From: Streptomyces celluloflavus
GTDB lineage: Bacteria > Actinomycetota > Actinomycetes > Streptomycetales > Streptomycetaceae
DNA length: 64,000 bases
Direction of reading: 5' to 3'
NCBI GenBank assembly: GCA_000720995.1
Contig: JOEL01000001.1
Span: 186,001 to 250,000, forward strand
The notes beneath the pieces are model-generated. The model saw nothing but the letters and a program-made list of their open reading frames with translations. It did no database searches and had not been told where the DNA came from. The translations under genes and the position numbers were made by a program. Shown here piece after piece: positions 1-64,000 of the stretch; position 1 is the stretch's first letter; the number at the start of each line of letters is the position of its first letter.

Positions 1-2
1 TG

Positions 3-1496
3 CGGGCGAACCGCTCGGAGCGGCTCGTGGTGGGCCTGCTCGGCGTCCTCAAGGCCGGGGCGGCCTACATCCCGCTCGACACGGACTACCCGGCCGAACG
101 GCTCGACTTCATCACCGCCGACGCCCGGGTCGCCCGCGAACTGGGCGACGCCGACCTCGCGGACGACGGGCCGGCCGAAGCCGACGGGCCGGCCGAAGCC
201 GACGCACCGGCACCCGACGACCTGGCCTATGTCATCTACACCTCCGGCTCCACCGGCCGCCCCAAGGGCGTGCAGATCGCGCACCGCTCGCTGACCAACC
301 TGCTGCTGGCCATCCGGGACCTGCTCGACGCCGGCCCCCACCACCGCTGGCTGGCGCTGACCTCGGTCTCGTTCGACATCTCCGGCCTGGAACTCCTCCT
401 CCCGCTGATCACCGGCGCCACCGTGGTCGTGGCGAGCGAGCAGCAGACACGGGACGGCGCGGCGCTGACCGAACTGGCCGCCCGGCACGGGGTCACCCAC
501 ATCCAGGCGACCCCCACCGGCTGGGCGATGCTCCTGGACGCCGGATTCGACGACCCGGCGGTCACGGCCCTCACCGGCGGTGAGGCGCTCCCGCTGACGC
601 TCGCCCGGCGGCTGCGCCCGAAGGTCGGCAGGCTCGTCAACGTCTACGGACCGACGGAGGCGACGATCTGGGCGACCTCGGACGAGATCGGCCCCGACCC
701 GGACCGGGTGACGATCGGCCGGCCGCTCGCCAACACCCGGGCCGTCGTGCTCGACGCCCGCCTGACGCCGGTCCCGGTCGGTGTCCCCGGCGATCTCCAC
801 CTCGCCGGGACCGGCCTCGCCCGTGGCTACCTCGGCAGACCGGAGCTGGACAGCGAGTGCTTCCTGCCCGATCCGTTCGGCCCGCCGGGCAGCCGGCTGT
901 ACCGGACCGGCGACCGGGTGCGCCGGCTCGACGACGGACGGCTGGAGTTCCTCGGCAGGGCCGACGACCAGATCAAACTCCGGGGCTACCGGATCGAGTT
1001 CGGCGAGATCGAATCGCGGCTGCTCGCGGTGGACGGTGTGGACCGGGCCGCCGCCGCGGTGCGGGACGGCCGGCTGATCGGCTATCACACCGGCGGCGCG
1101 GGCGCGGACGAACTCCGGCGCGCCCTGGCGGCCTCGCTGCCCGGCTACATGGTGCCCGAGGTCTTCATCGGCCTCGACGCCCTGCCGGCCACCCCGAACG
1201 GCAAGCTCGACAGGTCCGCGCTGCCGTCCCCGCCCGAGCCGGTCACCGTGCCGTCGGCGGGCTCCGGCAGCACCCTCGACACGGTGCGGGAGATCTGGCG
1301 CGAGGTGTTCCGGCTCCCCGGGCTGGGCGACACCGAGAACCTCTTCGACCTCGGCGGCCACTCGATCACGATGACCCAGATCTCGGCCCGGATACTCGAC
1401 CGGCTCGGCGTCGACGTCCCGCTGTACGCGTACTTCGACGAACCGACGGTCCGCGGTATCGCCGCCGTGGTCGCCGACCTCGGGCCGGCGGACTGA
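3..1496 (+). CDS. NRPS adenylation + carrier protein, 3' part (predicted Gly module)
   Basis: The 5' end lies outside the window: the frame is open from base 3 and the first residues already sit inside an adenylation (A) domain. Visible A motifs are YTSGSTGRPKG (about 237-270), FDIS, VYGPTEA, YRTGDRV, KLRGYRIE and the NGKLD lysine motif (about 1198). A carrier (PCP) domain follows, with the phosphopantetheine serine in LGGHS at 1362-1364, and the protein ends about 40 residues later. There is no condensation or thioesterase domain downstream. Aligning the binding pocket by hand to GrsA gives D-I-L-Q-L-G-V-I-W-K, very close to codes known for glycine. It could be the end of a large NRPS or a stand-alone A-PCP protein. 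The substrate call is inference. Confidence 0.93.
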   Translation, partial: RANRSERLVVGLLGVLKAGAAYIPLDTDYPAERLDFITADARVARELGDADLADDGPAEADGPAEADAPAPDDLAYVIYTSGSTGRPKGVQIAHRSLTNLLLAIRDLLDAGPHHRWLALTSVSFDISGLELLLPLITGATVVVASEQQTRDGAALTELAARHGVTHIQATPTGWAMLLDAGFDDPAVTALTGGEALPLTLARRLRPKVGRLVNVYGPTEATIWATSDEIGPDPDRVTIGRPLANTRAVVLDARLTPVPVGVPGDLHLAGTGLARGYLGRPELDSECFLPDPFGPPGSRLYRTGDRVRRLDDGRLEFLGRADDQIKLRGYRIEFGEIESRLLAVDGVDRAAAAVRDGRLIGYHTGGAGADELRRALAASLPGYMVPEVFIGLDALPATPNGKLDRSALPSPPEPVTVPSAGSGSTLDTVREIWREVFRLPGLGDTENLFDLGGHSITMTQISARILDRLGVDVPLYAYFDEPTVRGIAAVVADLGPAD

Positions 1497-1529
1497 CGGC
1501 GCTACCGCGGCACTCGCGCGGCGCGTCCG

Positions 1530-1742
1530 TCAGTGCGCGTCCATGGCCGCGGCCAGGCTCTTGGGACGCATGTCCGTCCAGTGCTCGTTGACGTAGTCGA
1601 GGCATGCCTGGCGGTCGGCGGCGGCGAGGGCGACCGTCCAGCCGGCGGGCACCTCGGCGAAGTCCGGCCACAGCGAATGCTGCCCCTCGTCGTTGACGAC
1701 GACGAGGTGCTGCGCGTCGGGGTTCTCGAAAGGATTGCTCAT
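1530..1742 (-). CDS. MbtH-like NRPS accessory protein
   Basis: A 70-residue protein with the MbtH signature: start MSNPFENPD, central [12 protein letters not shown], then PAGW and a C-terminal WTDMRPKSL. MbtH proteins bind NRPS adenylation domains and are needed for their folding or activity. It is convergent with the A-PCP gene, with stop codons about 30 bases apart, so it is probably part of the same biosynthetic cluster extending to the left. The ATG has GGAG about seven bases upstream. Size and the conserved tryptophans are normal for the family. Confidence 0.93.
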
Positions 1743-1799
1743 CGCTCTGCTCCGGTGGTGAGAGGGAGTTGTCGGGTGCGGTGATGATCAATTCGCGTT

Positions 1800-1826
1800 G
1801 GCCGCCCGGTCATGATACGGGCGGCC
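1800..1826 (-). terminator. Hairpin terminator after the murJ-like gene
   Basis: Perfect 9-bp inverted repeat (GGCCGCCCG at 1800-1808, reverse complement at 1818-1826) with a 9-base loop. It sits 25 bases past the stop of the MurJ-like gene. There is no strong T-tract, as is usual in Streptomyces. Confidence 0.6.
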
Positions 1827-1850
1827 CCGGCGAAGTGACAGGGCGAAAGC

Positions 1851-4136
1851 TCACCGGCCGAGGCGTCCGCGGACCATCGCGACCATGGCGTTCAGCTCCG
1901 CCACCCGCAGCAGCCGCGCGAGGACGAGGAAGATGCCCAGCAGGACGCAGCCGCCGCCGGCCAGTGCCGCGAGCGAGCCCAGGACGCCGCTGCCGAGGGC
2001 CTGGGTGATGGCATTGGCCACACCCCCGCCGGCGAGTGTCGCGGGGGCCGCGGCGGCGATCAGGCGGAGGTAGGTACGCAGGACCCGCGAGCCGTCCAGA
2101 TCGCCGCCCAGCCGCTTGCGCAGCCGGCGCCAGGCGACGCCGAGACCGACCGCGAAGGACAGCCCATAGGAAGCGGCCATCCCGGCGACGGCCCAGCGCG
2201 CGGGCAGGACGAAGTAGCTCAGGGCGGAGGCGGCGGCGTTCACCACGGCGACGATCACGGTGTTGTAGAAGGGTGTGCGGGTGTCCTCGTACGCGTAGAA
2301 GCCGCGCAGCACGACGTACTGCACCGAGTAGGGAATCAGGCCCAGGCCGAAGGCCATGAGGACATGGCCGATGCCCCGGGCGCCCTCGGCGCCGGAGCCC
2401 GCGTAGAGCAGGGTGGCGATCGGCACGCCCAGCGCCAGGAAGGCGAAGGCGCAGGGCACGATGGCGACGGCAGAGGTCCGCAGTCCGTAGGAGATGTCGG
2501 TGCGGACCGCCGCCGCGTCGTCGTCCTGGGCGGCGCGGGCGATCCGGGGCAGGACGGCGGTCATCACCGACACGGTGATGATGGCCTGCGGCATCTGCCA
2601 CAGCAGCAGGGCGAAGTTGTACGCGGTGATGCCCGAGCCCGGGTGCCCGGACCGTTCGGCGGCGGAGCCCGCCGTGGTGGCGAGCCGGGTGACGACCGTC
2701 AGGCCGATCTGGTTGGCGAACACATAGAGAATCGTCCACTTGGCCAGACCCATGGCCTTGCCGAGGCCATGGCCCCTGAAGTCACGGCGCGGGCGGATCC
2801 GGAAGCCGGCGTTGCGCAGGTACGGCAGCATGGCCAGCGCCTGCACCGCGAGTCCGAGCAGGGTGCCCAGGCCGAGGAGCCGGACTCCTTCCGGGGTGAC
2901 GGTCGCCGGGTCGACACCGGATTCGGTGAAGCCGCCGAAGGCCCAGATGAACCCGGAGAAGGTCGCGATGGTCACGACGTTGTTGAGAACCGGGGTCCAC
3001 ATCATCGCGCCGAAGCGGCTGCGGGCGTTGAGGATCTGACCGAGCACCACATGCACGCCCATGAAGAACATGGTGGGCAGGCAGTACTGCGTGAAGGTCA
3101 CGGTGACGGCCATGCGCTGCGGATCGTCGGAGATGTCCGGCGACATGAGCCGGACCAGCAGCGGAGCCCCCAGCACGCAGATCACCGTGACGGCCGCGAG
3201 CACCCCCACGACCAGGGTGAGCAGTCGGTTGGCGTACGCCTCGCCGCCGTCGTCGTCCTTCTTCATGGCCCGTACGAGCTGCGGGACGAACACCGCGTTC
3301 AGCGCGCCGCCGCCGACCAGGGTGTAGATCATCGTGGGCAGGACGTTGGCGACCTGGTAGGAGTCGTTGAGAGCGCCGACGCCGATCGCCGTGGCCATCA
3401 CGAGGGTGCGCAGAAAGCCGGTGATACGGGACACCATCGTGCCCGCCGCCATCAGGGCGCTGGACTTCACCAGGTTGGTGGAGCCGCCGGCCGGCTTCGG
3501 TTCGGGAGCCGGTTCGGCGGGCGGCGCCGGAGCCGGTTCGGGCGACTCGGACGGGAACGTTTCTCCGGGACCGGCGACCTGATCCTCGACCGCCGCCGCG
3601 GTGGTCCGCGGCGGCGCGGCCATCACGTCCTGGAACGGCTCGCCCTGCACAGCGGGGCCCGGACCCTGCCCGTGCGGCACCGCGCCGTCGTAGCCATGGG
3701 CCTGCGCGGGGACATGGCCGTACCCGTATCCGTACGCGTGGCCGTAGTTGTAGCCGTGGCCATAGCCGTAGCCGTAATGCGGTGTGGCCCCGTCGTCCTG
3801 GATGACGAGTTCCGGTGCGGGGTACTGCGGTGCGGCGTACTCCGGTGCGGGCGGAGGCGCCTGGCCGTGGTAGCCGGAGTGGTCGTGGTAGCTGTAGTAG
3901 GGGCCTTCATGACCGGTGTAGCCATCGTGACCGGTGTAGTCGTCGTAGCCGAGGTAGCCGTGATGACCGGTGTATTCGCCGTGGCCGGGGTAACCGAGGT
4001 GGCTGCCGTCACCGTGGTGGGCGTCGGCGCCGTGCTGGCCGGCGCTCCCGGGCGGTGGCTGCGGCGGGACATGCCATCCGGCGGCGAAGTCGCCCTCCGG
4101 AACCCGGCCCTCGTTCTCGCCGTACGGCGCGTTCAT
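1851..4136 (-). CDS. MurJ/MviN-family lipid II flippase with long Tyr/Gly/His-rich N-terminal tail
   Basis: 761 residues. From about residue 222 on it is a MurJ (MVF) integral membrane protein: the start NLVKSSALMAAGTMVSRITGFLRT is typical and about 13-14 hydrophobic segments follow. MurJ flips the lipid-linked peptidoglycan precursor across the membrane. The first ~220 residues are hydrophilic low complexity, with repeated GYxGH/YTGHxGY units (about 40-100), then GYGYGH repeats and a Pro/Glu stretch. The normal Streptomyces murJ locus lies near the trxA/parAB region; none of those genes is here, so this is probably a second copy. Its position beside an NRPS raises the possibility of self-resistance. 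Family assignment is sure; special function is inference. Confidence 0.9.
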   Translation of the reverse strand: MNAPYGENEGRVPEGDFAAGWHVPPQPPPGSAGQHGADAHHGDGSHLGYPGHGEYTGHHGYLGYDDYTGHDGYTGHEGPYYSYHDHSGYHGQAPPPAPEYAAPQYPAPELVIQDDGATPHYGYGYGHGYNYGHAYGYGYGHVPAQAHGYDGAVPHGQGPGPAVQGEPFQDVMAAPPRTTAAAVEDQVAGPGETFPSESPEPAPAPPAEPAPEPKPAGGSTNLVKSSALMAAGTMVSRITGFLRTLVMATAIGVGALNDSYQVANVLPTMIYTLVGGGALNAVFVPQLVRAMKKDDDGGEAYANRLLTLVVGVLAAVTVICVLGAPLLVRLMSPDISDDPQRMAVTVTFTQYCLPTMFFMGVHVVLGQILNARSRFGAMMWTPVLNNVVTIATFSGFIWAFGGFTESGVDPATVTPEGVRLLGLGTLLGLAVQALAMLPYLRNAGFRIRPRRDFRGHGLGKAMGLAKWTILYVFANQIGLTVVTRLATTAGSAAERSGHPGSGITAYNFALLLWQMPQAIITVSVMTAVLPRIARAAQDDDAAAVRTDISYGLRTSAVAIVPCAFAFLALGVPIATLLYAGSGAEGARGIGHVLMAFGLGLIPYSVQYVVLRGFYAYEDTRTPFYNTVIVAVVNAAASALSYFVLPARWAVAGMAASYGLSFAVGLGVAWRRLRKRLGGDLDGSRVLRTYLRLIAAAAPATLAGGGVANAITQALGSGVLGSLAALAGGGCVLLGIFLVLARLLRVAELNAMVAMVRGRLGR

Positions 4137-4340
4137 GCTTGCCCCACTTTGTCAGTATCCGGACCGTCGATGGCCGGCCGTCACTCGACGGACACTCTCT
4201 CACCCGCCGTCCGGCGGCCTGACATTGCGAGACGGTGAACGCCGTCACGGTGAGCGCACAACGGACCGCGGGCGGGGCGGGGAGGCGCCGACGGAGCCGG
4301 GCCGGATCCGTCGCACCCCTCGCCCTGCCCGCACCCGACG
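4137..4340. other. Intergenic, murJ-like promoter side
   Basis: About 200 bases between the chitinase stop and the MurJ-like start. It should hold the MurJ-like promoter. No gene or clear operator was seen. Confidence 0.4.
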
Positions 4341-5402
4341 TCAGCGGCCCTGAAGCGCCTTGACGTTGTCCCCGAAGGTCCAGCCCTTCGACCCGTCCCA
4401 GTTGAGGGACCAGGTCATCAGTCCCTTCAGCTGGCCGCCGTAGGTGTTCCAGGCTTGCGACACCTGGCCCGGCGCCAGGTAGCCGCCCCCGGCGCCCGGT
4501 TGCGCCGGCAGTCCGGGCACCTGCTTGTCGTAGGGCACCTTGATCGTGGTGCCCTGGACGACCAGGCCCTTGTTGAGGCAGTCCGTCTGCGCGGTGAACC
4601 CCTCGACCGTGCCGGCCGAGTACGAGTCGCCGGAGCAGCCGTACATGCTGCCGTTGTAGTACTGCATGTTCAGCCACCAGAGCCGGCCGTTGTCCGCGTA
4701 CTTCTTCACGATGGGCAGGTACGCGCCCCAGATCGATCCGTAGGTCACGCTGCCGCCGGTGACATACGCCGTCTCGGGCGCCATCGTCAGGCCGAAGTTC
4801 GGGGGCATCTGGGCGAGTACACCGTCGATGATGCGGATGAGGTTGGCCTGCGAGGCAGACAGCGTGTTGATGTCGCCGCTGCCGGTAAGGCCGGTCTCGA
4901 TGTCGATGTCGATGCCGTCGAAGTTGTACGCCTTGAGGATCGGCACCACCGTCGCGACGAACCGGTCGGCGACGGTGCTGGAGCTGAGGTCGATACCGGC
5001 CGTGGCGCCTCCGATGGACATCAGGGTGGTGAGCCCGGCCGCCTTGGCCTGGCACATCTCGGCCGGCGTCGCGACCTTCACCGTCGAGTCCATCCCGTCC
5101 TCCCACAGGGCGGTGCCGTCCGAGAGGATGACCGGGAACGCCGCGTTGATCACGTTGTAGCCGTGACCGCCGATACGGGTGTCGGTGACCGGGATCCAGC
5201 CGAGCGGCGGATGGACGCCGTTCGACGCGCCGTCCCAGTTCTCCCAGTACCCCTGGAGCACCTTGCCCGCGGGCTTCGACTTGACCGCGCAGGTGTCGCT
5301 CCGCGGTGCGCTCGTCGGCGGCGGTGCCGCCGCGACCAGCAACTGCGTGACGAAAGCCGTCGCCAGGCCGATTCCCAGCAGACGTGATATCCGACCGATC
5401 AC
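4341..5402 (-). CDS. Secreted GH18 chitinase
   Basis: A glycoside hydrolase family 18 catalytic domain with the diagnostic DxxDxDxE motif seen as FDGIDIDIE; the last Glu is the acid/base. SIGGAT upstream and WSLNWDG near the C-terminus are also typical of the family. The N-terminus (IGRISRLLGIGLATAF... then AAAPPPTSA) is a Sec signal peptide. I prefer the GTG at 5402, which has AAGGGAG six bases upstream, over an ATG 21 bases further up; this gives 353 residues. There is no chitin-binding module, so it is a bare catalytic domain. A chitin box lies about 320 bases upstream at 5718. It should hydrolyse chitin outside the cell. Confidence 0.93.
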   Translation of the reverse strand: MIGRISRLLGIGLATAFVTQLLVAAAPPPTSAPRSDTCAVKSKPAGKVLQGYWENWDGASNGVHPPLGWIPVTDTRIGGHGYNVINAAFPVILSDGTALWEDGMDSTVKVATPAEMCQAKAAGLTTLMSIGGATAGIDLSSSTVADRFVATVVPILKAYNFDGIDIDIETGLTGSGDINTLSASQANLIRIIDGVLAQMPPNFGLTMAPETAYVTGGSVTYGSIWGAYLPIVKKYADNGRLWWLNMQYYNGSMYGCSGDSYSAGTVEGFTAQTDCLNKGLVVQGTTIKVPYDKQVPGLPAQPGAGGGYLAPGQVSQAWNTYGGQLKGLMTWSLNWDGSKGWTFGDNVKALQGR

Positions 5403-5625
5403 GTGGTGCTCCCTTCCGGCCATGACGGGCCGTCACCGCAGCGGTGAGGGTGTCCTGTCCATGGCGGTCCGACTCCGGGTGAGTGGGCAGCAGCCACCGT
5501 CTCGTCGTGCGGCCGTCCGGGATTCAGGGCCGGTCCCGGGGTTCGGGACCGCGGGCGCCGCCGGTCACTGCCCGGCCGCCGACGGCGACTGGCGTCCTGA
5601 CGCGGCGGCCGTGAGCGTGACCGGT

Positions 5626-5651
5626 GGGGGAGGGGGAGTGTGGGGGTGGGG
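5626..5651 (+). other. G-quadruplex-forming G-tract cluster upstream of chitinase
   Basis: Four runs of four or five G separated by 1-5 bases lie on the plus strand, 224-249 bases upstream of the chitinase start. Sequence pattern only; function unknown. Confidence 0.45.
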
Positions 5652-5717
5652 CACGCTTGCCGGCTGAACTGAGGGGGGCCTGGAGACGTATGTGGCGTGA
5701 CGCGCCACACGGTAGAT

Positions 5718-5729
5718 TGGTCCAGACCT
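5718..5729 (+). promoter_or_regulatory. Chitin box / DasR-type element
   Basis: TGGTCCAGACCT is identical to the 12-bp element described as a direct repeat in Streptomyces chitinase promoters, and its core resembles the DasR site GGTCTAGACC. Only one copy is visible here, whereas characterised promoters usually have two. It lies upstream of the GH18 chitinase gene. Confidence 0.65.
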
Positions 5730-5851
5730 TCCGTCAATGGGGTGGGAGCGACCCGGGTGCCGGTGCGGGCCGGCGTCCGTCGGTGCGCCGGCCGCGCGGT
5801 GGTGCCGTGCGCCGCTCCGTGGGCCCACGGCTGACCGGGCCCACGGCCGAG

Positions 5852-5879
5852 CGGGCCCGCGCCAAGAGGCGCGGGCCCG
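5852..5879 (-). terminator. Hairpin terminator after the GH85 gene
   Basis: Perfect 12-bp stem (CGGGCCCGCGCC at 5852-5863, reverse complement at 5868-5879) with the loop AAGA, about 100 bases past the GH85 stop codon. Confidence 0.65.
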
Positions 5880-5981
5880 TGAGGAGTTACCCGTACGGCG
5901 TCCGGGACGGTGGTGAGACGTCGCGGCGGCCGGTCCTCCCTCCGAACGGACCGGAAGGAGGTGCCGCGCGGGGCGGTGCGG

Positions 5982-8132
5982 TCAGGCCCAGTCGACCCGG
6001 GCGGTCGCCGGAGCGGAGCGCGTACCGTCCGGGGCCACCGCCACCAACGACAGCGTGCTGCCGGCCTCACTGCCCTGCCGGGTCAGGGACTTGACGTAGT
6101 ACACCCCGTCACAGACCCGGCCCAACGGCTCCGGGGTGCCGTCCGCCCGCTGCCGCCAGATGTCGTAGTACCAGACGCCCTGCGCGGCGAAGTCCCAGGA
6201 CAGGAAGACCTCGGCGCCGTTGCCCGCGGCGTTCGGATGGACCTGGTCGACCGTGAAGCGGGCCGGCCGGGCGGGGGCGGCGGGGGTGCCGGCCGGAAGG
6301 AGGGCCAGTTCACCGAGGTTGAGCCGGTAGGAGGCGGCGGCGTCGGCCGAGACACGGACCGCGATCGCGGCGATGGTGCGCCCCGCGTAGGCGGCCAGCG
6401 GGAGCCCGGCGGTGGTCCAGCCGGACGCCGCGGTCTTGCCTGCCGGCAGCCAGACGAAGTCGGCCGGTGCGTCCTGGAAAACCAGCCCCAGTTCCAGACC
6501 GCTCTGCTGTCCGGGCCGGTCGGTACGGAAGACCAGCCGGGCGCTCTCGCCGCCGCCGACGCGCAGCTGGGTCTTGAAGAGCCGGACCGTGGTGGGGTTG
6601 GCCGGGCCGAGCGTGCCGGATATCAGCAGGGAGCAGCCGCCGTCGTACGCGGTGGTGTGGTCGTAGTCGACACTCAGCGGCGCTCCGCTGCCACCGCTGG
6701 CCGTCCACCACTGCCAGGTGGGCAGCAGGTCCTGGCTGCCGGCGTTGTTCCACTCCCGGTCCGAGCGCTGCACACCGTCCAGGAAGAAGGCGCGGCCGTG
6801 GCCGGTGTTGAAGCGGGTGACGAAGGGGAACGCGCCGATCACCGAACGCTCGGCGATGTAGTGCGCGACACCGTCCCACTTGCGGTGGTTGTCCGGGTCG
6901 TTGGGCCTCCCGTTGTCCGTCCACGGCACGTACTCGGTACGTCCGGTGCGGGTGGGGTCCTCGTTCGGCCCCGACCAGTAGCGCCGTTCCCGTACGAAGG
7001 TGTTCTGCTGCTTGTCCGGGTTTTCGCGGTCGGGGTTGTTGGCCCACGCCATATGGGTGCCGAACAGGGCCCAACTGGTCTGCGCGTCACCGCCTTCGGG
7101 GAAGACGAGCCGGGGGTCGTAGGGCGGATTGAAGCCGTACTTCTCGTTCTCGGTGCCGAGGTACACCACGTCATGGGCCGCCATGCCCAGCCGCTTGGCG
7201 GTGGCCACCGAGGAGGCCACCCGGCTCGCGTTCCAGGCGTAGTTGACGAAGACGCTGTGGTTGACCGGCCGGCCGTCGTGCTGCACCCAGGCGGCGTTCA
7301 CGTCATTGAACTGGTTCTGGTACTGAAGCTGCCCGCCGGTGGTGATGGTGTCGTACCACTGGAGGTGGAAGCGGGCGGGCGCCTTGGCCCGCAGATACTT
7401 CAGGAACGCCATCAGCTGCGTGGCGTCCGCCTGCGAGACGGACGCTTCCTGGTTGATGAAGTAGCCGTCGAAACCGAAGTAGTCGGCCATCTCGATGAGC
7501 TTGTCGGCGACGATGAAGGAGCCGTCCGGGCGCTGCTCCAGATACGCGGAGAAGGCGCCGTTCCGCGGCCAGAACCACCCGGCCAGCGACTTCACGCCGT
7601 TGCGGTGCGCGGCGTCGGTGTACGCGGGGTTGGGCAGGTTGATCAGCCCGTGCTCCGGGTCGCTGGTCGACGAGCCCCATACCGGCATGCCGTGCCAGGA
7701 GCTGTACAGATCGCTGTACTGCCAGAAGCGCATCAGCCGGCGGGCGAACTGGTCGTTGTAGCGGTAGGCGGTGAAGAACGCGTTGTCGTAGTCGTACGAC
7801 ATGTTCATCACCTGCGCCTTCGAGGCCAGGGCGGGCTTCGCCTGGGTGGCGGTGAACGGCGCGATGCGGGTGGCCAGCGGCACCCGGGAGCGGAAGTACT
7901 TGGCGTACGGATCGCCGTCGGGGGTCCACGACTTGAGGCCGGCGGCGTTGTATCCGTGGAGGTACGGCTGATGCGGTGCGCGGGTGCGCCCCTCCTCCGC
8001 GGCGAACGCGACCCCGGCCATCGGTCCTGCCAGCGTGGCCGTACCGGCCAGCCCGACGGCCACACCCGCCGCGCCGAGCATCCTGATGAACGCGCGTCTG
8101 TCCACTCTGGCCGCTGCCGGTCGTTCTGCCAT
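5982..8132 (-). CDS. GH85 endo-beta-N-acetylglucosaminidase, Tat-exported
   Basis: A GH85 enzyme, which cuts the chitobiose core of N-linked glycans. The catalytic motif is GFDGYFINQE, where Asn and Glu act in substrate-assisted hydrolysis. The N-terminus carries a twin-arginine signal (RRAFIRMLGAAG then a hydrophobic stretch ending AFA), so it is exported folded. The C-terminal part holds beta-sandwich modules (around LRVGGGESARLVF and FTVDQVHPN). The ATG at 8132 has GGAGGA eight bases upstream; an upstream in-frame ATG at 8192 lacks such a site. The mature length is normal for the family. With the neighbouring chitinase it suggests scavenging of GlcNAc-containing glycans. Confidence 0.92.
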   Translation of the reverse strand: MAERPAAARVDRRAFIRMLGAAGVAVGLAGTATLAGPMAGVAFAAEEGRTRAPHQPYLHGYNAAGLKSWTPDGDPYAKYFRSRVPLATRIAPFTATQAKPALASKAQVMNMSYDYDNAFFTAYRYNDQFARRLMRFWQYSDLYSSWHGMPVWGSSTSDPEHGLINLPNPAYTDAAHRNGVKSLAGWFWPRNGAFSAYLEQRPDGSFIVADKLIEMADYFGFDGYFINQEASVSQADATQLMAFLKYLRAKAPARFHLQWYDTITTGGQLQYQNQFNDVNAAWVQHDGRPVNHSVFVNYAWNASRVASSVATAKRLGMAAHDVVYLGTENEKYGFNPPYDPRLVFPEGGDAQTSWALFGTHMAWANNPDRENPDKQQNTFVRERRYWSGPNEDPTRTGRTEYVPWTDNGRPNDPDNHRKWDGVAHYIAERSVIGAFPFVTRFNTGHGRAFFLDGVQRSDREWNNAGSQDLLPTWQWWTASGGSGAPLSVDYDHTTAYDGGCSLLISGTLGPANPTTVRLFKTQLRVGGGESARLVFRTDRPGQQSGLELGLVFQDAPADFVWLPAGKTAASGWTTAGLPLAAYAGRTIAAIAVRVSADAAASYRLNLGELALLPAGTPAAPARPARFTVDQVHPNAAGNGAEVFLSWDFAAQGVWYYDIWRQRADGTPEPLGRVCDGVYYVKSLTRQGSEAGSTLSLVAVAPDGTRSAPATARVDWA

Positions 8133-8921
8133 CACGTGTCTCCTCCACGAAACAGTGCATGACAACACTGTCATGCGGGGCGAGATGTTCATATCCGAGG
8201 ACTTGATGGCCCGTCAATGTATCTGCCGAGAATGCCGGAAGCGACACATGCGGCCGCGCTATGGGTTGTTCCCCCGGCGAAGAATTCCTTTTATGGCGCC
8301 CGGGTGCCGATAGCAGCTAAACCACTTTAGTGCAACAAGATCGCGGGGGTGGGGCGCTCCCTCGGCTTCCCCGGCGAACGCCTCTTGACAGTGAAACCGA
8401 CGGGGTGGAACAGTTACGGAGGACGTCAATTCGGACATGTATCCCGCGTCTCCCGCACTCGCGTCCGCGGGGACGAAGAGGCGAATCCTTCCGCCTGCCG
8501 CCGGCCGTCACTTGGGAGTTCCTTCGTGCTGCGAATGACGAGATCACCCGGAAGCTCGGCATTCACGTCATTGTCGGGGAGCTTACTTCGGTGACCTGCC
8601 GTGAATAATCTCCGGCTCGCCATTCCGGCGATACTCATGGAGTTCGGCGAGGCCCGCTAACCCAATGCCGACTTCGGTAATCAGCGGAGACCCTGGACCG
8701 CTGCGGGTGACGGATCCGCGCGACGCGCTCCGGCGGCCGGAAGCGATGTGGTGAATTCCCTTTATCCCGGGGCCTGTTGCCGAGTGGCGAAAAGAACTCC
8801 CGCTCTCTCACCGCTGGATGCGCAACGTGCAGACGGCGGAGTCCGGTTACGGGGTGGATACGGCGGCCCGACCGAGGCGCCGCCCCTTGATCAACGCGAC
8901 CGGGCTTCGTACGTTCATCCG
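8133..8921. other. Long intergenic region, no gene recognised
   Basis: About 790 bases with less biased composition than the neighbours. Short frames on both strands lack codon bias and good start sites. There is a TTGACA hexamer at about 8390 and the small inverted repeat CACTTTAGTG at about 8323-8332. It must hold the GH85 promoter. Confidence 0.5.
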
Positions 8922-9353
8922 ATGGGACATGACGATCTTCCGACCCTTGAACTCGCCTTTCCCGGTCCGGAACGTGACCGTGGTGTGGCGGCGATCCTGA
9001 GCGGTCGGAAGACCGCGCTCACCGGCCTCCTGGAGATCTTCGAGCACGCCGGAGAGGCGGTGCCGACGGCCGGTCAGCGATTCGCGGTGCTCGATTCCGA
9101 AGGCCGCCCGGCCGTCACCATCGAGCTCGTCGACGTACGCGTCGTTCCCATGAAGGCGATCGACGGCGACTTCGCACGGGACGAGGGGCGCGGCTACTCC
9201 GACGTGGCGCAGTGGCGAGCAGCCCACGAAGAGTTCTTCCGGAGCGACGGCGTGAGCGAGTTCCTGGGCCACACCCCCGTCGTTGATGACGACACTCTCG
9301 TCGTCGCCGAACGCTTCCGGGTGGTGGAGTCCGACGGCCTGGGCAATCGGTGA
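8922..9353 (+). CDS. ASCH-domain protein
   Basis: 143 residues when started at MGHDDLPTLEL, where coding-like composition begins. The sequence matches the ASCH fold (PUA-like): ILSGRKTALTG, then RFAVLDSEGRPAVTIELVDVRVVPM, then a helix rich in WRxAHEEFF. ASCH proteins are thought to bind RNA or modified nucleosides, and some are amidohydrolases acting on N4-acetylcytidine. No clear ribosome-binding site precedes the ATG, so the start is uncertain, but frames further upstream look non-coding. It is a single gene convergent with the HAD gene and separated from it by a strong hairpin. Confidence 0.82.
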   Translation: MGHDDLPTLELAFPGPERDRGVAAILSGRKTALTGLLEIFEHAGEAVPTAGQRFAVLDSEGRPAVTIELVDVRVVPMKAIDGDFARDEGRGYSDVAQWRAAHEEFFRSDGVSEFLGHTPVVDDDTLVVAERFRVVESDGLGNR

Positions 9354-9419
9354 CCCGCGCCCGGCTCGATGAAAGTCCGGGGAGGATCAGCCGCACAGGT
9401 CTCGCGGAAGCGGGGAGGG

Positions 9420-9459
9420 GCGGTGGTCGCAGCCATTCGTTGACGGCTGCGACCACCGC
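9420..9459. terminator. Bidirectional hairpin terminator
   Basis: Perfect 15-bp stem: GCGGTGGTCGCAGCC at 9420-9434 and its reverse complement at 9445-9459, with a 10-base loop. It lies between the convergent ASCH and HAD genes. Confidence 0.75.
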
Positions 9460-9544
9460 GATCACCTCGTGGCGGACGGCGAGGTCGCCACGGCCCCCAC
9501 GCCGCGCGAGCATGTGTCCCGGGGGGACATCGGCGAGTCCCGCC

Positions 9545-10267
9545 TCACCCTCCGAGCCAGTCGTACGCAGCCCGCGCCGTGAATTCCGCCTGGCCGCCCC
9601 GGAAGAGCAGTCCGGCGCTCGCGAACGCCGGATCGTCGGCCGTCCGCGCCACATACGGGATCGCGATGCACCGCATCCCGGCCCGGTGTGCCGCCTGCGC
9701 GCCGGGCGGCGCGTCCTCCAGCACCACACAGTCGCCCGGTCCGACGCCCAGCTGCCGCGCGGCCTCCAGGAACACATCCGGCTCGGGCTTTCCGCGCGCC
9801 ACCTCCTCGGCGGAGACCACCGTGGTCAGCAGCGCGTCCAGCCCCGTACCGGCGAGCACCGCCTCGATCGCGGCCCGCGACGAACCGGACGCCACCGCCA
9901 TCGGATGCCCGGCCGTGTGCAGTCGCTCCACGAACGCGCGCATCTCGGGGAAGACCTCGGTATGCGCCCGCGCCAGCTCCAGGTAGTGCCGGTTCTTCCC
10001 GGCCAGCAGCTCCTCGACGGGCGCGTCGATCCCGAACTCGCGGCTGAGGATCTCCAGAGTCTCGCGCGTCCCGATGCCGATGAAGCGGGTGTGGTGCTCC
10101 CAGCTGAAGTCCGCGATGCCGTAGCCGGCCAGCAGCCGGCGCCCCGCCTCGTAGTAGTTCGGCTCGCTGTCCACCAGCGTCCCGTCGAGATCGAAGATCA
10201 CCGGGGTGGGCGGTGCGGAAGAAGCGGACGGTGCGGAGGAGCCTTGGGCGGCGGGGGAGGTGCTCAT
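9545..10267 (-). CDS. HAD-superfamily phosphatase / phosphoglucomutase-like
   Basis: A HAD hydrolase of the beta-phosphoglucomutase-like subclass, about 240 residues. Motif I is DLDGTLVDSE, motif II is the Ser in VASGSSR, motif III is the Lys in GKPEPDVF, and motif IV is VLEDAPPGAQAA. A helical cap lies between motifs I and II. Such enzymes dephosphorylate small sugar phosphates or related metabolites, and the substrate cannot be read from sequence. The chosen ATG at 10267 has GGAGGG directly before it (tight spacing). The first 20 residues are Ser/Ala/Pro-rich. It is 25 bases downstream of the Lrp-type regulator and probably co-transcribed. Confidence 0.88.
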   Translation of the reverse strand: MSTSPAAQGSSAPSASSAPPTPVIFDLDGTLVDSEPNYYEAGRRLLAGYGIADFSWEHHTRFIGIGTRETLEILSREFGIDAPVEELLAGKNRHYLELARAHTEVFPEMRAFVERLHTAGHPMAVASGSSRAAIEAVLAGTGLDALLTTVVSAEEVARGKPEPDVFLEAARQLGVGPGDCVVLEDAPPGAQAAHRAGMRCIAIPYVARTADDPAFASAGLLFRGGQAEFTARAAYDWLGG

Positions 10268-10292
10268 GCCCTCCAGCATGCCAAGAAGTCCC

Positions 10293-10772
10293 TCAACGCG
10301 GCTTCGCGGTGCCGCCCACGGCTTCGACCAGTGGCAGCATCCGGTGCGGCACCCGCTCGCGCAGCGCCACCTCCGTACGGGTACGGACCACACCCGGCAG
10401 GCTGATCAGCCGCTGGATCACGTCCTCCAGATGCGCCGCGTCCCGCGCCACCACCCGCGTCAGCAGATCCCCGCCACCGGTCGTGGAGAACGCCTCGATG
10501 ATCTGCGGTACCTCCGCCAGCGCGTCGGCGACCTCCTCCAGATGCCCCTGCGTGACCTCGATGTGCACGAACGCCAGCACCGGATGGCCGAGGGCGGCGG
10601 GGGACAGCCGCGGCCCGTACGCCGTGATCACCTCGTCCCGCTCCAGCCGGTCCAGCCGTGCCTGCACCGTGCCGCGGGCGACGCCGAGGAGGCGCGCGTA
10701 CTCCCGCACACTGGTGCGCGGCTGTTCCAGCAGCAGCCGGAGGATCTTCGCGTCGAGGGCGTCCACGGCCAT
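10293..10772 (-). CDS. Lrp/AsnC-family transcriptional regulator
   Basis: 159 residues. The N-terminal HTH begins LDAKILRLLLEQPRTSVREYARLLGVARGTVQARLDRLER, the classic Lrp/AsnC DNA-binding domain. The rest is the RAM/AsnC_trans_reg effector domain (VLAFVHIEV ... GDLLTRVVARDAAHLEDVI). These regulators form octamers and respond to amino acids. The gene immediately upstream of a HAD phosphatase suggests an operon. Target genes and effector are not evident. Confidence 0.9.
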   Translation of the reverse strand: MAVDALDAKILRLLLEQPRTSVREYARLLGVARGTVQARLDRLERDEVITAYGPRLSPAALGHPVLAFVHIEVTQGHLEEVADALAEVPQIIEAFSTTGGGDLLTRVVARDAAHLEDVIQRLISLPGVVRTRTEVALRERVPHRMLPLVEAVGGTAKPR

Positions 10773-11142
10773 GGCCCGGTGGCCTCCTCACGGTCGGCGG
10801 GCAGTGCACCGAATGTACTTGGCCGAGGACAGCCGGCTGCCCACCGGTGTCCCGACCGCCGTTGCCCACCTCTCCGCACACGCCCGCACCCACGCGGCAC
10901 CCGGCCGCCCCGGCGCTCCCGGGTGGGCGCGGCCAACGGCCGGTGGCAGGCCCCGCACGCCTCGTTGCCCGACGGCCGGGCCGACGGGCAACGTCGCCGT
11001 GGTGGCCACCGCCGCCCGGCCACCGCGCCGACCCTCGCGTGGACCGGGCCGGGGCGGACACCCGTCGCGGCCGCGCGGTGTGCGCGGCGCCGGGTGCCCG
11101 CCGTGGTGCGTCCGGTACACCGTCCGGCGCGGCGGCGTGCGG
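10773..11142. other. Intergenic, nothing recognised
   Basis: 370 GC-rich bases between the Lrp-type start and the CBS gene stop. The open frames are arginine/proline-rich artefacts. Confidence 0.5.
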
Positions 11143-11562
11143 TCAGGGTGCGGCGCAGATGGCCTCGACGAAGTGCCCCAACTGCTTCTCCGACAGATGC
11201 CGGGAGAGGTCGGCTTCGCTGATCATGCCGACCAGCCGGTGCTCGTCGATGACCGGCAGCCGCCGGATCCGGTGCTGCTCCATGGTGTGCAGGACCTGCT
11301 CCGTGCCGGCATCGGCGGTGACGGTGACGGGCTTGCCCTGTGCCAGCTCGCCGGCGGTCATGACCTTGGGGTTCTTACCTTCGGCGAGGCATTTCAGGAC
11401 GATGTCGCGGTCGGTGATGATCCCATGGAGCCGGTCGTCCGAACCGCAGATGGGGAGGGCGCCGACATCGAGTTCCTGCATTCGGCGTGCCGCGTCCTCC
11501 AGGGTTTCGCTCTCCTGCACGCAGGTGGCGCTGTCGTGCATGATGTCGCGTGCGGTGGTCAT
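11143..11562 (-). CDS. Two-CBS-domain protein, Hrp1-like
   Basis: 139 residues made of two CBS domains. The sequence closely follows mycobacterial hypoxic response protein 1 (Rv2626c): start MTTARDIM, then ALPICGSDDRLHGIITDRDIV, then RRLPVIDEHRLVGMISEADLSRHL. CBS pairs bind adenosyl ligands and act as sensors, and Hrp1 is induced in dormancy. The ATG at 11562 has GAGGAG about seven bases upstream; the in-frame codon further up has none. It is flanked on both sides by about 370 bases without genes, so it is probably a single-gene transcript. Confidence 0.9.
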   Translation of the reverse strand: MTTARDIMHDSATCVQESETLEDAARRMQELDVGALPICGSDDRLHGIITDRDIVLKCLAEGKNPKVMTAGELAQGKPVTVTADAGTEQVLHTMEQHRIRRLPVIDEHRLVGMISEADLSRHLSEKQLGHFVEAICAAP

Positions 11563-11940
11563 CGCGGTCTCCTCACGTGTGGGGGCTGGGTGGGGCAGGA
11601 GGCGCACACGCGCACACCCCCGCTGCGCCCGCTACAGGAAAAGTCTCCGGCTCACGGGCTTCGGGCGGGAAGGGGCCGAATGGTCCCGACCTCCGCGGCG
11701 GCCGACCTCCGGCCCGTGGGCGGGCGGGCCGGTGCGTACGTTCCGATCGCGTCACCCGGCCGGTGGTGCGGCGAAGTGACCGGGGCGCGCCGCGGCCCCA
11801 CGGGTCCACCGGCGGCGGTGCGTACGCCCGACGGGACGTGGGCGAGTTGCCGCGCCCCGCGTGTCGGCTCACGATAGGCGGACACGCGGGACATCGGGGA
11901 CCTCGCCCGCCGGGTACTCCGGAGAGGTCTGTGAGCGCTC
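11563..11940. other. Divergent promoter region, CBS gene / dhaK
   Basis: 378 bases between divergently oriented genes. It should contain both promoters. No operator recognised. Confidence 0.45.
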
Positions 11941-12939
11941 ATGGCCTTGTACTTCGCGAATTCCTCCGAGGGCATGGTGCCCGATGCGCTGGCCGGTTTC
12001 GCGCGGGCCCACGCCGATCTGGTGGTGTGGGAGCGGGAGCACGGTTTCGTGCGGGCCCGGCACACTTCCCCGGCCCGGCGGGTCGGCCTGGTGTCCGGGG
12101 GCGGTTCGGGGCACGAGCCGCTGCACATCGGTTACGTCGGCGCCGGCATGCTGGACGCGGCGTGCCCGGGACGGATCTTCGCCTCGCCGCACAACCGGCA
12201 GATTTTCGAGGCGTCGCGCGCGGTCGGGCGGGAGGGCGGCGTGCTCCACCTGGTGAAGAACTACACCGGTGACCGCATCAACTTCGGTATCGCGGCGGAA
12301 CGCCTGGGGCGGCAGGGGATCCCCTGTGCCCGGGTGCTGATCGACGACGATGTGGCCTCGGAGTCCGACGGCGTCGCGGCCGGGCGCCGCGGTACGGGGG
12401 CGACCGTACTGGTGGAGAAGGTACTCGGCGCCGCGGCGGACACCGGCATGGGACTGCGGGACCTGGTCGCGCTGGGCGAGGACCTGGTGGAACGCTGCTG
12501 CAGCCTCGCCGTGGCGTCGGCCCCGCACACCGCCCCCACGACCGGCCGGCCCGCCTTCGCGCTGTCGAACGGTGCCCTTGAGTACGGCGTGGGCATCCAC
12601 GGGGAGCGCGCGGAGCACACGGCGGCCCACCGGCCGCTGCGCGACCTGGTGGGAGAGATGACCGGTACGCTCGCCCGCGCGCTGCGGCTCGGCCGGGGCT
12701 CATCGGTGATCGCCCTGGCCAACGGCCTCGGCGGGGTCACCCAATTGGAGCTGTACGCGGTGCTGGGCGAGGCGGCACGCCTGCTCGACGACCGCGGCGT
12801 GGCGCTGGAGCGGGCTCTGGTCGGCGACTTCGTCACGGCGTTGGACATGCACGGCTTCTCGCTCTCCCTCCTGGAGGTGGATGGCGAGACGCTCAAGTGG
12901 TACGACGCGCCGGCCCAGGCCCCGGCCTGGCGCCGATAG
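11941..12939 (+). CDS. dhaK: Dihydroxyacetone kinase subunit DhaK
   Basis: 332 residues, the usual DhaK size. GLVSGGGSGHEPLHIGYVGAGMLDAACPG is the family hallmark, and KNYTGDRINFG follows. The histidine that binds dihydroxyacetone as a hemiaminal is in EYGVGIHGE. DhaK presents the substrate to DhaL, which carries the nucleotide. The ATG has GGAGAGG upstream. dhaL follows after about 28 bases, so they form an operon. No dhaM (the PTS phosphoryl donor) is nearby, so the phosphoryl source must be encoded elsewhere or the system uses ATP directly. Confidence 0.95.
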   Translation: MALYFANSSEGMVPDALAGFARAHADLVVWEREHGFVRARHTSPARRVGLVSGGGSGHEPLHIGYVGAGMLDAACPGRIFASPHNRQIFEASRAVGREGGVLHLVKNYTGDRINFGIAAERLGRQGIPCARVLIDDDVASESDGVAAGRRGTGATVLVEKVLGAAADTGMGLRDLVALGEDLVERCCSLAVASAPHTAPTTGRPAFALSNGALEYGVGIHGERAEHTAAHRPLRDLVGEMTGTLARALRLGRGSSVIALANGLGGVTQLELYAVLGEAARLLDDRGVALERALVGDFVTALDMHGFSLSLLEVDGETLKWYDAPAQAPAWRR

Positions 12940-12967
12940 GAGACATCGGACGACGGGAGGCGGCCGC

Positions 12968-13669
12968 ATGCGGTTCGACGGGACCTTCACGGACGGCTGG
13001 ATGCGACGGTTCGCGGCATCCGCGTCGGCTACGGAAGCCGAGCTGACGGCACTCGATCAGCAGGCCGGCGACGGCGACTTCGGCGTCAACCTCACCACCG
13101 GACTGGACGCCACGGTCCGGGCCCTGAACGGCGCCCCCACCGGGAGCCTGGCCGCGGCCCAGCAGCCCTTGCAAGCGGCGGCCACGACCTTCCTCGACGA
13201 GGTCGGCGGCACGAGCGGCCCCCTGTTCGGGCTGCTGCTGGAAGAACTGGCCCTCGCCGCCGCCGCGGGCACCGCGCTCACCGTGCCCGCACTGGCGGCG
13301 GGCGCGGGCAGCGGACTGTCCGTCATCCAGCGCATCGGGGAAGCGGCACCGGGCGACAAGACACTCATCGACGCACTCGCCCCCGCCTGCGACGCGCTGA
13401 ACTCGCGCGGCACGGACGCCGATGTGCGCAAGGCGCTCGCCGCCGCGGCCGGCGCCGCCTGGGACGGGGTGCGGAACACCGCGCAATTGAGGGCGCGCCG
13501 TGGCCGGGCCAGCTACCTCGGCGAACGTGCCACCGGCGTCGCCGACCCGGGCGCGGTCGGCATCGGGCTGCTCTTCGCCTCGGCGGGGGAGACCGTCACC
13601 GCGCTGGCGCCCTTCCTGACCTGCCTGTCGGCCTCCCTGCCGGGTACGGAGACCAGGCCGCGGCCATGA
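12968..13669 (+). CDS. dhaL: Dihydroxyacetone kinase subunit DhaL
   Basis: 233 residues. DQQAGDGDFGVNL carries the conserved aspartates that bind the Mg-nucleotide, and GTSGPLFG and GDKTLIDAL are further family motifs. The C-terminal RGRASYLGERATGVADPGAVG is typical of DhaL. The ATG at 12968 has GGGAGG upstream. It acts with DhaK in the cytoplasm to phosphorylate dihydroxyacetone to DHAP. The gene downstream is a membrane protein rather than dhaM. Confidence 0.94.
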   Translation: MRFDGTFTDGWMRRFAASASATEAELTALDQQAGDGDFGVNLTTGLDATVRALNGAPTGSLAAAQQPLQAAATTFLDEVGGTSGPLFGLLLEELALAAAAGTALTVPALAAGAGSGLSVIQRIGEAAPGDKTLIDALAPACDALNSRGTDADVRKALAAAAGAAWDGVRNTAQLRARRGRASYLGERATGVADPGAVGIGLLFASAGETVTALAPFLTCLSASLPGTETRPRP

Positions 13670-13844
13670 CGCACCGGTGCGGCGGGCCGGCGGGATACCC
13701 GGCGGGAGCGGGACCACCGTCGACGACGCGCCAGCCGGCTCGGGTGGCGGCCCGGACACGGCGGGGGAGTCGTCGGCGGCGCCGGCGAGGGCGGGTGCCG
13801 GGCCGCGGTGCGCCGGACATCCGCGTCGTACCGTAGGAAACGTG

Positions 13845-14915
13845 GTGATCCGTCCCGGAGGGCGAACCGGCGGGCCGAAGGGCTCGGGACAGGTCTCTGC
13901 CGGGGCGGTACGCCCGGTGTGGTGGGTGGTGTCGGCCGTCCTCGTGGCAGCCGCCGCGGCCGTCGCCGTGACCCGGCGTGCCGAGGTCGGCGCGGCCGTC
14001 CGGCTGATCTCCGAGGTCCACCCGGTCCGGCTCATCGCGGCCGGCGCGTTCGAGGCGGCCTCCCTGGGCTGTCTGGCGGCCGTGCAGCAGTGGCTGCTGC
14101 GCGCGGGCGGTGCACGGGTACGGCTCGGGGTCGTCGCCGCCATCGTTCTCGCCGCCAACGCCATCGCGGGGGCGCTGCCCGGCGGGGCCGCGTTCGCGGT
14201 GGCCTGGATCTTTCGGCAGCTGCGCCGCCGGGGCGTCGAGCAGGCTCTCGCGGGGGCCGTGCTGCTGGTCGCCGGAGTGCTGTCCGGGCTGAGTCTCTTC
14301 GTGCTGCTGGCGGTCGGTGTGCTGATGGGCGGTTCCGCCGGGCCGGTGGCCGGACTGCGGCCCGCGGTACTGGTCCTGGTGCTCTGCGCCGCCGTGATGG
14401 CGGGCGCGGCGGTCGGTCTGTCCAGGCTGCGCTGGGTACGGCGCCGGGCCTGGCGTGTCTGGCGGCGGCTCGGGGTGCGGTCCCGGCGGCTCTGGGACGC
14501 CGAGCAGGCGTTGATCCGGCTGGGACGGCAGGTGCGGGCCGTGCGGCCCGGAGTGCGCCCGTGGCTGTGGCCGGCCACTCTGGCGCTGCTCAACTGGGCC
14601 CTGGACCTGGCGTGTCTCGTCGCCTGCATGTGGAGTCTGGGCGTCGGCGTGCCCTGGCACGGACTCCTCGCGGCGTACGCGCTGACACAGTTCGCGGGAA
14701 GCCTGCGGCTGACACCCGGGGGCCTCGGCGTGGTCGAGACGAGTCTCACGGCGCTGCTGGTGCTGTACGGTCTCGGCGCCGAGCAGGCCATCGCGGTGAC
14801 GCTGCTGTACCGAGCGGTGAGCTACTGGGCCCTGCAACCCGTCGGCTGGGCAAGCGGACTCGGACTGACCCTGACCCGCGGCAACAGGCCATCAGGGGGT
14901 GATACCGGCGGCTGA
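13845..14915 (+). CDS. YbhN/UPF0104-type integral membrane protein (flippase-like)
   Basis: About 356 residues with roughly eight hydrophobic segments. The pattern [33 protein letters not shown] and the C-terminal [26 protein letters not shown] match the lysylphosphatidylglycerol synthase TM / YbhN family, implicated in lipid handling or transport. No catalytic aminoacyl domain is attached, so it is only the membrane half. Two adjacent GTG codons (13842, 13845) follow AGGA; the second has better spacing. The upstream in-frame extension is Gly/Pro-rich and looks non-coding. It may be co-transcribed with dhaKL. Confidence 0.8.
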
Positions 14916-15147
14916 GCCGTGGCTGTGGAGTAGGCGGCCTCAGCGCGGGTCCGAGGGCTGCGAACAGAGGCGGGGCCGACGTAGGGGCACTGGGAGGCCG
15001 GCGCAGAGGGCCGGTGCAACGGTGACCGGGCGGCGATCGGGTGGACCGCCACACAGTCATGTTTTACGTGAAACATTCCGGTCGGCGGCGCCTCGTGGAC
15101 ACCGGCGAGCGTTTGCCGCCCCCACCGGGCGGCCGCAAGCTGGAGAC
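14916..15147. other. Intergenic, adh promoter region
   Basis: 230 bases without a gene; no operator recognised. Confidence 0.4.
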
Positions 15148-16176
15148 ATGGCGCAGGTGCCGGTTCCGCATGAGCTGACCGGATGGGCTGTGTACCACCC
15201 CGGCCCGATCGCGGCCGGTCCGCTGGTGTCCGTACGCCGTCCCGTCCCCGTGCCGGGTCCTGACGAGCTGTTGCTGCGGGTGGAGGCGTGCGGCGTCTGC
15301 CGAACCGACCTGCACCTGGCCGAAGGCGATCTGCCCCCGCACCGGCCGGAGACCGTTCCCGGCCATGAGATCGTCGGCCGGGTGGCCGCCGTCGGCGAGC
15401 CCGTCACACGGTTCCGGGTCGGCGACCGGGCCGGCGGGGCCTGGCTGCGCGGCACGTGCGGCAACTGCCGTTACTGCCGGGCCGGTCGCGAGAACCTCTG
15501 TCCGGCCTCCCGCTACACCGGCTGGGACGCGGACGGCGGTTTCGCCGAAACCACCCTCGTCCCGGCGGATTACGCCTATGCGCTCCCGGACGAACAGGAC
15601 GCCACGTCGCTGGCCCCGCTGCTGTGTGCCGGGATCATCGGGTACCGGGCGCTGCGCCGCAGCGCCCTGCCCGCCAACGGCCGGCTCGGGATCTACGGGT
15701 TCGGCGCCTCGGCCCATCTGGCGGCGCAGGTCGCCCTGGCCGAAGGCGCCACCGTGCATGTGCTGACCCGGTCGGCGGCGGCCCGTGAACTCGCCCTCGG
15801 TCTGGGCGCCTCCTCCGCGGGCGACGCCTACGCCCGGCCGCCCGAACCGCTGGACTCAGCGATCCTGTTCGCCCCGGTGGGCGACCTGGTGCCCGTGGCC
15901 CTGGAGGCGCTGGACCGCTCGGGAACCCTCGCCATCGCAGGCATCCACCTCACCGACATCCCCGTACTCAACTACCAGCGCCACCTCTTCGAGGAGCGCA
16001 ACCTGCGCAGCGTCACCTCCAACACACGGCAGGACGGCCGAGACTTCCTGGCCATCGCCGCCCGGATCGGCATCCGGGTCACCGCCAGCCCGTACCCGCT
16101 GAGCCGCGCGACCCAAGCCCTGACGGACCTGGCCGCCGACCGGATCAACGGCGCCGCGGTGCTCGTGCCCGACTGA
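15148..16176 (+). CDS. Zinc-dependent alcohol dehydrogenase (AdhA-like MDR)
   Basis: 342 residues of the medium-chain dehydrogenase superfamily. Catalytic zinc ligands are in [10 protein letters not shown] and GHEIVG, the structural zinc cluster is [15 protein letters not shown], and the NAD-binding turn is [41 protein letters not shown] near the C-terminus fits the actinobacterial AdhA-like subgroup. It oxidises alcohols or reduces aldehydes, substrate not readable. The ATG at 15148 is preceded by GGAG. It stands alone, convergent with the BPL_N-type gene. Confidence 0.9.
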
Positions 16177-16363
16177 CCCGCACGCCGCACCCCGCGCAGC
16201 AACGCGCATGATTGCCCGTTGCCGTGCGCGGGGCCCCCTCGGGTCGCACCGGTCGCAGGCTCGTCGGCCGGGAACGGAACCGGCGTCAACGGATCCGGCG
16301 CCGCAACGACCGCGCACACCCCCAGCGTCGGGCCCGCGCCGCGAGCGGCTCAGCGCCCTGTGG

Positions 16364-17095
16364 TCAGTCCGCCAGCACCGCAGCCGCGAGATCGATTCCC
16401 AGGTCGTGGGCGCGGTGGACCGGCAGACCGACTTCGGTGAACCAGTCGTCGGTGGCCTCCGGGTGCGGTCCGACGACGCCTACGCGGCCTGCGCCGAACG
16501 GTGTGACGAGAGCGGCGACCGAGCCGTTCGGATAGGTGGCCAGGACCGTCGCGTCCGCGCCTTCGTCGAGGACGAAGTGCGGCCCGTCCTGGAAGTAGAG
16601 GGTGCGCGGCTCGCCGCGCCACGCCACGTCGACCAGGGTGTCGCGCTCGTCGTCGACGGTGGCGCCCGGCGTGACGATGTACTGGTCGGTGTCGCCGGGC
16701 AGCAGGTCGAATCCCGGGGTGGCCCCGGCCAGGTATCCGCCGAGGCAGAAGCCGAGATAGCGGCCACCGCCGCGGACGTAGTCGCGGATCGCGTTCCGCC
16801 GCCGGCGCAGGCGCCAGTAGGCCGGGGACAGTGAACCCCCGCCCGGCTGGGCGTACACCGTGGCACGGGCCAGCGACTCGGCCGTCAGTGGCAGTGCCTC
16901 GCGCGGACCGGTGTAGCGGATGTCCAGGCCCCAGCCGCCGGCGGCGAGCAGCGCGGCGACCGCCTCCGGACAGCCGGGCAGTGCGGCCGGTCCCCGGTAG
17001 ACGAGTGCCAGCGGACGCTGATCGGCAGCCGGAAGGGGAGCGCTTCGGGGGCCGGAAGACCGGCCGAGCGGGTCGGGTACGGCGCTGGAGGTCAT
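16364..17095 (-). CDS. BPL_N-domain protein (amidotransferase-like fold)
   Basis: 243 residues from the ATG at 17095, which has GAGGAC upstream. It resembles the N-terminal domain of eukaryotic biotin-protein ligase, a class-I glutamine-amidotransferase-like fold. The nucleophile-elbow cysteine appears in GGGRYLGFCLGGYLAGA, and GVVGPHPEATDDWF supplies a conserved His/Glu near the end. No ligase domain is present, so it does not biotinylate by itself. It lies 146 bases downstream of the Pls/PosA synthetase on the same strand. The pairing suggests a role in processing, releasing or degrading that product, but this is inference. Confidence 0.72.
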   Translation of the reverse strand: MTSSAVPDPLGRSSGPRSAPLPAADQRPLALVYRGPAALPGCPEAVAALLAAGGWGLDIRYTGPREALPLTAESLARATVYAQPGGGSLSPAYWRLRRRRNAIRDYVRGGGRYLGFCLGGYLAGATPGFDLLPGDTDQYIVTPGATVDDERDTLVDVAWRGEPRTLYFQDGPHFVLDEGADATVLATYPNGSVAALVTPFGAGRVGVVGPHPEATDDWFTEVGLPVHRAHDLGIDLAAAVLAD

Positions 17096-17241
17096 GCTGT
17101 CCTCATCGCGTTGTCGACGGTGGAAGTGCGGAGGTGTGGCGGGGCCCGCCGCCGTCGCGGAGTTCGGGCCGCAGCCGTGGCGGTACCGCTTCATCAGCTC
17201 GACCCGGCCCCGGGATACGAGCTACGGGACCATGGCGGCCG

Positions 17242-20200
17242 CTAGCCGTCGGCGGACCGGTGGGTCACGCCCTGGGCGGGGATACCGCGCCAGCTCGTGC
17301 CCGGCATGAGGCGCTCGCCCTTCATGAGCAGCGACAGCGCGCCGAGCCGGACGCCCGCGCCGACCACGGCGTCGTAGAGCACGATCGCGCGGGTGCCGAC
17401 GCTCGCCCCGCTGTCGACGGTGACCTGCGACATTTTCATGACGCGGTCTTCGAACAGGTGCGTTTGCAACGATACGCCCGTGCCGATCGCGGCGTCGTCG
17501 CCGATTTCCACCAGGTCGAACTCGGTGAGATAGGTGGTGCCGATCCAGGTGCGCCGGCCGATGCGGGCGCCGAACCAGCGCAGCACCGCCGGCAGGAACG
17601 GGGTCCCGACCAGGGTGCCCGCCCCGGCCGGTACCGCGGCCGCCTCGTAGAGGCCGGTGACGAACTCGGTACGGCGTACGAACCAGCTCCACAGCGGTTC
17701 GACCCGCGGCCGGTAGGTCCCGACGACCGCGCGCTTGACCGCCGCGCAGTACGCGATCACCGCGAGCCCCGCACCCATCGCGAGCAGCGGCGATACGAGC
17801 ACCGGCACCAGCGGGTCCCGGGAGCGTGCCACGCCGGCCAGCGCCAGCAGATAGAGGTAGACGCCCATGCCCAGCACCGTCGCGGGCAGCGTGGCGCGGA
17901 AGAACTCGATGCCGAGGCGGTGCCGCACGGCCTTGCGGTTCGGGCGGAACGTCAGCTCCTCGGGGAACGAACCGCTGCTCTGGCGTACCGGCAGATGCAT
18001 CGCGGGCGACCCCAGCCACGAGGTGCCGTCCGGCGCACCGTGCCGCGGCGGTACCGTGCCCACCCCGACCAGGGACCCCGGCCCCATCCGGGTGCCGGCC
18101 GGTACGAACGCGGCGTTGCCGACGAACGCGCGCCGGCCCACCTCGGTGGGGCCGAACGCGACCCGGCCGGCCGCGAAGGTGGCGGCGCCGATGCTGGCCA
18201 TGTCCGCGACGAAGCTGCCGTCGTCGAGAGTGAGCAGATCCGGGTCGAGGTGCGCGGCGGTGGCGACTTCGGCGCCCCGGCCGACCCGCGCGCCGAGCAG
18301 CCGCAGCCACGGCACCGTATAGAGGGTGGCGTAGAGCGAGTTGGTGAAGGCCAGGCTGAACTCCAGCAGCTTGTCCGCCACCCACTTGCGCACGCCGAGC
18401 GAGGAACGCACCGGGTGCACACCGACCGGTACCTCGGACAGGACGAGACGCTTGCCGACGGCGACCACACAGCAGACGGTGAGCACGTACACCGGACCGG
18501 ACACCACGACGGCGGCGGCGCCCGCGAGCACGCCCCAGCCCCAGTAGCCCCACCACACCAGTGCGAGGCCCGGCAGGACCATCGCGACCACGGCGGCCTC
18601 CAGGAGCACCAGGCCGGACAGCGCGGCCGCGAGATGGCGTGGCCGCCACCCGTCCACGTGGCCGCGAGCACGCAGCATGGTCTCCATGGCGGGGGCGAGC
18701 GCATCGACCGGATACGGCGGCGAGCCGGCCCAGCGCGCTCCGGCGGTGACCACCTCGTCCTGCTCGACCACCGACTGTTCGCCGAGCCCGGCCCCGGCCC
18801 CCAACCGCGCACCGGGTTCGAGGACCGCGTTGGCCCCGACGCAGGCGCGCGGCCCGATCTCGATCGGGGCGACCGTCACCCAGCCGTCCGCCACCCGCCA
18901 CGGGCGCAGCGAAACGCCGTAGCCGACCGAGGCGTCGCCGCCGATGCGCAGCAGGGTCGGCAGGCTGACCATGCTCGTGGCGATCGTGGTGCGCGGCCCG
19001 ATGCGCGCGCCGAGCAGCCGCAGGTACGGCGCCATCATGGGGGACCCGGACAGCACCTGCAGCGGGCTGACGGCCAGCAGCAGGTTCAGCAGCCACAGCC
19101 GCAGGTACGTCCCGCCCCACAGCCGGTAGGAGCCCGGCCGGATCCCCGCCGCCAGCGGGCGCGCGAACACCACCGGCACGATCCAGCGCACGCCGAGGTA
19201 GCCGGCCAGCGCCGCGAGGACCGCCTGCACCGCGGTCAGCTCCGAGAACTGACCGCCGTGCCGGCCGTACACGAAGGCCAGCGGCAGCGTGGTCAGGAGC
19301 AGCCACAGATAGATCGCCCCGGCCTGCGCCGTCCCGGCGGCCGCGATCCGGCCGCCCCGGTGGCGGATCGGTTCCGGGCGGGGCGGCGCGGTCAGCCGCG
19401 GGGGACCCGCCGACGCGCCCAGCCGTGCCGCCAGGCCGCGTACGGTCGGGGCCGCGTAGAGATCACGCATCGTCGGGCTCGTGCCGATGTCCCGGCCGCG
19501 CAGCAGCGAGACGACCCGGGCCGCGAGCAGGGAGTGGCCGCCGAGCTCGGTGAAGAAGTCCGCCTCGGCCGACAGCGACGCGGGCTCGGCGCCGAGCACC
19601 TCCGCCCAGGCGTCCCGCAGCCGCGTCTCCAGCTCGCCGCGGGCGGCCACGACCCGGCCGCCGCCCACCAGACGGCGGCCCGTCGGGGCGGGCAGCCGGG
19701 TGCGGTCCGCCTTGCCACTGGGCATGGCCGGGAGCTCGGTGAGGATGTCCACGAAGGCCGGCACCATATAGGCGGGCAGCCTGCGTCGCAGATGCGTGTG
19801 CAGCCGGGTGACGAGAGCCTCGTCCCCGTCCGTACCGCCCGGTGTCCGCATCACATAGGCGGCCAGCTCGTTGCTGTCGCCGCCGTCGTCCGGTGCGGGC
19901 ACCAGCGCGGTGACCGCCTCGGCCACGTCGGGATCCTCCAGCAGCACGCTGTCGATCTCACCGAGATCGACCCGGTAGCCCCGGATCTTCACCTGGGCGT
20001 CGGTACGGCCCAGGAACTCGATCTCCCCGTCCGTGGTGATCCGGCCGAGGTCTCCGGTGCGGTAGAGCCGGCCGTCCCCGGGCGCGAGCGGATGCTCGAT
20101 GAACCGGTCGGCGGTCAGCTCCGGTCTGCCGATGTAGCCGCGGGCGACGCCGGGGCCGCCCACACAGATCTCGCCGACCGTGCTGTCGGGTACGCGTTGC

Positions 20201-21231
20201 CGCCGCTCGTCGAGGAGTACCACCGAGTAGGTCGGCAGCGGCCTGCCGATGGTCACGGGCCGCCCCGGCAGCAGCTCCGTCCAGGTCGCGGTGACGGTGG
20301 TCTCGGTCGGTCCGTAGGTGTTGAGCATCCGCCGTCCCGGCCTGCTCCACCGCTCGACGAGCTGACCGGGGCAGACCTCACCGCCGACCACGATGCCCCG
20401 GATCCGCGGCAGGTCCCGCGGAATCGTCTCCAGCAGCGTCGGTACGCAGTACAGCAGCGTGATCTCGCGGTCCTCCAGGAAATCGGCGAGCTCCGAACCG
20501 AGCCGCCCGGAATCGACCGTGCCCGCGACCACCGTGGCGCCGACCGACCACGTCGGCCAGATCTCCTCGATGGAGAAGTCGAAGGAGATCGTCATGCCCT
20601 GGTACACCCGGTCGTGCGGCCGCACGTCGTACACCCCGGGCACGATGTCGAGGAAGTTGCAGATGCTCGACTGGGTGATCTCCACACCCTTGGGCCGGCC
20701 GCTCGAACCCGAGGTGTACATGATGTACGCGATGGGGTCGTCGTCTCCCGGACCGTGCGCCACCGTGTCGGGACGCGGACGCGCGGTGGGTACGGAGGCG
20801 AGCTCCGGCGCGCACGAGTCGAGCTCGACCACCCGGCAGGGGAGCTCCGCCAGGCCCGGTGCGAGCGCGGCGGTGGTCAGCACCAGGTCGACGCCGGCGT
20901 CCCCCGCGATATAGGCGATACGGTCCGGGGGCGACGCCGGGTCCATCGGCACGAACGCCGCACCGGCCTTGCTCACCCCGAGCAACGACACATAGGTGTC
21001 CACCGAGCGCGGTAACAGAATCGCGACCCGTGCCCCGTGGCCGATGCCGAGACCGCGGAGGTGGTGGGCGAGCCGATTCGCGTGCGTGTCGAGTTCGGCG
21101 TACGTCAGCCGGTGGTGCCGGTATTCGAGTGCCGTCGCCGACGGATTGCGGTCACAGGCGGATTCGAAGACGAAATGCAGTCGCCTGCCCGCTCCTCCCG
21201 GAGGCAGTCCGTTCAGATGCTGTGCCACCAC
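17242..21231 (-). CDS. Pls/PosA-family membrane NRPS (homopoly(amino acid) synthetase-like)
   Basis: 1329 residues. The first ~510 are an adenylation domain (YTSGSSGRPKG, NTYGPTETT, YRTGDLG, KIRGYRVDLGEID, SGKADRTRL), then a PCP with ELGGHS (about 19535). The C-terminal ~720 residues alternate pairs of membrane helices with three tandem left-handed beta-helix-like domains (LLGARIG and LLGARVG begin two of them). This is the architecture of epsilon-poly-lysine synthetase, where the tandem domains join monomers into a free polymer; there is no condensation or thioesterase domain. Hand-aligned pocket residues are D-F-E-Y-V-G-T-V-T-K. The Glu at the third position fits a basic amino acid. The start is GTG with a weak ribosome-binding site. 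Family is confident, monomer is not. Confidence 0.88.
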   Translation of the reverse strand: MVAQHLNGLPPGGAGRRLHFVFESACDRNPSATALEYRHHRLTYAELDTHANRLAHHLRGLGIGHGARVAILLPRSVDTYVSLLGVSKAGAAFVPMDPASPPDRIAYIAGDAGVDLVLTTAALAPGLAELPCRVVELDSCAPELASVPTARPRPDTVAHGPGDDDPIAYIMYTSGSSGRPKGVEITQSSICNFLDIVPGVYDVRPHDRVYQGMTISFDFSIEEIWPTWSVGATVVAGTVDSGRLGSELADFLEDREITLLYCVPTLLETIPRDLPRIRGIVVGGEVCPGQLVERWSRPGRRMLNTYGPTETTVTATWTELLPGRPVTIGRPLPTYSVVLLDERRQRVPDSTVGEICVGGPGVARGYIGRPELTADRFIEHPLAPGDGRLYRTGDLGRITTDGEIEFLGRTDAQVKIRGYRVDLGEIDSVLLEDPDVAEAVTALVPAPDDGGDSNELAAYVMRTPGGTDGDEALVTRLHTHLRRRLPAYMVPAFVDILTELPAMPSGKADRTRLPAPTGRRLVGGGRVVAARGELETRLRDAWAEVLGAEPASLSAEADFFTELGGHSLLAARVVSLLRGRDIGTSPTMRDLYAAPTVRGLAARLGASAGPPRLTAPPRPEPIRHRGGRIAAAGTAQAGAIYLWLLLTTLPLAFVYGRHGGQFSELTAVQAVLAALAGYLGVRWIVPVVFARPLAAGIRPGSYRLWGGTYLRLWLLNLLLAVSPLQVLSGSPMMAPYLRLLGARIGPRTTIATSMVSLPTLLRIGGDASVGYGVSLRPWRVADGWVTVAPIEIGPRACVGANAVLEPGARLGAGAGLGEQSVVEQDEVVTAGARWAGSPPYPVDALAPAMETMLRARGHVDGWRPRHLAAALSGLVLLEAAVVAMVLPGLALVWWGYWGWGVLAGAAAVVVSGPVYVLTVCCVVAVGKRLVLSEVPVGVHPVRSSLGVRKWVADKLLEFSLAFTNSLYATLYTVPWLRLLGARVGRGAEVATAAHLDPDLLTLDDGSFVADMASIGAATFAAGRVAFGPTEVGRRAFVGNAAFVPAGTRMGPGSLVGVGTVPPRHGAPDGTSWLGSPAMHLPVRQSSGSFPEELTFRPNRKAVRHRLGIEFFRATLPATVLGMGVYLYLLALAGVARSRDPLVPVLVSPLLAMGAGLAVIAYCAAVKRAVVGTYRPRVEPLWSWFVRRTEFVTGLYEAAAVPAGAGTLVGTPFLPAVLRWFGARIGRRTWIGTTYLTEFDLVEIGDDAAIGTGVSLQTHLFEDRVMKMSQVTVDSGASVGTRAIVLYDAVVGAGVRLGALSLLMKGERLMPGTSWRGIPAQGVTHRSADG

Positions 21232-21578
21232 CCCACGTTAAGTCCTCGGTCTTGGACGGAACGGGATAGACACCGCCCACGTTCCTCGGCGGGTGGAGCG
21301 GCGGAGCGGTCCCGGTGTGCGGGAATCTTTCGCGAAGCCGCAGGCCGTGACCCATTGACATCGGGCCGGGCGACTTGATCTGCTGGCCGCAGCAAGCAGC
21401 TGATGGCGGCCGTCGAGGGTGGACCTGCCGAGAAGTTGGCGCAGTCGCCCGGCCGTCGTATCGTGCGTCTCACGGTGTGGCAGCAGGCGAGACGGCCCCA
21501 CACCAGATGTGTTGTGTGCAGGCGCCAAAGGGGCGTCAGTATTTTGTGGTAGCAGTATTGCGAGAAGGTGTGGTTGTT
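21232..21578. other. Divergent promoter region, pls-like / cold-shock gene
   Basis: About 350 bases between divergent genes, somewhat less GC-rich. It should carry both promoters; no clear operator seen. Confidence 0.4.
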
Positions 21579-22019
21579 GTGTTGATGACGGGGAAGGTCC
21601 TGCGGTTCGACGAGGTGCGTGGTTATGGCTTCATCGCCCCCGATACGGGAGACGAAGACGTTTTCATGCATGCGAACGACCTGATTGACGAGAAGGGTTT
21701 CTACCAAGCGGGCAGCGAGGTGGAATTCCTCATGGAGTCGGGGGAAAAGGGCCCCAAGGCGTCACAGATCCGCCTCGTTCACAAGCCGGCCGGGCACCAG
21801 CTCGCGCGCAATTCGCTGGCATCGGGGTCGCTGCGCACGCCCGTGCAGGCAAACCGGGCGGACGACGAGATGTGCGACGTGCTGAGCGCCGCTGATCTCC
21901 GGAGCGAGCTGATCGAGGTTCTCGTCGCGGCCGACGAGACCCTGACGGCCGCACAGATTCAGCGGATCCGTGCGAGCGTCGTCGACATGGCGCGCGGATA
22001 CGGCTGGGTCGAAGGCTGA
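21579..22019 (+). CDS. Cold-shock-domain protein with C-terminal extension
   Basis: About 146 residues. The N-terminal half is a cold-shock domain: TGKVLRFDEVRGYGFIAPD contains RNP1 and EDVFMHANDL contains RNP2. These bind single-stranded RNA or DNA. The second half (roughly residues 75-145) is a helical extension ending DETLTAAQIQRIRASVVDMARGYGWVEG, absent from the classic 67-residue Csp proteins. I place the start at GTG 21579, with GAGAAGG about 11 bases upstream; ATG 21585 is possible. It is divergent from the Pls-like gene and may act as a regulator in this accessory region, which is inference. Confidence 0.85.
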   Translation: MLMTGKVLRFDEVRGYGFIAPDTGDEDVFMHANDLIDEKGFYQAGSEVEFLMESGEKGPKASQIRLVHKPAGHQLARNSLASGSLRTPVQANRADDEMCDVLSAADLRSELIEVLVAADETLTAAQIQRIRASVVDMARGYGWVEG

Positions 22020-22437
22020 CCCACGGCATCGCTCCCGGACCAGGCGTCGACGGGGAGCGTCCGGCCGGGCAGGCGGCAGGGCCCCTGGCCCACGCCGCCG
22101 CCCGGCCCGCCGAGGCCCACCGGATGCGGGCCGGCGTCGGCCGTCCGCCCGCATCCCCAGCGTTCGCACCCCGACCTCCGGCGCCGACGAGGCTGCCGGG
22201 GGCGGAACGTGGAAGGGCGTGTGTCGTCCACGGCACCGTGACCGCCGCGGCCCTCGGCCGTCGGCTCCGCGCAGGCCCCGCCTGACGGAGCCCGCCGGCC
22301 GCAGCATGCAGTGCGCGGATCAGACGGTCGTTCTCCGGGGCGCACGCCGCGTGCAGATCCCGCTGGATGTGCGGTCCGAGGTCGAGCACGGCCGCGCTCC
22401 CCTCGCCGATGCCGGAGATGCCACCACGAGGGAGACC
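22020..22437 (-). pseudogene. Possible gene fragment or untranslated region after the MFS gene
   Basis: 418 bases without a confident gene. On the minus strand, directly after the MFS stop and in the same frame, there is a protein-like stretch (VLDLGPHIQRDL ... CAPENDRLIRALHAA, about 22290-22390) reminiscent of the last helix of sulfotransferase-like proteins. It degrades into Arg/Pro-rich sequence and has no good start. It may be an eroded gene or chance. Confidence 0.25.
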
Positions 22438-23664
22438 TCAGCCGACGGGGACGGGGCTTGTCGTCGCCGGAAGTGTCCGGGTGCGCAGTGCCCACCGGGT
22501 GAGCGGCCGGGTGGCGAGGCCGCAGAGCGCGAGGACGACGCCCAGCACTACCCAGCCCGGCCTGCCCCATTGGAGGCAGAGAGCGGTGAGCACGACCGGT
22601 GACGCCGCGCGTACCACGCCATCGGCCAGGTTGAAGGCTCCCTGGTACTGGCCCTGGGCGTGTTCCGGGGCCAGTACGAAGCTGATTTCGAATGCCCCTG
22701 CGGCCAGGCCGAGTTCACCCGATGACAGCAGGAGTACGCCGACGAGCAGCAGGGTCGCGGCAACGGGGGCGGAAACCCCTGCGGCGAGGGCGAGCACGAT
22801 ACAGCCGGCGAGGGACAGAAACCCTGCTCCGCGGAGAGCGGTGGAAGCGGGCAACGGGCCCCTCACCCACCGGGTCGCCCTGACCTGGAACAGCACGACC
22901 ACGGCCGTATTCACCACCAGCAGTGCGGAGAGCCACCATCGGGGCGCCTCGGTGTGCGACACCAGCCAGAGCGGCAGGACCAGGGACACCACGTCGTACT
23001 GGAACGCGATGACCCCGCACAGCAGCGACAGGGCGAGGTACGGTCCGTCCCGCATGGCCTCCATGCGCCGCGCGCCCGGCGGGCGTGGCACCGGCTTCAC
23101 GGACGGGATCTTGAGCAGCAGTCCCGCCGCCGCGAGGAAGCTCAGTCCGTTCGCCAGGATCAGCAGGGTGTAGCCCGCCGTCGAGTCCAGCTGGAGCGCG
23201 ACGCCGGCCGCGGCGGCGCCGATGCCCATCCCGAGGTTGGTCACCGCCCGGAGATGGCTGCGGACGCGGGTACGTTCGCCGGGCTCGCTGATCCGGGCGA
23301 TCAGGGCGCCGCCGACCGCCTGGGCGCCGCGTTGGCCGATGGCGGCGACGGTGACCAGCACGAGGAAGACGGCGAAGGAGTGTGTCATCGGGAACAGGAA
23401 CATCGCCGTCGCCTGGACAGCTTGGGTGGCGACGTACAGTCCCCGCGGCCCGACGCGATCGGCCACAGCGCCGAGGGGGAGGCCCGACAGGATGCCGGCG
23501 ACCGTCGCGATGGCGAGGCCGGTGCCCACGCCGGACACACTCAGCCCGACGACGCGGGTGAAGAACAGCATGCTTCCGGCGAGATAGAGCCCGCTGCCGA
23601 CGGTGGTGACGAAACTGGCGATCGTCAGGAAACGTACCGAGCCACGAAATACATCGGCCGTCAT
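22438..23664 (-). CDS. MFS transporter (putative RiPP exporter)
   Basis: 408 residues from the ATG at 23664. About 12 hydrophobic segments and the MFS loop motif GLPLGAVADRVGPRG between helices 2 and 3. It begins FRGSVRFLTIASFVTTVGSGLYLAGSMLFF, typical of drug/proton antiporters. It is the last gene of a minus-strand series of precursor peptide, JmjC oxygenase, glycosyltransferase and transporter, about 95 bases after the glycosyltransferase gene. By position it is the likely exporter or immunity pump for that product. Substrate is inferred only. Confidence 0.87.
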   Translation of the reverse strand: MTADVFRGSVRFLTIASFVTTVGSGLYLAGSMLFFTRVVGLSVSGVGTGLAIATVAGILSGLPLGAVADRVGPRGLYVATQAVQATAMFLFPMTHSFAVFLVLVTVAAIGQRGAQAVGGALIARISEPGERTRVRSHLRAVTNLGMGIGAAAAGVALQLDSTAGYTLLILANGLSFLAAAGLLLKIPSVKPVPRPPGARRMEAMRDGPYLALSLLCGVIAFQYDVVSLVLPLWLVSHTEAPRWWLSALLVVNTAVVVLFQVRATRWVRGPLPASTALRGAGFLSLAGCIVLALAAGVSAPVAATLLLVGVLLLSSGELGLAAGAFEISFVLAPEHAQGQYQGAFNLADGVVRAASPVVLTALCLQWGRPGWVVLGVVLALCGLATRPLTRWALRTRTLPATTSPVPVG

Positions 23665-23760
23665 ATGCGCCTCTGGGGGGCGCCGTTGCTCTCCTGGTGG
23701 CACACGTGGCTTTCCTTCGAATCGGGTTCGGATGCCTGCTTTTCCGGGATGGGTTCCGGG

Positions 23761-24834
23761 TCAGTGACGGCGAGCCAGTTGCTCGCGCAGGGCCGACAGA
23801 CACTCGGTCCGGTATGCCGCCAGTCCCGGTGCCGCCGCCCGTTTCCTGCGGTTGAATTCGCCGGTGTTCACCCAGGTGACGATCAGGTCCGCCAGGGAGG
23901 GAATGCCGCCGTACCGCGCCGTCATCCCTTCGGTATGACCGCTCAGTGGATAGAAGGCGGGCACGAGCGAGGGAAGGCCGAACCGGACCATGTCGTTGAT
24001 GTTGCCCGTGACACAGGTCTGGCCGCGCGTCTCGACGATGCCGTTACGCGTGAGGTGCTCGGAGACCGGAAGAATGAGGAAGTCAGCCTCTGCCAGGGTC
24101 CGGTCGAACTCCTCCTGCGGGACGTAACCCGGGTGGTCTCGCAGTTCGACCGAGGGAGCGACCGCCTTCCTCGCGGCTTCCACGGCAGCGCTGGTGTCCT
24201 CGGTGGCGTGCTCTCCCAGAAATTCGACGCGCAGTCGCTTCGTCAGCCGGGGGGAGGCGATTTCCAGTGCGGACAGAACCTCGGCGTGGTCCCTGCCGGA
24301 ATACATTCTCCCCGGAATACAGCACCGCACCTCGTCCCTCACGAACTCCGTGGGCGGATGCTGCGGGTAGGCGATGTTGACGGCGCGGCTCCGCAGGGGG
24401 TCGCCGGTCCTCCTGAGCCGGAGATCCGGGAGCAGGACACCCGCCGCGCCGTCGAGAACGAGCTTCGCGATGGCGGCGCTCGGCCGGTTGCCGTCCGACG
24501 AGGTGAACGTGTTGAGGTTGTGCACCAGGCAGTGCCAGGCGGGTGTCAGCACGCTCGTATCGGAGAGCAGGCCGCACAGGGAATCGACCGGGGTGATGAT
24601 GAACAGGTGGTCCTGCGAGGCGATCGAGGACGTGTACTTCTCCAGGAATTCCGCGTACGGCAGACCCGGGGGACACACCTTCCACTCGACTTCCGCGGAT
24701 TCGGCGGTCTGAGAGGATTCGGCACAGAACGCATTGGTGTAGACGGTGGGGCTCGCCCCGATATCGACGGCTTGCCGTATGAGACTGTCGAGGACCTCGC
24801 TGTGTGCGCTGAGCTCGATCAGGCCGATCTTCAT
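23761..24834 (-). CDS. GT-B-like glycosyltransferase in RiPP-like locus
   Basis: 357 residues. The overall pattern is a GT-B fold: an N-terminal Rossmann half (MKIGLIELSAHSEVLDSLIRQA ...), then a C-terminal half with VEFLGEH, HPGYVPQEEFDRTLAEADFLILPV and VTGNINDMVRFGLPSLVPAFYPLSGHTEG, the usual nucleotide-sugar-binding region. I cannot place it in a named CAZy family. Composition is less GC-rich than the flanking core genes. It sits between the JmjC oxygenase and the MFS exporter. A reasonable proposal is that it glycosylates a hydroxylated residue of the 46-residue peptide. That is inference. Confidence 0.7.
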   Translation of the reverse strand: MKIGLIELSAHSEVLDSLIRQAVDIGASPTVYTNAFCAESSQTAESAEVEWKVCPPGLPYAEFLEKYTSSIASQDHLFIITPVDSLCGLLSDTSVLTPAWHCLVHNLNTFTSSDGNRPSAAIAKLVLDGAAGVLLPDLRLRRTGDPLRSRAVNIAYPQHPPTEFVRDEVRCCIPGRMYSGRDHAEVLSALEIASPRLTKRLRVEFLGEHATEDTSAAVEAARKAVAPSVELRDHPGYVPQEEFDRTLAEADFLILPVSEHLTRNGIVETRGQTCVTGNINDMVRFGLPSLVPAFYPLSGHTEGMTARYGGIPSLADLIVTWVNTGEFNRRKRAAAPGLAAYRTECLSALREQLARRH

Positions 24835-24969
24835 CGAGTTGTCTCCGTCAGTGCTGAGCGCCCTGCGCGGGCCCGCACCATCGCGAGGAACTGACCCCGT
24901 GGTGCAGGCCCGGCGGGCATGGACCGCCTGCCCGTCATGGAGCGGGCCGGGCCGGATTCCCGGTGGTGC

Positions 24970-26157
24970 TCACGCCGGCGGAGGATTCTCCTCCAGCAGG
25001 ATTCCCTCCTCGACCAGCAGCCGGAGCAGTGGGGCGATGTCTTCGGCCAGGTCGAATTCGGGGGCCCAGTCAGTGGCTTCCGCGAGGGTGAACGACGTGC
25101 GGCGGAAGAGATTGTCGATGAGCTCCGCGGGAGCGCCGTCGAGCGTGATCTTCCGCGCGCCGAACTGGATATGGTGCTGTTCGGCCTCGGCATCGTAATC
25201 AACCTTGACAGGGTTGAATTGCGCTTGCCGCAGACGTGAGCCGCCGTTCGTGGAGAGGGGATGGAACCCGGACTGGCTCGGGAGGCTGACCTCCCGGTGA
25301 CGGCTGTCCTGAGTTGTCAGATGATGGGCGAGGTACGCCTTCACCAACTGCTCGTCGTCGGCCCGTGCGGCGAGCCTGCCCATCAGTCCGCGGATGTGGT
25401 CGGCGAGCTGGGCCGTATCACCTCCGACGACGGGCGGGAGATTGCGCCGCCACTCCTCCTCGTCCATCAGCTCGTCCGCGAGCCACTTCAGCCAGTAGAC
25501 GCCGGTGCGGCACGTCACTCCCAGCGTCAGGTGCAAAGAGGGTTCGTCGCCGGCCACCGCGTAATGCCAGTGGCCCCGTGGAATGTAGAGCACGTCCCCC
25601 GGATGGAGTTCGGTCTCGATGTACGGGGGTCCCTTGGGTTCGCCTGTGTCGGCGGAGACGTTGTTGTATTTGTCGAGCGGGTATTTGTACGTCTCCTCGG
25701 AGACGACCCAGCGCTTCGTCCCCTCGATCTGCAGGATGAAGACCTCATGGTCGTCGTGGTGCTGGTCGAACCCCTGCTGTTCGGGCCAGGAGCAGTACAT
25801 GTTGACCTGGCTCCGGTGGCCGGTCGCACGCTCGATCCCCGTTGCCAGTTCGGCGATGGCGGGCAGCCGCGCCTGCAACTGGTTGATGATGAGGGTGTAG
25901 CCGTCCTGGCAGTGCTTGATCCACTCTTCGGGAGTCTCGGGCTCGCCGGAGATCTTTCTGCCTATTGCCGCCAGGCGTATCTCTTCGCCGAACCGGAGAC
26001 GGTGGAAATTGAGAAGGTGGTTGAGCTGATCCCATGAGAAGAGCGGACGGAAACGGTCCCGGTCCTGCCCGCGTAGGACGACGCCCCGGTTTGTCCAGTT
26101 CTCGCGAAGGAATTGATCGAGAGGCATTGGGTCAAGCAGGGATTCGAGATCGAACAC
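24970..26157 (-). CDS. JmjC/cupin-4 2-oxoglutarate Fe(II) oxygenase in RiPP-like locus
   Basis: About 395 residues of the YcfD/ROXA-type JmjC family: 2-oxoglutarate and Fe(II)-dependent protein or peptide hydroxylases. The iron facial triad is HHDD (HxD) in FDQHHDDHEVFILQIEGTKRW plus the distal His in YIPRGHWHYAV. PGDVLYIPRG is the usual cupin turn. The C-terminal ~100 residues (FDLAEDIAPLLRLLVEEGILLEE) look like the winged-helix domain of this family. GTG 26157 has AGGA five bases upstream; GTG 26169 is the alternative start. It lies 83 bases after a 46-residue peptide gene, with a hairpin between. The natural substrate is inferred to be that peptide, since stand-alone members act on ribosomal proteins. 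Confidence 0.85.
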   Translation of the reverse strand: MFDLESLLDPMPLDQFLRENWTNRGVVLRGQDRDRFRPLFSWDQLNHLLNFHRLRFGEEIRLAAIGRKISGEPETPEEWIKHCQDGYTLIINQLQARLPAIAELATGIERATGHRSQVNMYCSWPEQQGFDQHHDDHEVFILQIEGTKRWVVSEETYKYPLDKYNNVSADTGEPKGPPYIETELHPGDVLYIPRGHWHYAVAGDEPSLHLTLGVTCRTGVYWLKWLADELMDEEEWRRNLPPVVGGDTAQLADHIRGLMGRLAARADDEQLVKAYLAHHLTTQDSRHREVSLPSQSGFHPLSTNGGSRLRQAQFNPVKVDYDAEAEQHHIQFGARKITLDGAPAELIDNLFRRTSFTLAEATDWAPEFDLAEDIAPLLRLLVEEGILLEENPPPA

Positions 26158-26184
26158 GCCATTCCTCACACGTTTAAGGGGAGT

Positions 26185-26211
26185 GCCCGGTGGCTCCAGG
26201 AGCCACCGGGC
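26185..26211 (-). terminator. Attenuator-like hairpin between peptide gene and JmjC gene
   Basis: An inverted repeat with stem GCCCGGTGGCT and its complement around a 5-base loop lies 30-56 bases after the peptide stop. A partial terminator here would let the peptide be made in excess of its enzymes, as is common in RiPP operons. Confidence 0.6.
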
Positions 26212-26240
26212 GGTTCAGGACAGTGACTTGCCCCCTGTCC

Positions 26241-26381
26241 TTACACGTCCTTCTGGTCGACCTCAAGGTTCGGCACGCTCTTGACCTGGGCCGTCTTCAC
26301 CGTCTCCACGGAGAATCCGATCCGCTTCGGCAGACGGGCCGAGTGGGACTCGCTCTTGGGCGCTGCGGGAATCTTGGCCAT
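26241..26381 (-). CDS. 46-residue precursor-like peptide (putative RiPP)
   Basis: A short gene: ATG at 26381 with GAGGAG eight bases upstream, TAA at 26241. The product starts MAKIPAAPK, has a basic middle (ARLPKRIGF), and ends in a Val/Lys/acid-rich tail (NLEVDQKDV). It has no cysteine, tryptophan or tyrosine, so lanthionine, sactionine or aryl cross-links are unlikely. Candidate modification sites are Lys, Asp, Asn, His, Arg, Pro, Val, Ser and Thr. No transmembrane segment or signal peptide. It is first in a same-strand series with JmjC oxygenase, glycosyltransferase and MFS pump. I do not recognise the family. That it is translated is well supported by the Shine-Dalgarno site; that it is modified is inference. 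Confidence 0.75.
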   Translation of the reverse strand: MAKIPAAPKSESHSARLPKRIGFSVETVKTAQVKSVPNLEVDQKDV

Positions 26382-26395
26382 TGATGACTCCTCGA

Positions 26396-26416
26396 CTAGG
26401 GAACTTGCCCTTTCAT
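26396..26416 (-). CDS. Six-codon leader ORF (MKGQVP)
   Basis: ATG at 26416 with an excellent AAGGAG five bases upstream, then five sense codons and TAG at 26396-26398. The stop lies 14 bases before the ATG of the 46-residue peptide. It may be a translational leader controlling the peptide gene, or the remnant of an older start. Confidence 0.35.
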   Translation of the reverse strand: MKGQVP

Positions 26417-26547
26417 TCCTACTCCTTGATGTCCCTGGCTGCGGAAAACGTGTGATAGATCATCGGGCGATGTATTGAGCCATAGTTGCCGGAGTGCTTG
26501 CCAAGCGTTGGCGGCTGTGCATGGTGAGGGGCAGGTCGCCGGTCGTT

Positions 26548-26761
26548 TCAGGACGTGGTGAATGGCTGCCTCAAGTGATGGATGGTGCGGGTGAGTTCGA
26601 GGAGTCCCTGGTGGAGATCGGTGCGTATCTCGTAGCGGAGGCACAGACGCGTGAACTGGTGCAGCCGGGTCAAGGTGCGTTCGACGACCCAGCGGGCCTT
26701 GTCCTGGGCCGGAGCCGTGCGGGGCGCCGCGGCGCGCGGTCTTCACCCGGATTTCTCTCAA
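26548..26761 (-). pseudogene. IS5-family transposase remnant, frameshifted
   Basis: The C-terminal end of an IS5-type DDE transposase. One frame reads ARRGAPHGSGPG and after a frameshift another reads ARWVVERTLTRLHQF ... YEIRTDLHQGLLELTRT, matching the family's WVVERTxxWLHxFRRLxVRYE block with the catalytic Glu. It ends with TGA at 26548-26550. Only about 70 codons remain; no intact element or inverted repeats were found. It marks past transposition at the edge of the RiPP-like locus. Confidence 0.72.
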
Positions 26762-26780
26762 ACGGTCAGCGAGACGCGGG

Positions 26781-26813
26781 AAGGGCCCGATCCTCGCTGA
26801 GGATCAGGCCCTT
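26781..26813. terminator. Strong hairpin terminator (tRNA-type)
   Basis: Near-perfect 15-bp stem with loop GCT: AAGGGCCCGATCCTC at 26781-26795 against 26799-26813 (one mismatch). Hairpins of this kind typically follow tRNA genes in Streptomyces, and it lies just downstream of the tRNA-Pro remnant. Confidence 0.7.
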
Positions 26814-26829
26814 GACCTGGGCTTGCTCT

Positions 26830-26913
26830 GCCGTGGTGGCGGGATGTGAACCCGCGGCCTCTCCGTCCCGAAGGAAGCGAGTCGAAGGCCGGCCGCTCGG
26901 CAGCTGCGCTCAG
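26830..26913 (-). pseudogene. tRNA-Pro(CGG) pseudogene / possible att site
   Basis: On the minus strand the anticodon-arm and T-arm region matches actinobacterial tRNA-Pro: loop TTCGGGA with anticodon CGG, GAGGCC, then T-arm GCGGG-TTCACAT-CCCGC and a CACC end. It is damaged. The last anticodon stem pair is C-C, about 14 extra bases lie between the D-arm-like GCGCAGCTGCCGAGCG and the anticodon arm, and no 5' acceptor strand pairs with the 3' end. Its tRNA-type terminator survives downstream. tRNA-Pro genes are known integration sites of Streptomyces integrative elements, so this may be an integration scar. Confidence 0.6.
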
Positions 26914-27090
26914 GTTTGTCTTGTCCTCGCCCCGGACTTTCACGAGGTGAGCTGTCCGAGGCTCGCCCACAAACCTGAGAAACGCTCCTGACCTGCAACG
27001 ACAGGTAACGACGAGAAGCGCCCCGGCCCGCGGTCACTCGGCAGCCGCGTGGTACGCGCCGGATGACCGCCGCCCTTGCCGGACGTGTCC

Positions 27091-29874
27091 TCAGTCCTGG
27101 TGGCGGGCCGCGAGGGGGCCCTCGATGAGGTCGCGCAGCTGGGAGCGGGCGGTGATGCCCAGTTTGGGGAAGCTGCGGTAGAGGTGCGAGCCGACTGTGC
27201 GCGGGGAGAGGAAGAGCCGCTCGCCGATCTCGCGGTTGGTCAGCCCGCGGGCGGCGAGCCCGATGATCTGCCGCTGTTGCGGGGAGAGCGCGGTGAGCGC
27301 GTCCGGGGGCGAGTCCGCGACGTCGAGACCGGCGGCGCGCGCTTCGGCTCGGGCGCGCTCGATCCACGGGTGCGCGCCCAGGCGCAGGAAGATCTCCAGG
27401 GCGTCGGTGAGCGGCGCTCGCGCCTCCGCGATACGCCGGCGGCGCCGCAGCCACTCGGCGAGGTCCAGCAGGGTCTGGGCGTGTTCGAACGGCCAGTGCG
27501 CCAGCGACGGGTCCGCCAGCGCCGCCCGGAAGTGCGGTTCGGCCTCCTCGGGGTCCGCCAGCAGGCCACGGGCCCGGCCGAGCAGCGCGCGCAGACGGGG
27601 CGAGGCGTTCTCCGCCAAGGCGCGTGCGGAGCGCTCGACGAGCGCGGCGGCCTCCGCGCGCCGGCCGGCGCGTACCGCCGCGGCGGCCAGCTCCGCGAGG
27701 GCCGGATAGGAGGCGTGATAGTGCACGGGCGCGCCATCTGCCGTGAAAACCATGCGGAGTTGGTCGTAGGCCCTCTCGTACGCGCCTTCCGCGGCCGCCG
27801 CGGCGCCGAGCGCACGACGGGCGTAGACGGATACGGAGCGGCTCTCCAGGGGATCGATCAGGGCGAGCGCGTCCTCGGCTCGGGCACGGGCCGCCGCCGC
27901 GTCACCCTGGAAGGCCAGTACGGTGGCATCCGCCGCGGCGGCGCACGCCACGGCATGGTCGAGGCCGGCCGCCGAACCGACCGCGGTGGTGCGGGCGCAC
28001 GCCGTACGGGCCTGCTCCCATCGTCCGTGCTCCACATACGCCCAGGCGGCCGCGCCCTCCAGACCCTCCGGCAGCGGTCCCGGCAGCTCGCGGTCGAAGG
28101 CCGCGTCGTAGGCGCGGACGGCCTGCGGGGTCTCGTCCAGGAGCCACGCCATGACCGCGAACGCGGTGAGCCGGTCGGGCCGGTGTTCCGCCTCGGCGGC
28201 CAGCCGCGGGAGCAGCGAGACGAGTTCGGCCCGGTCGGTGCGGGGATCCGACACGGCCCGCACCCAGGTGCGCAGCCAGGTGTGGGACGCGTGCCGGGGC
28301 AGGCGTCGCAGGACGTCCTGGACGCGGTGGCGGTGGGCGTCCTCGCCGGAGTAGAAGCGGACCACGGCGGCGCCGGCCAGGAGGTCCAGCGCGGTGCCGG
28401 GCCGGGAGACCGCCGACCGCTCGGCGGCGTGGATCAGACGGGAGAAGACCACGGTGTGGCGCACGGTCAGCACCGCCAGCCGTCCGACGTGCACGGTGGC
28501 GGAGGCCAGCAGCGACGCGTCGTCGGTCCGCGCGCGTACCGCCGCGGCCAGTTCCTCGACCCAGGCGAGGTCCCCGGTGAACACGGCCGCGCCGGCCGCT
28601 TCGACCAGCAGCCGGGCGCTGTCCGCGCGCCGTGGTGAAAGTTCCGCGGCGTGTTGCAGCGCCTTGCCGGCCGCCGCGTGGCCGCCGCGCCGGCGGGCCC
28701 GGTCGGCGGTCCGCACCAGCTCCGCCGAGACGGCCGCGTCCGGGCGCGGGGCGGCGGCGGCGAGGTGCCAGGCACGCCGGTCCGGGGCGTCCCGCAGCGT
28801 CTCGGCGAGCCGGAGATGGGCCTCGCGCCGCGCCTCGAAGGGCGCGGCGTGATACAGGGCGGACCGGACCAGCGGATGGCGGAACCGGACGTCCCGACCG
28901 GTCCGCCGGACCAGACCGGCCCGCTCGGCGGGCGGCCATGCGCCGTCCTCGGCGTGCGGCAGCCCGGCCGGGGCGGTGATCGCCGAGTCGACGGTGTCCA
29001 TGGCGGCCAGGAGCAGCAGGGCCCGCCGGGTGGCGGTGGGGAGGGTGTCGAGACGGGCGGCGAAGATCCGCTCCAGGTGCTCGGTGAGCGGGAGCGGCCC
29101 CGCGGACGGCACCTCCGCGGCCGCGCCGGGTGCGGCGGCCGCCCTCGCCAGTTCGGTCAGCGCCAGCGGATTGCCGCCGGCCTGGTCGAGGATCCGGGCC
29201 CTGGTCCGGCCGGTGGGGACGGCCGGCCGGCGGTCCAGCAGCCCGCGGGACGCCGCGTCGTCGAGCGGTCCGAGGGTGAGCGTCGGCAGCTGCCGGCCGA
29301 ATCCCGGGAGGTGCTCGCCGGCGCGGGCCCCGATCAGCATCGTGACGGGTTCCCCCTCGAGCCGTCTGGCGACGAAGGCGAGTGCGTCCAGCGAGGCCCG
29401 GTCGAACCAGTGCGCGTCGTCCAGCACCACGAGCACGGGGCCCTCATCACCCAGGGCCGACAGCAGGCTCAGGACGGCGACCCCGATGACCATGAGGTCG
29501 GGTGCCACCGCGGCCGGCCCCGTGCCGAAGGCGTCGTGCAGCGCCGCGCGCTGCCTCTCCGGGAGCCCGTCCACCTCGGCCCGCACCGGCCGCAGCAACT
29601 GATGGAGCGCGGAGAACGCGAGGTTCGACTCCGACTCGCTCCCGTCGGCGCGCAGGACGCGCGCGCCGCGCGCGCCGGCCCGGCGCACCGCGGAGTCCAG
29701 CAGCGCGCTCTTGCCCGTGCCCACGTCACCGACGAGCACCACGACCGGGTCGGCCGATACCGCGTCCACCGCACGGAAGAGGCGTGCCAGCTCCGCGTCC
29801 CGGCCGACGATCGGCTCCGGGGTGTCCGGACCCGGTCGCGTGATCGCACCGGGGTCCGCTGCGTGCTCGTCCAC
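27091..29874 (-). CDS. LAL-type LuxR-family regulator (AAA ATPase + LuxR HTH)
   Basis: 927 residues from the GTG at 29874, which has GGAG six bases upstream. The N-terminal ATPase begins IVGRDAELARLFRAV with Walker A GDVGTGKSALL and Walker B VLVVLDDAHWFD. The middle is a long alpha-helical TPR-like region. The C-terminal ~65 residues are a LuxR HTH (LSPQQRQIIGLAARGLTNREIGERLFLSPRTVGSHLYRSFPKLG). Large ATP-binding LuxR regulators usually activate nearby biosynthetic or catabolic genes. It is divergent from the hydrolase-esterase pair at 30065-32491, its most likely targets. A link to the RiPP-like locus on its other side is possible but less likely. Confidence 0.93.
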   Translation of the reverse strand: MDEHAADPGAITRPGPDTPEPIVGRDAELARLFRAVDAVSADPVVVLVGDVGTGKSALLDSAVRRAGARGARVLRADGSESESNLAFSALHQLLRPVRAEVDGLPERQRAALHDAFGTGPAAVAPDLMVIGVAVLSLLSALGDEGPVLVVLDDAHWFDRASLDALAFVARRLEGEPVTMLIGARAGEHLPGFGRQLPTLTLGPLDDAASRGLLDRRPAVPTGRTRARILDQAGGNPLALTELARAAAAPGAAAEVPSAGPLPLTEHLERIFAARLDTLPTATRRALLLLAAMDTVDSAITAPAGLPHAEDGAWPPAERAGLVRRTGRDVRFRHPLVRSALYHAAPFEARREAHLRLAETLRDAPDRRAWHLAAAAPRPDAAVSAELVRTADRARRRGGHAAAGKALQHAAELSPRRADSARLLVEAAGAAVFTGDLAWVEELAAAVRARTDDASLLASATVHVGRLAVLTVRHTVVFSRLIHAAERSAVSRPGTALDLLAGAAVVRFYSGEDAHRHRVQDVLRRLPRHASHTWLRTWVRAVSDPRTDRAELVSLLPRLAAEAEHRPDRLTAFAVMAWLLDETPQAVRAYDAAFDRELPGPLPEGLEGAAAWAYVEHGRWEQARTACARTTAVGSAAGLDHAVACAAAADATVLAFQGDAAAARARAEDALALIDPLESRSVSVYARRALGAAAAAEGAYERAYDQLRMVFTADGAPVHYHASYPALAELAAAAVRAGRRAEAAALVERSARALAENASPRLRALLGRARGLLADPEEAEPHFRAALADPSLAHWPFEHAQTLLDLAEWLRRRRRIAEARAPLTDALEIFLRLGAHPWIERARAEARAAGLDVADSPPDALTALSPQQRQIIGLAARGLTNREIGERLFLSPRTVGSHLYRSFPKLGITARSQLRDLIEGPLAARHQD

Positions 29875-30064
29875 GGAGTCTCCAGAAATCGTGGCTCTTC
29901 GAGCGGAGCCGCCGTGCCATGTCCTCCCTCGACTGTAGGCGGCGGGCGGATGTCCGGGGTGCCCGCGCGCAGGTGCGGTCATCTGACGGATACCGCGCGG
30001 ATCCGGGCCGCCCGTACGGTTCCAGGAGATTCCCCGAATTCCCCTGAATCCCCCAGGACAGGCT

Positions 30065-30979
30065 ATGGACACGATTGTGCTCGGCGATATCACCATCACC
30101 CGGATACGGGAGTATTTCGGACCCGTGGAGATGACGCCCGATACGTTCTTCCCCGACAGCCCGAAAGAGGTGTGGGACGACAACGAACCCTGGCTGGCCC
30201 CGCACTTCCTGGATGCCGGGACCCGTATCGTGAATTCCGCGATACAGACCTGGCTGCTGCGCAGCGAAGGCAAGACCATCCTCGTCGACACCGGCGTCGG
30301 CAATCACAAGGAGCGCCCGTACTCGCCGGTCTGGAGCCATCTCGATACGGATTTCCTGGCCGGCCTCGCGCGGGCGGGTGTGGCACCGGAGGACGTGGAC
30401 ATCGTCATCAACACGCATCTGCACGTCGATCACGTGGGCTGGAACACGTATCTGGACGGGCGGAACTGGGTTCCCACCTTTCCTCGTGCCACCTATCTCC
30501 TGCCGAAGGACGACTTCGACTTCTGGAATCCCGCGAACGGCCACACACCGCTGCTCGGCCGCGGCAACCAGAACGTCTTCGAGGACAGCGTGGCCCCGGT
30601 GCACGCGGCCGGTCAGACGCTGTTGTGGGAGAACAGCCACCGGATCGACGCCGGCCTGCGCCTGGACGCCGCTCCCGGGCACACCCCCGGCTCCTGCGTG
30701 CTGACCCTCGAATCCGGGCCGGATCGCGCGGTGTTCGTCGGCGACATGCTGCACAGCCCGGTGCAGATCCTCGAACCGGACACCAACAGCTGCTTCTGCG
30801 AGGACCCGGCGGGCGCTCGCGCCACCCGCCGCAAGGTACTGGGCTGGGCGGCCGACCACAACGCACTCCTGATCCCCGCGCATCTGGGCGGCCACGGCGC
30901 CGCGGAAGTGGCGCGCGACGGAGACACGTTCGCCGTCAAGGGCTGGGCCCCCTTCGCCCCGTACACCGAGCAGGGCTGA
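30065..30979 (+). CDS. Metallo-beta-lactamase-fold hydrolase
   Basis: 304 residues. The metal-binding motif HxHxDH appears as NTHLHVDHVGWN; DTGVGNHK, AAPGHTPGS and FVGDMLHSP are further MBL-fold motifs. The overall form resembles lactonase/arylesterase-type MBL hydrolases rather than true beta-lactamases, and there is no signal peptide. AGGA lies a few bases before the ATG. A type-B carboxylesterase gene follows after about 20 bases, so the two probably form an operon under the divergent LAL regulator. The substrate, perhaps an ester or lactone, is not readable. Confidence 0.9.
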   Translation: MDTIVLGDITITRIREYFGPVEMTPDTFFPDSPKEVWDDNEPWLAPHFLDAGTRIVNSAIQTWLLRSEGKTILVDTGVGNHKERPYSPVWSHLDTDFLAGLARAGVAPEDVDIVINTHLHVDHVGWNTYLDGRNWVPTFPRATYLLPKDDFDFWNPANGHTPLLGRGNQNVFEDSVAPVHAAGQTLLWENSHRIDAGLRLDAAPGHTPGSCVLTLESGPDRAVFVGDMLHSPVQILEPDTNSCFCEDPAGARATRRKVLGWAADHNALLIPAHLGGHGAAEVARDGDTFAVKGWAPFAPYTEQG

Positions 30980-31000
30980 GACCCGCGGAAAGGCACCACT

Positions 31001-32491
31001 GTGAACCACCACCCCGACCCCATCGTGACCACGGCGCAGGGGGCGGTCCGCGGCCTGCGCCAGGGCGGCACCGCCGCCTTCCTCAACATCCCCTACGCCG
31101 CCCCGCCCCTCGGCGCCGGCCGCTTCGCGCCACCGCGGCCGCCCGAGCCCTGGGACGGCGTACGGGACGCCACCGTGCCGGGACCCACCGCACCGCAGTC
31201 CGCGCGCATGCTCGGCAGCGTGGACATGACCCCTTACTTCGGCACCGGCTGGAGCCGCGGGGCGGACTACCTCACCGTCAGCGTCCGGACGCCCGAGGCC
31301 ATGGGCCGCGACCTGCCCGTCATGGTCTTCGTCCACGGCGGCGGATTCGTCGCCGGATCGACGCGGTCCGCGCTGTACGACGGCTCCCGCTTCGCCCGCG
31401 ACGGCGTCGTCCTCGTCACCCTGAACTACCGGCTGGGCATCGCGGGGTTCCTCGACCTCCCCGGCGCGCCCGCCAACCGCGGCCTGCTCGATGTCGTCGC
31501 CGCGCTGCGCTGGGTACGGGAGAACATCGCCGCCTTCGGAGGTGATCCGCACCGGGTCACCCTCTTCGGCCAGTCGGCCGGGGCGACCCTCGTCGGCGCC
31601 GTCCTCGCCACCCCCGAGGCCGCGGGCCTGGTCCACCGGGCGATCGTCCAGAGCGGCAGCGGCCTGGGGGCCTTCACGGCCGAACAGGCCGACCGCGTCA
31701 CCAGGGCGGCGGCCGAATCCCTCGACATCGCGCCGCATGCCGACGCCTTCGCGGACATCTCCGACGAGCACCTGGTCGAGACCGCCTCCCGGCTCGCGGG
31801 CATCGACCTGAGGACCGCGACGCACCGCGACCCGCTGGCCGGGCTCAGCCCCTTCGCCCCGGTCCTCGACACACAGCCCGCCGCATCCGTCGCCGCCGGC
31901 CTCGGCCCCGGTGTCGACCTGCTCATCGGCACCAACACCGAGGAGGGAAACCTCTACCTGGTCCCCGTGGGCCGGTACGCCGACTCGACCGACGGGGATG
32001 TCGACGCGGTGGCGGCGCGCTCGCACCCGGACCCGGCGCGGCTCGTCGCGGCGTACCGGATAGCACGCCCCGCCGCGTCCGCCGGCGAACTGCGGTCCGC
32101 CATCCTGGGCGACGCGCTGTTCGGCGCGGGCAGCTGGGCCCTGGCGGCTGCCCACGCCGCCCACCCCGGATCCGCCACGTTCGGCTACGAGTTCGCCTGG
32201 CGCTCCCGCGCCCTGGACGGGGCGCTCGGCGCCACCCACGCGGTGGAGCTCCCCTTCGTCTTCGACCTCGCGCATCTTCCCCGGCTGCACGGGCCCAACG
32301 GCCTGCTCGGCCCCGACGAGCCCCCCGCGGATCTCGCCGCCCGGATGCACGCGAGCTGGGTCCGGTTCGCCAGGACCGGCAACCCCGGCTGGGACCCGTA
32401 CGACAACGAACGCCGGGCCACGATGCGCATCGACACCGAGTGGACCCAGGTCGACGACCCCCGCGGCCGGGAACGACGGGCCTGGAGCTGA
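31001..32491 (+). CDS. Type-B carboxylesterase
   Basis: 496 residues of the alpha/beta-hydrolase carboxylesterase family. It has the oxyanion-hole motif HGGGFVAGS, nucleophile Ser in FGQSAGA, acid Glu in GTNTEEGN and His in THAVELPFVF. The start QGAVRGLRQGGTAAFLNIPYAAPPLG is a family signature. No signal peptide, so it is cytoplasmic. It starts at GTG 31001 with GAAAGG upstream. It follows the MBL-fold hydrolase closely; the pair could hydrolyse an ester-containing plant or microbial compound. Confidence 0.92.
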   Translation: MNHHPDPIVTTAQGAVRGLRQGGTAAFLNIPYAAPPLGAGRFAPPRPPEPWDGVRDATVPGPTAPQSARMLGSVDMTPYFGTGWSRGADYLTVSVRTPEAMGRDLPVMVFVHGGGFVAGSTRSALYDGSRFARDGVVLVTLNYRLGIAGFLDLPGAPANRGLLDVVAALRWVRENIAAFGGDPHRVTLFGQSAGATLVGAVLATPEAAGLVHRAIVQSGSGLGAFTAEQADRVTRAAAESLDIAPHADAFADISDEHLVETASRLAGIDLRTATHRDPLAGLSPFAPVLDTQPAASVAAGLGPGVDLLIGTNTEEGNLYLVPVGRYADSTDGDVDAVAARSHPDPARLVAAYRIARPAASAGELRSAILGDALFGAGSWALAAAHAAHPGSATFGYEFAWRSRALDGALGATHAVELPFVFDLAHLPRLHGPNGLLGPDEPPADLAARMHASWVRFARTGNPGWDPYDNERRATMRIDTEWTQVDDPRGRERRAWS

Positions 32492-32558
32492 CCCGCCGCC
32501 CCCGTCCCGCCGAGCACCCGGCACCGCGGCCGGCCGACGCCGCGGGCGCCGCGCCGGG

Positions 32559-32700
32559 CTACGGGCGGATCCGCAGCAGATAGGTGTCCATGATCCAGCC
32601 GTGCCGGGCCCGCGCCTCGGCGCGCAGGGCCACGATGCGGTCGGCGACCTCGGACAGGGGTGCGGGGTACCGCTCCGCAGGCCGGGCACGCCGCCTGTCC
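32559..32700 (-). pseudogene. Possible C-terminal gene fragment
   Basis: A protein-like minus-strand stretch (YPAPLSEVADRIVALRAEA ... HGWIMDTYLLRIRP) ends at a TAG at 32559-32561. It has no start codon: a TGA lies upstream and the terminator hairpin at 32706 intrudes. It looks like the tail of a lost gene, but may be chance. Confidence 0.3.
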
Positions 32701-32705
32701 GGCCC

Positions 32706-32746
32706 CGGCCCGGGGTCCGTGACCTGGTGTCACGGGCCCCGGGCCG
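32706..32746. terminator. Bidirectional hairpin terminator, 18-bp stem
   Basis: An 18-bp stem with one G-T pair: left arm 32706-32723, right arm 32729-32746, loop CTGGT. It lies between the convergent carboxylesterase and the end of the valine operon. Confidence 0.8.
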
Positions 32747-32769
32747 GCTGTGCGTGCCGGGCGTCGTCG

Positions 32770-33555
32770 TCAGCGATGGCGGAAGCCGGGCGGGCGCTTG
32801 TCGACGAAGGCGCCCATGCCCTCCTTCTGGTCGGCGGTCGCGAACACCGCGTGGAAGAGCCTGCGTTCGAAGCGCACGCCCTCCGCCAGGGTGGTCTCGA
32901 AGGCGCGCGCCACCGCCTCCTTCGCCATCATCGCCACCGGCAGGGACATCCCCGCGACGGTCTCGGCGACCGCGAGTGCCTCGCCGAGCAGTTCGTCGGC
33001 GGGCACGACGCGCGAGACCAGCCCGGCCCGCTCCGCCTCGGTGGCGTCCATGGTGCGGCCGGTCAGGCACAGCTCCATGGCCTTGGCCTTGCCGACGGCC
33101 CTGGTCAGCCGCTGGGAGCCGCCGATGCCGGGGATCACCCCGAGTTTGATCTCCGGCTGGCCGAAGACCGCGGTGTCGGCGGCGAGCAGGATGTCGCAGA
33201 GCATCGCGAGCTCGCAGCCCCCGCCGAGCGCGTATCCGGAGACGGCGGCAAGGGTCGGCGTCCGCAGCGAGCCGAGCCGGTCCCAGGCGGCGAACCAGTC
33301 GCTGAGGTACATGTCCATGTACTCCTGCGGCCGCATCTCCTTGATGTCGGCCCCGGCGGCGAACGCCTTCGGCGAGCCGGTCAGCACGATGCAGCCGACG
33401 TCCGGATCGCGGTCGAGCGCCTCGGTGGCCGCCACGACCTCGTTCATGACCTGGAGGTTGAGCGCGTTGAGGGCCTTGGGCCGGTTGAGGGTGAGCAGGG
33501 CGGTGCGGCCCTTGCGTTCGACGAGGATGGTCTCGTACCCGGATGGCGTGGTCAT
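32770..33555 (-). CDS. Enoyl-CoA hydratase
   Basis: 261 residues of the crotonase family. Both catalytic glutamates are present: [11 protein letters not shown] and [16 protein letters not shown]. The CoA-binding [10 protein letters not shown] is also clear. In valine breakdown it would hydrate methacrylyl-CoA to 3-hydroxyisobutyryl-CoA. Its ATG overlaps the stop of mmsB by four bases, so it is the last gene of a translationally coupled operon. Confidence 0.92.
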
Positions 33556-34472
33556 GCCTGGTCCCCGCCCTTCTGTGAGGCGTCCCTGATCGCGCGGATT
33601 ATGCCCGAGAAGTCCTCGGTGGCGCCGGAGTCCGCAGCGAAGTCGGCGTACAACTCGGCGGCTCGCAGGCCCAGTTCGGTCTGCACACCCCCGGCGCGGG
33701 CGGCGCGGGCGGCGAGGCCGAGATCCTTGGCCATCAGCGGCGCCGCGAACCCGGGCCGGTAGTCGCGGTTGGCGGGGCTGCCCGGGACCGGTCCGGGGAC
33801 CGGGCAGTTGGACGTCAGGGCCCAGCACTGACCCGACGCGGTGGAGGCCACGTCGAAGAGGGCCTGGTGAGACAGGCCCAGGCTCTCGCCGAGCACGAAC
33901 GCCTCGCTGACCGCGATCATCGAGATCCCCAGGATCATGTTGTTGCAGATCTTGGCGGCCTGCCCGGCACCCTCGCCGCCGCAGTGCACGGCCTTCTTGC
34001 CCATGGCGGCCAGCAGCGGTTCGGCCTCGGCGAACTCGGCCGCCCCGCCACCGGCCATGAAGGTGAGCGTGGCCGCCTCGGCCCCGACGACCCCGCCGGA
34101 GACGGGTGCGTCCAGTGCCCGCATCCCGGCGGCGACGGCGGCGGCGTGGGCGGCGCGAGCGTCGGCGACGTCGATGGTCGAGCAGTCGACGAACAAGGTG
34201 CCCGGCCGGGCCGCGGCGAGCAGTCCCTCGTCGGCGTACAGGCCGAGTACCTGGCGTCCGGCGGGCAGCATGGTGATCACCACATCGGCGGCCGCGGCCG
34301 TGGCGGTGGCCGAGCCGGGCGCCTCCACCCCGGCGTCGACGGCGGCGGCGAGCAGTTCGGGCACGATGTCGTGGCCCAGGACGCGGTGGCCGGCCTTGAC
34401 GAGGTTCGCGGCCATCGGGCCGCCCATATGACCCAGACCGATGAAACCGATGGTGCGGATGGCGTCGCTCAC
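33552..34472 (-). CDS. mmsB: 3-hydroxyisobutyrate dehydrogenase
   Basis: 306 residues. Rossmann motif [22 protein letters not shown], substrate motif [22 protein letters not shown], and the catalytic Lys in [12 protein letters not shown], all diagnostic of the beta-hydroxyacid dehydrogenase family. It oxidises 3-hydroxyisobutyrate to methylmalonate semialdehyde with NAD. The GTG at 34472 overlaps the preceding gene's stop by four bases. Neighbours on both sides are valine-pathway genes, which supports the substrate. Confidence 0.93.
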
Positions 34473-35554
34473 CAGGGCATCTCCTCTGCGGAGTCGGAGA
34501 CGGCGAGCCGGAGTTCGCCGTGGACGGATGGCGCGAAATAGCGTTCGACGTCCGCCCCGCTCACCTCGGCGAGGGTCCGCGGGGACCACCGCGGGGCGCG
34601 GTCCTTGTCGATCACCTGGGCCCGGATGCCCTCGACGAGGTCCGGGGCGGACAGGGCGGCGCAGGAGATACGGAACTCCTGCTCCAGGACCCGTTCCAGC
34701 GGTCCGAGCCCGCGGGCCCGGCGGATCGCGGTGAGCGCGACCTTGACGGCAGTGGGGGATTTGGCCAGCAGGGATTCGGCCGCTTCCTTGGCCGCCGGGT
34801 CGCCGTGCGCCAGCAGACGCCCGACGATGTCCTCGACGCCGCCGACGCCGTAGCAGGCGTCGATCCAGGGCCGCCGGCCCGCCAGCTCGCCCGCGGGTGC
34901 CTCCTCGGCGTACCTGCCGAGCACCTCCCGGACCGGTGCGTCCGCGAGGTCGTCGAGGAGGCGGGGGAGCACCGACGACGGGACGAAGTGGTCGGCGAGT
35001 CCGCACAGCAGGGCGTCACCGGCGCCGATCTGGGCGCCGGTCAGCGCCAGGTGCGTACCGAGTTCGCCGGGGGAGAGGCCCAGGAGATAGGTGCCGCCGA
35101 CGTCGGGGACGAACCCGATGCCGGTCTCCGGCATGGCCAGGCGGGAGCGTTCGGTGACGATCCGTACGTCGCCGTGGGCGGAGACGCCGACGCCGCCGCC
35201 CATGACGATGCCGTCCATCACGGCGACATACGGCTTCGGGTAGTGGGCGATGCGCGCGTTGAGCCGGTACTCGTCCGCCCAGAACGCGGCAGCGGCGTCG
35301 CCGTCCCCGCTGGTGATGTCCTCGTGGATCGAGCGGATGTCGCCGCCCGCGCAGAGGCCGCGCTCCCCGGTCCCCGTCAGCACCACGGTCTCGACGGCGG
35401 GGTCGTGCTCCCAGGCCGTGAGCGCCTCGTCGATGCGCCGCACCATGTCGTGGGTGAGCGCGTTGAGTGCCCTGGGGCGGTTGAGGACGAGGTGGGCGGC
35501 GCGGCCCTCGGTGCGGAGGAGGACGGAACCGTCGGTGGCACCGGTGGCGCTCAC
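34469..35554 (-). CDS. 3-hydroxyisobutyryl-CoA hydrolase
   Basis: 361 residues of the HIBCH branch of the crotonase family, longer than hydratases. [59 protein letters not shown] are family hallmarks, with the catalytic Glu in MPETGIG and Asp in VPDVGG. It releases CoA from 3-hydroxyisobutyryl-CoA, which keeps toxic methacrylyl-CoA low. The GTG at 35554 overlaps the acyl-CoA dehydrogenase stop by four bases. Confidence 0.93.
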
Positions 35555-36699
35555 CGGAGTCCCTCCGTGAGGCCGCGGGCCACGATGAGGCGCATGATCT
35601 CGTTCGTTCCTTCCAGGATCTGGTGGACCCGCAGGTCCCGGACGATCTTCTCGATGCCGTACTCGCTCAGGTAGCCGTATCCGCCGTGCAGTTGCAGGGC
35701 GCGGTCGGCGACCGTGTAGCCGGTGTCGGTCGCGAACTGTTTGGCCATGGCGCACAGCTGCGGTGCCTGCGGATCGCCGCGGTCCAGGGCCTGGGCCGCC
35801 TGCTGCACCAGGGCGCGGGCGGCGGTGAGTTCGGTGGCCATATCGGCCAGCCGGAACTGGAGGGCCTGCGCGTCGAGGAGCGGTTTGCCGAACGCCTCGC
35901 GGTCGGCGAGGTACGCCAGGCTCTGGTTGAGGGCGGTACGGGCGCCGCCGAGTGAGCAGGCCGCGATACCGAGGCGGCCGCCGTTCAGCCCGCTCATGGC
36001 GATGCGGAACCCGTCGCCCTCGCGGCCGAGCAGCCGGTCGGCCGGTACGCGGACCGCATCGAGGACGACCTGGCGCGTGGGCTGCGCGTTCCAGCCCATC
36101 TTCTTCTCGTTCGGGCCGAAGGAGAGGCCCGGATCGTCCCGGTCGACGAGGAACGCCGAGATGCCGCGGGGGCCTTCCTCTCCGGTGCGGGCCATGACGA
36201 TGTAGACCTGGGAGGCGCCCGCGCCGGAGATGAACTGCTTCACGCCGGTGAGGACGTAGTGGCCGTCCTCCCGGACCGCGCGGGTGCGCAGCGCGGCGGC
36301 GTCGGAGCCGGTGCCGGGCTCGGTGAGGCAGTAGCTGCCGAGGTCCTCCATGGCGCACAGCCGCGGCAGCCACCGCTCGCGCTGGGCGTCGTCGCCATAG
36401 TGGTCGATCATCCAGGCGACCATGTTGTGGATGGACAGATAGCCGGCGATCGACGGGCAGCCGGAGGCCAGGGTCTCGAAGACGAGGACGCCGTCGGCGC
36501 GGGTCAGCCCGCTGCCGCCCGATTCCTCGCGCACGTACACGCCGCCGAGCCCGAGCCCCGCGGCCTTGCGCAGCACATCGACGGGGAAGTGCTTGTCCTG
36601 GTCCCAGGTCACGGCGTGCGGCGCCAGGTGGTCCTGCGCGAAGTCCAGGGTGGTCTCGACGAGGGCGAGCTGGTCCTCGGTGAGCATCGTGGTGGTCAT
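35551..36699 (-). CDS. Acyl-CoA dehydrogenase (isobutyryl-CoA dehydrogenase)
   Basis: 382 residues. FAD-binding motifs YCLTEPGTGSDAAAL and FISGAGASQVYIVMART; LHGGYGYLSEYGIEKIVRDLRVHQILEGTNEIMR carries the catalytic Glu in LEGTNE. The acyl-CoA dehydrogenase fold is complete. Operon context (MmsA before, HIBCH and MmsB after) points to isobutyryl-CoA as substrate. It begins six bases after the mmsA stop. Confidence 0.92.
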   Translation of the reverse strand: MTTTMLTEDQLALVETTLDFAQDHLAPHAVTWDQDKHFPVDVLRKAAGLGLGGVYVREESGGSGLTRADGVLVFETLASGCPSIAGYLSIHNMVAWMIDHYGDDAQRERWLPRLCAMEDLGSYCLTEPGTGSDAAALRTRAVREDGHYVLTGVKQFISGAGASQVYIVMARTGEEGPRGISAFLVDRDDPGLSFGPNEKKMGWNAQPTRQVVLDAVRVPADRLLGREGDGFRIAMSGLNGGRLGIAACSLGGARTALNQSLAYLADREAFGKPLLDAQALQFRLADMATELTAARALVQQAAQALDRGDPQAPQLCAMAKQFATDTGYTVADRALQLHGGYGYLSEYGIEKIVRDLRVHQILEGTNEIMRLIVARGLTEGLR

Positions 36700-36704
36700 C
36701 GCGC

Positions 36705-38228
36705 TCAGCCCATGGTGGGGAGGGTGAAGCTCGCGCCTTCCCTGGTGCCCGAGGGCCAGCGCGAGGTGACGGTCTTGGTCCGGGTGTAGAAGCGGATGGC
36801 GTCGGGGCCGTGCTGGTTGAGGTCACCGAAACCGGACCGCTTCCAGCCGCCGAAGGTGTGGTAGGCGACGGGCACCGGGATCGGCACGTTCACGCCGACC
36901 ATGCCCGTGTTCACCCGGCGGGTGAAGTCGCGCGCGGTGTCGCCGTCCCGGGTGAAGATGGCCACGCCATTGCCGTACGGATGCTCGCTGGGCAGCCGCA
37001 GCGCCTCCTCGTAGTCCGCCGCGCGTACGACGGACACGACCGGGCCGAAGATCTCCTCCTGGTAGATCCGCATGGCCGGGGTGACCCGGTCGAAGAGGGA
37101 CGCTCCGGCGAAGAATCCGTTCTCGTGCCCGGCGAGGCGGAAGTCCCGTCCGTCGACGACGAGTTCGGCACCCTCCTCGACCCCGAGATCCACATACGAA
37201 CGGACCCGTTCCAGGGCGTCCTTGCTCACCAGCGGCCCGAAGTCCGCCTCGGGGTCGTCGCTGCGGCCGATGCGCAGCGCTCCGATCCTCTCCTTGAGGC
37301 GCGCCACCAGGGCGTCGGCGGTGCGCTCGCCGACCGGCACGGCGACGGAGATGGCCATGCACCGCTCGCCGGCCGAGCCGTAGCCCGCGCCGATCAGCGC
37401 GTCCACCGCCTGGTCGAGGTCGGCGTCCGGCATCACGATCATGTGGTTCTTGGCGCCGCCGAAGCACTGGGCGCGTTTGCCGTGCGCGGCGGCGGTGGCG
37501 TAGATGTGCGCGGCGATCGGCGTGGAGCCGACAAAGCCGAGCGCGCCGACACGCGGGTCTTCGAGCAGGGTGTCGACCGCCTCCTTGCCACCGTTCACGA
37601 CGTTCAGGACGCCCGGCGGCAGCCCCGCCTCCAGGAACAGCTCGGCGAGGCGGAGCGGTACGGACGGGTCGCGCTCGGACGGCTTGAGAAGGAAGGAGTT
37701 GCCGCAGGCGATCGCCGGTGCGGCCTTCCACAGCGGGATCATGGCCGGGAAGTTGAACGGGGTGATGCCGGCGACGACACCGATCGGGCTGCGCAGCGAG
37801 TGCACGTCGATGCCCGTCCCCGCGTTGTCGGTGAAATCCCCCTTCAGCAGGTGCGGAATGCCCGCGGCGAACTCGACGACCTCCAGGCCGCGTTGCAGGT
37901 CACCGTGGGCGTCGGCCACCGTCTTGCCGTGCTCGGCGGAGAGCAGCCGCGCCAGGGAGTCCCGCTCGGCCTCGACGAGCTGGAGGAAGCGGAGCAGCAC
38001 GCGTGCGCGGCGCTGGGGATTCCACGCGCCCCACACCAGCTGTGCCTCGGCGGCGTCGGCGATCGCCGCCTCGGTCTCCGCCCGGTCGGCGAGCGGGACG
38101 CGCGCCTGTACCTCGCCGGTATTGGGGTCGTAGACATCGCCGAACGCCCCCGACGTCCCCGGGATGTGCTTTCCGCCGATGAAATGGGTCAACTCACGTA
38201 CGGCTGCGCGGACATGTTCACGGGCCAT
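36705..38228 (-). CDS. mmsA: Methylmalonate-semialdehyde dehydrogenase (CoA-acylating)
   Basis: 507 residues of the aldehyde dehydrogenase superfamily. FVGSTPIAAHIYATAAAHGKRAQCFGGAKNHMIVMPDAD is characteristic of MmsA, and the catalytic Cys is in GSAGERCMAIS. It converts methylmalonate semialdehyde to propionyl-CoA with CO2 release. First gene of the valine operon. The ribosome-binding site is weak (GAGAGCAGG region). The 430-base leader upstream contains a cobalamin riboswitch. The propionyl-CoA formed feeds the methylcitrate genes at 40.4-44 kb. Confidence 0.94.
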   Translation of the reverse strand: MAREHVRAAVRELTHFIGGKHIPGTSGAFGDVYDPNTGEVQARVPLADRAETEAAIADAAEAQLVWGAWNPQRRARVLLRFLQLVEAERDSLARLLSAEHGKTVADAHGDLQRGLEVVEFAAGIPHLLKGDFTDNAGTGIDVHSLRSPIGVVAGITPFNFPAMIPLWKAAPAIACGNSFLLKPSERDPSVPLRLAELFLEAGLPPGVLNVVNGGKEAVDTLLEDPRVGALGFVGSTPIAAHIYATAAAHGKRAQCFGGAKNHMIVMPDADLDQAVDALIGAGYGSAGERCMAISVAVPVGERTADALVARLKERIGALRIGRSDDPEADFGPLVSKDALERVRSYVDLGVEEGAELVVDGRDFRLAGHENGFFAGASLFDRVTPAMRIYQEEIFGPVVSVVRAADYEEALRLPSEHPYGNGVAIFTRDGDTARDFTRRVNTGMVGVNVPIPVPVAYHTFGGWKRSGFGDLNQHGPDAIRFYTRTKTVTSRWPSGTREGASFTLPTMG

Positions 38229-38403
38229 GGGTGCCTGCTCTCGTCAGGTGAGGTCCGGGGATGGCCACACGGCACGGAACGCGCGCGCCGGAGCACGCGG
38301 ACCTGCGGTGCGGGAGAACGGCATGGAGGGAGGCGAGCCGAACGGGTCGGATGCGTACGGCCTCGTGGCCGCTCAGCAGGGGAGTCCCGGGGCTCTGCGG
38401 CCC

Positions 38404-38469
38404 TCAGGCGGGAGCTGTTGGTACTCGCCGGGCCGGATCGCCGGAATCGTGGATACACACCGATGCCAT
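38404..38469 (-). CDS. Possible 21-codon ORF downstream of riboswitch
   Basis: ATG at 38469 with GGAG nine bases upstream, TGA at 38404. The peptide begins MASVCIHDSGD. It is the first ribosome-binding site after the cobalamin aptamer and may be the expression platform's target or a leader for mmsA. No homologue recognised; may be chance. Confidence 0.3.
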   Translation of the reverse strand: MASVCIHDSGDPARRVPTAPA

Positions 38470-38506
38470 GCGTGTCTGCTCCATCCTCGTGGACAACACG
38501 GAACAT

Positions 38507-38660
38507 CCCGCGGCCGGTATCCTGACTCCCGGATCAGCACACGCTCCCCGGCCTTCCCGACGGAACTGTCCGTCAGTGGCCTGTCCAGCTCGAAGAGCGT
38601 ATTTCCCGGTCACAGTGGCGGGACCGCGCCGGAATCACACCGGCTTCCCTGCACCGCGGG
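38507..38660 (-). promoter_or_regulatory. Cobalamin riboswitch
   Basis: On the minus strand the conserved core of the cobalamin aptamer is clear: GGGAAGCCGGTGTGATTCCG, then GGTCCCGCCACTGTGACC, and at the 3' side GAGTCAGGATACC. The closing P1 helix is CCCGCGG (38654-38660) with CCGCGGG (38507-38513). It lies in the leader of the valine operon, about 280 bases before mmsA. B12 riboswitches normally switch the downstream gene off when the coenzyme is plentiful. Confidence 0.88.
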
Positions 38661-38673
38661 CCTTCGCTCCGAC

Positions 38674-38702
38674 CATATAGTTGGACGTCCTAGTAAGTCC
38701 AC
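38674..38702 (-). promoter_or_regulatory. Promoter and palindrome before the riboswitch
   Basis: On the minus strand TATATG (38679-38674) could be a -10 box and TGGACT (38701-38696) a -35 box, which would start the RNA about seven bases before the aptamer. The palindrome GGACGTCC (38683-38690) sits between the boxes, so a repressor may also act here. Confidence 0.45.
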
Positions 38703-38816
38703 CCCCGGCCTGCCGCCCCTGACGGCACACCGCCGACCGGCTCCGTGGGAGGAGACCCGCCCGGGCCGGCGGCCCGCGTTCGGCGTGTGCGTCCCGTGCC
38801 CGGCCGCCCGAGGGGC

Positions 38817-40247
38817 TCAGCTGTCCGCGATCACCGGATAGGGCACATGGGTACGCCGGTCCGGATCGACGGCCAGCCGTCCGCCGGCCGGGGGGCGGGC
38901 CCGCTGGGCGCAGTCCCGGCGTTCGCAGATGCGGCAGCCCAGCCCGATCGGCGTCGCGGAGCGCGGATCGTCCAGGGCGATACCGGCCGCGTACACCAGG
39001 CGCTGGGCGTGCCGGAGTTCGCAGCCCAGCGCGACGGCGAACTCGGCGCGCGGCGCCCGGTGCCCGAAACCGCCCCGCGTGACGGTGCGGGCCACCCAGA
39101 AGTACCGCTTGCCGTCGGGCATTTCGGCGACCTGCGTGAGGATGCGGCCGGGGGCCGAGAACGCCTCGTACACCGTCCAGAGCGGACAGGTGCCGCCGAG
39201 CCGGGAGAAGTGGAAGTCGGTGGCGGACTGCCGTTTGGAGATGTTGCCGGCCCGGTCGGCGCGCAGGAAGGAGAACGGCACACCGCGGTGGCCGGTGCGC
39301 TGGAGGGTGGAGAGCCGGTGGCACACGGTCTCGAAGCCGACACCGAAACGGGCCTGGAGCAGTTCGATGTCGTACCGCAGTTCCTCGGCGGCCCGGTGGA
39401 AGGCGGTGTACGGCATGAGCAGGGCGCCGGCGAAGTAGTTGGCCAGCCCGATCCGGGCCAGCCCCGCCGACCGGGACGAGCCGAGTGCGCTGCCCGCCAC
39501 CAGGGCGTCCAGCAGCGCGGCATGCTCCAGGAGGGCGAGCTGGGTGGCGAGCTGGAAGGCGCGCTGCCCCTCGCTCAGCCACGGTGACAGCAGGAGCAGC
39601 CCGCTGCCGGCATCGAAGTGCCGGGCGTCGGCCGACCGTTCGGGATCGGCCCGGACCACCTTGACGCGATACCGGACGGCGAGCCGCTCCACGAGCGCGT
39701 CGGCCGCCCGCCCCGCCGGACCGAGGCCCAGGGCCGCGGCGGTCCGCTCGGCCGCGGCGTCCAGATCGCCGAAGTGGTTGTGGTGGGCGTAGAAGAAGTC
39801 TCGTACCTCGTCATGGGGTTCGGTGGGCAGCAGGGCCGCGGTGTCCTCCGGAGCGGCGAGCGCGACGACCCGTTCGGCGGCGTCCCGGTAGCGCTGATGC
39901 AGTGCGACGAGTGCGCGGGCGACCTCGGGATGGTCGCGCGCGACATCGGCGGCCTCCTCCTGCGGTACCGGCGCGCCGCACGCCTCGTCACCCAGGGCCG
40001 CCCGCAGCGCGGTGGCGAGCCGCTCCTCGTCGGCCTCGGAGAAGAACTCCGGGTCGACGCCGAACACCTCGGCGATCCGCAGTAGCACCGGAGCGGTGAG
40101 CGGACGCTGACTGTGCTCCAGCTGGTTGAGATAGCTGGTGGACAGCCCCAGGGCGCGGGCCAGCTCCACCTGGTTCATGCCCCGCTCACGGCGGAGTCGG
40201 CGCAGTTTGGCGTGGGCGTAGATCTTCCGTCCGGCGGGCCGTCCCAT
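38817..40247 (-). CDS. prpR: ScfR/PrpR/RamB-family regulator of propionate metabolism
   Basis: About 476 residues from the ATG at 40247. The N-terminal XRE-type HTH is KLRRLRRERGMNQVELARALGLSTSYLNQLEHSQRPL. The rest matches the short-chain fatty acyl regulator family: an IrrE-like peptidase-fold middle domain and a C-terminal DUF2083-like part with cysteines in GLGCRICERRDC, which may hold a cofactor. Members such as PrpR and RamB sense acyl-CoA and control methylcitrate, glyoxylate or acetate genes. It is divergent from prpDBC, with operator-like repeats between. The gene symbol is by context. Confidence 0.9.
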   Translation of the reverse strand: MGRPAGRKIYAHAKLRRLRRERGMNQVELARALGLSTSYLNQLEHSQRPLTAPVLLRIAEVFGVDPEFFSEADEERLATALRAALGDEACGAPVPQEEAADVARDHPEVARALVALHQRYRDAAERVVALAAPEDTAALLPTEPHDEVRDFFYAHHNHFGDLDAAAERTAAALGLGPAGRAADALVERLAVRYRVKVVRADPERSADARHFDAGSGLLLLSPWLSEGQRAFQLATQLALLEHAALLDALVAGSALGSSRSAGLARIGLANYFAGALLMPYTAFHRAAEELRYDIELLQARFGVGFETVCHRLSTLQRTGHRGVPFSFLRADRAGNISKRQSATDFHFSRLGGTCPLWTVYEAFSAPGRILTQVAEMPDGKRYFWVARTVTRGGFGHRAPRAEFAVALGCELRHAQRLVYAAGIALDDPRSATPIGLGCRICERRDCAQRARPPAGGRLAVDPDRRTHVPYPVIADS

Positions 40248-40280
40248 CGCGGTGACCAGGCTCCTCTCCTGCGCTCCGTA

Positions 40281-40327
40281 CTGCGAAAGTAGCATCCGCA
40301 CCTTTCGCAGGATTCGCAGATTCGCAG
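40281..40327. promoter_or_regulatory. PrpR/ScfR operator region
   Basis: CTGCGAAAG (40281-40289) and its exact reverse complement CTTTCGCAG (40302-40310), followed by two tandem ATTCGCAG copies (40312-40327). The cluster lies between prpR and prpD and resembles the T/A-flanked TGC sites of PrpR/RamB regulators. Confidence 0.6.
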
Positions 40328-40432
40328 CTCCTGGACGGAAGGATTCCGCACAGTGGAGCTGTCGCGCCCTGGTGGCACGCGGGGAAGACTGAATCCGGTA
40401 CACCGCATCCACCGCACGTCGCGAGGAGTCCC

Positions 40433-41953
40433 GTGATCGATCACCAGGTACGCGTCCGCCCCAGTGCCGACCGGCTGCCCCGCGAGGAGCAACTCGCCTG
40501 GAAACTGGCGGCCGTGGCCACCGGCACCCAGGACGCCCCCGGCCTCGACCCCGACGCCGCGGCGATGGCGGTCAACCGGGTCATCGACAACGCCTCGGTC
40601 GCCCTCGCCGCCCTGCGCCGCCGCCCCGTCGCGGTCGCCCGCGCCCAGGCGCTCACCCACCGGGCCACCCCCGGCGCCGCACTCTTCGGCACCGCCGCGG
40701 AAACCCGGGTGTCACCGGAGTGGGCGGCCTGGGCCAACGGCACGGCCGTGCGCGAACTGGACTTCCACGACACGTTCCTGGCCGCCGACTACTCCCACCC
40801 CGGCGACAACATCCCGCCGCTGCTCGCCGTCGCCCAGCACACCGGACGCGGCGGCGCGGATCTGCTGCGGGCCGTCGTCGCCGCGTACGAGATCCACGTC
40901 GCGCTGGTCAAGGGCATCTGCCTGCACCGGCACCGCGTCGACCACGTCGCCCACCTCAGTGCGGCGACCGCCTGCGGCATCGGCGCCCTGTTGCGGCTGG
41001 ACACCGCGACCACCTATCAGGCCGTCCAGCAGGCTGTGCACACCACCACCGCGACCCGGCAGTCCCGCAAGGGCGAGATCTCCAGCTGGAAGGCGTACGC
41101 CCCCGCCTTCGCCGGCAAGGCCGCCATCGAGGCGGTCGACCGGGCCATGCGCGGCGAAGGCTCCCCCTCGCCGATCTACGAGGGCGAGGACGGATTCCTC
41201 GCCTGGATGCTGGACGGCCCCGACAGCGCGTACACGGTCTCCCTGCCGGAGCCCGGCGAAGCGCGCCGGGGCATCCTCGACACCTACACCAAGGAGCACT
41301 CCGCCGAGTACCAGGCACAGGCCGTCATCGACCTCGCCCGGCGGCTACGGGAGCGGACCGGGCCCCTGGAGAACGTCCGCGAGATCGTCCTGCACACCAG
41401 CCACCACACCCACCACGTCATCGGCTCCGGCTCCGGCGACCCGCAGAAATACGACCCCACGGCGAGCCGCGAGACCCTCGACCACTCGGTGCCGTACATC
41501 TTCGCCGTCGCCCTGGAGGACGGCGCCTGGCACCATGAGCGTTCCTACGCCCCCGAGCGGGCCCGGCGGCCCTCGACCGTCGCCCTGTGGCAGAAGATCT
41601 CCACCGTCGAGGACCCCGAGTGGACCCGCCGCTACCACGACCCCGACCCGGCCCACCGGGCGTTCGGCGGACGCGCGGTGGTCACGCTCTCGGACGGCAC
41701 CGTCATCGAGGACGCACTCGCGGTGGCCGACGCGCACCCCGCCGGGGCCCGCCCCTTTGACCGGACCGGATACACGGCCAAGTTCCGGGCGCTGACGGAG
41801 GGGATCGTGTCCGCCGCCGACCAGGAGAGGTTCCTGGCGGCCGCCGGGCGCCTCGCCGAACTGGACACCGGCGGCCTCGACGCGCTGTTCCCCGCCGTCG
41901 ACACGGACGCGGTCGCCGCGTACGACGCACAGCTCCCGAAGGGCCTGTTCTGA
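40433..41953 (+). CDS. prpD: 2-methylcitrate dehydratase (MmgE/PrpD family)
   Basis: 506 residues, normal for PrpD. The family pattern is clear: [40 protein letters not shown] and [21 protein letters not shown]. It dehydrates 2-methylcitrate to 2-methyl-cis-aconitate. The GTG at 40433 follows GAGGAG. Its stop overlaps the prpB start (TGATG), showing translational coupling. Confidence 0.93.
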
Positions 41954-42858
41954 TGCTGCACACCCGCACCACCCCCGCCGCCCGCCGCCGCGCCTTCCGC
42001 GAACACCTCGCCTCCGGCCGTCTGCTGAGGATGCCGGGCGCCATCAACCCGTACTCGGCACGGCTCGTCCAGGAGGCCGGGTTCGACGCCGTCTATCTCT
42101 CCGGAGCCGTGCTCGCCGCCGACCTCGCACTGCCCGACATCGGCCTGACCACCTCCACCGAGATCGCCGCCCGCGCGCAGCAGATCACCCGGGTCACCGA
42201 CCTGCCCGCCCTCGTCGACGCCGACACCGGCTTCGGTGAACCCATGAACGCCGCCCGCACCGTCCAGCTCATGGAGGACGCCGGACTCGCCGGCCTGCAC
42301 CTGGAGGACCAGGTCAACCCCAAGCGCTGCGGTCACCTCGACGGCAAGGGCGTCGTGCCCCGCGAGGAGATGGCCCGCCGCGTGCGGGCCGCCGCCGACG
42401 CCCGCCGCGACCCCGACTTCCTCCTCATGGCCCGCACCGATGCCCGCACCGTGGAAGGACTCGCCGCCGCGATCGACCGGGCCAAGGCGTACGTGGACGC
42501 GGGCGCCGAGGCGATTTTTCCCGAAGCGCTCGCGGACGAGGCCGAGTTCGAGGCGTTCCGCGCGGCCGTCGACGTCCCGCTGCTGGCCAATATGACCGAG
42601 TTCGGCAAGAGCCGGCTCCTCGACACACGCACCCTGGAGAACCTCGGCTACAACATCGCGCTCTACCCCGTCACCCTCTTCCGCCTCGCGATGGGCGCGA
42701 TCGAGGACGGTCTGCGCACCCTCGCCGCCGAGGGCACCCAGGAATCCCTCCTGCCCCGGATGCAGACCCGGTCCCGGCTCTACGAGGTACTCGGCTACGA
42801 GGATTACGCCGCCTTCGACTCCGCCGTCTTCGACTTCACACTCCCGCCCGGCACCTGA
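41953..42858 (+). CDS. prpB: 2-methylisocitrate lyase
   Basis: 301 residues of the isocitrate lyase / PEP mutase superfamily. The active-site cysteine motif KRCGHLDGK is present, with FDAVYLSGAVLAADLALPDIG and DADTGFG typical of PrpB. It splits 2-methylisocitrate to pyruvate and succinate. It overlaps prpD and precedes prpC by about 20 bases. Confidence 0.95.
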   Translation: MLHTRTTPAARRRAFREHLASGRLLRMPGAINPYSARLVQEAGFDAVYLSGAVLAADLALPDIGLTTSTEIAARAQQITRVTDLPALVDADTGFGEPMNAARTVQLMEDAGLAGLHLEDQVNPKRCGHLDGKGVVPREEMARRVRAAADARRDPDFLLMARTDARTVEGLAAAIDRAKAYVDAGAEAIFPEALADEAEFEAFRAAVDVPLLANMTEFGKSRLLDTRTLENLGYNIALYPVTLFRLAMGAIEDGLRTLAAEGTQESLLPRMQTRSRLYEVLGYEDYAAFDSAVFDFTLPPGT

Positions 42859-42878
42859 CCCGCACCGGAGGCCACGCC

Positions 42879-44018
42879 ATGACCACCGCCACACCCGACA
42901 TCCACCGCGGCCTCGCCGGCGTCGTCGTCGACACCACCGCGATCTCCACCGTGATCCCGGAGACCAACTCCCTCACCTACCGCGGCTACCCCGTCCAGGA
43001 CCTGGCCGCCCACCGCTCCTTCGAGGAAGTCGCCCACCTGCTGTGGTACGGCGAACTCCCGGACGCTGCCCAGCTACGCGATTTCCGGGCCCGCGAAAGC
43101 GCCCTCCGCCCCCTGGACCGCACCACCTCCGAACTGCTCGCCAGACTGCCCGAGACGTGCCACCCGATGGACGTGCTGCGCACCGCGGTCAGCTTCTTCG
43201 GCGCCGAGGACCCCACCGAGGACGACGGCAGCCTCGCCGCCCACCGCGCCAAGTCCCTGACCCTGCTGGCGAAACTGCCCACCGTGGTCGCCGCCGACCA
43301 GCGCCGCCGCCGGGGCCTGGACCCGATCCCGCCGGACCCCGGCCTCGGCTACGCCCAGAACTTCTTCCGGATGTGCTTCGGCAGCGTGCCCGCTCCCGAG
43401 GTGGTCCGCTGCTTCGAGATCTCGCTCATCCTGTACGCCGAACACAGCTTCAACGCCTCGACGTTCACCGCCCGGGTCGTCACCTCCACCCTCTCCGACC
43501 TCTACAGCGCGGTCACCGCCGCCATCGGCGCCCTCAAGGGCCCGCTGCACGGCGGGGCCAACGAGGCAGTGATGCACATGCTGGAGGAGATCGACGACCC
43601 GCAACGCGCCGCGGAATGGCTCGACGAGGCCCTGGCCGCCAAGCGCAAGATCATGGGCTTCGGCCACCGCGTCTACCAACACGGCGACTCCCGCGTCCCC
43701 CTCATGCAGACCGCCCTGGACCGCCTGGCGGCCCGCACCGCCGACCCCGAGGCGACCCGCCTGGCCGCACTCCACGCGGCCCTGCGCGACGCCATGCTCA
43801 CCCGCAAGGACATCCACCCCAACCTCGACTACCCCGCCGGCCTCGCCTACCACCTGATGGGCTTCGACACCCCCACCTTCACCCCGATCTTCGTGATGAG
43901 CCGCATCACCGGCTGGACCGCCCACATCACCGAACAACTCGCCCACAACGCCCTGATCCGGCCTCTGGCCTCGTACGAGGGGCCGGGAGAGCGGGCGGTG
44001 CCGGGGGTGGGTGGGTAG
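42879..44018 (+). CDS. prpC: 2-methylcitrate synthase / citrate synthase
   Basis: 379 residues, the size of the small citrate synthase family. Catalytic histidines and aspartate lie in EHSFNASTFTARV, GPLHGGANEAVM and IMGFGHRVYQHGDSRV. With PrpD and PrpB it is a 2-methylcitrate synthase joining propionyl-CoA and oxaloacetate. The last codons and stop run through a G-rich tract. Confidence 0.94.
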   Translation: MTTATPDIHRGLAGVVVDTTAISTVIPETNSLTYRGYPVQDLAAHRSFEEVAHLLWYGELPDAAQLRDFRARESALRPLDRTTSELLARLPETCHPMDVLRTAVSFFGAEDPTEDDGSLAAHRAKSLTLLAKLPTVVAADQRRRRGLDPIPPDPGLGYAQNFFRMCFGSVPAPEVVRCFEISLILYAEHSFNASTFTARVVTSTLSDLYSAVTAAIGALKGPLHGGANEAVMHMLEEIDDPQRAAEWLDEALAAKRKIMGFGHRVYQHGDSRVPLMQTALDRLAARTADPEATRLAALHAALRDAMLTRKDIHPNLDYPAGLAYHLMGFDTPTFTPIFVMSRITGWTAHITEQLAHNALIRPLASYEGPGERAVPGVGG

Positions 44019-44039
44019 GGGGTGGGGTGGGAGCGGGGG
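44003..44039 (+). other. G-quadruplex-type tract across the prpC stop
   Basis: Seven runs of three to five G separated by 1-3 bases on the coding strand, spanning the prpC stop codon. It would favour a G-quadruplex in the mRNA 3' end and could act as a terminator or stability element. Confidence 0.5.
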
Positions 44040-44181
44040 CCACGGGGCTGCCGCGGTGCGGCCAGCCCCACGGAATCAAATCCCGACTCTGACCACGACC
44101 AAGAACACGGGCCTGGCCGGCCGGACCAACACCCCCCGACTGAGGCCCAGCGGATCGCGGGGTATGTGCGTGCCCCGACCG

Positions 44182-44565
44182 TCAGGTGTCGAATTGGTGG
44201 CGGGCGGTCTCGATGTGGCCGAGGTACCGATGGGTCCAGTCGCACATGCCGTCAACTGTTGCTCGCAGGGCTCGACCCGGCTCCGTGAGGGTGTACTCGA
44301 CCCGCGGCGGCACGGTGGGGTGCACGCATCGATCGACCAGGCCGTTGCGTTCCAGCATGCGCAGGTTCTGGGTGAGCATCTTGTGGCTGATGCCCTCGAT
44401 CTCGTTGCGCAGTTCGGTGAAGCGCAGGGTGCGTTCACCCACGGTTTCGATGATCAGGAGCGCCCACTTGTTGGCGATGTCCGAGAAGATCTCCCGCGCC
44501 AACGAGTCGGCGCGTGTCAGGTCTGCTTCGTCCTTGGGCGAGCCCTCGAACTGCTTGGTCACCAT
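44182..44565 (-). CDS. HxlR-family transcriptional regulator
   Basis: 127 residues: a winged-helix HTH with ANKWALLIIETVGERTLRFTELRNEIEGISHKMLTQNLRMLERNGLVDR, the HxlR signature. The redox Cys found near the N-terminus in many members is absent. HxlR proteins often sense aldehydes, quinones or oxidants. It is divergent from a RidA-like gene, with a palindrome between, and likely represses it and itself. Confidence 0.92.
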   Translation of the reverse strand: MVTKQFEGSPKDEADLTRADSLAREIFSDIANKWALLIIETVGERTLRFTELRNEIEGISHKMLTQNLRMLERNGLVDRCVHPTVPPRVEYTLTEPGRALRATVDGMCDWTHRYLGHIETARHQFDT

Positions 44566-44639
44566 GAGGTTCCTCCGTCACCGAAAAGTGCGTTCTTCCA
44601 CGTCAGCGGCCACTCTCCTACGGTTCCTGAGTAGCCACA

Positions 44640-44658
44640 AGAGACCACAGAGGTCTCT
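44640..44658. promoter_or_regulatory. Palindromic operator between HxlR and RidA genes
   Basis: AGAGACC (44640-44646) and its reverse complement GGTCTCT (44652-44658), spacer ACAGA. It is 22 bases before the RidA start and is the likely HxlR site. Confidence 0.5.
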
Positions 44659-44680
44659 CGCAACGAGGAGGTAGGCAGCC

Positions 44681-45088
44681 ATGGCCATCACCCTGGTGAA
44701 CCCCGGCGTATTGCCCGAGATCGACGTTTACCGGCAGGTGTCGATCGCGTCCGGGTCGAAGCTGGTCTTCATCGCCGGACAGGTCGCCTGGGACGCCGAG
44801 GGGGCCGTGATCGGCGAAGGCGACCTCGCCGCGCAGGTCGAGCAGTGCTACCTCAACATCGGCATCGCCCTGGCCGCGGCCGGTGGTTCCTTCGACGACG
44901 TGGCGAAACTGACCGTCTACGTCGTCGACTGGACGCCCGACAAGATGCCTCTGCTCCTGGAGGGGATCTCCCGGGCGGCCGCGAAGCTGGGGGTCACCCC
45001 GGTCCCGCCGGCCACGCTGCTGGGCGTAGCGGCGCTGGACATCCCCGACCACCTGGTAGAGATCGAGGCCACCGCGGTCCTCGACTGA
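44681..45088 (+). CDS. RidA/YjgF-family protein
   Basis: 135 residues. The family pattern is LVFIAGQVAWDAEGAVIGEGDLAAQVEQCYLNIGIALAAAGGSFDDVAKLTVYVVDW, and the C-terminal PPATLLGVAALDIPDHLVEIEATAVLD is typical. RidA members remove reactive enamines or imines; the Arg of the classic active site is not obvious at the usual C-terminal position, so it may be a different subgroup. GAGGAGG lies before the ATG. Expression is probably controlled by the divergent HxlR regulator. Confidence 0.9.
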   Translation: MAITLVNPGVLPEIDVYRQVSIASGSKLVFIAGQVAWDAEGAVIGEGDLAAQVEQCYLNIGIALAAAGGSFDDVAKLTVYVVDWTPDKMPLLLEGISRAAAKLGVTPVPPATLLGVAALDIPDHLVEIEATAVLD

Positions 45089-45200
45089 ACGGATGCGCAT
45101 GGAGCCCGCTGGGTGCCGAAGTGGTCGACCGGCGGGCTCAGTTGCACCGGGGCGGGGTGCGGCCCCGGGATCGCGGGCCCTGGAAAGGGGACTAGGCAGC

Positions 45201-45240
45201 GCCACTCTCGCTGTTATAGCCTCTAACCATCGCGAGTGGC
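45201..45240. promoter_or_regulatory. Inverted repeat upstream of the SRPBCC gene
   Basis: GCCACTCTCGC at the left and GCGAGTGGC at the right flank an AT-richer stretch containing TATAGC. One extra T breaks the symmetry. It lies 45-84 bases before the secreted SRPBCC gene and could be an operator over its promoter. Confidence 0.4.
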
Positions 45241-45284
45241 AGTAATGCGATGGCCGCCCGTCCATGTGCTGAACGAGGAGAACC

Positions 45285-45974
45285 ATGTCCGACGCGCCGA
45301 ACCAGCAAGCCCGCCCCGCCACCTCACGGACCGCCCGCCGTGTGTGTGCCACCCTGCTGGCGATCCCGCTGGCCGCCGCCGGCGTTCTCGGCGCCGCCGC
45401 GGTGCCCAGCCAGGCCGCCGCGCCCGGTCAGGCCGGCAAGGCCGACCACGCCGGCCGCGCGGGTGCTTCACTGACCTGCCGGGGGGAAGGCGTCGATCCC
45501 GCTGCCAAGATCCGATACCGGACCTCGACCGTCATCCACGCGCCGCTGCGCACCATCTGGAATCTTCAGGCCGATGTGGCGAATTGGCCCTCGTGGCAGC
45601 CGCCCGTCACCAGCATGAAGCGCCTGGACCCGGGTCCGCTGCGGAAGGGCTCGGGGTTCCGGTGGACCACCCCGGCGCCCGCCACCGACACGACGCCCGC
45701 CACCACCCTGACCATCACCTCGACCGTCCGGCAGCTCAAGCACGGCAAGTGCATCCGCTGGACCGGGCCCGCGATCGGCGACGGGCTGCGCATAGACAGG
45801 GGTGTCCACGTCTGGAACTTCACCAAGGTCCCGGGCGGTGTCCTCGTGCAGACCGAGGAGACCTGGGTCGGTGACCAGGTCGAAGCGGATGTGCCCACCT
45901 CCGTCAAGTACCTCGGCGGAGGACTTGAGGAGTGGCTGAAGGAGTTGAAAGCCACGGCCGAGGCCCGTTCCTGA
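45285..45974 (+). CDS. Secreted SRPBCC-fold protein
   Basis: 229 residues. The N-terminus (SRTARRVCATLLAIPLAAAGVLGAAAVPSQAAA) is a signal peptide. The mature part is a START/SRPBCC (polyketide cyclase-like) fold: HAPLRTIWNLQADVANWPSWQPPV, LKHGKCIRWTGPA, GGVLVQTEETW and the long C-terminal helix VKYLGGGLEEWLKELKATAEARS. These bind hydrophobic ligands. Export of such a protein is unusual; most are cytoplasmic. No partner gene suggests the ligand. Confidence 0.85.
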   Translation: MSDAPNQQARPATSRTARRVCATLLAIPLAAAGVLGAAAVPSQAAAPGQAGKADHAGRAGASLTCRGEGVDPAAKIRYRTSTVIHAPLRTIWNLQADVANWPSWQPPVTSMKRLDPGPLRKGSGFRWTTPAPATDTTPATTLTITSTVRQLKHGKCIRWTGPAIGDGLRIDRGVHVWNFTKVPGGVLVQTEETWVGDQVEADVPTSVKYLGGGLEEWLKELKATAEARS

Positions 45975-46647
45975 CCACCACTTGGAGAAGGGGACTTGAT
46001 GCTGGGGGGCTCGCGTATGCGACTGTCGCCGGTTCTCGGGCGAAACAGGAGCAGTTGTGATGATGCGTGCTCCCCTTTGGTAGCTGGGTGGCGAGGGCGG
46101 ACCTGTTGCGAGCCCATTACGGCCGGTGCCGCCGAGCCACCTCTCGGCCAGGCGGATCCGCTCCGCTTCGCTTCGCCGAGATGGCTCGGGGGCCCTCGGC
46201 CCGGACAACCGACGGTCGAGTTCCGCGGCGATGTACGGGGCGAAGTGTGCGGGCGTGGCGCCTCCGCCGTCGTGCCGGGCGTCGTAAATGTTCTGTGCCA
46301 TGCGCGGCTTGTCGTCGTTCGCCCGCCTGCGGTGGACGCTTCCCGCCTTCCGCGGACCGGTAAGGGTGCGACTCCGGCACCCGCACCCGTAGCCCGCGTC
46401 CTCCTCGCCGGTCCGCATGCACGGGGCGGTGCGCAACTGCCCGGAGCGCCCCCGGAACTGCTGAGGTGCGGAGCCGGGGTGAGGCCGGTGCGTGCGGGTG
46501 GCCGCGCGGTGCGGAGTCGCGGGGGCCGGTGACGCTTGTCCATGGTTATGGTCCGTTGGCCGCCCCTCCGGCCCACTGGTCAGGCAGCAGCTGTACCAAT
46601 GGCACAGCAATCTCGGCATCTGTTGAGCCAGTGGGCGTCAGGATGGT
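45975..46647. other. 670 bases without a confident gene
   Basis: A minus-strand stretch starting MAQNIYDARHDGGGATPAHF (from 46301) and continuing PYIAAELDRRLSG looks weakly protein-like, but it has no ribosome-binding site and dissolves into low-quality sequence. It may be a decayed gene. The FUSC promoter lies at the right end. Confidence 0.3.
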
Positions 46648-48237
46648 GTGATGGTCCTGTCGATGGCGCTGCGGATTCCGCGGCGCCTTTTTCGTGCCGG
46701 AGGCAGGGAGCGGGAAGTAGTGCTGAAGAGGATGTTCGTGGCTCCGGACCCGGGGCGGCTGCGGCTGCGTGCCGCGTGCCGGGGCGTCGCCGGCATCGGG
46801 TCGGCCGTGATGGTCTCGGGTCTGGCCGGGCATTCGCTCGTCGCGGCCATCGCCGGCGGCCTCGCCGCGCTGCTCGCACTCTTCACGGTCGCCGACGCCA
46901 CGGTCCGCGGCCAGGCGGTGACGACGGCGTTGCTGCCGGTCGTGGGCCTGCCGGTGCTCGTGCTGGCGACGGTCCTGCACGACATCCCGCCGGCGCGCGA
47001 TGCCGCGTTCCTCGCCGTCGTGTGCGCGGGGGTGTACGCGCGCCGCTGGGGAGCGCGCGGCCACGCCCTGGGTGTCTTCGCGTTCATGACCTTCTTCATG
47101 GCGCAGTTCCTGCACGCGGTACCGGCCCGGCTGCCCGAGCTGTCCGCGGCCATCGCCCTCTCCCTGATCGTCTCCTCGGCCGTCCGATTCGGCGCCTGGT
47201 GCTACGAACGGCGCATGCCGCCGCCCGCCGTCCCCGCGCCGCAGGCCGGCCGCGGTCTGGCCCGTACGACCACACGGCAGGCGATGCAGGCGACCGTGGC
47301 CTGCGCCATCGCGCTCGGCGTCGGTCACGCCCTGTCGGCGGACCGCTGGTACTGGGCCGTGGGCACCGTCTGGTGGATCTTCGTGAACACCGCATCGCGT
47401 GGCGAAACCCTGGTCCGCGGCTTCCGCCGGGTCCTCGGCACGGTCGCCGGCATCGCCGCCGGACTGCTCACCGCCGTACCGCTGCACAGCGCGCCGGCCC
47501 CGACCGCCGTCCTCGTCGCAGTCTGTGTCTTCGGGATCTTCTACACGGCCGCGGTCTCGTACACCTGGATGGTCTTCTTCGTCACCGTCATGGCCGGTCT
47601 GCTCTACGGTCTGCTCGGCGCGCTGCACCCCGGACTCCTCGCGCTCCGCCTCGAACAGACCGCCGTCGGTGCGCTCGCCGCCGCGCTCGCCGTCGCCGTC
47701 GTCCTGCCCGTCACCACCCACGCCGCGACCGACGGATGGATCCAGCGCGCCGTGCACTGCGTACGGGACTGCACCGCCACCTCCGCCCGCCGGCTCGCCG
47801 GTGACGCGGGTGCCGACCCGTCCTCGCACGTCGCCGAACTCGAACTCCTCCTGGCCCGGGTCCGGCTCTCGCTGGCGCCCCTGCTGCACCCGCTCAACCC
47901 GCTGCGGCACCGCACGGCACGCGCCCGCCAGGTCCTGGCCTGCCTGGACGACTGTGCCGCGCAGGTCAGGGGACTGGCCGAGGTCGCCGCCGACCCGGCC
48001 GCCTCGCACGACGCCCGGCTGACGGCCGCCTGCCAGCGCGTCGAGGCCGTCGTGGGAACCCTGTTCGCACCCGGCGCGGAACCCGGTGCCGCCCCGTCCG
48101 CCTCCTTGAACGCGGCCCCGCACCACCATCCCGGCGCCGAACGCGCCCTGGCCCACCTCCACGGCCTGGAATCCGCCCTCACCGCCCTCGCCCAGCCCGT
48201 CCGCAGCTCACCGCGCGCCCCGTTCGCGGCGTCCTGA
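46648..48237 (+). CDS. FUSC-family membrane protein
   Basis: 529 residues. Two blocks of hydrophobic helices (about 45-170 and 205-340) with a hydrophilic C-terminal helical half. TRQAMQATVACAIALGVGHALSADRWYWAVGTVWWIFVNTASRGETLVRGFRRVLGTVAGIAAGLL is the FUSC (fusaric-acid-resistance-like) signature. Such proteins are linked to efflux of aromatic acids. The start is GTG 46648 with AGGA six bases upstream. Stand-alone gene; substrate unknown. Confidence 0.88.
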   Translation: MMVLSMALRIPRRLFRAGGREREVVLKRMFVAPDPGRLRLRAACRGVAGIGSAVMVSGLAGHSLVAAIAGGLAALLALFTVADATVRGQAVTTALLPVVGLPVLVLATVLHDIPPARDAAFLAVVCAGVYARRWGARGHALGVFAFMTFFMAQFLHAVPARLPELSAAIALSLIVSSAVRFGAWCYERRMPPPAVPAPQAGRGLARTTTRQAMQATVACAIALGVGHALSADRWYWAVGTVWWIFVNTASRGETLVRGFRRVLGTVAGIAAGLLTAVPLHSAPAPTAVLVAVCVFGIFYTAAVSYTWMVFFVTVMAGLLYGLLGALHPGLLALRLEQTAVGALAAALAVAVVLPVTTHAATDGWIQRAVHCVRDCTATSARRLAGDAGADPSSHVAELELLLARVRLSLAPLLHPLNPLRHRTARARQVLACLDDCAAQVRGLAEVAADPAASHDARLTAACQRVEAVVGTLFAPGAEPGAAPSASLNAAPHHHPGAERALAHLHGLESALTALAQPVRSSPRAPFAAS

Positions 48238-48365
48238 GGCCGGCCCGGGGAGCGCGTACCGGCAGGAATCAGCCACCCCTCGAAGCGGTCCCGGCCCCAA
48301 CTGTTAGCGTCACCCGAGCATTCCGACGGGCAGGCGCTCGACGGGCGACGAAGGGCGGACCAGCG

Positions 48366-49412
48366 GTGACGACGGACAGCGGCCGACGGGCATACATCGG
48401 ATCCTTCACGACGGCAGGCGGTCTCGGCATCACCACCGCGGCCGTCGACCGGGAGACCGGCGCGCTCACCCCGCTGCACTCCACCGATGCCGTCACCAAC
48501 CCGTCCTACCTGGCCCCGAGCCCCGACGGCCGCCACCTCTACGCGGTCAGCGAGGCCGCGGACGGTGCCGCCGCCGCCTTCGCCCTCACCCCTGAGGGGC
48601 CCGCGCTGCTCGCCCCGGCCGTCTCCGTACGCGGCGCCGCCCCCACGCACCTCGCGCTCACCGCCGGCCACCTCGTCACCGCCAACTACAGCTCCGGCAG
48701 CGTCAGCACGTTCCCGATACGGGCCGACGGGACGCTCGGCGACCTCGCCGCCGTGCTCACGCACCGAGGCGGCGGCCCGCGGACGGACCGTCAGGAGGCG
48801 CCGCACGCACACGCCGTGCTGCCGGATCCCGGCGGCCGGTGGCTGCTGAGCGTCGACCTCGGTACGGACTCGGTCCGGGTCTGTGCCCTCGATGCCACCG
48901 GCGGGACGCTGACCGTACACGCCGAGGTACCGCTGCGGCCCGGCAGCGGGCCGCGCCACCTCGCGTTCCACCCGCGCGGCGACCGCGCCTACGTCGTCAA
49001 CGAACTCGACCCGACGGTCACGGTCTGCCGCTGGGACGCCGCCCGCGGCACCCTCACGCCGGTGGGGGAGACCCGGCTGCTCCCCGACACGGTTTCGGTG
49101 GCCGAAACCTTCCCCTCCGAACTGGTCGTCTCCGGGGACGGCCGGTTCATCTGGACCGCCAACAGGGGCCACGACAGCATCTCCGTCCTGGCCCTGGACC
49201 CGGCGGGCGACACCGCGACCCTGGTCACGACCGTGCCCTGCGGCGGCCACTGGCCCCGCGACCTGGCACTCCACCCCACCGGCCGGTACCTCTACGCCGC
49301 CAACGAACGCTCCGGCGACGTCACCTGGTTCACCCTCGACCCGCACACCGGCATCCCCGCCCGCGCGGGCTCCGTCCCGGCGCCGGCCGCCTCCTGCGTG
49401 GTGTTCGCCTGA
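48366..49412 (+). CDS. Lactonase-family beta-propeller protein
   Basis: 348 residues matching the 6-phosphogluconolactonase-type seven-bladed beta-propeller: YIGSFTTAGGLGITTAAVDRETGALT, NPSYLAPSPDGRHLYAVSE, EAPHAHAVLPDPGGRWLLSVDLGTDSVRVC and SGPRHLAFHPRGDRAYVVNEL. No signal peptide is visible, so it is cytoplasmic. It could hydrolyse 6-phosphogluconolactone or another lactone. Stand-alone gene. Confidence 0.9.
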   Translation: MTTDSGRRAYIGSFTTAGGLGITTAAVDRETGALTPLHSTDAVTNPSYLAPSPDGRHLYAVSEAADGAAAAFALTPEGPALLAPAVSVRGAAPTHLALTAGHLVTANYSSGSVSTFPIRADGTLGDLAAVLTHRGGGPRTDRQEAPHAHAVLPDPGGRWLLSVDLGTDSVRVCALDATGGTLTVHAEVPLRPGSGPRHLAFHPRGDRAYVVNELDPTVTVCRWDAARGTLTPVGETRLLPDTVSVAETFPSELVVSGDGRFIWTANRGHDSISVLALDPAGDTATLVTTVPCGGHWPRDLALHPTGRYLYAANERSGDVTWFTLDPHTGIPARAGSVPAPAASCVVFA

Positions 49413-49485
49413 CCGCCGGGCCGGTTCACCTCTCTCCCGGCCCGGTCCACTCCTGACGCTTGCTCACTCCCGTGGAGAGGCGTGC

Positions 49486-49827
49486 TCACTCCTGCGGGAA
49501 CAGCCCGCCGAAATACACCTGGGTCTCGGTGATCCGGCCGTCCCGCACCGTCATCACCTCGACGTTGCGATGCCGGGCACCGGACTTCAGCTCGTACTCG
49601 TACCGGACGAAGACCTCGTCGCCATCGGTGGGGACGGCGTCGAGGACCACCTGGGACCGGAAGCGGCCGGCCGTGGGGAAGCAGCGTTCGAGGAACGTGG
49701 CCTTGTCGATGTGGTCGTCCTGCGGACTCGTGAAGACGAAGTCCTCGGCGAGCAGCCGTTCCATGGCGGCCCGGTCCTGGGCGAGATAGCTCGTGAAGCA
49801 CGCGCGGACGACATCGGTGTTCGACAT
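49486..49827 (-). CDS. NTF2/SnoaL-like small protein
   Basis: 113 residues from the ATG at 49827, preceded by AGGAGG. It has the cone-like NTF2 fold pattern: VVRACFTSYLAQDRAAMERLLAEDFVFTSPQDDHIDKATFLERCFP, then DEVFVRYEYELKSGARHRNVEVMTVRDGRITETQVYFGG. These are ketosteroid-isomerase-like pockets with varied functions. It is convergent with the lactonase gene. Function unknown. Confidence 0.88.
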   Translation of the reverse strand: MSNTDVVRACFTSYLAQDRAAMERLLAEDFVFTSPQDDHIDKATFLERCFPTAGRFRSQVVLDAVPTDGDEVFVRYEYELKSGARHRNVEVMTVRDGRITETQVYFGGLFPQE

Positions 49828-49865
49828 GGATCCTCCTTCTGTGGGCGGCCCCCTCGGTGCGCGAG

Positions 49866-49894
49866 GGGCGCGGGCCGTGAGACGGCCCGCGCCC
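49866..49894. terminator. GC-rich hairpin
   Basis: An 11-bp perfect stem (GGGCGCGGGCC at 49866-49876, complement at 49884-49894) with a 7-base loop lies about 40 bases upstream of the NTF2-like start. It could be a leader structure rather than a terminator. Confidence 0.4.
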
Positions 49895-50183
49895 GAACGT
49901 AGACCACTCCGCCCACCTCGGCCGGCGCGCGATGCGGAAGAGGAACTCTCCGGGCGGGCGGACGCGTCGGTCGACGTGCAAGCCCTACCCAGAAGCCCTG
50001 AACGGGCCGCTCGCGGCCGTACGCGGGTCCGGTACGGAATATCCCGGAGCGGGCTCCCGCAACGGCCCTGTCGGCCGGACGCCCGCGCCGCTGCTGCCGG
50101 TGGATTCCGACTGGCCGGTGCGTTGGCCACCCGGTGGTTTCCGGCCGGTGGGCGCCCGGTCTCCGGACTTGCCCGGAGAACGC

Positions 50184-50222
50184 GAAGGGCCGCCCCGCGC
50201 GGTCTGCGCGAGGCGGCCCTTC
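50184..50222 (-). terminator. Hairpin terminator after the CbiX-like gene
   Basis: GAAGGGCCGCC (50184-50194) and its complement (50212-50222) enclose a second short stem (GCGC/GCGC). It ends about 19 bases before the CbiX-like stop. Confidence 0.65.
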
Positions 50223-50240
50223 GATGGTGTGCGGTGCCGG

Positions 50241-51203
50241 CTAACGGACCGGTGCGGCGAGACCCGACTGCTGCGGCAGCGGGATGCCCAGCGCCGCCGC
50301 GTAGTTGGACAGCACCAGCCGGCCCACGGCGCCGTACGCGCCCAGCGCCTCGGCCGACGCGCAGCCCGCCTCCGCCGCGGCCGCCCCCAGCAGACCGTCG
50401 GCGATCTCCGGGCCGATCAGGTACGGAGCCAGCGCCAGCTGCTGCGAGCCGGAGGTACGCAGCTGCTCCGCCGTACGGGAGATGGCGCCCTCCTCGTCCA
50501 GCGCGGCGGCCAGTACCGGCACGGCCAGCCGCGCGGAGAGCAGCATGCCGGTGATCCCGGCGGCCTGTACGGCCTCCTCGCCGCCCACGGTGGCGAGGAT
50601 GATGCCGTCCGCGGCCGTCGTGACCGTGAACAGCCGCGCCCGGTCGGCGCGCGCGAGGCCCGCCTCGGACAGCCGCACGTGCAGGGCCTCGGCCAGCAGC
50701 GGGTGCGGGCCCAGGACATCGGTCAGTTCGGCGCCGGAGCCGCTGTTCATCATCGCCTGGCGTATCCGCCGCAGCAGACCACTGTCCGGTCCGGCCAGCA
50801 ACGGTACGACCACGGGGGCGGGACCGGGCCGGGCGGGCTGCCCGTCGTGGCCCGCCCGCGCCCGGTACTCGGCGGCGGCGTGCGCCAGCACGGCCTCCAG
50901 CGACGGGAACTCGTTGCTGCCGCCATCGACATAGCCGATCCGGGCATCGAGGCCGGGCAGTTCGGAACGGGCGATGCTGGAGACGTCTTCCGCCAGCTCA
51001 CGGGCGGCGGGGGTGGGGGTGCCGGGCACGGCCAGCACCAGGGCGGGTGCGCCCTCGGGTGCGGCGAGCGGCTCCGGCCTGCGGTGGCGGCCGGACTGCC
51101 GCGCGCGCGGCATACGTACAGGCAGGCCAGAAGCGGCTCCCGGGCTCGGGGATGCGTCGTCGAAATGGGGCGAGCCGGGTGCGGGCCCAGTGGGGGAACT
51201 CAT
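50241..51203 (-). CDS. CbiX/sirohydrochlorin chelatase-like protein, apparently lacking the catalytic His
   Basis: 320 residues in two CbiX-type repeats. The first, ALVLAVPGTPTPAARELAEDVS, aligns with the family's LVLVGHGT motif, but the metal-binding His is replaced by Pro. The second repeat has TDVLGPHPLLAEALHVRLSEAG, the usual layout of the second half. VVPLLAGPDSGLLRRIRQAM is also family-like. An Arg/Pro-rich N-terminal tail of ~50 residues precedes it. It may have lost chelatase activity or bind another ligand. No porphyrin or cobalamin gene is nearby. Confidence 0.8.
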   Translation of the reverse strand: MSSPTGPAPGSPHFDDASPSPGAASGLPVRMPRARQSGRHRRPEPLAAPEGAPALVLAVPGTPTPAARELAEDVSSIARSELPGLDARIGYVDGGSNEFPSLEAVLAHAAAEYRARAGHDGQPARPGPAPVVVPLLAGPDSGLLRRIRQAMMNSGSGAELTDVLGPHPLLAEALHVRLSEAGLARADRARLFTVTTAADGIILATVGGEEAVQAAGITGMLLSARLAVPVLAAALDEEGAISRTAEQLRTSGSQQLALAPYLIGPEIADGLLGAAAAEAGCASAEALGAYGAVGRLVLSNYAAALGIPLPQQSGLAAPVR

Positions 51204-51301
51204 GGCGTCGCATGCTAATGCCTCCGGTCACCCGGGCGCGGAGGGAGGGTTCGGTCGGGCGGTATCCGTCCCGATTTATCCCGCGCGTCATGGTGACACC
51301 G

Positions 51302-52345
51302 TCACTCCGCGGGCCGTGTGATCTGCAACAACTTCGCATCGGCGGGCAGCAGCAGGCGGTCGCGGGCCAGCGCCGCGGCGATGGTCAGCGCCCCGTCCAG
51401 GGGGCTCCCCGCGGCCGGTGTCCGGTGGGCCTCCGGCAGCCGCTCGGCGAGCGCGTCGCGCAGCGGAGCGAGCAGCGGTTCGCCCATCCGGAACAGGCCG
51501 CCGGTGAACGCCACCGTGCCACCGGTCCCCGGCGGACAGACCGCGGCCGCGGCGTCGGCGATATGGCCCGCGGCGGCCCGCAGGATGCCCGCGGCCACCG
51601 CGTCCTCGGCGGCGCAGCGCGCGACCTCCGGGGCGAACGAGGCCAGGACGGCGGGCCGGTCGGTCCGCGGATACAGCGCGCCGGGCAGACCGGCCACCGG
51701 CCCGAACACCGCCTCCGCGCGGGCCAGCAGGGTGTCCGAACCATCCGGCCGCCCGTCGTACGCGCGCATCGCGGCCTCCAGGCCGGCGCGGCCGATCCAG
51801 GCGCCGCCGCCGCAGTCGCCCAGCAGATGGCCCCAGCCGTCGGCGCGGCGCCAGCCGCCCGCCGCGGTCAGGTCCGTGCCCACGGCGACCATCCCGGTGC
51901 CCGCGGCCACCACGGCACCGGGCCGCTGGCCCAGCGCTCCGGCGTAGGCGGTGACGGCGTCCGTCGCGAGCGCGAGGTGCCGCACACCGAACGCGGTGGC
52001 CAGCGCGGCGGGCAGTCTGGCGCGCAGGTCCTGTCCGAGGGTGCCCATCCCGGCGGCGCCCACACAGACCGCCGAGAACCGGTCCGCACCGGTCTCCTGC
52101 TGCAACTCCTCTGCTGCGGGCGTCAGTTGGGACAGCAGATGCTCCGCGTCGATACCGTTGCGCCCGGTGCGGACCGGCTCGTGCGAGGTGTACGTGGCGA
52201 GCGGCCGGGCCTCGGGGGTGTCGGCGCGGGCGACGGCGATCCGCAGCCCCGAGCCGCCCGAGTCGATCCCCAGGACGTAGCGGCCGGGCCGGTCGAGTGG
52301 GTGGTGCCCGCAGTGCGGGCCGTGGTCAGCCAAGGCCGCGGGCAT
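51302..52345 (-). CDS. BadF/BadG-type sugar kinase (N-acetylglucosamine kinase-like)
   Basis: 347 residues of the ASKHA fold: phosphate-1 loop YVLGIDSGGSGLRIAVA, phosphate-2 loop VVAAGTGMVAVGTD, and WGHLLGDCGGGAWIGRAGL, which is typical of GlcNAc kinases. The final part carries TVAFTGGLFRMGEPL. It likely phosphorylates an amino sugar. Its start overlaps the scramblase-like gene's end by about 20 bases, so they may be co-transcribed. A link with the chitinolytic genes at the left of the window is only thematic. Confidence 0.88.
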   Translation of the reverse strand: MPAALADHGPHCGHHPLDRPGRYVLGIDSGGSGLRIAVARADTPEARPLATYTSHEPVRTGRNGIDAEHLLSQLTPAAEELQQETGADRFSAVCVGAAGMGTLGQDLRARLPAALATAFGVRHLALATDAVTAYAGALGQRPGAVVAAGTGMVAVGTDLTAAGGWRRADGWGHLLGDCGGGAWIGRAGLEAAMRAYDGRPDGSDTLLARAEAVFGPVAGLPGALYPRTDRPAVLASFAPEVARCAAEDAVAAGILRAAAGHIADAAAAVCPPGTGGTVAFTGGLFRMGEPLLAPLRDALAERLPEAHRTPAAGSPLDGALTIAAALARDRLLLPADAKLLQITRPAE

Positions 52346-53369
52346 CCTGCTTGAGGGCGGTGTCGACGGTGAGCGCCGTCGCGACGACCAGGCTCAGCAG
52401 CGGGTCGGGGAGCTGACGGTGGATTTGCAGGACGTAGTTGTCCGCGGTGGTGAACATGGTCTGGGCCAGGCCCTCCCACGTCTTCGTGATCCGGGCGACC
52501 TCGGCATCGGTGTGGTCCACGATCGCGAAGTCCCAGGCGCGCCAGTTCTCGGCCTTGATGGCGCCGATCTGCCGGCCCTCGGCCAGCATCGCGAAGTTGA
52601 TCTTCCCGATGGCGTTCTGCTGCACGATCTCACCGACCGGCCGGCCGTCGGGACGCTCCACGATCACCTTGGACTTGAGGATCTTCGAGGGGCGCGTCAG
52701 CACCAGCTGCGGCTGCCCGTACGCGTCCCGGATCTCCAGCTTGTGGGTCATGTACTGGTCCAGGCTGGAGACGACCCGCAGCATCTTCTTGGCCGCGCTC
52801 TGGCCGACCTGCACCACCGTGCCGAGCGTGTTGCCGTGCTGGTCGAAGACGCCGTACTCGTTGGTGACCTCTATCAGCTTGGCCTTCTGGTTCACCACCA
52901 GCACCGGCTCGGTGAACAGGGTGCCGCCGCCCGGTCCGCCCGGTGCCACCCCGGCCTGCTGTACCTGCTGCGGGACGGCCGCCTGGTGCAGGTGCGCGCC
53001 CGGCTGCCCCGGTATCTGCTGCTGCGGGTACGGCTGCGGCCCCGGTTGGCCGGGTGCCTGGTGCTGGGGGTAGCCGTAGCCCTGCTGGTGTCCCTGCCCG
53101 CCGTACGGGGCGCCGCCCTGCTGTGCCTGTTGCGGGGCCTGTGCGGGCTGCTGCTGGGGTGCCTGCTGTGGTGCGTACTGCTGGGGAGCGTGCGGTTGCT
53201 CCGACTGCTGCTGCGCGGTCTGCTGCGGTGCCTGGTTCTGCGCCGGAGCTTGCGCCTGCTGTCCCGGGTGGGTGTGCTCGGTCCACCCGGAGCCGTCCCA
53301 CCAGCGCAGTTGGTGGGGGGTGCCCTGCGGGTCGGCGTACCAACCCGCAGGGATGTTCGCATTCGTCAT
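52326..53369 (-). CDS. Phospholipid scramblase-related protein with DUF2510 and Gln-rich linker
   Basis: 347 residues. It starts with a DUF2510 motif (IPAGWYADPQGTPHQLRWWDGSGWTEH). A Gln/Ala/Pro-rich stretch of about 110 residues follows, then a scramblase/LURP-type domain (LFTEPVLVVNQKAKLIEVTNEYGVFDQHGN ... RDAYGQPQLVLTRPSKILKSKVIVERPDGRPVGEIVQ). In actinobacteria these proteins have unknown function. The C-terminus lacks an obvious membrane helix. Confidence 0.85.
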   Translation of the reverse strand: MTNANIPAGWYADPQGTPHQLRWWDGSGWTEHTHPGQQAQAPAQNQAPQQTAQQQSEQPHAPQQYAPQQAPQQQPAQAPQQAQQGGAPYGGQGHQQGYGYPQHQAPGQPGPQPYPQQQIPGQPGAHLHQAAVPQQVQQAGVAPGGPGGGTLFTEPVLVVNQKAKLIEVTNEYGVFDQHGNTLGTVVQVGQSAAKKMLRVVSSLDQYMTHKLEIRDAYGQPQLVLTRPSKILKSKVIVERPDGRPVGEIVQQNAIGKINFAMLAEGRQIGAIKAENWRAWDFAIVDHTDAEVARITKTWEGLAQTMFTTADNYVLQIHRQLPDPLLSLVVATALTVDTALKQDARGLG

Positions 53370-53391
53370 GCGGGCACACTATCGCCCGGGG

Positions 53392-54069
53392 TCAGGGCAG
53401 CCTCCAGTCCACGGGCTGCGCTCCGCCCCGTGCCAGCAGGTCGTTCACCCGGCTGAAGGGCCGCGAGCCGAAGAAGCCCCGGTCGGCGGACATGGGGGAA
53501 GGATGCGCGGACTCCACGGCCGGCAGGTCGCCCAGCAGTGGCCGCAGATTGCGCGCGTCACGGCCCCACAGCACCGACACCAGCGGGCGGCCACGTGCCA
53601 CCAGCGCGCGGATGGCCTGCTCGGTGACCTCCTCCCAGCCCTTGCCACGGTGCGCGGCGGGCTTGCGCGGCGCCGTAGTCAGCGCCCTGTTCAGCAGCAG
53701 TACGCCCTGCTGCGTCCAAGGAGTGAGGTCGCCGTTGGACGGCCGGGGCAGCCCGAGGTCGGAGTGCATCTCGCGGAAGATGTTCTCCAGACTCCCGGGC
53801 AGCGGACGTACCTCCGGTGCCACGGAGAAGCTCAGGCCGACCGCATGCCCCGGTGTGGGGTACGGGTCCTGCCCGACGATGAGTACCCGCACCTCATCGA
53901 AGGGCTGTTGGAAGGCGCGCAGCACATTGCTGCCGGCCGGGAGGTACGTACGTCCCGCGGCGATCTCCGCCCGCAAGAAGTCGCCCATCGCGGCGATCCG
54001 TCCGGCGACGGGCTCAAGTGCCTTGGCCCAGCCGGGTTCGACGATGTCATGAAGAGGTCGTGCAGCCAC
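53392..54069 (-). CDS. ung: Uracil-DNA glycosylase, family 1
   Basis: 225 residues. Water-activating motif [18 protein letters not shown] and the minor-groove intercalation loop [21 protein letters not shown] are exactly those of family-1 Ung; [10 protein letters not shown] is the uracil-binding strand. It removes uracil from DNA in base-excision repair. Start ATG at 54069. It is just upstream, on the same strand, of the scramblase-like gene. Confidence 0.97.
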
Positions 54070-54278
54070 GGGATCACCCTATCGGCCGAACACCCCCGTC
54101 CTTCAATCCGTGGCCTCCGCCTCTCTTCTCTTCCTCCTCTCTCCTCCGCACCGTCCGCCGCGCCTCGTCGCCCGAGGCCCGCCCCGCAGCCCTCTTGCCT
54201 CAGCCCTCTTTGTCTCCCGCCTTCGACTCTCTCTTCTCGTCCCTTCCTCACCCAGCGGCTCTCCCGGTTCGTTCCTCC

Positions 54279-55364
54279 TCACCCCACGGCGGCGGCTCGT
54301 ACGCACAGCACATCCGGCAGATGGGAGGCGAGCCGGCGCCAGCTGTCGCCGTCGTCGGCGCTGGCGTACAGCTCGCCGTTGCGGTTGCCGAAGTAGACCC
54401 CGGCGGGGTCGGCGTCATCGACGGACAGGGCGTCTCTGAGCACCGTGCCGTAATGGTCCTGCTCGGGCAGCCCGTCGCCGAGGGCCTCCCAGCTCTGCCC
54501 GGCGTCGGCCGTGCGGTACACCCGGCAGCGGTGGCCGGCGGGTACCCGGTCGGCGTCGGCGGTGATGGGGAAGACGTAGGCGGTATCGCCCCGGTGCGGG
54601 TGTGCGGCCACCGCGAAGCCGAAATCGGAGGGCAGCCCGCCGCCGATGTCCGTCCACCGTGCGCCCGCGTCGTCGCTGCGGTAGACGCCCCAGTGGTTCT
54701 GGAGATACAGCCGGTCGGGATTGACCGGGTCCTGAGCGATCTTGTGCACGCACTGGCCGAACTCGGGGTGCTGATCCGGCAGGAAGACCGCCTTCACCCC
54801 GTGGTTCGACGGTGCCCAGCCGGCCCCGCCGTCCCGGCTGCGGAACACCCCTGCCGTCGAGACCGCGACCGTCACCGCGGCGGCGTCCCGCGGGTCGGTG
54901 ATCACCGTATGGACGGCCAGCCCGCCGCCGCCCGGTACCCACTTCTCCCGGCTGGGGTGGTCCCACAGCGACCGCACCAGTTCAAAGGTCTCGCCGCCGT
55001 CCTCGGACCGGAACAGACCGCCGGGCTCGGTGCCCGCGTACACCACATCGGGGGCCGCGGGGCCCGCCGGGTGCAGCTGCCACACGCGCTCCAGCGAAGT
55101 CCCGGTGTACTTCGGATACTTGACCGCGGGGCTGGCCGGTTCCCGCCAGGTCTCGCCGAGGTCGTCGGAGTGGAAGACCGACGGGCCCCAGTGCGCGCTG
55201 TCCGCTCCGGCCAGCAGCCGGGGCGTCGGGCGGCGGGTGTCGATCCCGAGGGAGTAGACCGCCTGGGCGGGAAAGTGCGGCCCGCTCAACTCCCAGGCAC
55301 CATGCCGTCTTCGCCCGATGAAGAGCCCTTTGCGGGTACCCACCGCGAGTAGTACGTCCGTCAT
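54279..55364 (-). CDS. BNR/sialidase-like beta-propeller protein
   Basis: 361 residues. Repeated sialidase Asp-box-like units (FHSDDLGETWREP, FRSEDGGETFELV, FRSRDGGAGWAPS, YRSDDAGARWTDI, YRTADAGQSWEAL, YASADDGDSWRRL) show a multi-bladed propeller. No signal peptide and none of the catalytic residues of true sialidases is evident, so it is an intracellular glycosyl-hydrolase-like fold of unknown role. The ATG at 55364 has GGAGG eight bases upstream. A perfect palindrome lies 56-85 bases before it. Confidence 0.88.
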   Translation of the reverse strand: MTDVLLAVGTRKGLFIGRRRHGAWELSGPHFPAQAVYSLGIDTRRPTPRLLAGADSAHWGPSVFHSDDLGETWREPASPAVKYPKYTGTSLERVWQLHPAGPAAPDVVYAGTEPGGLFRSEDGGETFELVRSLWDHPSREKWVPGGGGLAVHTVITDPRDAAAVTVAVSTAGVFRSRDGGAGWAPSNHGVKAVFLPDQHPEFGQCVHKIAQDPVNPDRLYLQNHWGVYRSDDAGARWTDIGGGLPSDFGFAVAAHPHRGDTAYVFPITADADRVPAGHRCRVYRTADAGQSWEALGDGLPEQDHYGTVLRDALSVDDADPAGVYFGNRNGELYASADDGDSWRRLASHLPDVLCVRAAAVG

Positions 55365-55419
55365 ATCGGAACACCTCCGTACGCCGTTGTCCCGGCCGCC
55401 AGTGGCAGCCAGTAGCAGT

Positions 55420-55449
55420 CGGTAGCAGACTGTGGTCAGTCTGCTACCG
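55420..55449. promoter_or_regulatory. Perfect 13-bp palindrome, operator candidate
   Basis: Left arm CGGTAGCAGACTG at 55420-55432 and its exact reverse complement at 55437-55449, spacer TGGT. AGTAGCAGT just upstream repeats part of an arm, and CAGTGGC/GCCACTG flank the whole. It is upstream of the BNR-repeat gene and is likely a repressor site. Confidence 0.65.
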
Positions 55450-56026
55450 GCCACTGACAATGGCGTTCCCGTGCGGTATCCGCGCAGGTCGGAGCGGTGA
55501 GTGCGGGCCGCGCCGTCATGCCGCCGTGCGTTGACCGTGGGCCGCCGCGCAGCCCCCAGCCGCCCAGCCGCCGTGCGGGCGCGTTCGCCTCGTACGGTCG
55601 TCTGCCGAGGTTTTCTGAACGCCGCCCGGCAGCGGTCTGCCGGAGCCTCGGGAGGCCGCACCGACCAGTTCCCGCGTCCCGCGCCGGGGATGCCGTACCG
55701 CCGCGCGGCGCCCCTGAAGCGTGAGTGCTCGACGGGAGGGAGGGGGCGGGGGAGGAGGGAGTGGTGGAGGGGGGATATGCAGTGGCCGGTCCGGGGGTGA
55801 GGCGTCACGATCGCGATGCGCCGGGCACGTTGCGGGAGTCGGGCGCGTTCCGGGAGTGGGTGATCGCGTCTCCCGTCGAGGAATGTCTGCCACCGGCAGG
55901 TCGGCGACGACGGAAGGCGCGTTCACCCAGCGCCTCCCGTTCCTCCCGTTCCCGCACCCCGACCCCGCGTTCCGTTCCCGTCTCTGTCCCCGGTCCACGC
56001 AGTCACCCAGGAATCAGCGGCCCCAG
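55450..56026. other. Intergenic with G-rich tract
   Basis: About 580 bases without a credible gene. A run of clustered G-tracts (55734-55774) could form G-quadruplexes. It separates divergent genes. Confidence 0.45.
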
Positions 56027-57049
56027 ATGTCACAGCCACCCCCCTCTCCCACAACACCGCCCACTCCGCCCGCGCCGTCCGAACCCACCGCCCACACCGT
56101 GCGGCACCTGCTCAGCCGCGCTCTGCCAGGGGAGAGCGGGACGCGAATCGAACCAGTCGACGAGGGCGGCGAACACTCCACCTGGTGGGTCGGCGCGCGC
56201 TACGTCCTGCGGTTCGCACTGGATGAGAGTGGTTCCCGGCGCCAGCGGCGCGAGCGGGCGCTGCGTGACGCGATCCGCTCCCGCCTCGCGGTCCGGGTGC
56301 CCATCAGCATCGCCTCCGGTGAGTGGGCGCCCCGGCTCACCTACACCATCGACACCCGGCTTCCGGGCGTCTCGGCCGAACGGCAGCCGGTCTCCCCGGC
56401 GGGTGAACGGGACCTGGCCCAGCTGCTCACGGGCCTGCGCGCGCTCTCCGCGGAAGAAATCGCGGGACTCGGTCTGCCCACGGCTCCACCGCGCCCCCTC
56501 GACACCCTGCGGAAGGCCGCGGCAGCGGCGGCCGCACGGCTGACCGCGGACGGCGAACTGGATGGCGTAGCGGAAGGTGCCCACCGCCCGCCGCTCAGGG
56601 CCGCCGCTCCGGCACGGCCCACTCCGCCCATACGGCCCGCACCGGTCGCCGTGGTGCACAACGACCTCAAGGGCGAACACCTCCTGGTGTCGGACTCGGG
56701 GCGGGTATGCGGTGTGCTCGACTGGACCGACGCCGTGATCGGCGACCCCGCCGAGGACATCGCCGGACTCGCCATCTCCCTCGGCGCGCCCGCGGCCATC
56801 CGGGCCGCCACCCACGCGGGATACGAACCTCCCGTATGTCGACGCGCCCTCCTCCTCGCCCGCTACGACACCCTCATCCGCCTGGCCGACCGTCTCTACG
56901 GCACGGACGACAGCCCCCTGTCGCTCCTGCGCACCCAACTCGCCCGTGCCTGGCGCACCACACCACTCGACACCACCACTCCGACCGGCAGCAGCACCCC
57001 CACCACCGGTGGCCCCACCACGGATATCCGCGATGACCCGCCAGCTTGA
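56027..57049 (+). CDS. Aminoglycoside phosphotransferase-family kinase
   Basis: About 340 residues. The kinase core is clear: catalytic loop VVHNDLKGEHLLV and metal loop VLDWTDAVIGDPAEDIAG. The nucleotide-binding half begins GGEHSTWWVGARYVLRFAL with Lys replaced by Arg in the strand. These APH-fold enzymes phosphorylate small molecules or are pseudo-resistance proteins. The Pro-rich first 25 and Thr/Pro-rich last 30 residues are low complexity. Start is uncertain: the ATG at 56027 lacks a close ribosome-binding site. No role can be assigned. Confidence 0.82.
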   Translation: MSQPPPSPTTPPTPPAPSEPTAHTVRHLLSRALPGESGTRIEPVDEGGEHSTWWVGARYVLRFALDESGSRRQRRERALRDAIRSRLAVRVPISIASGEWAPRLTYTIDTRLPGVSAERQPVSPAGERDLAQLLTGLRALSAEEIAGLGLPTAPPRPLDTLRKAAAAAAARLTADGELDGVAEGAHRPPLRAAAPARPTPPIRPAPVAVVHNDLKGEHLLVSDSGRVCGVLDWTDAVIGDPAEDIAGLAISLGAPAAIRAATHAGYEPPVCRRALLLARYDTLIRLADRLYGTDDSPLSLLRTQLARAWRTTPLDTTTPTGSSTPTTGGPTTDIRDDPPA

Positions 57050-57140
57050 GCGGAGGGCGGCGGAGCGCTCCCGGCCGGTGTCACCGGGCAGACCCATAGC
57101 GCCCGGCGTACCCACCCCACCCACACCGGCCCGCCTCGTC

Positions 57141-58535
57141 TCACACCACCTCAGCTCCCGTGCGCGCCGCCTCCAACAGCCCCGCCCAGTCCGGCAGTTT
57201 GACGGTGCCGCGTCCCAGCCGTCGGCCCCATGCCGCCTCCGCGGCCTCGATACCCAGCCAGCCCGTCCAGGGGACCGGCTGCTGTCCCGCCCGGATCAGC
57301 GCGCTCACCGGATCCTCGGTGAGAGTGCGCTCCGCCAAGGCGGCGGCGTCGTCCAGCAGTGACGCCGCGGTCTCCTTCGCGCACGGCCGGTTCGTGCCGA
57401 TCACGCCGGTGGGGCCGCGCTTGATCCAGCCGGCTACGTACACCCCGGGGTGCGCCGCGTCGTTCCGGAGCACCCGCCCCGCCCGGTGCGGCACCGTCCC
57501 CGTCGCCTCGTCGAACGGCAGCCCCGGCTGCGGCGTTCCCCGGTAGCCGACGGAGCGCAGCACCAACTGGCCCTGGATGTCCTCGTATTCGCCGGTTCCC
57601 GTGACCCCGCCGAGCCCGTCCGGCACCGTCCGCTCGAACCGGACCGCGCGCACGCCGGTGGCCGCGTCACCGATCATCGCGACCGGGCGCAGGAAGAACC
57701 GCAGATGGAGGCGGCGCGGCGGCGTCGCCCCGGCCGCGGTGGTCCCGGCCACCGCTCGTTCGGTACCGTCCCGCTCCGCCCAGCCGCGCAGCACCTCGAT
57801 GTTCCGGCGCCGCACGGCCGGCAGGTCACCGGGTTCGCGGTACGCCGGGTCGAGCGCCAGTTCCTTGGGCCGAACGAGTACCTCCGTACCGGGGAGCGAC
57901 CCCAGTTCCCGCAGCTCCTTGGTGGTGAACTTGGCCTGGGAGGGGCCGCGGCGGCCGACCATCCAGACATCCTCGACACGGCTGTCCGCGAGGGCGCCGA
58001 GCGGCCCCTGCGGCATATCGGTCGTGGTGAGCTGCGCGGCACCGCGGGACAGGATCCGGGCCACGTCCACGGCCACGTTGCCCACGCCGATCACGATCGC
58101 GGACCGGGCCGCGAGGCTGAAGCGGGTGGCCGCGGCGTCCGGATGGGCGCTGTACCAGGAGACGAACCCGGTCGCCGGATGGCTGCCGGGCAGGTCCTCG
58201 CCGGGGATGCCGAGCTGCCGGTCGGCGGCGGCGCCCACGCAGAACACCACCGCATGGAAGATCTCCCGCAGTTCCTTGAGTCCCAGCCCCGGAGCGCCCA
58301 CCTCTACATTCCCGAGGAAGTGCACCCGGGGATGTTCCAGCACCGTACGCAGGTTGTTCTGAAGCGACTTGATCTTTTCGTGGTCCGGTGCGACGCCGTA
58401 GCGGACCAGACCGTACGGACAGGGCAGCCGGTCCAAGACGTACACCTCGATGTCCGGGACGGTCTCCTGTTCCACCAGCGACTGCGCGGTGTACACGCCG
58501 CTGGGTCCCGAACCGATCACTGCGACACGAAACAC
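57141..58535 (-). CDS. Ferredoxin-NADP(+) reductase, FprA/adrenodoxin-reductase type
   Basis: 464 residues. FAD motif VAVIGSGPSGVYTAQSL, PCPYGLVRYGVAPDHEKIK, NADPH motif VIGVGNVAVDVARIL and the C-terminal GWIKRGPTGVIGTNRPCAKET are diagnostic of the adrenodoxin reductase / FprA family. It passes electrons from NADPH to a ferredoxin, often for cytochromes P450. No ferredoxin or P450 gene is nearby in the window. Start ATG at 58535. Confidence 0.94.
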   Translation of the reverse strand: MFRVAVIGSGPSGVYTAQSLVEQETVPDIEVYVLDRLPCPYGLVRYGVAPDHEKIKSLQNNLRTVLEHPRVHFLGNVEVGAPGLGLKELREIFHAVVFCVGAAADRQLGIPGEDLPGSHPATGFVSWYSAHPDAAATRFSLAARSAIVIGVGNVAVDVARILSRGAAQLTTTDMPQGPLGALADSRVEDVWMVGRRGPSQAKFTTKELRELGSLPGTEVLVRPKELALDPAYREPGDLPAVRRRNIEVLRGWAERDGTERAVAGTTAAGATPPRRLHLRFFLRPVAMIGDAATGVRAVRFERTVPDGLGGVTGTGEYEDIQGQLVLRSVGYRGTPQPGLPFDEATGTVPHRAGRVLRNDAAHPGVYVAGWIKRGPTGVIGTNRPCAKETAASLLDDAAALAERTLTEDPVSALIRAGQQPVPWTGWLGIEAAEAAWGRRLGRGTVKLPDWAGLLEAARTGAEVV

Positions 58536-58671
58536 GTGTGGCTCCTTCCACGGAGTACCCCCAGGATCGCACCGGCGGCCGTGCGGCGTCAGATGAGCTA
58601 TCGGGGTTGCTCCCGGTGCGATGAGCGTGCCGCGCCACTGGGCCGGGTGAGCGGGCGGCTACGTTTCCCTC

Positions 58672-59811
58672 GTGTCGGAAAGTGACTTTTATACCGTTAA
58701 TGACCGATATAAAGCTCAGGATGTGGCCTCGGAGTGGCCTGCCTGGGAGCTTCAGGCGTGCGGTTCGGCCGCGCCCGCCCCCGAGCCTGCGGCCTCCGAC
58801 GCTCCGGCCGGATCCGATGACGCAGGGGCGGTGCCGCCTCGGCTCGATCCGCTGGGGCCCTGGTTCAGCGCCCGGCTGACCTTCGCCGACGGTGCCCGGA
58901 TCGACGTTCTGGTGGCGGTCTCCGGCGATCGCATCACCGTCGAGGATGTGCGGGCCGATCCGCCGTTGACGCTGGAGGGTCTCGCCGAGCTGGCGCGCTG
59001 GATCGAGGGGCCGTTGGACGACGCCTGCCGGCTCGCCACCGGCCGCCCCCGAAAGCCCCGGCCCACACCGGCACTCGCGAAGGAGCCGGGGGAGGAAGAG
59101 GGGGACGGGGCGGCGCCTGAGCGGGGGACGGGGCCGACGGGGGCCGGGGCGGCGGGGGCGGAGGCCATGGCGGATGTGGCGGTGTCGTGGGCGGGGGAGG
59201 CGGCGGCTGTCGAGTCCAGTGCGTCCGTTGCGCCTATCGAGTCCATCGCGTCCGGAGGGTCCAGTGAGCCGGGTGGAATCGTCGGCTCCGGTGGGATCGA
59301 GGGATCCGGCGGGCTCATGGGTGTCGGCGGACCTCTGAGGCCCGGCGGAACCGTGGAGTTCGGTGAGCATGTGGAACCCGTGGAACCCGTGGGTCTCGGC
59401 GGATCCGTGGAGCCCGGCGAAGCCTTGCCCTCCATCGTGCCTGCCATGTCGACCGAATCCGTCGAATACTCCGAACCGGCCGAAAGCGACGAACCCGCCG
59501 AACCCGTCGGATCCGCCACGTCTGCTGCGGCGTCTGCCGTGTCCGCCGCTTCCGCCATGTCTGCCGCGTCCGCCACCCCCGCCCGGCCGCCCGATCCCTC
59601 CGAGTGCTCCCCGCCCACGTCCCTCACCCGATCGCGCGCCAGTGAGCGGCACAGGGTTGTCGCGGACGCGTACCGGGAGGCGCAGCGGGACGGCCGGGAT
59701 CCGGTGCTGGCGGTCATGACCGTCACCGGTCGCAACCGCCGCAGATCACTGCGGCTGATCGCCGGAGCTCGCGACGAAGGGTTGCTGACTCCGCGCCACC
59801 ACAAGCGTTAG
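58672..59811 (+). CDS. DUF6214-like protein with low-complexity insert
   Basis: 379 residues. The first ~130 match a Streptomyces family of unknown function (WPAWELQACG ... PPRLDPLGPWFSARLTFADGARIDVLVAVSGDRITVEDVRADPPLTLEGLAELARWIEGPL). The last ~60 form a helical HTH-like tail (ERHRVVADAYREAQRDGRDPVLAVMTVTGRNRRRSLRLIAGARDEGLLTPRHHK). Between them is a ~190-residue repeat-rich segment with GSGG, EPVEP and SAASAMSAASA units. The insert makes it much longer than its relatives. It probably expanded by slippage. Confidence 0.8.
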   Translation: MSESDFYTVNDRYKAQDVASEWPAWELQACGSAAPAPEPAASDAPAGSDDAGAVPPRLDPLGPWFSARLTFADGARIDVLVAVSGDRITVEDVRADPPLTLEGLAELARWIEGPLDDACRLATGRPRKPRPTPALAKEPGEEEGDGAAPERGTGPTGAGAAGAEAMADVAVSWAGEAAAVESSASVAPIESIASGGSSEPGGIVGSGGIEGSGGLMGVGGPLRPGGTVEFGEHVEPVEPVGLGGSVEPGEALPSIVPAMSTESVEYSEPAESDEPAEPVGSATSAAASAVSAASAMSAASATPARPPDPSECSPPTSLTRSRASERHRVVADAYREAQRDGRDPVLAVMTVTGRNRRRSLRLIAGARDEGLLTPRHHKR

Positions 59812-59948
59812 GGAGCCCGCTTCACGGAGTGAGCGGGGTGGTGTGTGGAGAGCGACGGGAGGGACACCGCACCGCCGGGGTCAGGCGCGCGGCGATACCC
59901 GCCCCCTATTCACGGCGATAGCGAACCATGTTTTGTGCCGGTTCACGG

Positions 59949-60590
59949 CTATACCGGACCCTGCCGCCGTGCCCCGCCGGGCGGTTCGGCATCCGGTGGG
60001 AAGCCCAACTCCCAGTCCAGTCCGTACCGTTGGAACAGCTCGGCGCGGAGCAGGGCCGGTTCCATCGGTGCGCCGGGCAGCAGCAGCGGGACCACGGCTC
60101 CCATGAGCAGCGCCCGCAGCAGGGGATAGTCGGCATCCGGATCCGCCGATCCGTACGCCACCACCGTCTCGCGCAGCAGCTGGGCCAGCCGTTGCTGCTC
60201 GGGGCACTGGATGAATCCCTCGGCCGTCAGGATGATGGCCATATGCGTCCGCATCAGCAGCGGATGGTCGCGAGTCAGCCCCAGGACCGCGTCGATGGCG
60301 CGCGCCATCAGCTCGGGTCCCGCGTCCGGTCCGGCCGGCCGTGGCTCGCGTTCCAGGGCCGCCTGCAGGGTGAGGTGCATCAGCCGGTGCACGGCGGACT
60401 GAAGCAGTTGGCGCTTGCCGGGGAAGTAGTACGAGACCAGTCCCCGTGCCGCCCCGGCCCGCTGTGCGATGTCGCCGAGCGTCGTCGCCTCGTACCCGTG
60501 TTCGCCCACGAGGTCGATCGCCGCTTGGAGCAGCCGTTCGCGGGAACGCCGCCGCAACTCTTCATTGACCGATGCGCTGCGGGGGGACAT
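59949..60590 (-). CDS. TetR-family transcriptional regulator
   Basis: 213 residues. N-terminal TetR HTH: LRRRSRERLLQAAIDLVGEHGYEATTLGDIAQRAGAARGLVSYYFPGKRQLLQSAVHR. The C-terminal ligand domain is helical. GCAGGAGTT precedes the ATG. No target gene is divergent; it may regulate itself, and TGGCTGATAGCCA at 60611-60623 in its promoter region is a small palindrome. Confidence 0.92.
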   Translation of the reverse strand: MSPRSASVNEELRRRSRERLLQAAIDLVGEHGYEATTLGDIAQRAGAARGLVSYYFPGKRQLLQSAVHRLMHLTLQAALEREPRPAGPDAGPELMARAIDAVLGLTRDHPLLMRTHMAIILTAEGFIQCPEQQRLAQLLRETVVAYGSADPDADYPLLRALLMGAVVPLLLPGAPMEPALLRAELFQRYGLDWELGFPPDAEPPGGARRQGPV

Positions 60591-60983
60591 GCTGTAACTC
60601 CTGCGTTGACTGGCTGATAGCCAATATACTCGTGGGTACCCGGATGTCCGCCTGCCCTGGATGGAGAATCCGGTGGAACTGTCTGATTCGGGCGATGCGG
60701 GGGATCGCCCGAATCAGGCGGTGCAGATGCCGGGCCGTTGCTTCTGACCTGCGATTTCTCAGGTTGGAAGTGGTGGCCCGGTGGACTGCGCCGGGTGGGT
60801 TGAGCGCCCTTCGGCCTCGCTCGCGCCGGCCCGCCGCCGCTCCGTCGGCGTGCCTCGGCGGCCCGATGTCACCGAAAAGATCACGCCGCGCGACACCGTT
60901 CCCGTCGCGCCGGGACGTGGCCGTCGGTAGGGCGCACGACCACGGCCGGCCGCGGATCCCCGCCCCGGCCGGACGGAACCGGA
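60591..60983. other. Intergenic, TetR promoter and palindrome
   Basis: About 390 bases. The first 40 hold a -10-like TATATT (minus strand) and the palindrome TGGCT-GAT-AGCCA. No gene seen in the rest. Confidence 0.4.
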
Positions 60984-61424
60984 TCAGAGCGTGGCGATCT
61001 TCTCGTCCTGGGCGTACTCGACGCCCGCCGGGTTCACGATGGTTGCGACGACCTTGACGTCATCGCCCTGCTGGAAGACCGCCCCCGGCTGCGGGCTCAG
61101 CGTGAGCCGCTCGACGTGCCGCGCCGCGTCACAGATCAGCTTGTCGTTGGGGAGGGTGGCGGTGGCTATGGACGGCGCACTGCCGTCCGGTGTGTCCAGG
61201 TTCGTCGCGGTGGTCGTCACGTGGACATCCGAACCCGGGTCGCAGGAGTAGGTGAGATACGCCTTGATGACCGGCGCGTTTCTCGTATCGAGGGCGATTC
61301 TGTCGACGGTCATGGTGTTGGCCTTGGCCGCGGCCGGGGAGGCGATGGCGACCGCGCCCGCGGTCAGCATGAGGGTGGCGATGGCGGTACCGGTGACCCG
61401 ATGGGTGAGGCGGGACGACAGCAT
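60984..61424 (-). CDS. Small secreted protein, family unknown
   Basis: 146 residues. The N-terminus (RLTHRVTGTAIATLMLTAGAVAIASPAAA) is a signal peptide. The mature ~115 residues are beta-rich with two cysteines (YSCDPGS and LICDAAR), which could form one disulfide, as in small Ig-like actinobacterial exoproteins. Good ribosome-binding site (GAGGGAG). I do not recognise a named family. Confidence 0.8.
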   Translation of the reverse strand: MLSSRLTHRVTGTAIATLMLTAGAVAIASPAAAKANTMTVDRIALDTRNAPVIKAYLTYSCDPGSDVHVTTTATNLDTPDGSAPSIATATLPNDKLICDAARHVERLTLSPQPGAVFQQGDDVKVVATIVNPAGVEYAQDEKIATL

Positions 61425-61711
61425 GGATGGCTCCCTCTTCCTTCTGTCTCGATCTGTCTCGAACTGTTTCGGTTTTCTTCTGCCGCGATCTGTTCGGTCA
61501 CTCTTCTTGGCGTGACGGCGGTGGCCGTCGCGACCGCCGTGATCGCTTTCTGCCGGTGTGGTGCCTCGTGGGCGAGTTACGGCTGGATCATCACAGGGGT
61601 TGCCGATCCCCGTCCAGAGCTTTGGCCGGAAGGTGCTTGATCTTGCTCATCGCGCATCGTGGCTGGTGAGGCGGGGTGAGGGCGAGATGCGGGAGCTGTC
61701 CGAGGGCTTTA
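61425..61711. other. Intergenic between secreted-protein gene and transporter
   Basis: About 290 bases with degenerate repeats of CTGTCTCGA (61445-61475). It contains the promoter of the secreted protein on one side and leads to the Nur-like box on the other. Confidence 0.4.
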
Positions 61712-61728
61712 CTGCAAGTTGGTTGCAG
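61712..61728. promoter_or_regulatory. Nur-like box upstream of nickel/cobalt transporter
   Basis: CTGCAA-GTTGG-TTGCAG is a 6-5-6 palindrome fitting the Streptomyces Nur consensus tTGCaa-N5-ttGCAA. It lies between a -35-like TTTACT (61709-61714) and -10-like GACAAT (61731-61736). Nur represses nickel uptake genes in nickel sufficiency, matching the NiCoT gene downstream. Confidence 0.65.
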
Positions 61729-61789
61729 TTGACAATTGATGGCAACAGCATGGGACGGGCTCGATCAACCGGCAGAAAGCAGTGTCCCC

Positions 61790-62941
61790 ATGGCCACCAC
61801 CACGTCCTCCTCACCCACCCCGGGCGCCGGCGCCACACCGTCGCGCAGACAGCGCATCGCGCGCTCGATGACCCGGGCGGAGTGGGGGAGGGTGGCCGGA
61901 ATGGCCGGTTTCATTCTCGCCCTGCATGTCATCGGCTGGTTCACGCTGGTGGCGATCGTGGCACCGGAGCATTACAGCCTGGGCACCAAATCGTTCGGTA
62001 TCGGTATCGGTGTCACCGCCTACACCCTGGGCATGCGGCACGCCTTCGACGCCGACCACATCGCCGCCATCGACAACACCACCCGCAAGCTGATGAACGA
62101 CGGCCAGCGCCCGCTGTCCGTCGGATTCTGGTTCTCCCTGGGGCATTCGAGCATCGTCTTCGGACTGGCCTTCCTGCTCTCGCTCGGCGTCAAGGCCCTC
62201 GCCGGGCCGGTACGGGACGACAGCTCTCAGCTGCACGACGTCACCGGCCTGATCGGCACCACCGTCTCCGGCGTCTTCCTCTACGTCATCGCGGCGATCA
62301 ACATCGTCATCCTCGTCGGGATCTGGCAGGTCTTCCGGCGGATGCGCGCCGGTGATTTCGACGAGGCGGCGCTGGAGGAGCACCTCAACAACCGGGGCTT
62401 CATGAACCGCCTGCTCGGCCGCGTCATGAAGTCCATCACCAAGCCGTGGCAGATGTATCCGCTGGGCCTGCTGTTCGGCCTCGGCTTCGACACCGCCACC
62501 GAGATCGCCCTGCTCGTCCTCGCGGGCTCCGGTGCCGCGTCCGGACTGCCCTGGTACGCCATTCTGTGCCTGCCCGTGCTGTTCGCCGCGGGGATGAGCC
62601 TGCTCGACACCATCGACGGTTCGTTCATGAACTTCGCCTACGGCTGGGCCTTCTCCAAGCCGGTCCGCAAGGTCTACTACAACCTCACCATCACGGGCCT
62701 GTCGGTCGCCGTCGCCCTGATCATCGGCACCGTCGAACTGCTCGGGCTGCTGGCCGAGAAGTTCGACCTGCACGGGGCCTTCTGGGACTGGATCTCCGGT
62801 CTGGACCTCAACCTGATCGGGTTCGTCATCGTGGGCATCTTCTTCGCGACCTGGATCATCGCGATGGCGGTGTGGAAGTTCGGCCGCATCGAGGAGAAGT
62901 GGACGGCGAACGTCCGCCCCGCCGACCGATCCGCGGAGTAG
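61790..62941 (+). CDS. HoxN/NixA-type nickel/cobalt transporter
   Basis: About 383 residues with eight predicted helices. The NiCoT signature is GMRHAFDADHIAAIDNTTRK (helix 2 metal-binding motif), followed by GFWFSLGHSSIVF and GLGFDTATEIALLVLAGSGAA. It takes up nickel or cobalt using the membrane potential. I put the start at ATG 61790 on family fit; an ATG at 61739 would lie at the predicted transcription start. A Nur-like box stands about 60-80 bases upstream. Single gene. Confidence 0.95.
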   Translation: MATTTSSSPTPGAGATPSRRQRIARSMTRAEWGRVAGMAGFILALHVIGWFTLVAIVAPEHYSLGTKSFGIGIGVTAYTLGMRHAFDADHIAAIDNTTRKLMNDGQRPLSVGFWFSLGHSSIVFGLAFLLSLGVKALAGPVRDDSSQLHDVTGLIGTTVSGVFLYVIAAINIVILVGIWQVFRRMRAGDFDEAALEEHLNNRGFMNRLLGRVMKSITKPWQMYPLGLLFGLGFDTATEIALLVLAGSGAASGLPWYAILCLPVLFAAGMSLLDTIDGSFMNFAYGWAFSKPVRKVYYNLTITGLSVAVALIIGTVELLGLLAEKFDLHGAFWDWISGLDLNLIGFVIVGIFFATWIIAMAVWKFGRIEEKWTANVRPADRSAE

Positions 62942-62951
62942 CCGGGGCGGC

Positions 62952-63007
62952 GGGGTGAGGCGGCTCGTTCTCCCCTCAGCGGGAGGGGGGACGAGCCGCC
63001 TCACCCC
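62952..63007. terminator. Bidirectional hairpin terminator, 17-bp outer stem
   Basis: GGGGTGAGGCGGCTCGT (62952-62968) pairs with its complement at 62991-63007; CTCCC/GGGAG form an inner stem. It lies between the convergent NiCoT and cyclodeaminase-family genes, followed by TTT. Confidence 0.8.
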
Positions 63008-63008
63008 T

Positions 63009-63947
63009 TTACGCGTCTTCTGCCGCGTCGGCCTCGTACGCGGCGCCGGCCACCACCAGGTCCTCCCACGCCATGCCGACGCTCTTGAAGAGCCGGGGGC
63101 GGGTCCGGTCCACGGTCGCGGCCCCGGTGGCCAGGTCGGCGAGCGGGATCAGCGCGGCCCGGTCGAGGCGGCCGGCGGCCAGCTCCGGGATGAGATCACC
63201 GGCTTCCCGTACGGCGGCGGCCCGGGACTCGACCACGACGGTGCAGCGGCGGACGGTGCCGCTGTCGACCTCGCGGGCGTCGGGTTCGTGGGATCCGACG
63301 GCCGTCACGGTGGCGTGCGGGGCGAGCAGGGCGCCGTCGAAGAGCGGGGTCCTCGCGGTGGTGCAGCAGGCGACGAGATCGGCGGTCGCGACGGCGGACG
63401 GATCACCGGGTGCGACGGGGAGCCCGGTGTCCCGGCGGGCGGTTTCGGCGAACCGCTCGACATGCGCGGGCGTGCGTCCCACGACGGTGACCCGGGTGAG
63501 CGGGCGGACCACCCGCAGCGCGTCCAGGTGGCCGCGCGCCTGGGGGCCGGTGCCGAACAGCACCAGATGGCCGGCTTCGGGGCCGGCGAGCAGGTCCACG
63601 GCGAGGGCGGATACGGCGGCGGTCCGTACGGTGGTCAGCTCGATCCCGTCCAGCAGGGCCAGCGGGGAGAGCGTCGGGGCGTCGAAGAGCAGGTAACGGC
63701 CCTGGACGCGGGCGAGTCCGGCGGCCGGATTGGCCGGGGCGACGGTGGCGATCTTGACGCCTGCGTACCGGCGCCGGTGCGCGGGCATGAGGAGCAACTG
63801 GCCGTGCTCGACCGGTACGACGGTGCGGGGCGGATCGGACTCCGGATCCGTTCCGTCCCGCAGGGCGGCGCGCAGTGCGCCGATCGCCGCGGCCATCGGC
63901 AGGGCACGCCGGAGTGCGGCCCCGTCGATGGTCCGGGGCGCGGTCAC
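63009..63947 (-). CDS. Ornithine cyclodeaminase / mu-crystallin family protein
   Basis: 312 residues. Characteristic motifs: LDGIELTTVRTAAVSALAVDLLAGPEAGHLVLFGTGPQARGHLDALRVVRPLTRVTVVGR (NAD(P)-binding) and YAGVKIATVAPANPAAGL. Family members are ornithine cyclodeaminases, alanine dehydrogenases or ketimine reductases. Its GTG overlaps the stop of an upstream gene whose end resembles a proline racemase / hydroxyproline epimerase, so pyrroline-2-carboxylate reductase in hydroxyproline breakdown is the best guess. Confidence 0.9.
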   Translation of the reverse strand: MTAPRTIDGAALRRALPMAAAIGALRAALRDGTDPESDPPRTVVPVEHGQLLLMPAHRRRYAGVKIATVAPANPAAGLARVQGRYLLFDAPTLSPLALLDGIELTTVRTAAVSALAVDLLAGPEAGHLVLFGTGPQARGHLDALRVVRPLTRVTVVGRTPAHVERFAETARRDTGLPVAPGDPSAVATADLVACCTTARTPLFDGALLAPHATVTAVGSHEPDAREVDSGTVRRCTVVVESRAAAVREAGDLIPELAAGRLDRAALIPLADLATGAATVDRTRPRLFKSVGMAWEDLVVAGAAYEADAAEDA

Positions 63948-64000
63948 AGGACGAATCCGGCGGGGAAGGGGTCCTCCGGGTCGCGGTGGAACTGGGCGGT
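63944..64000 (-). CDS. C-terminus of proline racemase / hydroxyproline epimerase-like protein (partial)
   Basis: Only the last 18 residues are in the window; they read TAQFHRDPEDPFPAGFVL. This resembles the ending of proline racemase / 4-hydroxyproline epimerase proteins (…DPDDPFxxGFxL). The stop codon overlaps the next start by four bases. The identification rests on a short tail and the operon partner. Confidence 0.5.
   Translation of the reverse strand, partial: TAQFHRDPEDPFPAGFVL

Follow-up and report, generated by a model that had tools for sequence, protein, structure and literature searches.

Gene content and extent of the cassette

The window, the 64,000-nucleotide stretch of Streptomyces celluloflavus DNA analysed here, carries a compact cassette in which a 46-codon peptide gene is followed on the minus strand by genes for a JmjC oxygenase, a glycosyltransferase (GT)-like orphan protein and an MFS transporter. 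The four open reading frames (ORFs) lie in the order, on the one strand and at the positions that the initial annotation had given them, and the cassette comprises the following features.

22420..26557, no strand assigned: conserved cassette, its extent taken from blastn blocks against S. kronopolitis
26241..26381, minus strand: putative RiPP precursor gene, 46 aa
26185..26211, minus strand: conserved hairpin with a 12-bp stem and a 3-nt loop, between the peptide stop and the jmjC start
24970..26169, minus strand: JmjC (PF08007) Fe(II)/2-oxoglutarate oxygenase
23761..24834, minus strand: orphan GT-B-like protein, 357 aa
22438..23703, minus strand: MFS transporter, presumed exporter

Blastn comparison with the other cassettes showed that DNA similarity with the window breaks off at 22420-22436 at one end, and at the opposite end somewhere between 26392 and 26629. 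The G+C content was 0.62-0.69 across the peptide, jmjC and GT-like genes, compared with 0.76-0.78 in the right flank. A value of 0.65 was also recorded in the left flank at 21-22 kb. No tRNA genes were found by a tRNA scan and no promoters by a promoter scan. As had been reported earlier, neither a leader-cleaving protease nor a classical RiPP maturase is encoded among the four genes.

The peptide gene is constrained in its C-terminal part

The peptide gene had been described as a well-initiated small gene of no known family whose product lacks Cys, Trp and Tyr. This description holds: GAGGAG stands 6 nt before the ATG, the ORF translation contains none of the three residues, and no Pfam or NCBIfam model matched above cut-off, the best match below it being Pfam BioW (E 0.076). 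The initial annotation had also made its reading depend on conservation of the 46-codon frame, and the frame proved to be kept, with the marks of coding sequence, in four other genomes. In the alignment of the five sequences, residues 1-17 contained nine amino-acid-variable columns and one synonymous-only column, and residues 18-46 contained a single amino-acid-variable column (S/N35) and six synonymous-only columns; variable bases numbered 5, 6 and 11 at codon positions 1, 2 and 3, respectively. Because residues 18-46 change almost only synonymously while residues 1-17 vary freely, the ORF is a real gene, constrained in its C-terminal part.

RiPP precursors usually combine a conserved leader with a variable core. 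The five orthologues vary N-terminally and not C-terminally, which is the reverse of that pattern and counts against a RiPP reading. This reversal gives no fixed core border, and the invariant C-terminal part may as well be leader as core, or comprise the two. The same near-invariance would suit a peptide that acts as a scaffold or carrier for small-molecule assembly, or as the source of an excised modified residue, with the GT-like and MFS proteins acting on a small product; the presence of an MFS protein rather than a peptide-exporting ABC transporter, and the lack of a dedicated protease among the four genes, point the same way. The cassette contains no ligase of the types known from PEARL and amino-group-carrier systems, and there is no sign of a residue added or removed, so we regard a scaffold role as unlikely.

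The hairpin was predicted in 5/5 cassette sequences, with a different loop in one of them (CTG/ATC) and a G-T wobble in two. It had no Rfam match and was not called by a simple terminator scan, which requires a T run. Hairpins 3' of a precursor gene often set precursor excess, and this one is a possible attenuator or RNA processing site. With the small ORF first in the cassette and the conserved hairpin next to it, the ORF might instead be a regulatory leader or a small regulator of the downstream genes rather than a substrate. Synonymous-only changes indicate that amino acids are conserved and not the RNA alone, and upstream of numerous further jmjC genes lie peptides of other kinds (below), some containing repeats, as expected of substrates. 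We therefore give a regulatory role very little credence.

The JmjC protein and its C-terminal domain

The JmjC protein matched PF08007 with an E value of 5.5e-27. GTG at 26157, preceded by GTGAGGA, is the better start, and residue numbers are counted from it. Across 40 aligned JmjC homologues, D135, H198 and K148 occurred in 40/40 rows and H133 in 39/40; we take the HxD...H residues (H133, D135 and H198) to be the iron ligands and K148 to be the 2-oxoglutarate-binding Lys. The earlier identification of a JmjC oxygenase with visible iron ligands was thus borne out by both the family match and the conservation of these residues.

The C-terminal domain was analysed by aligning a profile of the 40 JmjC proteins with a PqqD profile of 19 sequences. 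The last 100 residues of the JmjC family matched PqqD with an HHalign probability of 92.6% (E 4.5e-7, a single comparison), against 1.0% for the N-terminal and 0.4% for the middle control regions of the same family. Rows from type B loci (defined below) gave 81.6% on their own. The five rows of the window clade alone gave a weak match (6.1% probability, p 0.006), and Pfam PqqD was not among the matches of the window protein at E<=1. Part of the resemblance that we call RRE-like may stem from a general likeness among winged helices. A quick 40-row tree puts the window clade (5 rows, support 100) on a long branch, grouped with the F and E clades (support 98) and apart from the B and C clades, with a program warning that long branches come together at this grouping.

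The GT-like orphan and the MFS transporter

The third gene had been annotated as a GT-B glycosyltransferase, a label less secure than those of the other genes. No Pfam, NCBIfam or PHROG model matched its product, and a PDB search returned nothing below E 0.29. The alignment of GT-like proteins scored highest, out of five profiles, against a GT4 profile built from seven proteins of the source genome (20.9, the others scoring 12.0 to 18.1). This match places residues 172-324 colinear with the GT-B C-terminal domain and is weak (hhalign probability 0.7%, p 0.08); scores as high were reached by 2/150 column shuffles, and the reversed alignment scored 14.8. An AF2 model based on five similar rows had a pLDDT of 41.8 and no usable fold. 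The third protein is thus probably a GT-B glycosyltransferase, an identity suggested by the colinear GT4 match and still unproven. The fourth protein matched PF07690 (E 4.5e-24) and is presumed to work in the direction of export.

The unproven GT family of the third protein fits an alternative in which JmjC does act on the peptide, by an oxidation other than simple hydroxylation (macrocyclisation or cross-linking, for instance), and no glycosyltransferase is encoded by the third gene. Against it stand the weak colinear GT4 match and the activity of the characterised JmjC RiPP enzymes BipG and BpmG, which hydroxylate, as far as the sources on them go; we judge this course quite improbable.

Conservation and distribution of the cassette

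The initial annotation had suggested a search for co-occurring JmjC, GT and peptide homologues, and these were found together and in the same order in five genomes. All four genes were open without internal stops in 5/5 of them, namely the window and four other Streptomyces. Three of the cassettes came from a JmjC search of genome contigs, in S. kronopolitis (L036), S. nigrescens HEK616 (L037) and S. pinistramenti (L038), and the fifth genome (G215, L082) from a genome search; a further hit (G427, L083) is the same record as L038, with 100% identity over 16,865 bases. Identity to the window across the other four cassettes was 80-91% for the peptide, 87-91% for JmjC, 79-87% for the GT-like protein and 85-92% for the MFS protein.

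Overall the cassette is sporadic. The GT-like protein (E<=1e-5) was detected in 3/392 Streptomyces genomes, and the JmjC orthologue (E<=1e-45) and the full-length peptide were detected in the same three. A GT-like profile found only the copy of the source genome in 296 Actinomycetota genomes, and tblastn found no GT-like protein in plasmids. An initial peptide search of 198 relatives likewise returned its own copy only, the orthologues surfacing later through the JmjC and profile searches. At E<=0.01 the peptide profile matched 10/392 Streptomyces genomes: the three cassette genomes, G468 (2.2e-21) and six with weak matches. In G468 (L124) the cassette has decayed; the two parts of the peptide lie in different frames, matches to JmjC stop at about residue 80, there is no real match to the GT-like gene and the MFS gene is still present. 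The six weak matches (E 4e-4 to 0.0097) were taken as chance, and two of them (G274 and G395) had no JmjC match nearby in a permissive tblastn search. The peptide match in G274 covered 30 residues at 53% (E 1.8e-5 in that small search), and G395 gave a match to the GT query (E 0.001) that ran through a stop.

This distribution bears on the possibility that the JmjC protein is a ribosomal-protein oxygenase (ROX) like NO66, MINA and YcfD, with the peptide, GT-like and MFS genes as unrelated neighbours. NO66 (2.8e-26) and MINA (2.1e-14) were indeed its closest solved structures in a PDB search. An orthologue present in only 3/392 Streptomyces is too sporadic for a ribosome-modifying housekeeping enzyme, and we rejected the housekeeping reading on this ground; in addition, the four genes travel together and the JmjC homologues of the nearest clade adjoin repeat peptides. 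A ROX with chance neighbours accordingly retains only a slim chance in our assessment.

Peptide genes beside other JmjC homologues

We surveyed 40 regions around JmjC homologues, a non-random set made up mainly of the best-scoring matches from the same genus, with two regions from the source genome itself and two from the same order. A short peptide gene lay directly upstream of jmjC in 38/40 loci, a raw, uncontrolled count in which directly upstream stands for a distance of some 100 bases or less from the probable start of jmjC, some of the starts being estimates. The upstream peptides belonged to types B (20 loci), F (10), C (4), D (2) and E (2); L073 and L077 had no upstream peptide gene. 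Fifteen of the type B loci were grouped by unsupervised all-against-all comparison and the remainder were classified by eye. The peptides of L064, L065 and L067 were seen only on reading all frames without requiring a ribosome site. The jmjC gene of L065 is itself cut short.

Type B peptides end in a SDGGGTGRSDGND-like sequence, type F peptides carry EGPADGGAAGTPGVHDGGADGG, or near variants of it, repeated two to five times, and one type E locus has two tandem peptides. Among JmjC loci outside the order, 4/5 had DGGADG-type repeat peptides, and L017 starts at a contig end. None of the scanned upstream peptides matched Pfam or NCBIfam above cut-off; the best matches below it were Pfam NPBW for type B (E 0.023) and, for type E, the putative bacteriocin YxzE (E 0.087). 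Where type B loci were inspected, an aldo/keto reductase (confirmed by Pfam in 3/3 tested) and an aminoglycoside-kinase-like protein usually come next; against Pfam APH, four of the kinase-like proteins gave one match above cut-off, one below and two absent. No clear motif links the window peptide to the other five types. Asp alone among the residues recurs in the C-terminal parts, as cut by hand, of all six peptide types.

Proposed pathway

The RiPP-like reading is strengthened because 38/40 JmjC homologues have an upstream peptide gene and because the JmjC family has an RRE-like C-terminal domain. It also draws on the occurrence of JmjC, GT-like protein and full-length peptide in the same three Streptomyces genomes, on the conserved hairpin behind the precursor gene, and on the published BipG/BpmG hydroxylases and PF08007-RRE fusions (below). 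We consider it somewhat probable that the cassette is a small, sporadic RiPP-type pathway in which the JmjC protein oxidises the C-terminal part of the peptide, with possible glycosylation by the GT-like protein and export by the MFS protein. The 46-aa peptide would serve as the precursor and would be bound by the JmjC protein through its RRE-like domain. The enzyme would then oxidise, most likely by hydroxylation, at least one side chain in the C-terminal segment PKRIGFSVETVKTAQVK[S/N]VPNLEVDQKDV. The orphan GT-B-like protein may subsequently add a sugar, the MFS protein would export the product, and proteolysis, if any, would fall to a host protease. We infer the enzyme-substrate relation, the modified site, the glycosylation and the export. 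D42 or D45 might be the first candidate hydroxylation sites, a weak suggestion made because Asp is the sole residue type common to the six C-terminal parts.

The RiPP-like reading of the initial annotation survives in that the frame is conserved, its C-terminal part is constrained and it stands beside the same three partners in five genomes; the peptide hydroxylation and the sugar are carried forward as proposals from sequence. Several observations count against the best reading: the cassette has no protease or classical maturase, the RRE match is weak in the window's five rows, the GT identity is weak with a low-pLDDT model, the window JmjC protein sits on a long branch apart from the B and C clades, and the survey loci are mostly top matches. 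The cassette is real, conserved and compact, and is a good RiPP candidate.

A broader and more doubtful proposal, which we put forward tentatively, is that actinomycete PF08007 JmjC proteins are, taken as a family, RRE-fused peptide maturases whose dedicated precursors fall into six or more unrelated kinds (single-core, tandem or multi-repeat), the window cassette being a hydroxylate-glycosylate-export branch with an orphan GT-B enzyme. If the proposed pathway is correct, it would be a RiPP pathway of only four genes, with a JmjC oxygenase as the sole recognised maturase and an orphan second enzyme. Of more importance than the cassette itself may be the JmjC-peptide pairing at large, which supplies ready candidates for the substrates of JmjC enzymes whose role is unknown and would open their natural function to direct testing.

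Comparison with known systems

Glycocins of the sublancin type combine a ribosomal peptide with a glycosyltransferase. The window peptide differs from them in having no Cys for S-glycosylation, and the third protein matches no known family. The window JmjC protein belongs to the same JmjC sequence family as NO66, MINA and YcfD; it differs from these in being a sporadic gene within a peptide-GT-MFS cassette, with no indication of a ribosomal substrate. The proposed route would also resemble the collagen lysyl hydroxylase/galactosyltransferase pair, as far as the source describes it, in which 2-oxoglutarate-dependent hydroxylation is followed by a sugar on the hydroxyl, an analogy of logic only.

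The nearest published systems are the biphenomycin-type RiPP pathways, in which BipG and BpmG are described as JmjC ornithine hydroxylases (PMC12707348, PMC12257519). In the parts of these reports that bear on the clusters, a JmjC enzyme acts on a ribosomal precursor, Streptomyces are among the hosts and the biphenomycin cluster has an MFS gene, as in the window. Unlike in the window, JmjC there is a tailoring step beside an MNIO, a B12 radical SAM enzyme, an arginase and a TldD protease, the precursor is unrelated, and the gene list given names no glycosyltransferase to set beside the GT-like gene. None of the biphenomycin hallmarks (MNIO, B12 radical SAM, arginase and an FHAFRF-type precursor) occurs in the cassette's four genes or in the peptide sequence. 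Fusions of RRE-like folds to PF08007, and bacterial homologues found in RiPP-like contexts, are described in an update of RRE-Finder (PMC12710340); the Pfam family, the type of context and, weakly for the window's own clade, the RRE-like domain agree with the window, and in the relevant part of that paper neither a precursor nor a glycosyltransferase or product is given for them. A further report (PMC10783134) deals, in the portion concerned, with prochlorosin clusters that have other enzymes.

Among the matches listed in the full-text literature, in which subscription journals are thinly covered, we found no description of a JmjC-peptide-glycosyltransferase pathway. This is consistent with the earlier statement that no described class has such a gene set, with the qualification that JmjC hydroxylation in a RiPP pathway, that of biphenomycin, is already published. 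As JmjC enzymes are thus known in RiPP biosynthesis, the cassette would be an extension of that chemistry rather than its first instance.

Surroundings of the cassette and a decayed copy

The upstream side of the peptide gene adjoins a transposase-like fragment, and DNA similarity between the window and the S. nigrescens HEK616 locus with the same four-gene cassette (L037) extends to 26629, within this fragment. A large NRPS-like ORF, which by eye also contains a fused hexapeptide-repeat acyltransferase and membrane parts, lies outside the cassette and is not a member gene.

26548-26720, minus strand, fragment resembling an IS transposase C-terminus (judged by eye)
17242-21231, minus strand, large ORF reading as an NRPS-like adenylation/carrier protein (by eye)

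A decayed copy of the cassette was observed in Streptomyces genome G468 (L124:8540-10018). There, the peptide parts lie in separate frames, the jmjC match stops near residue 80 and the MFS gene is retained; the GT-like gene had no real match in this copy.

Peptide genes upstream of jmjC in other loci

Type B peptide genes, with a SDGGGTGRSDGND-like C-terminal end, stand immediately upstream of jmjC; in the loci inspected, genes for an aldo/keto reductase and for a kinase-like (APH-like) protein usually come next. None of the type B peptides scanned gave a family match above the cut-off. Asp/Asn-rich peptides were observed upstream of jmjC in L080 and L081.

Peptide genes upstream of jmjC, by locus
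Type B, own genome: L042 (contig C23), L052 (contig C21)
Type B, other loci: L043-L050, L053, L055-L057, L059, L060, L065, L068, L071, L074
Type C, immediately upstream: L072, L076, L078, L079
Type D, immediately upstream: L061, L066
Asp/Asn-rich, two genes in tandem: L080
Asp/Asn-rich, doubled DNDPxDPV unit: L081
Repeat peptides: L051, L054, L058, L062-L064, L067, L069, L070, L075
Repeat peptides, outside Streptomycetales: L019, L028, L031, L034

The repeat peptides carry 2-5 copies of EGPADGGAAGTPGVHDGGADGG, or related DGGADG runs, and several actinomycete families have them upstream of jmjC. They resemble multi-core precursors.
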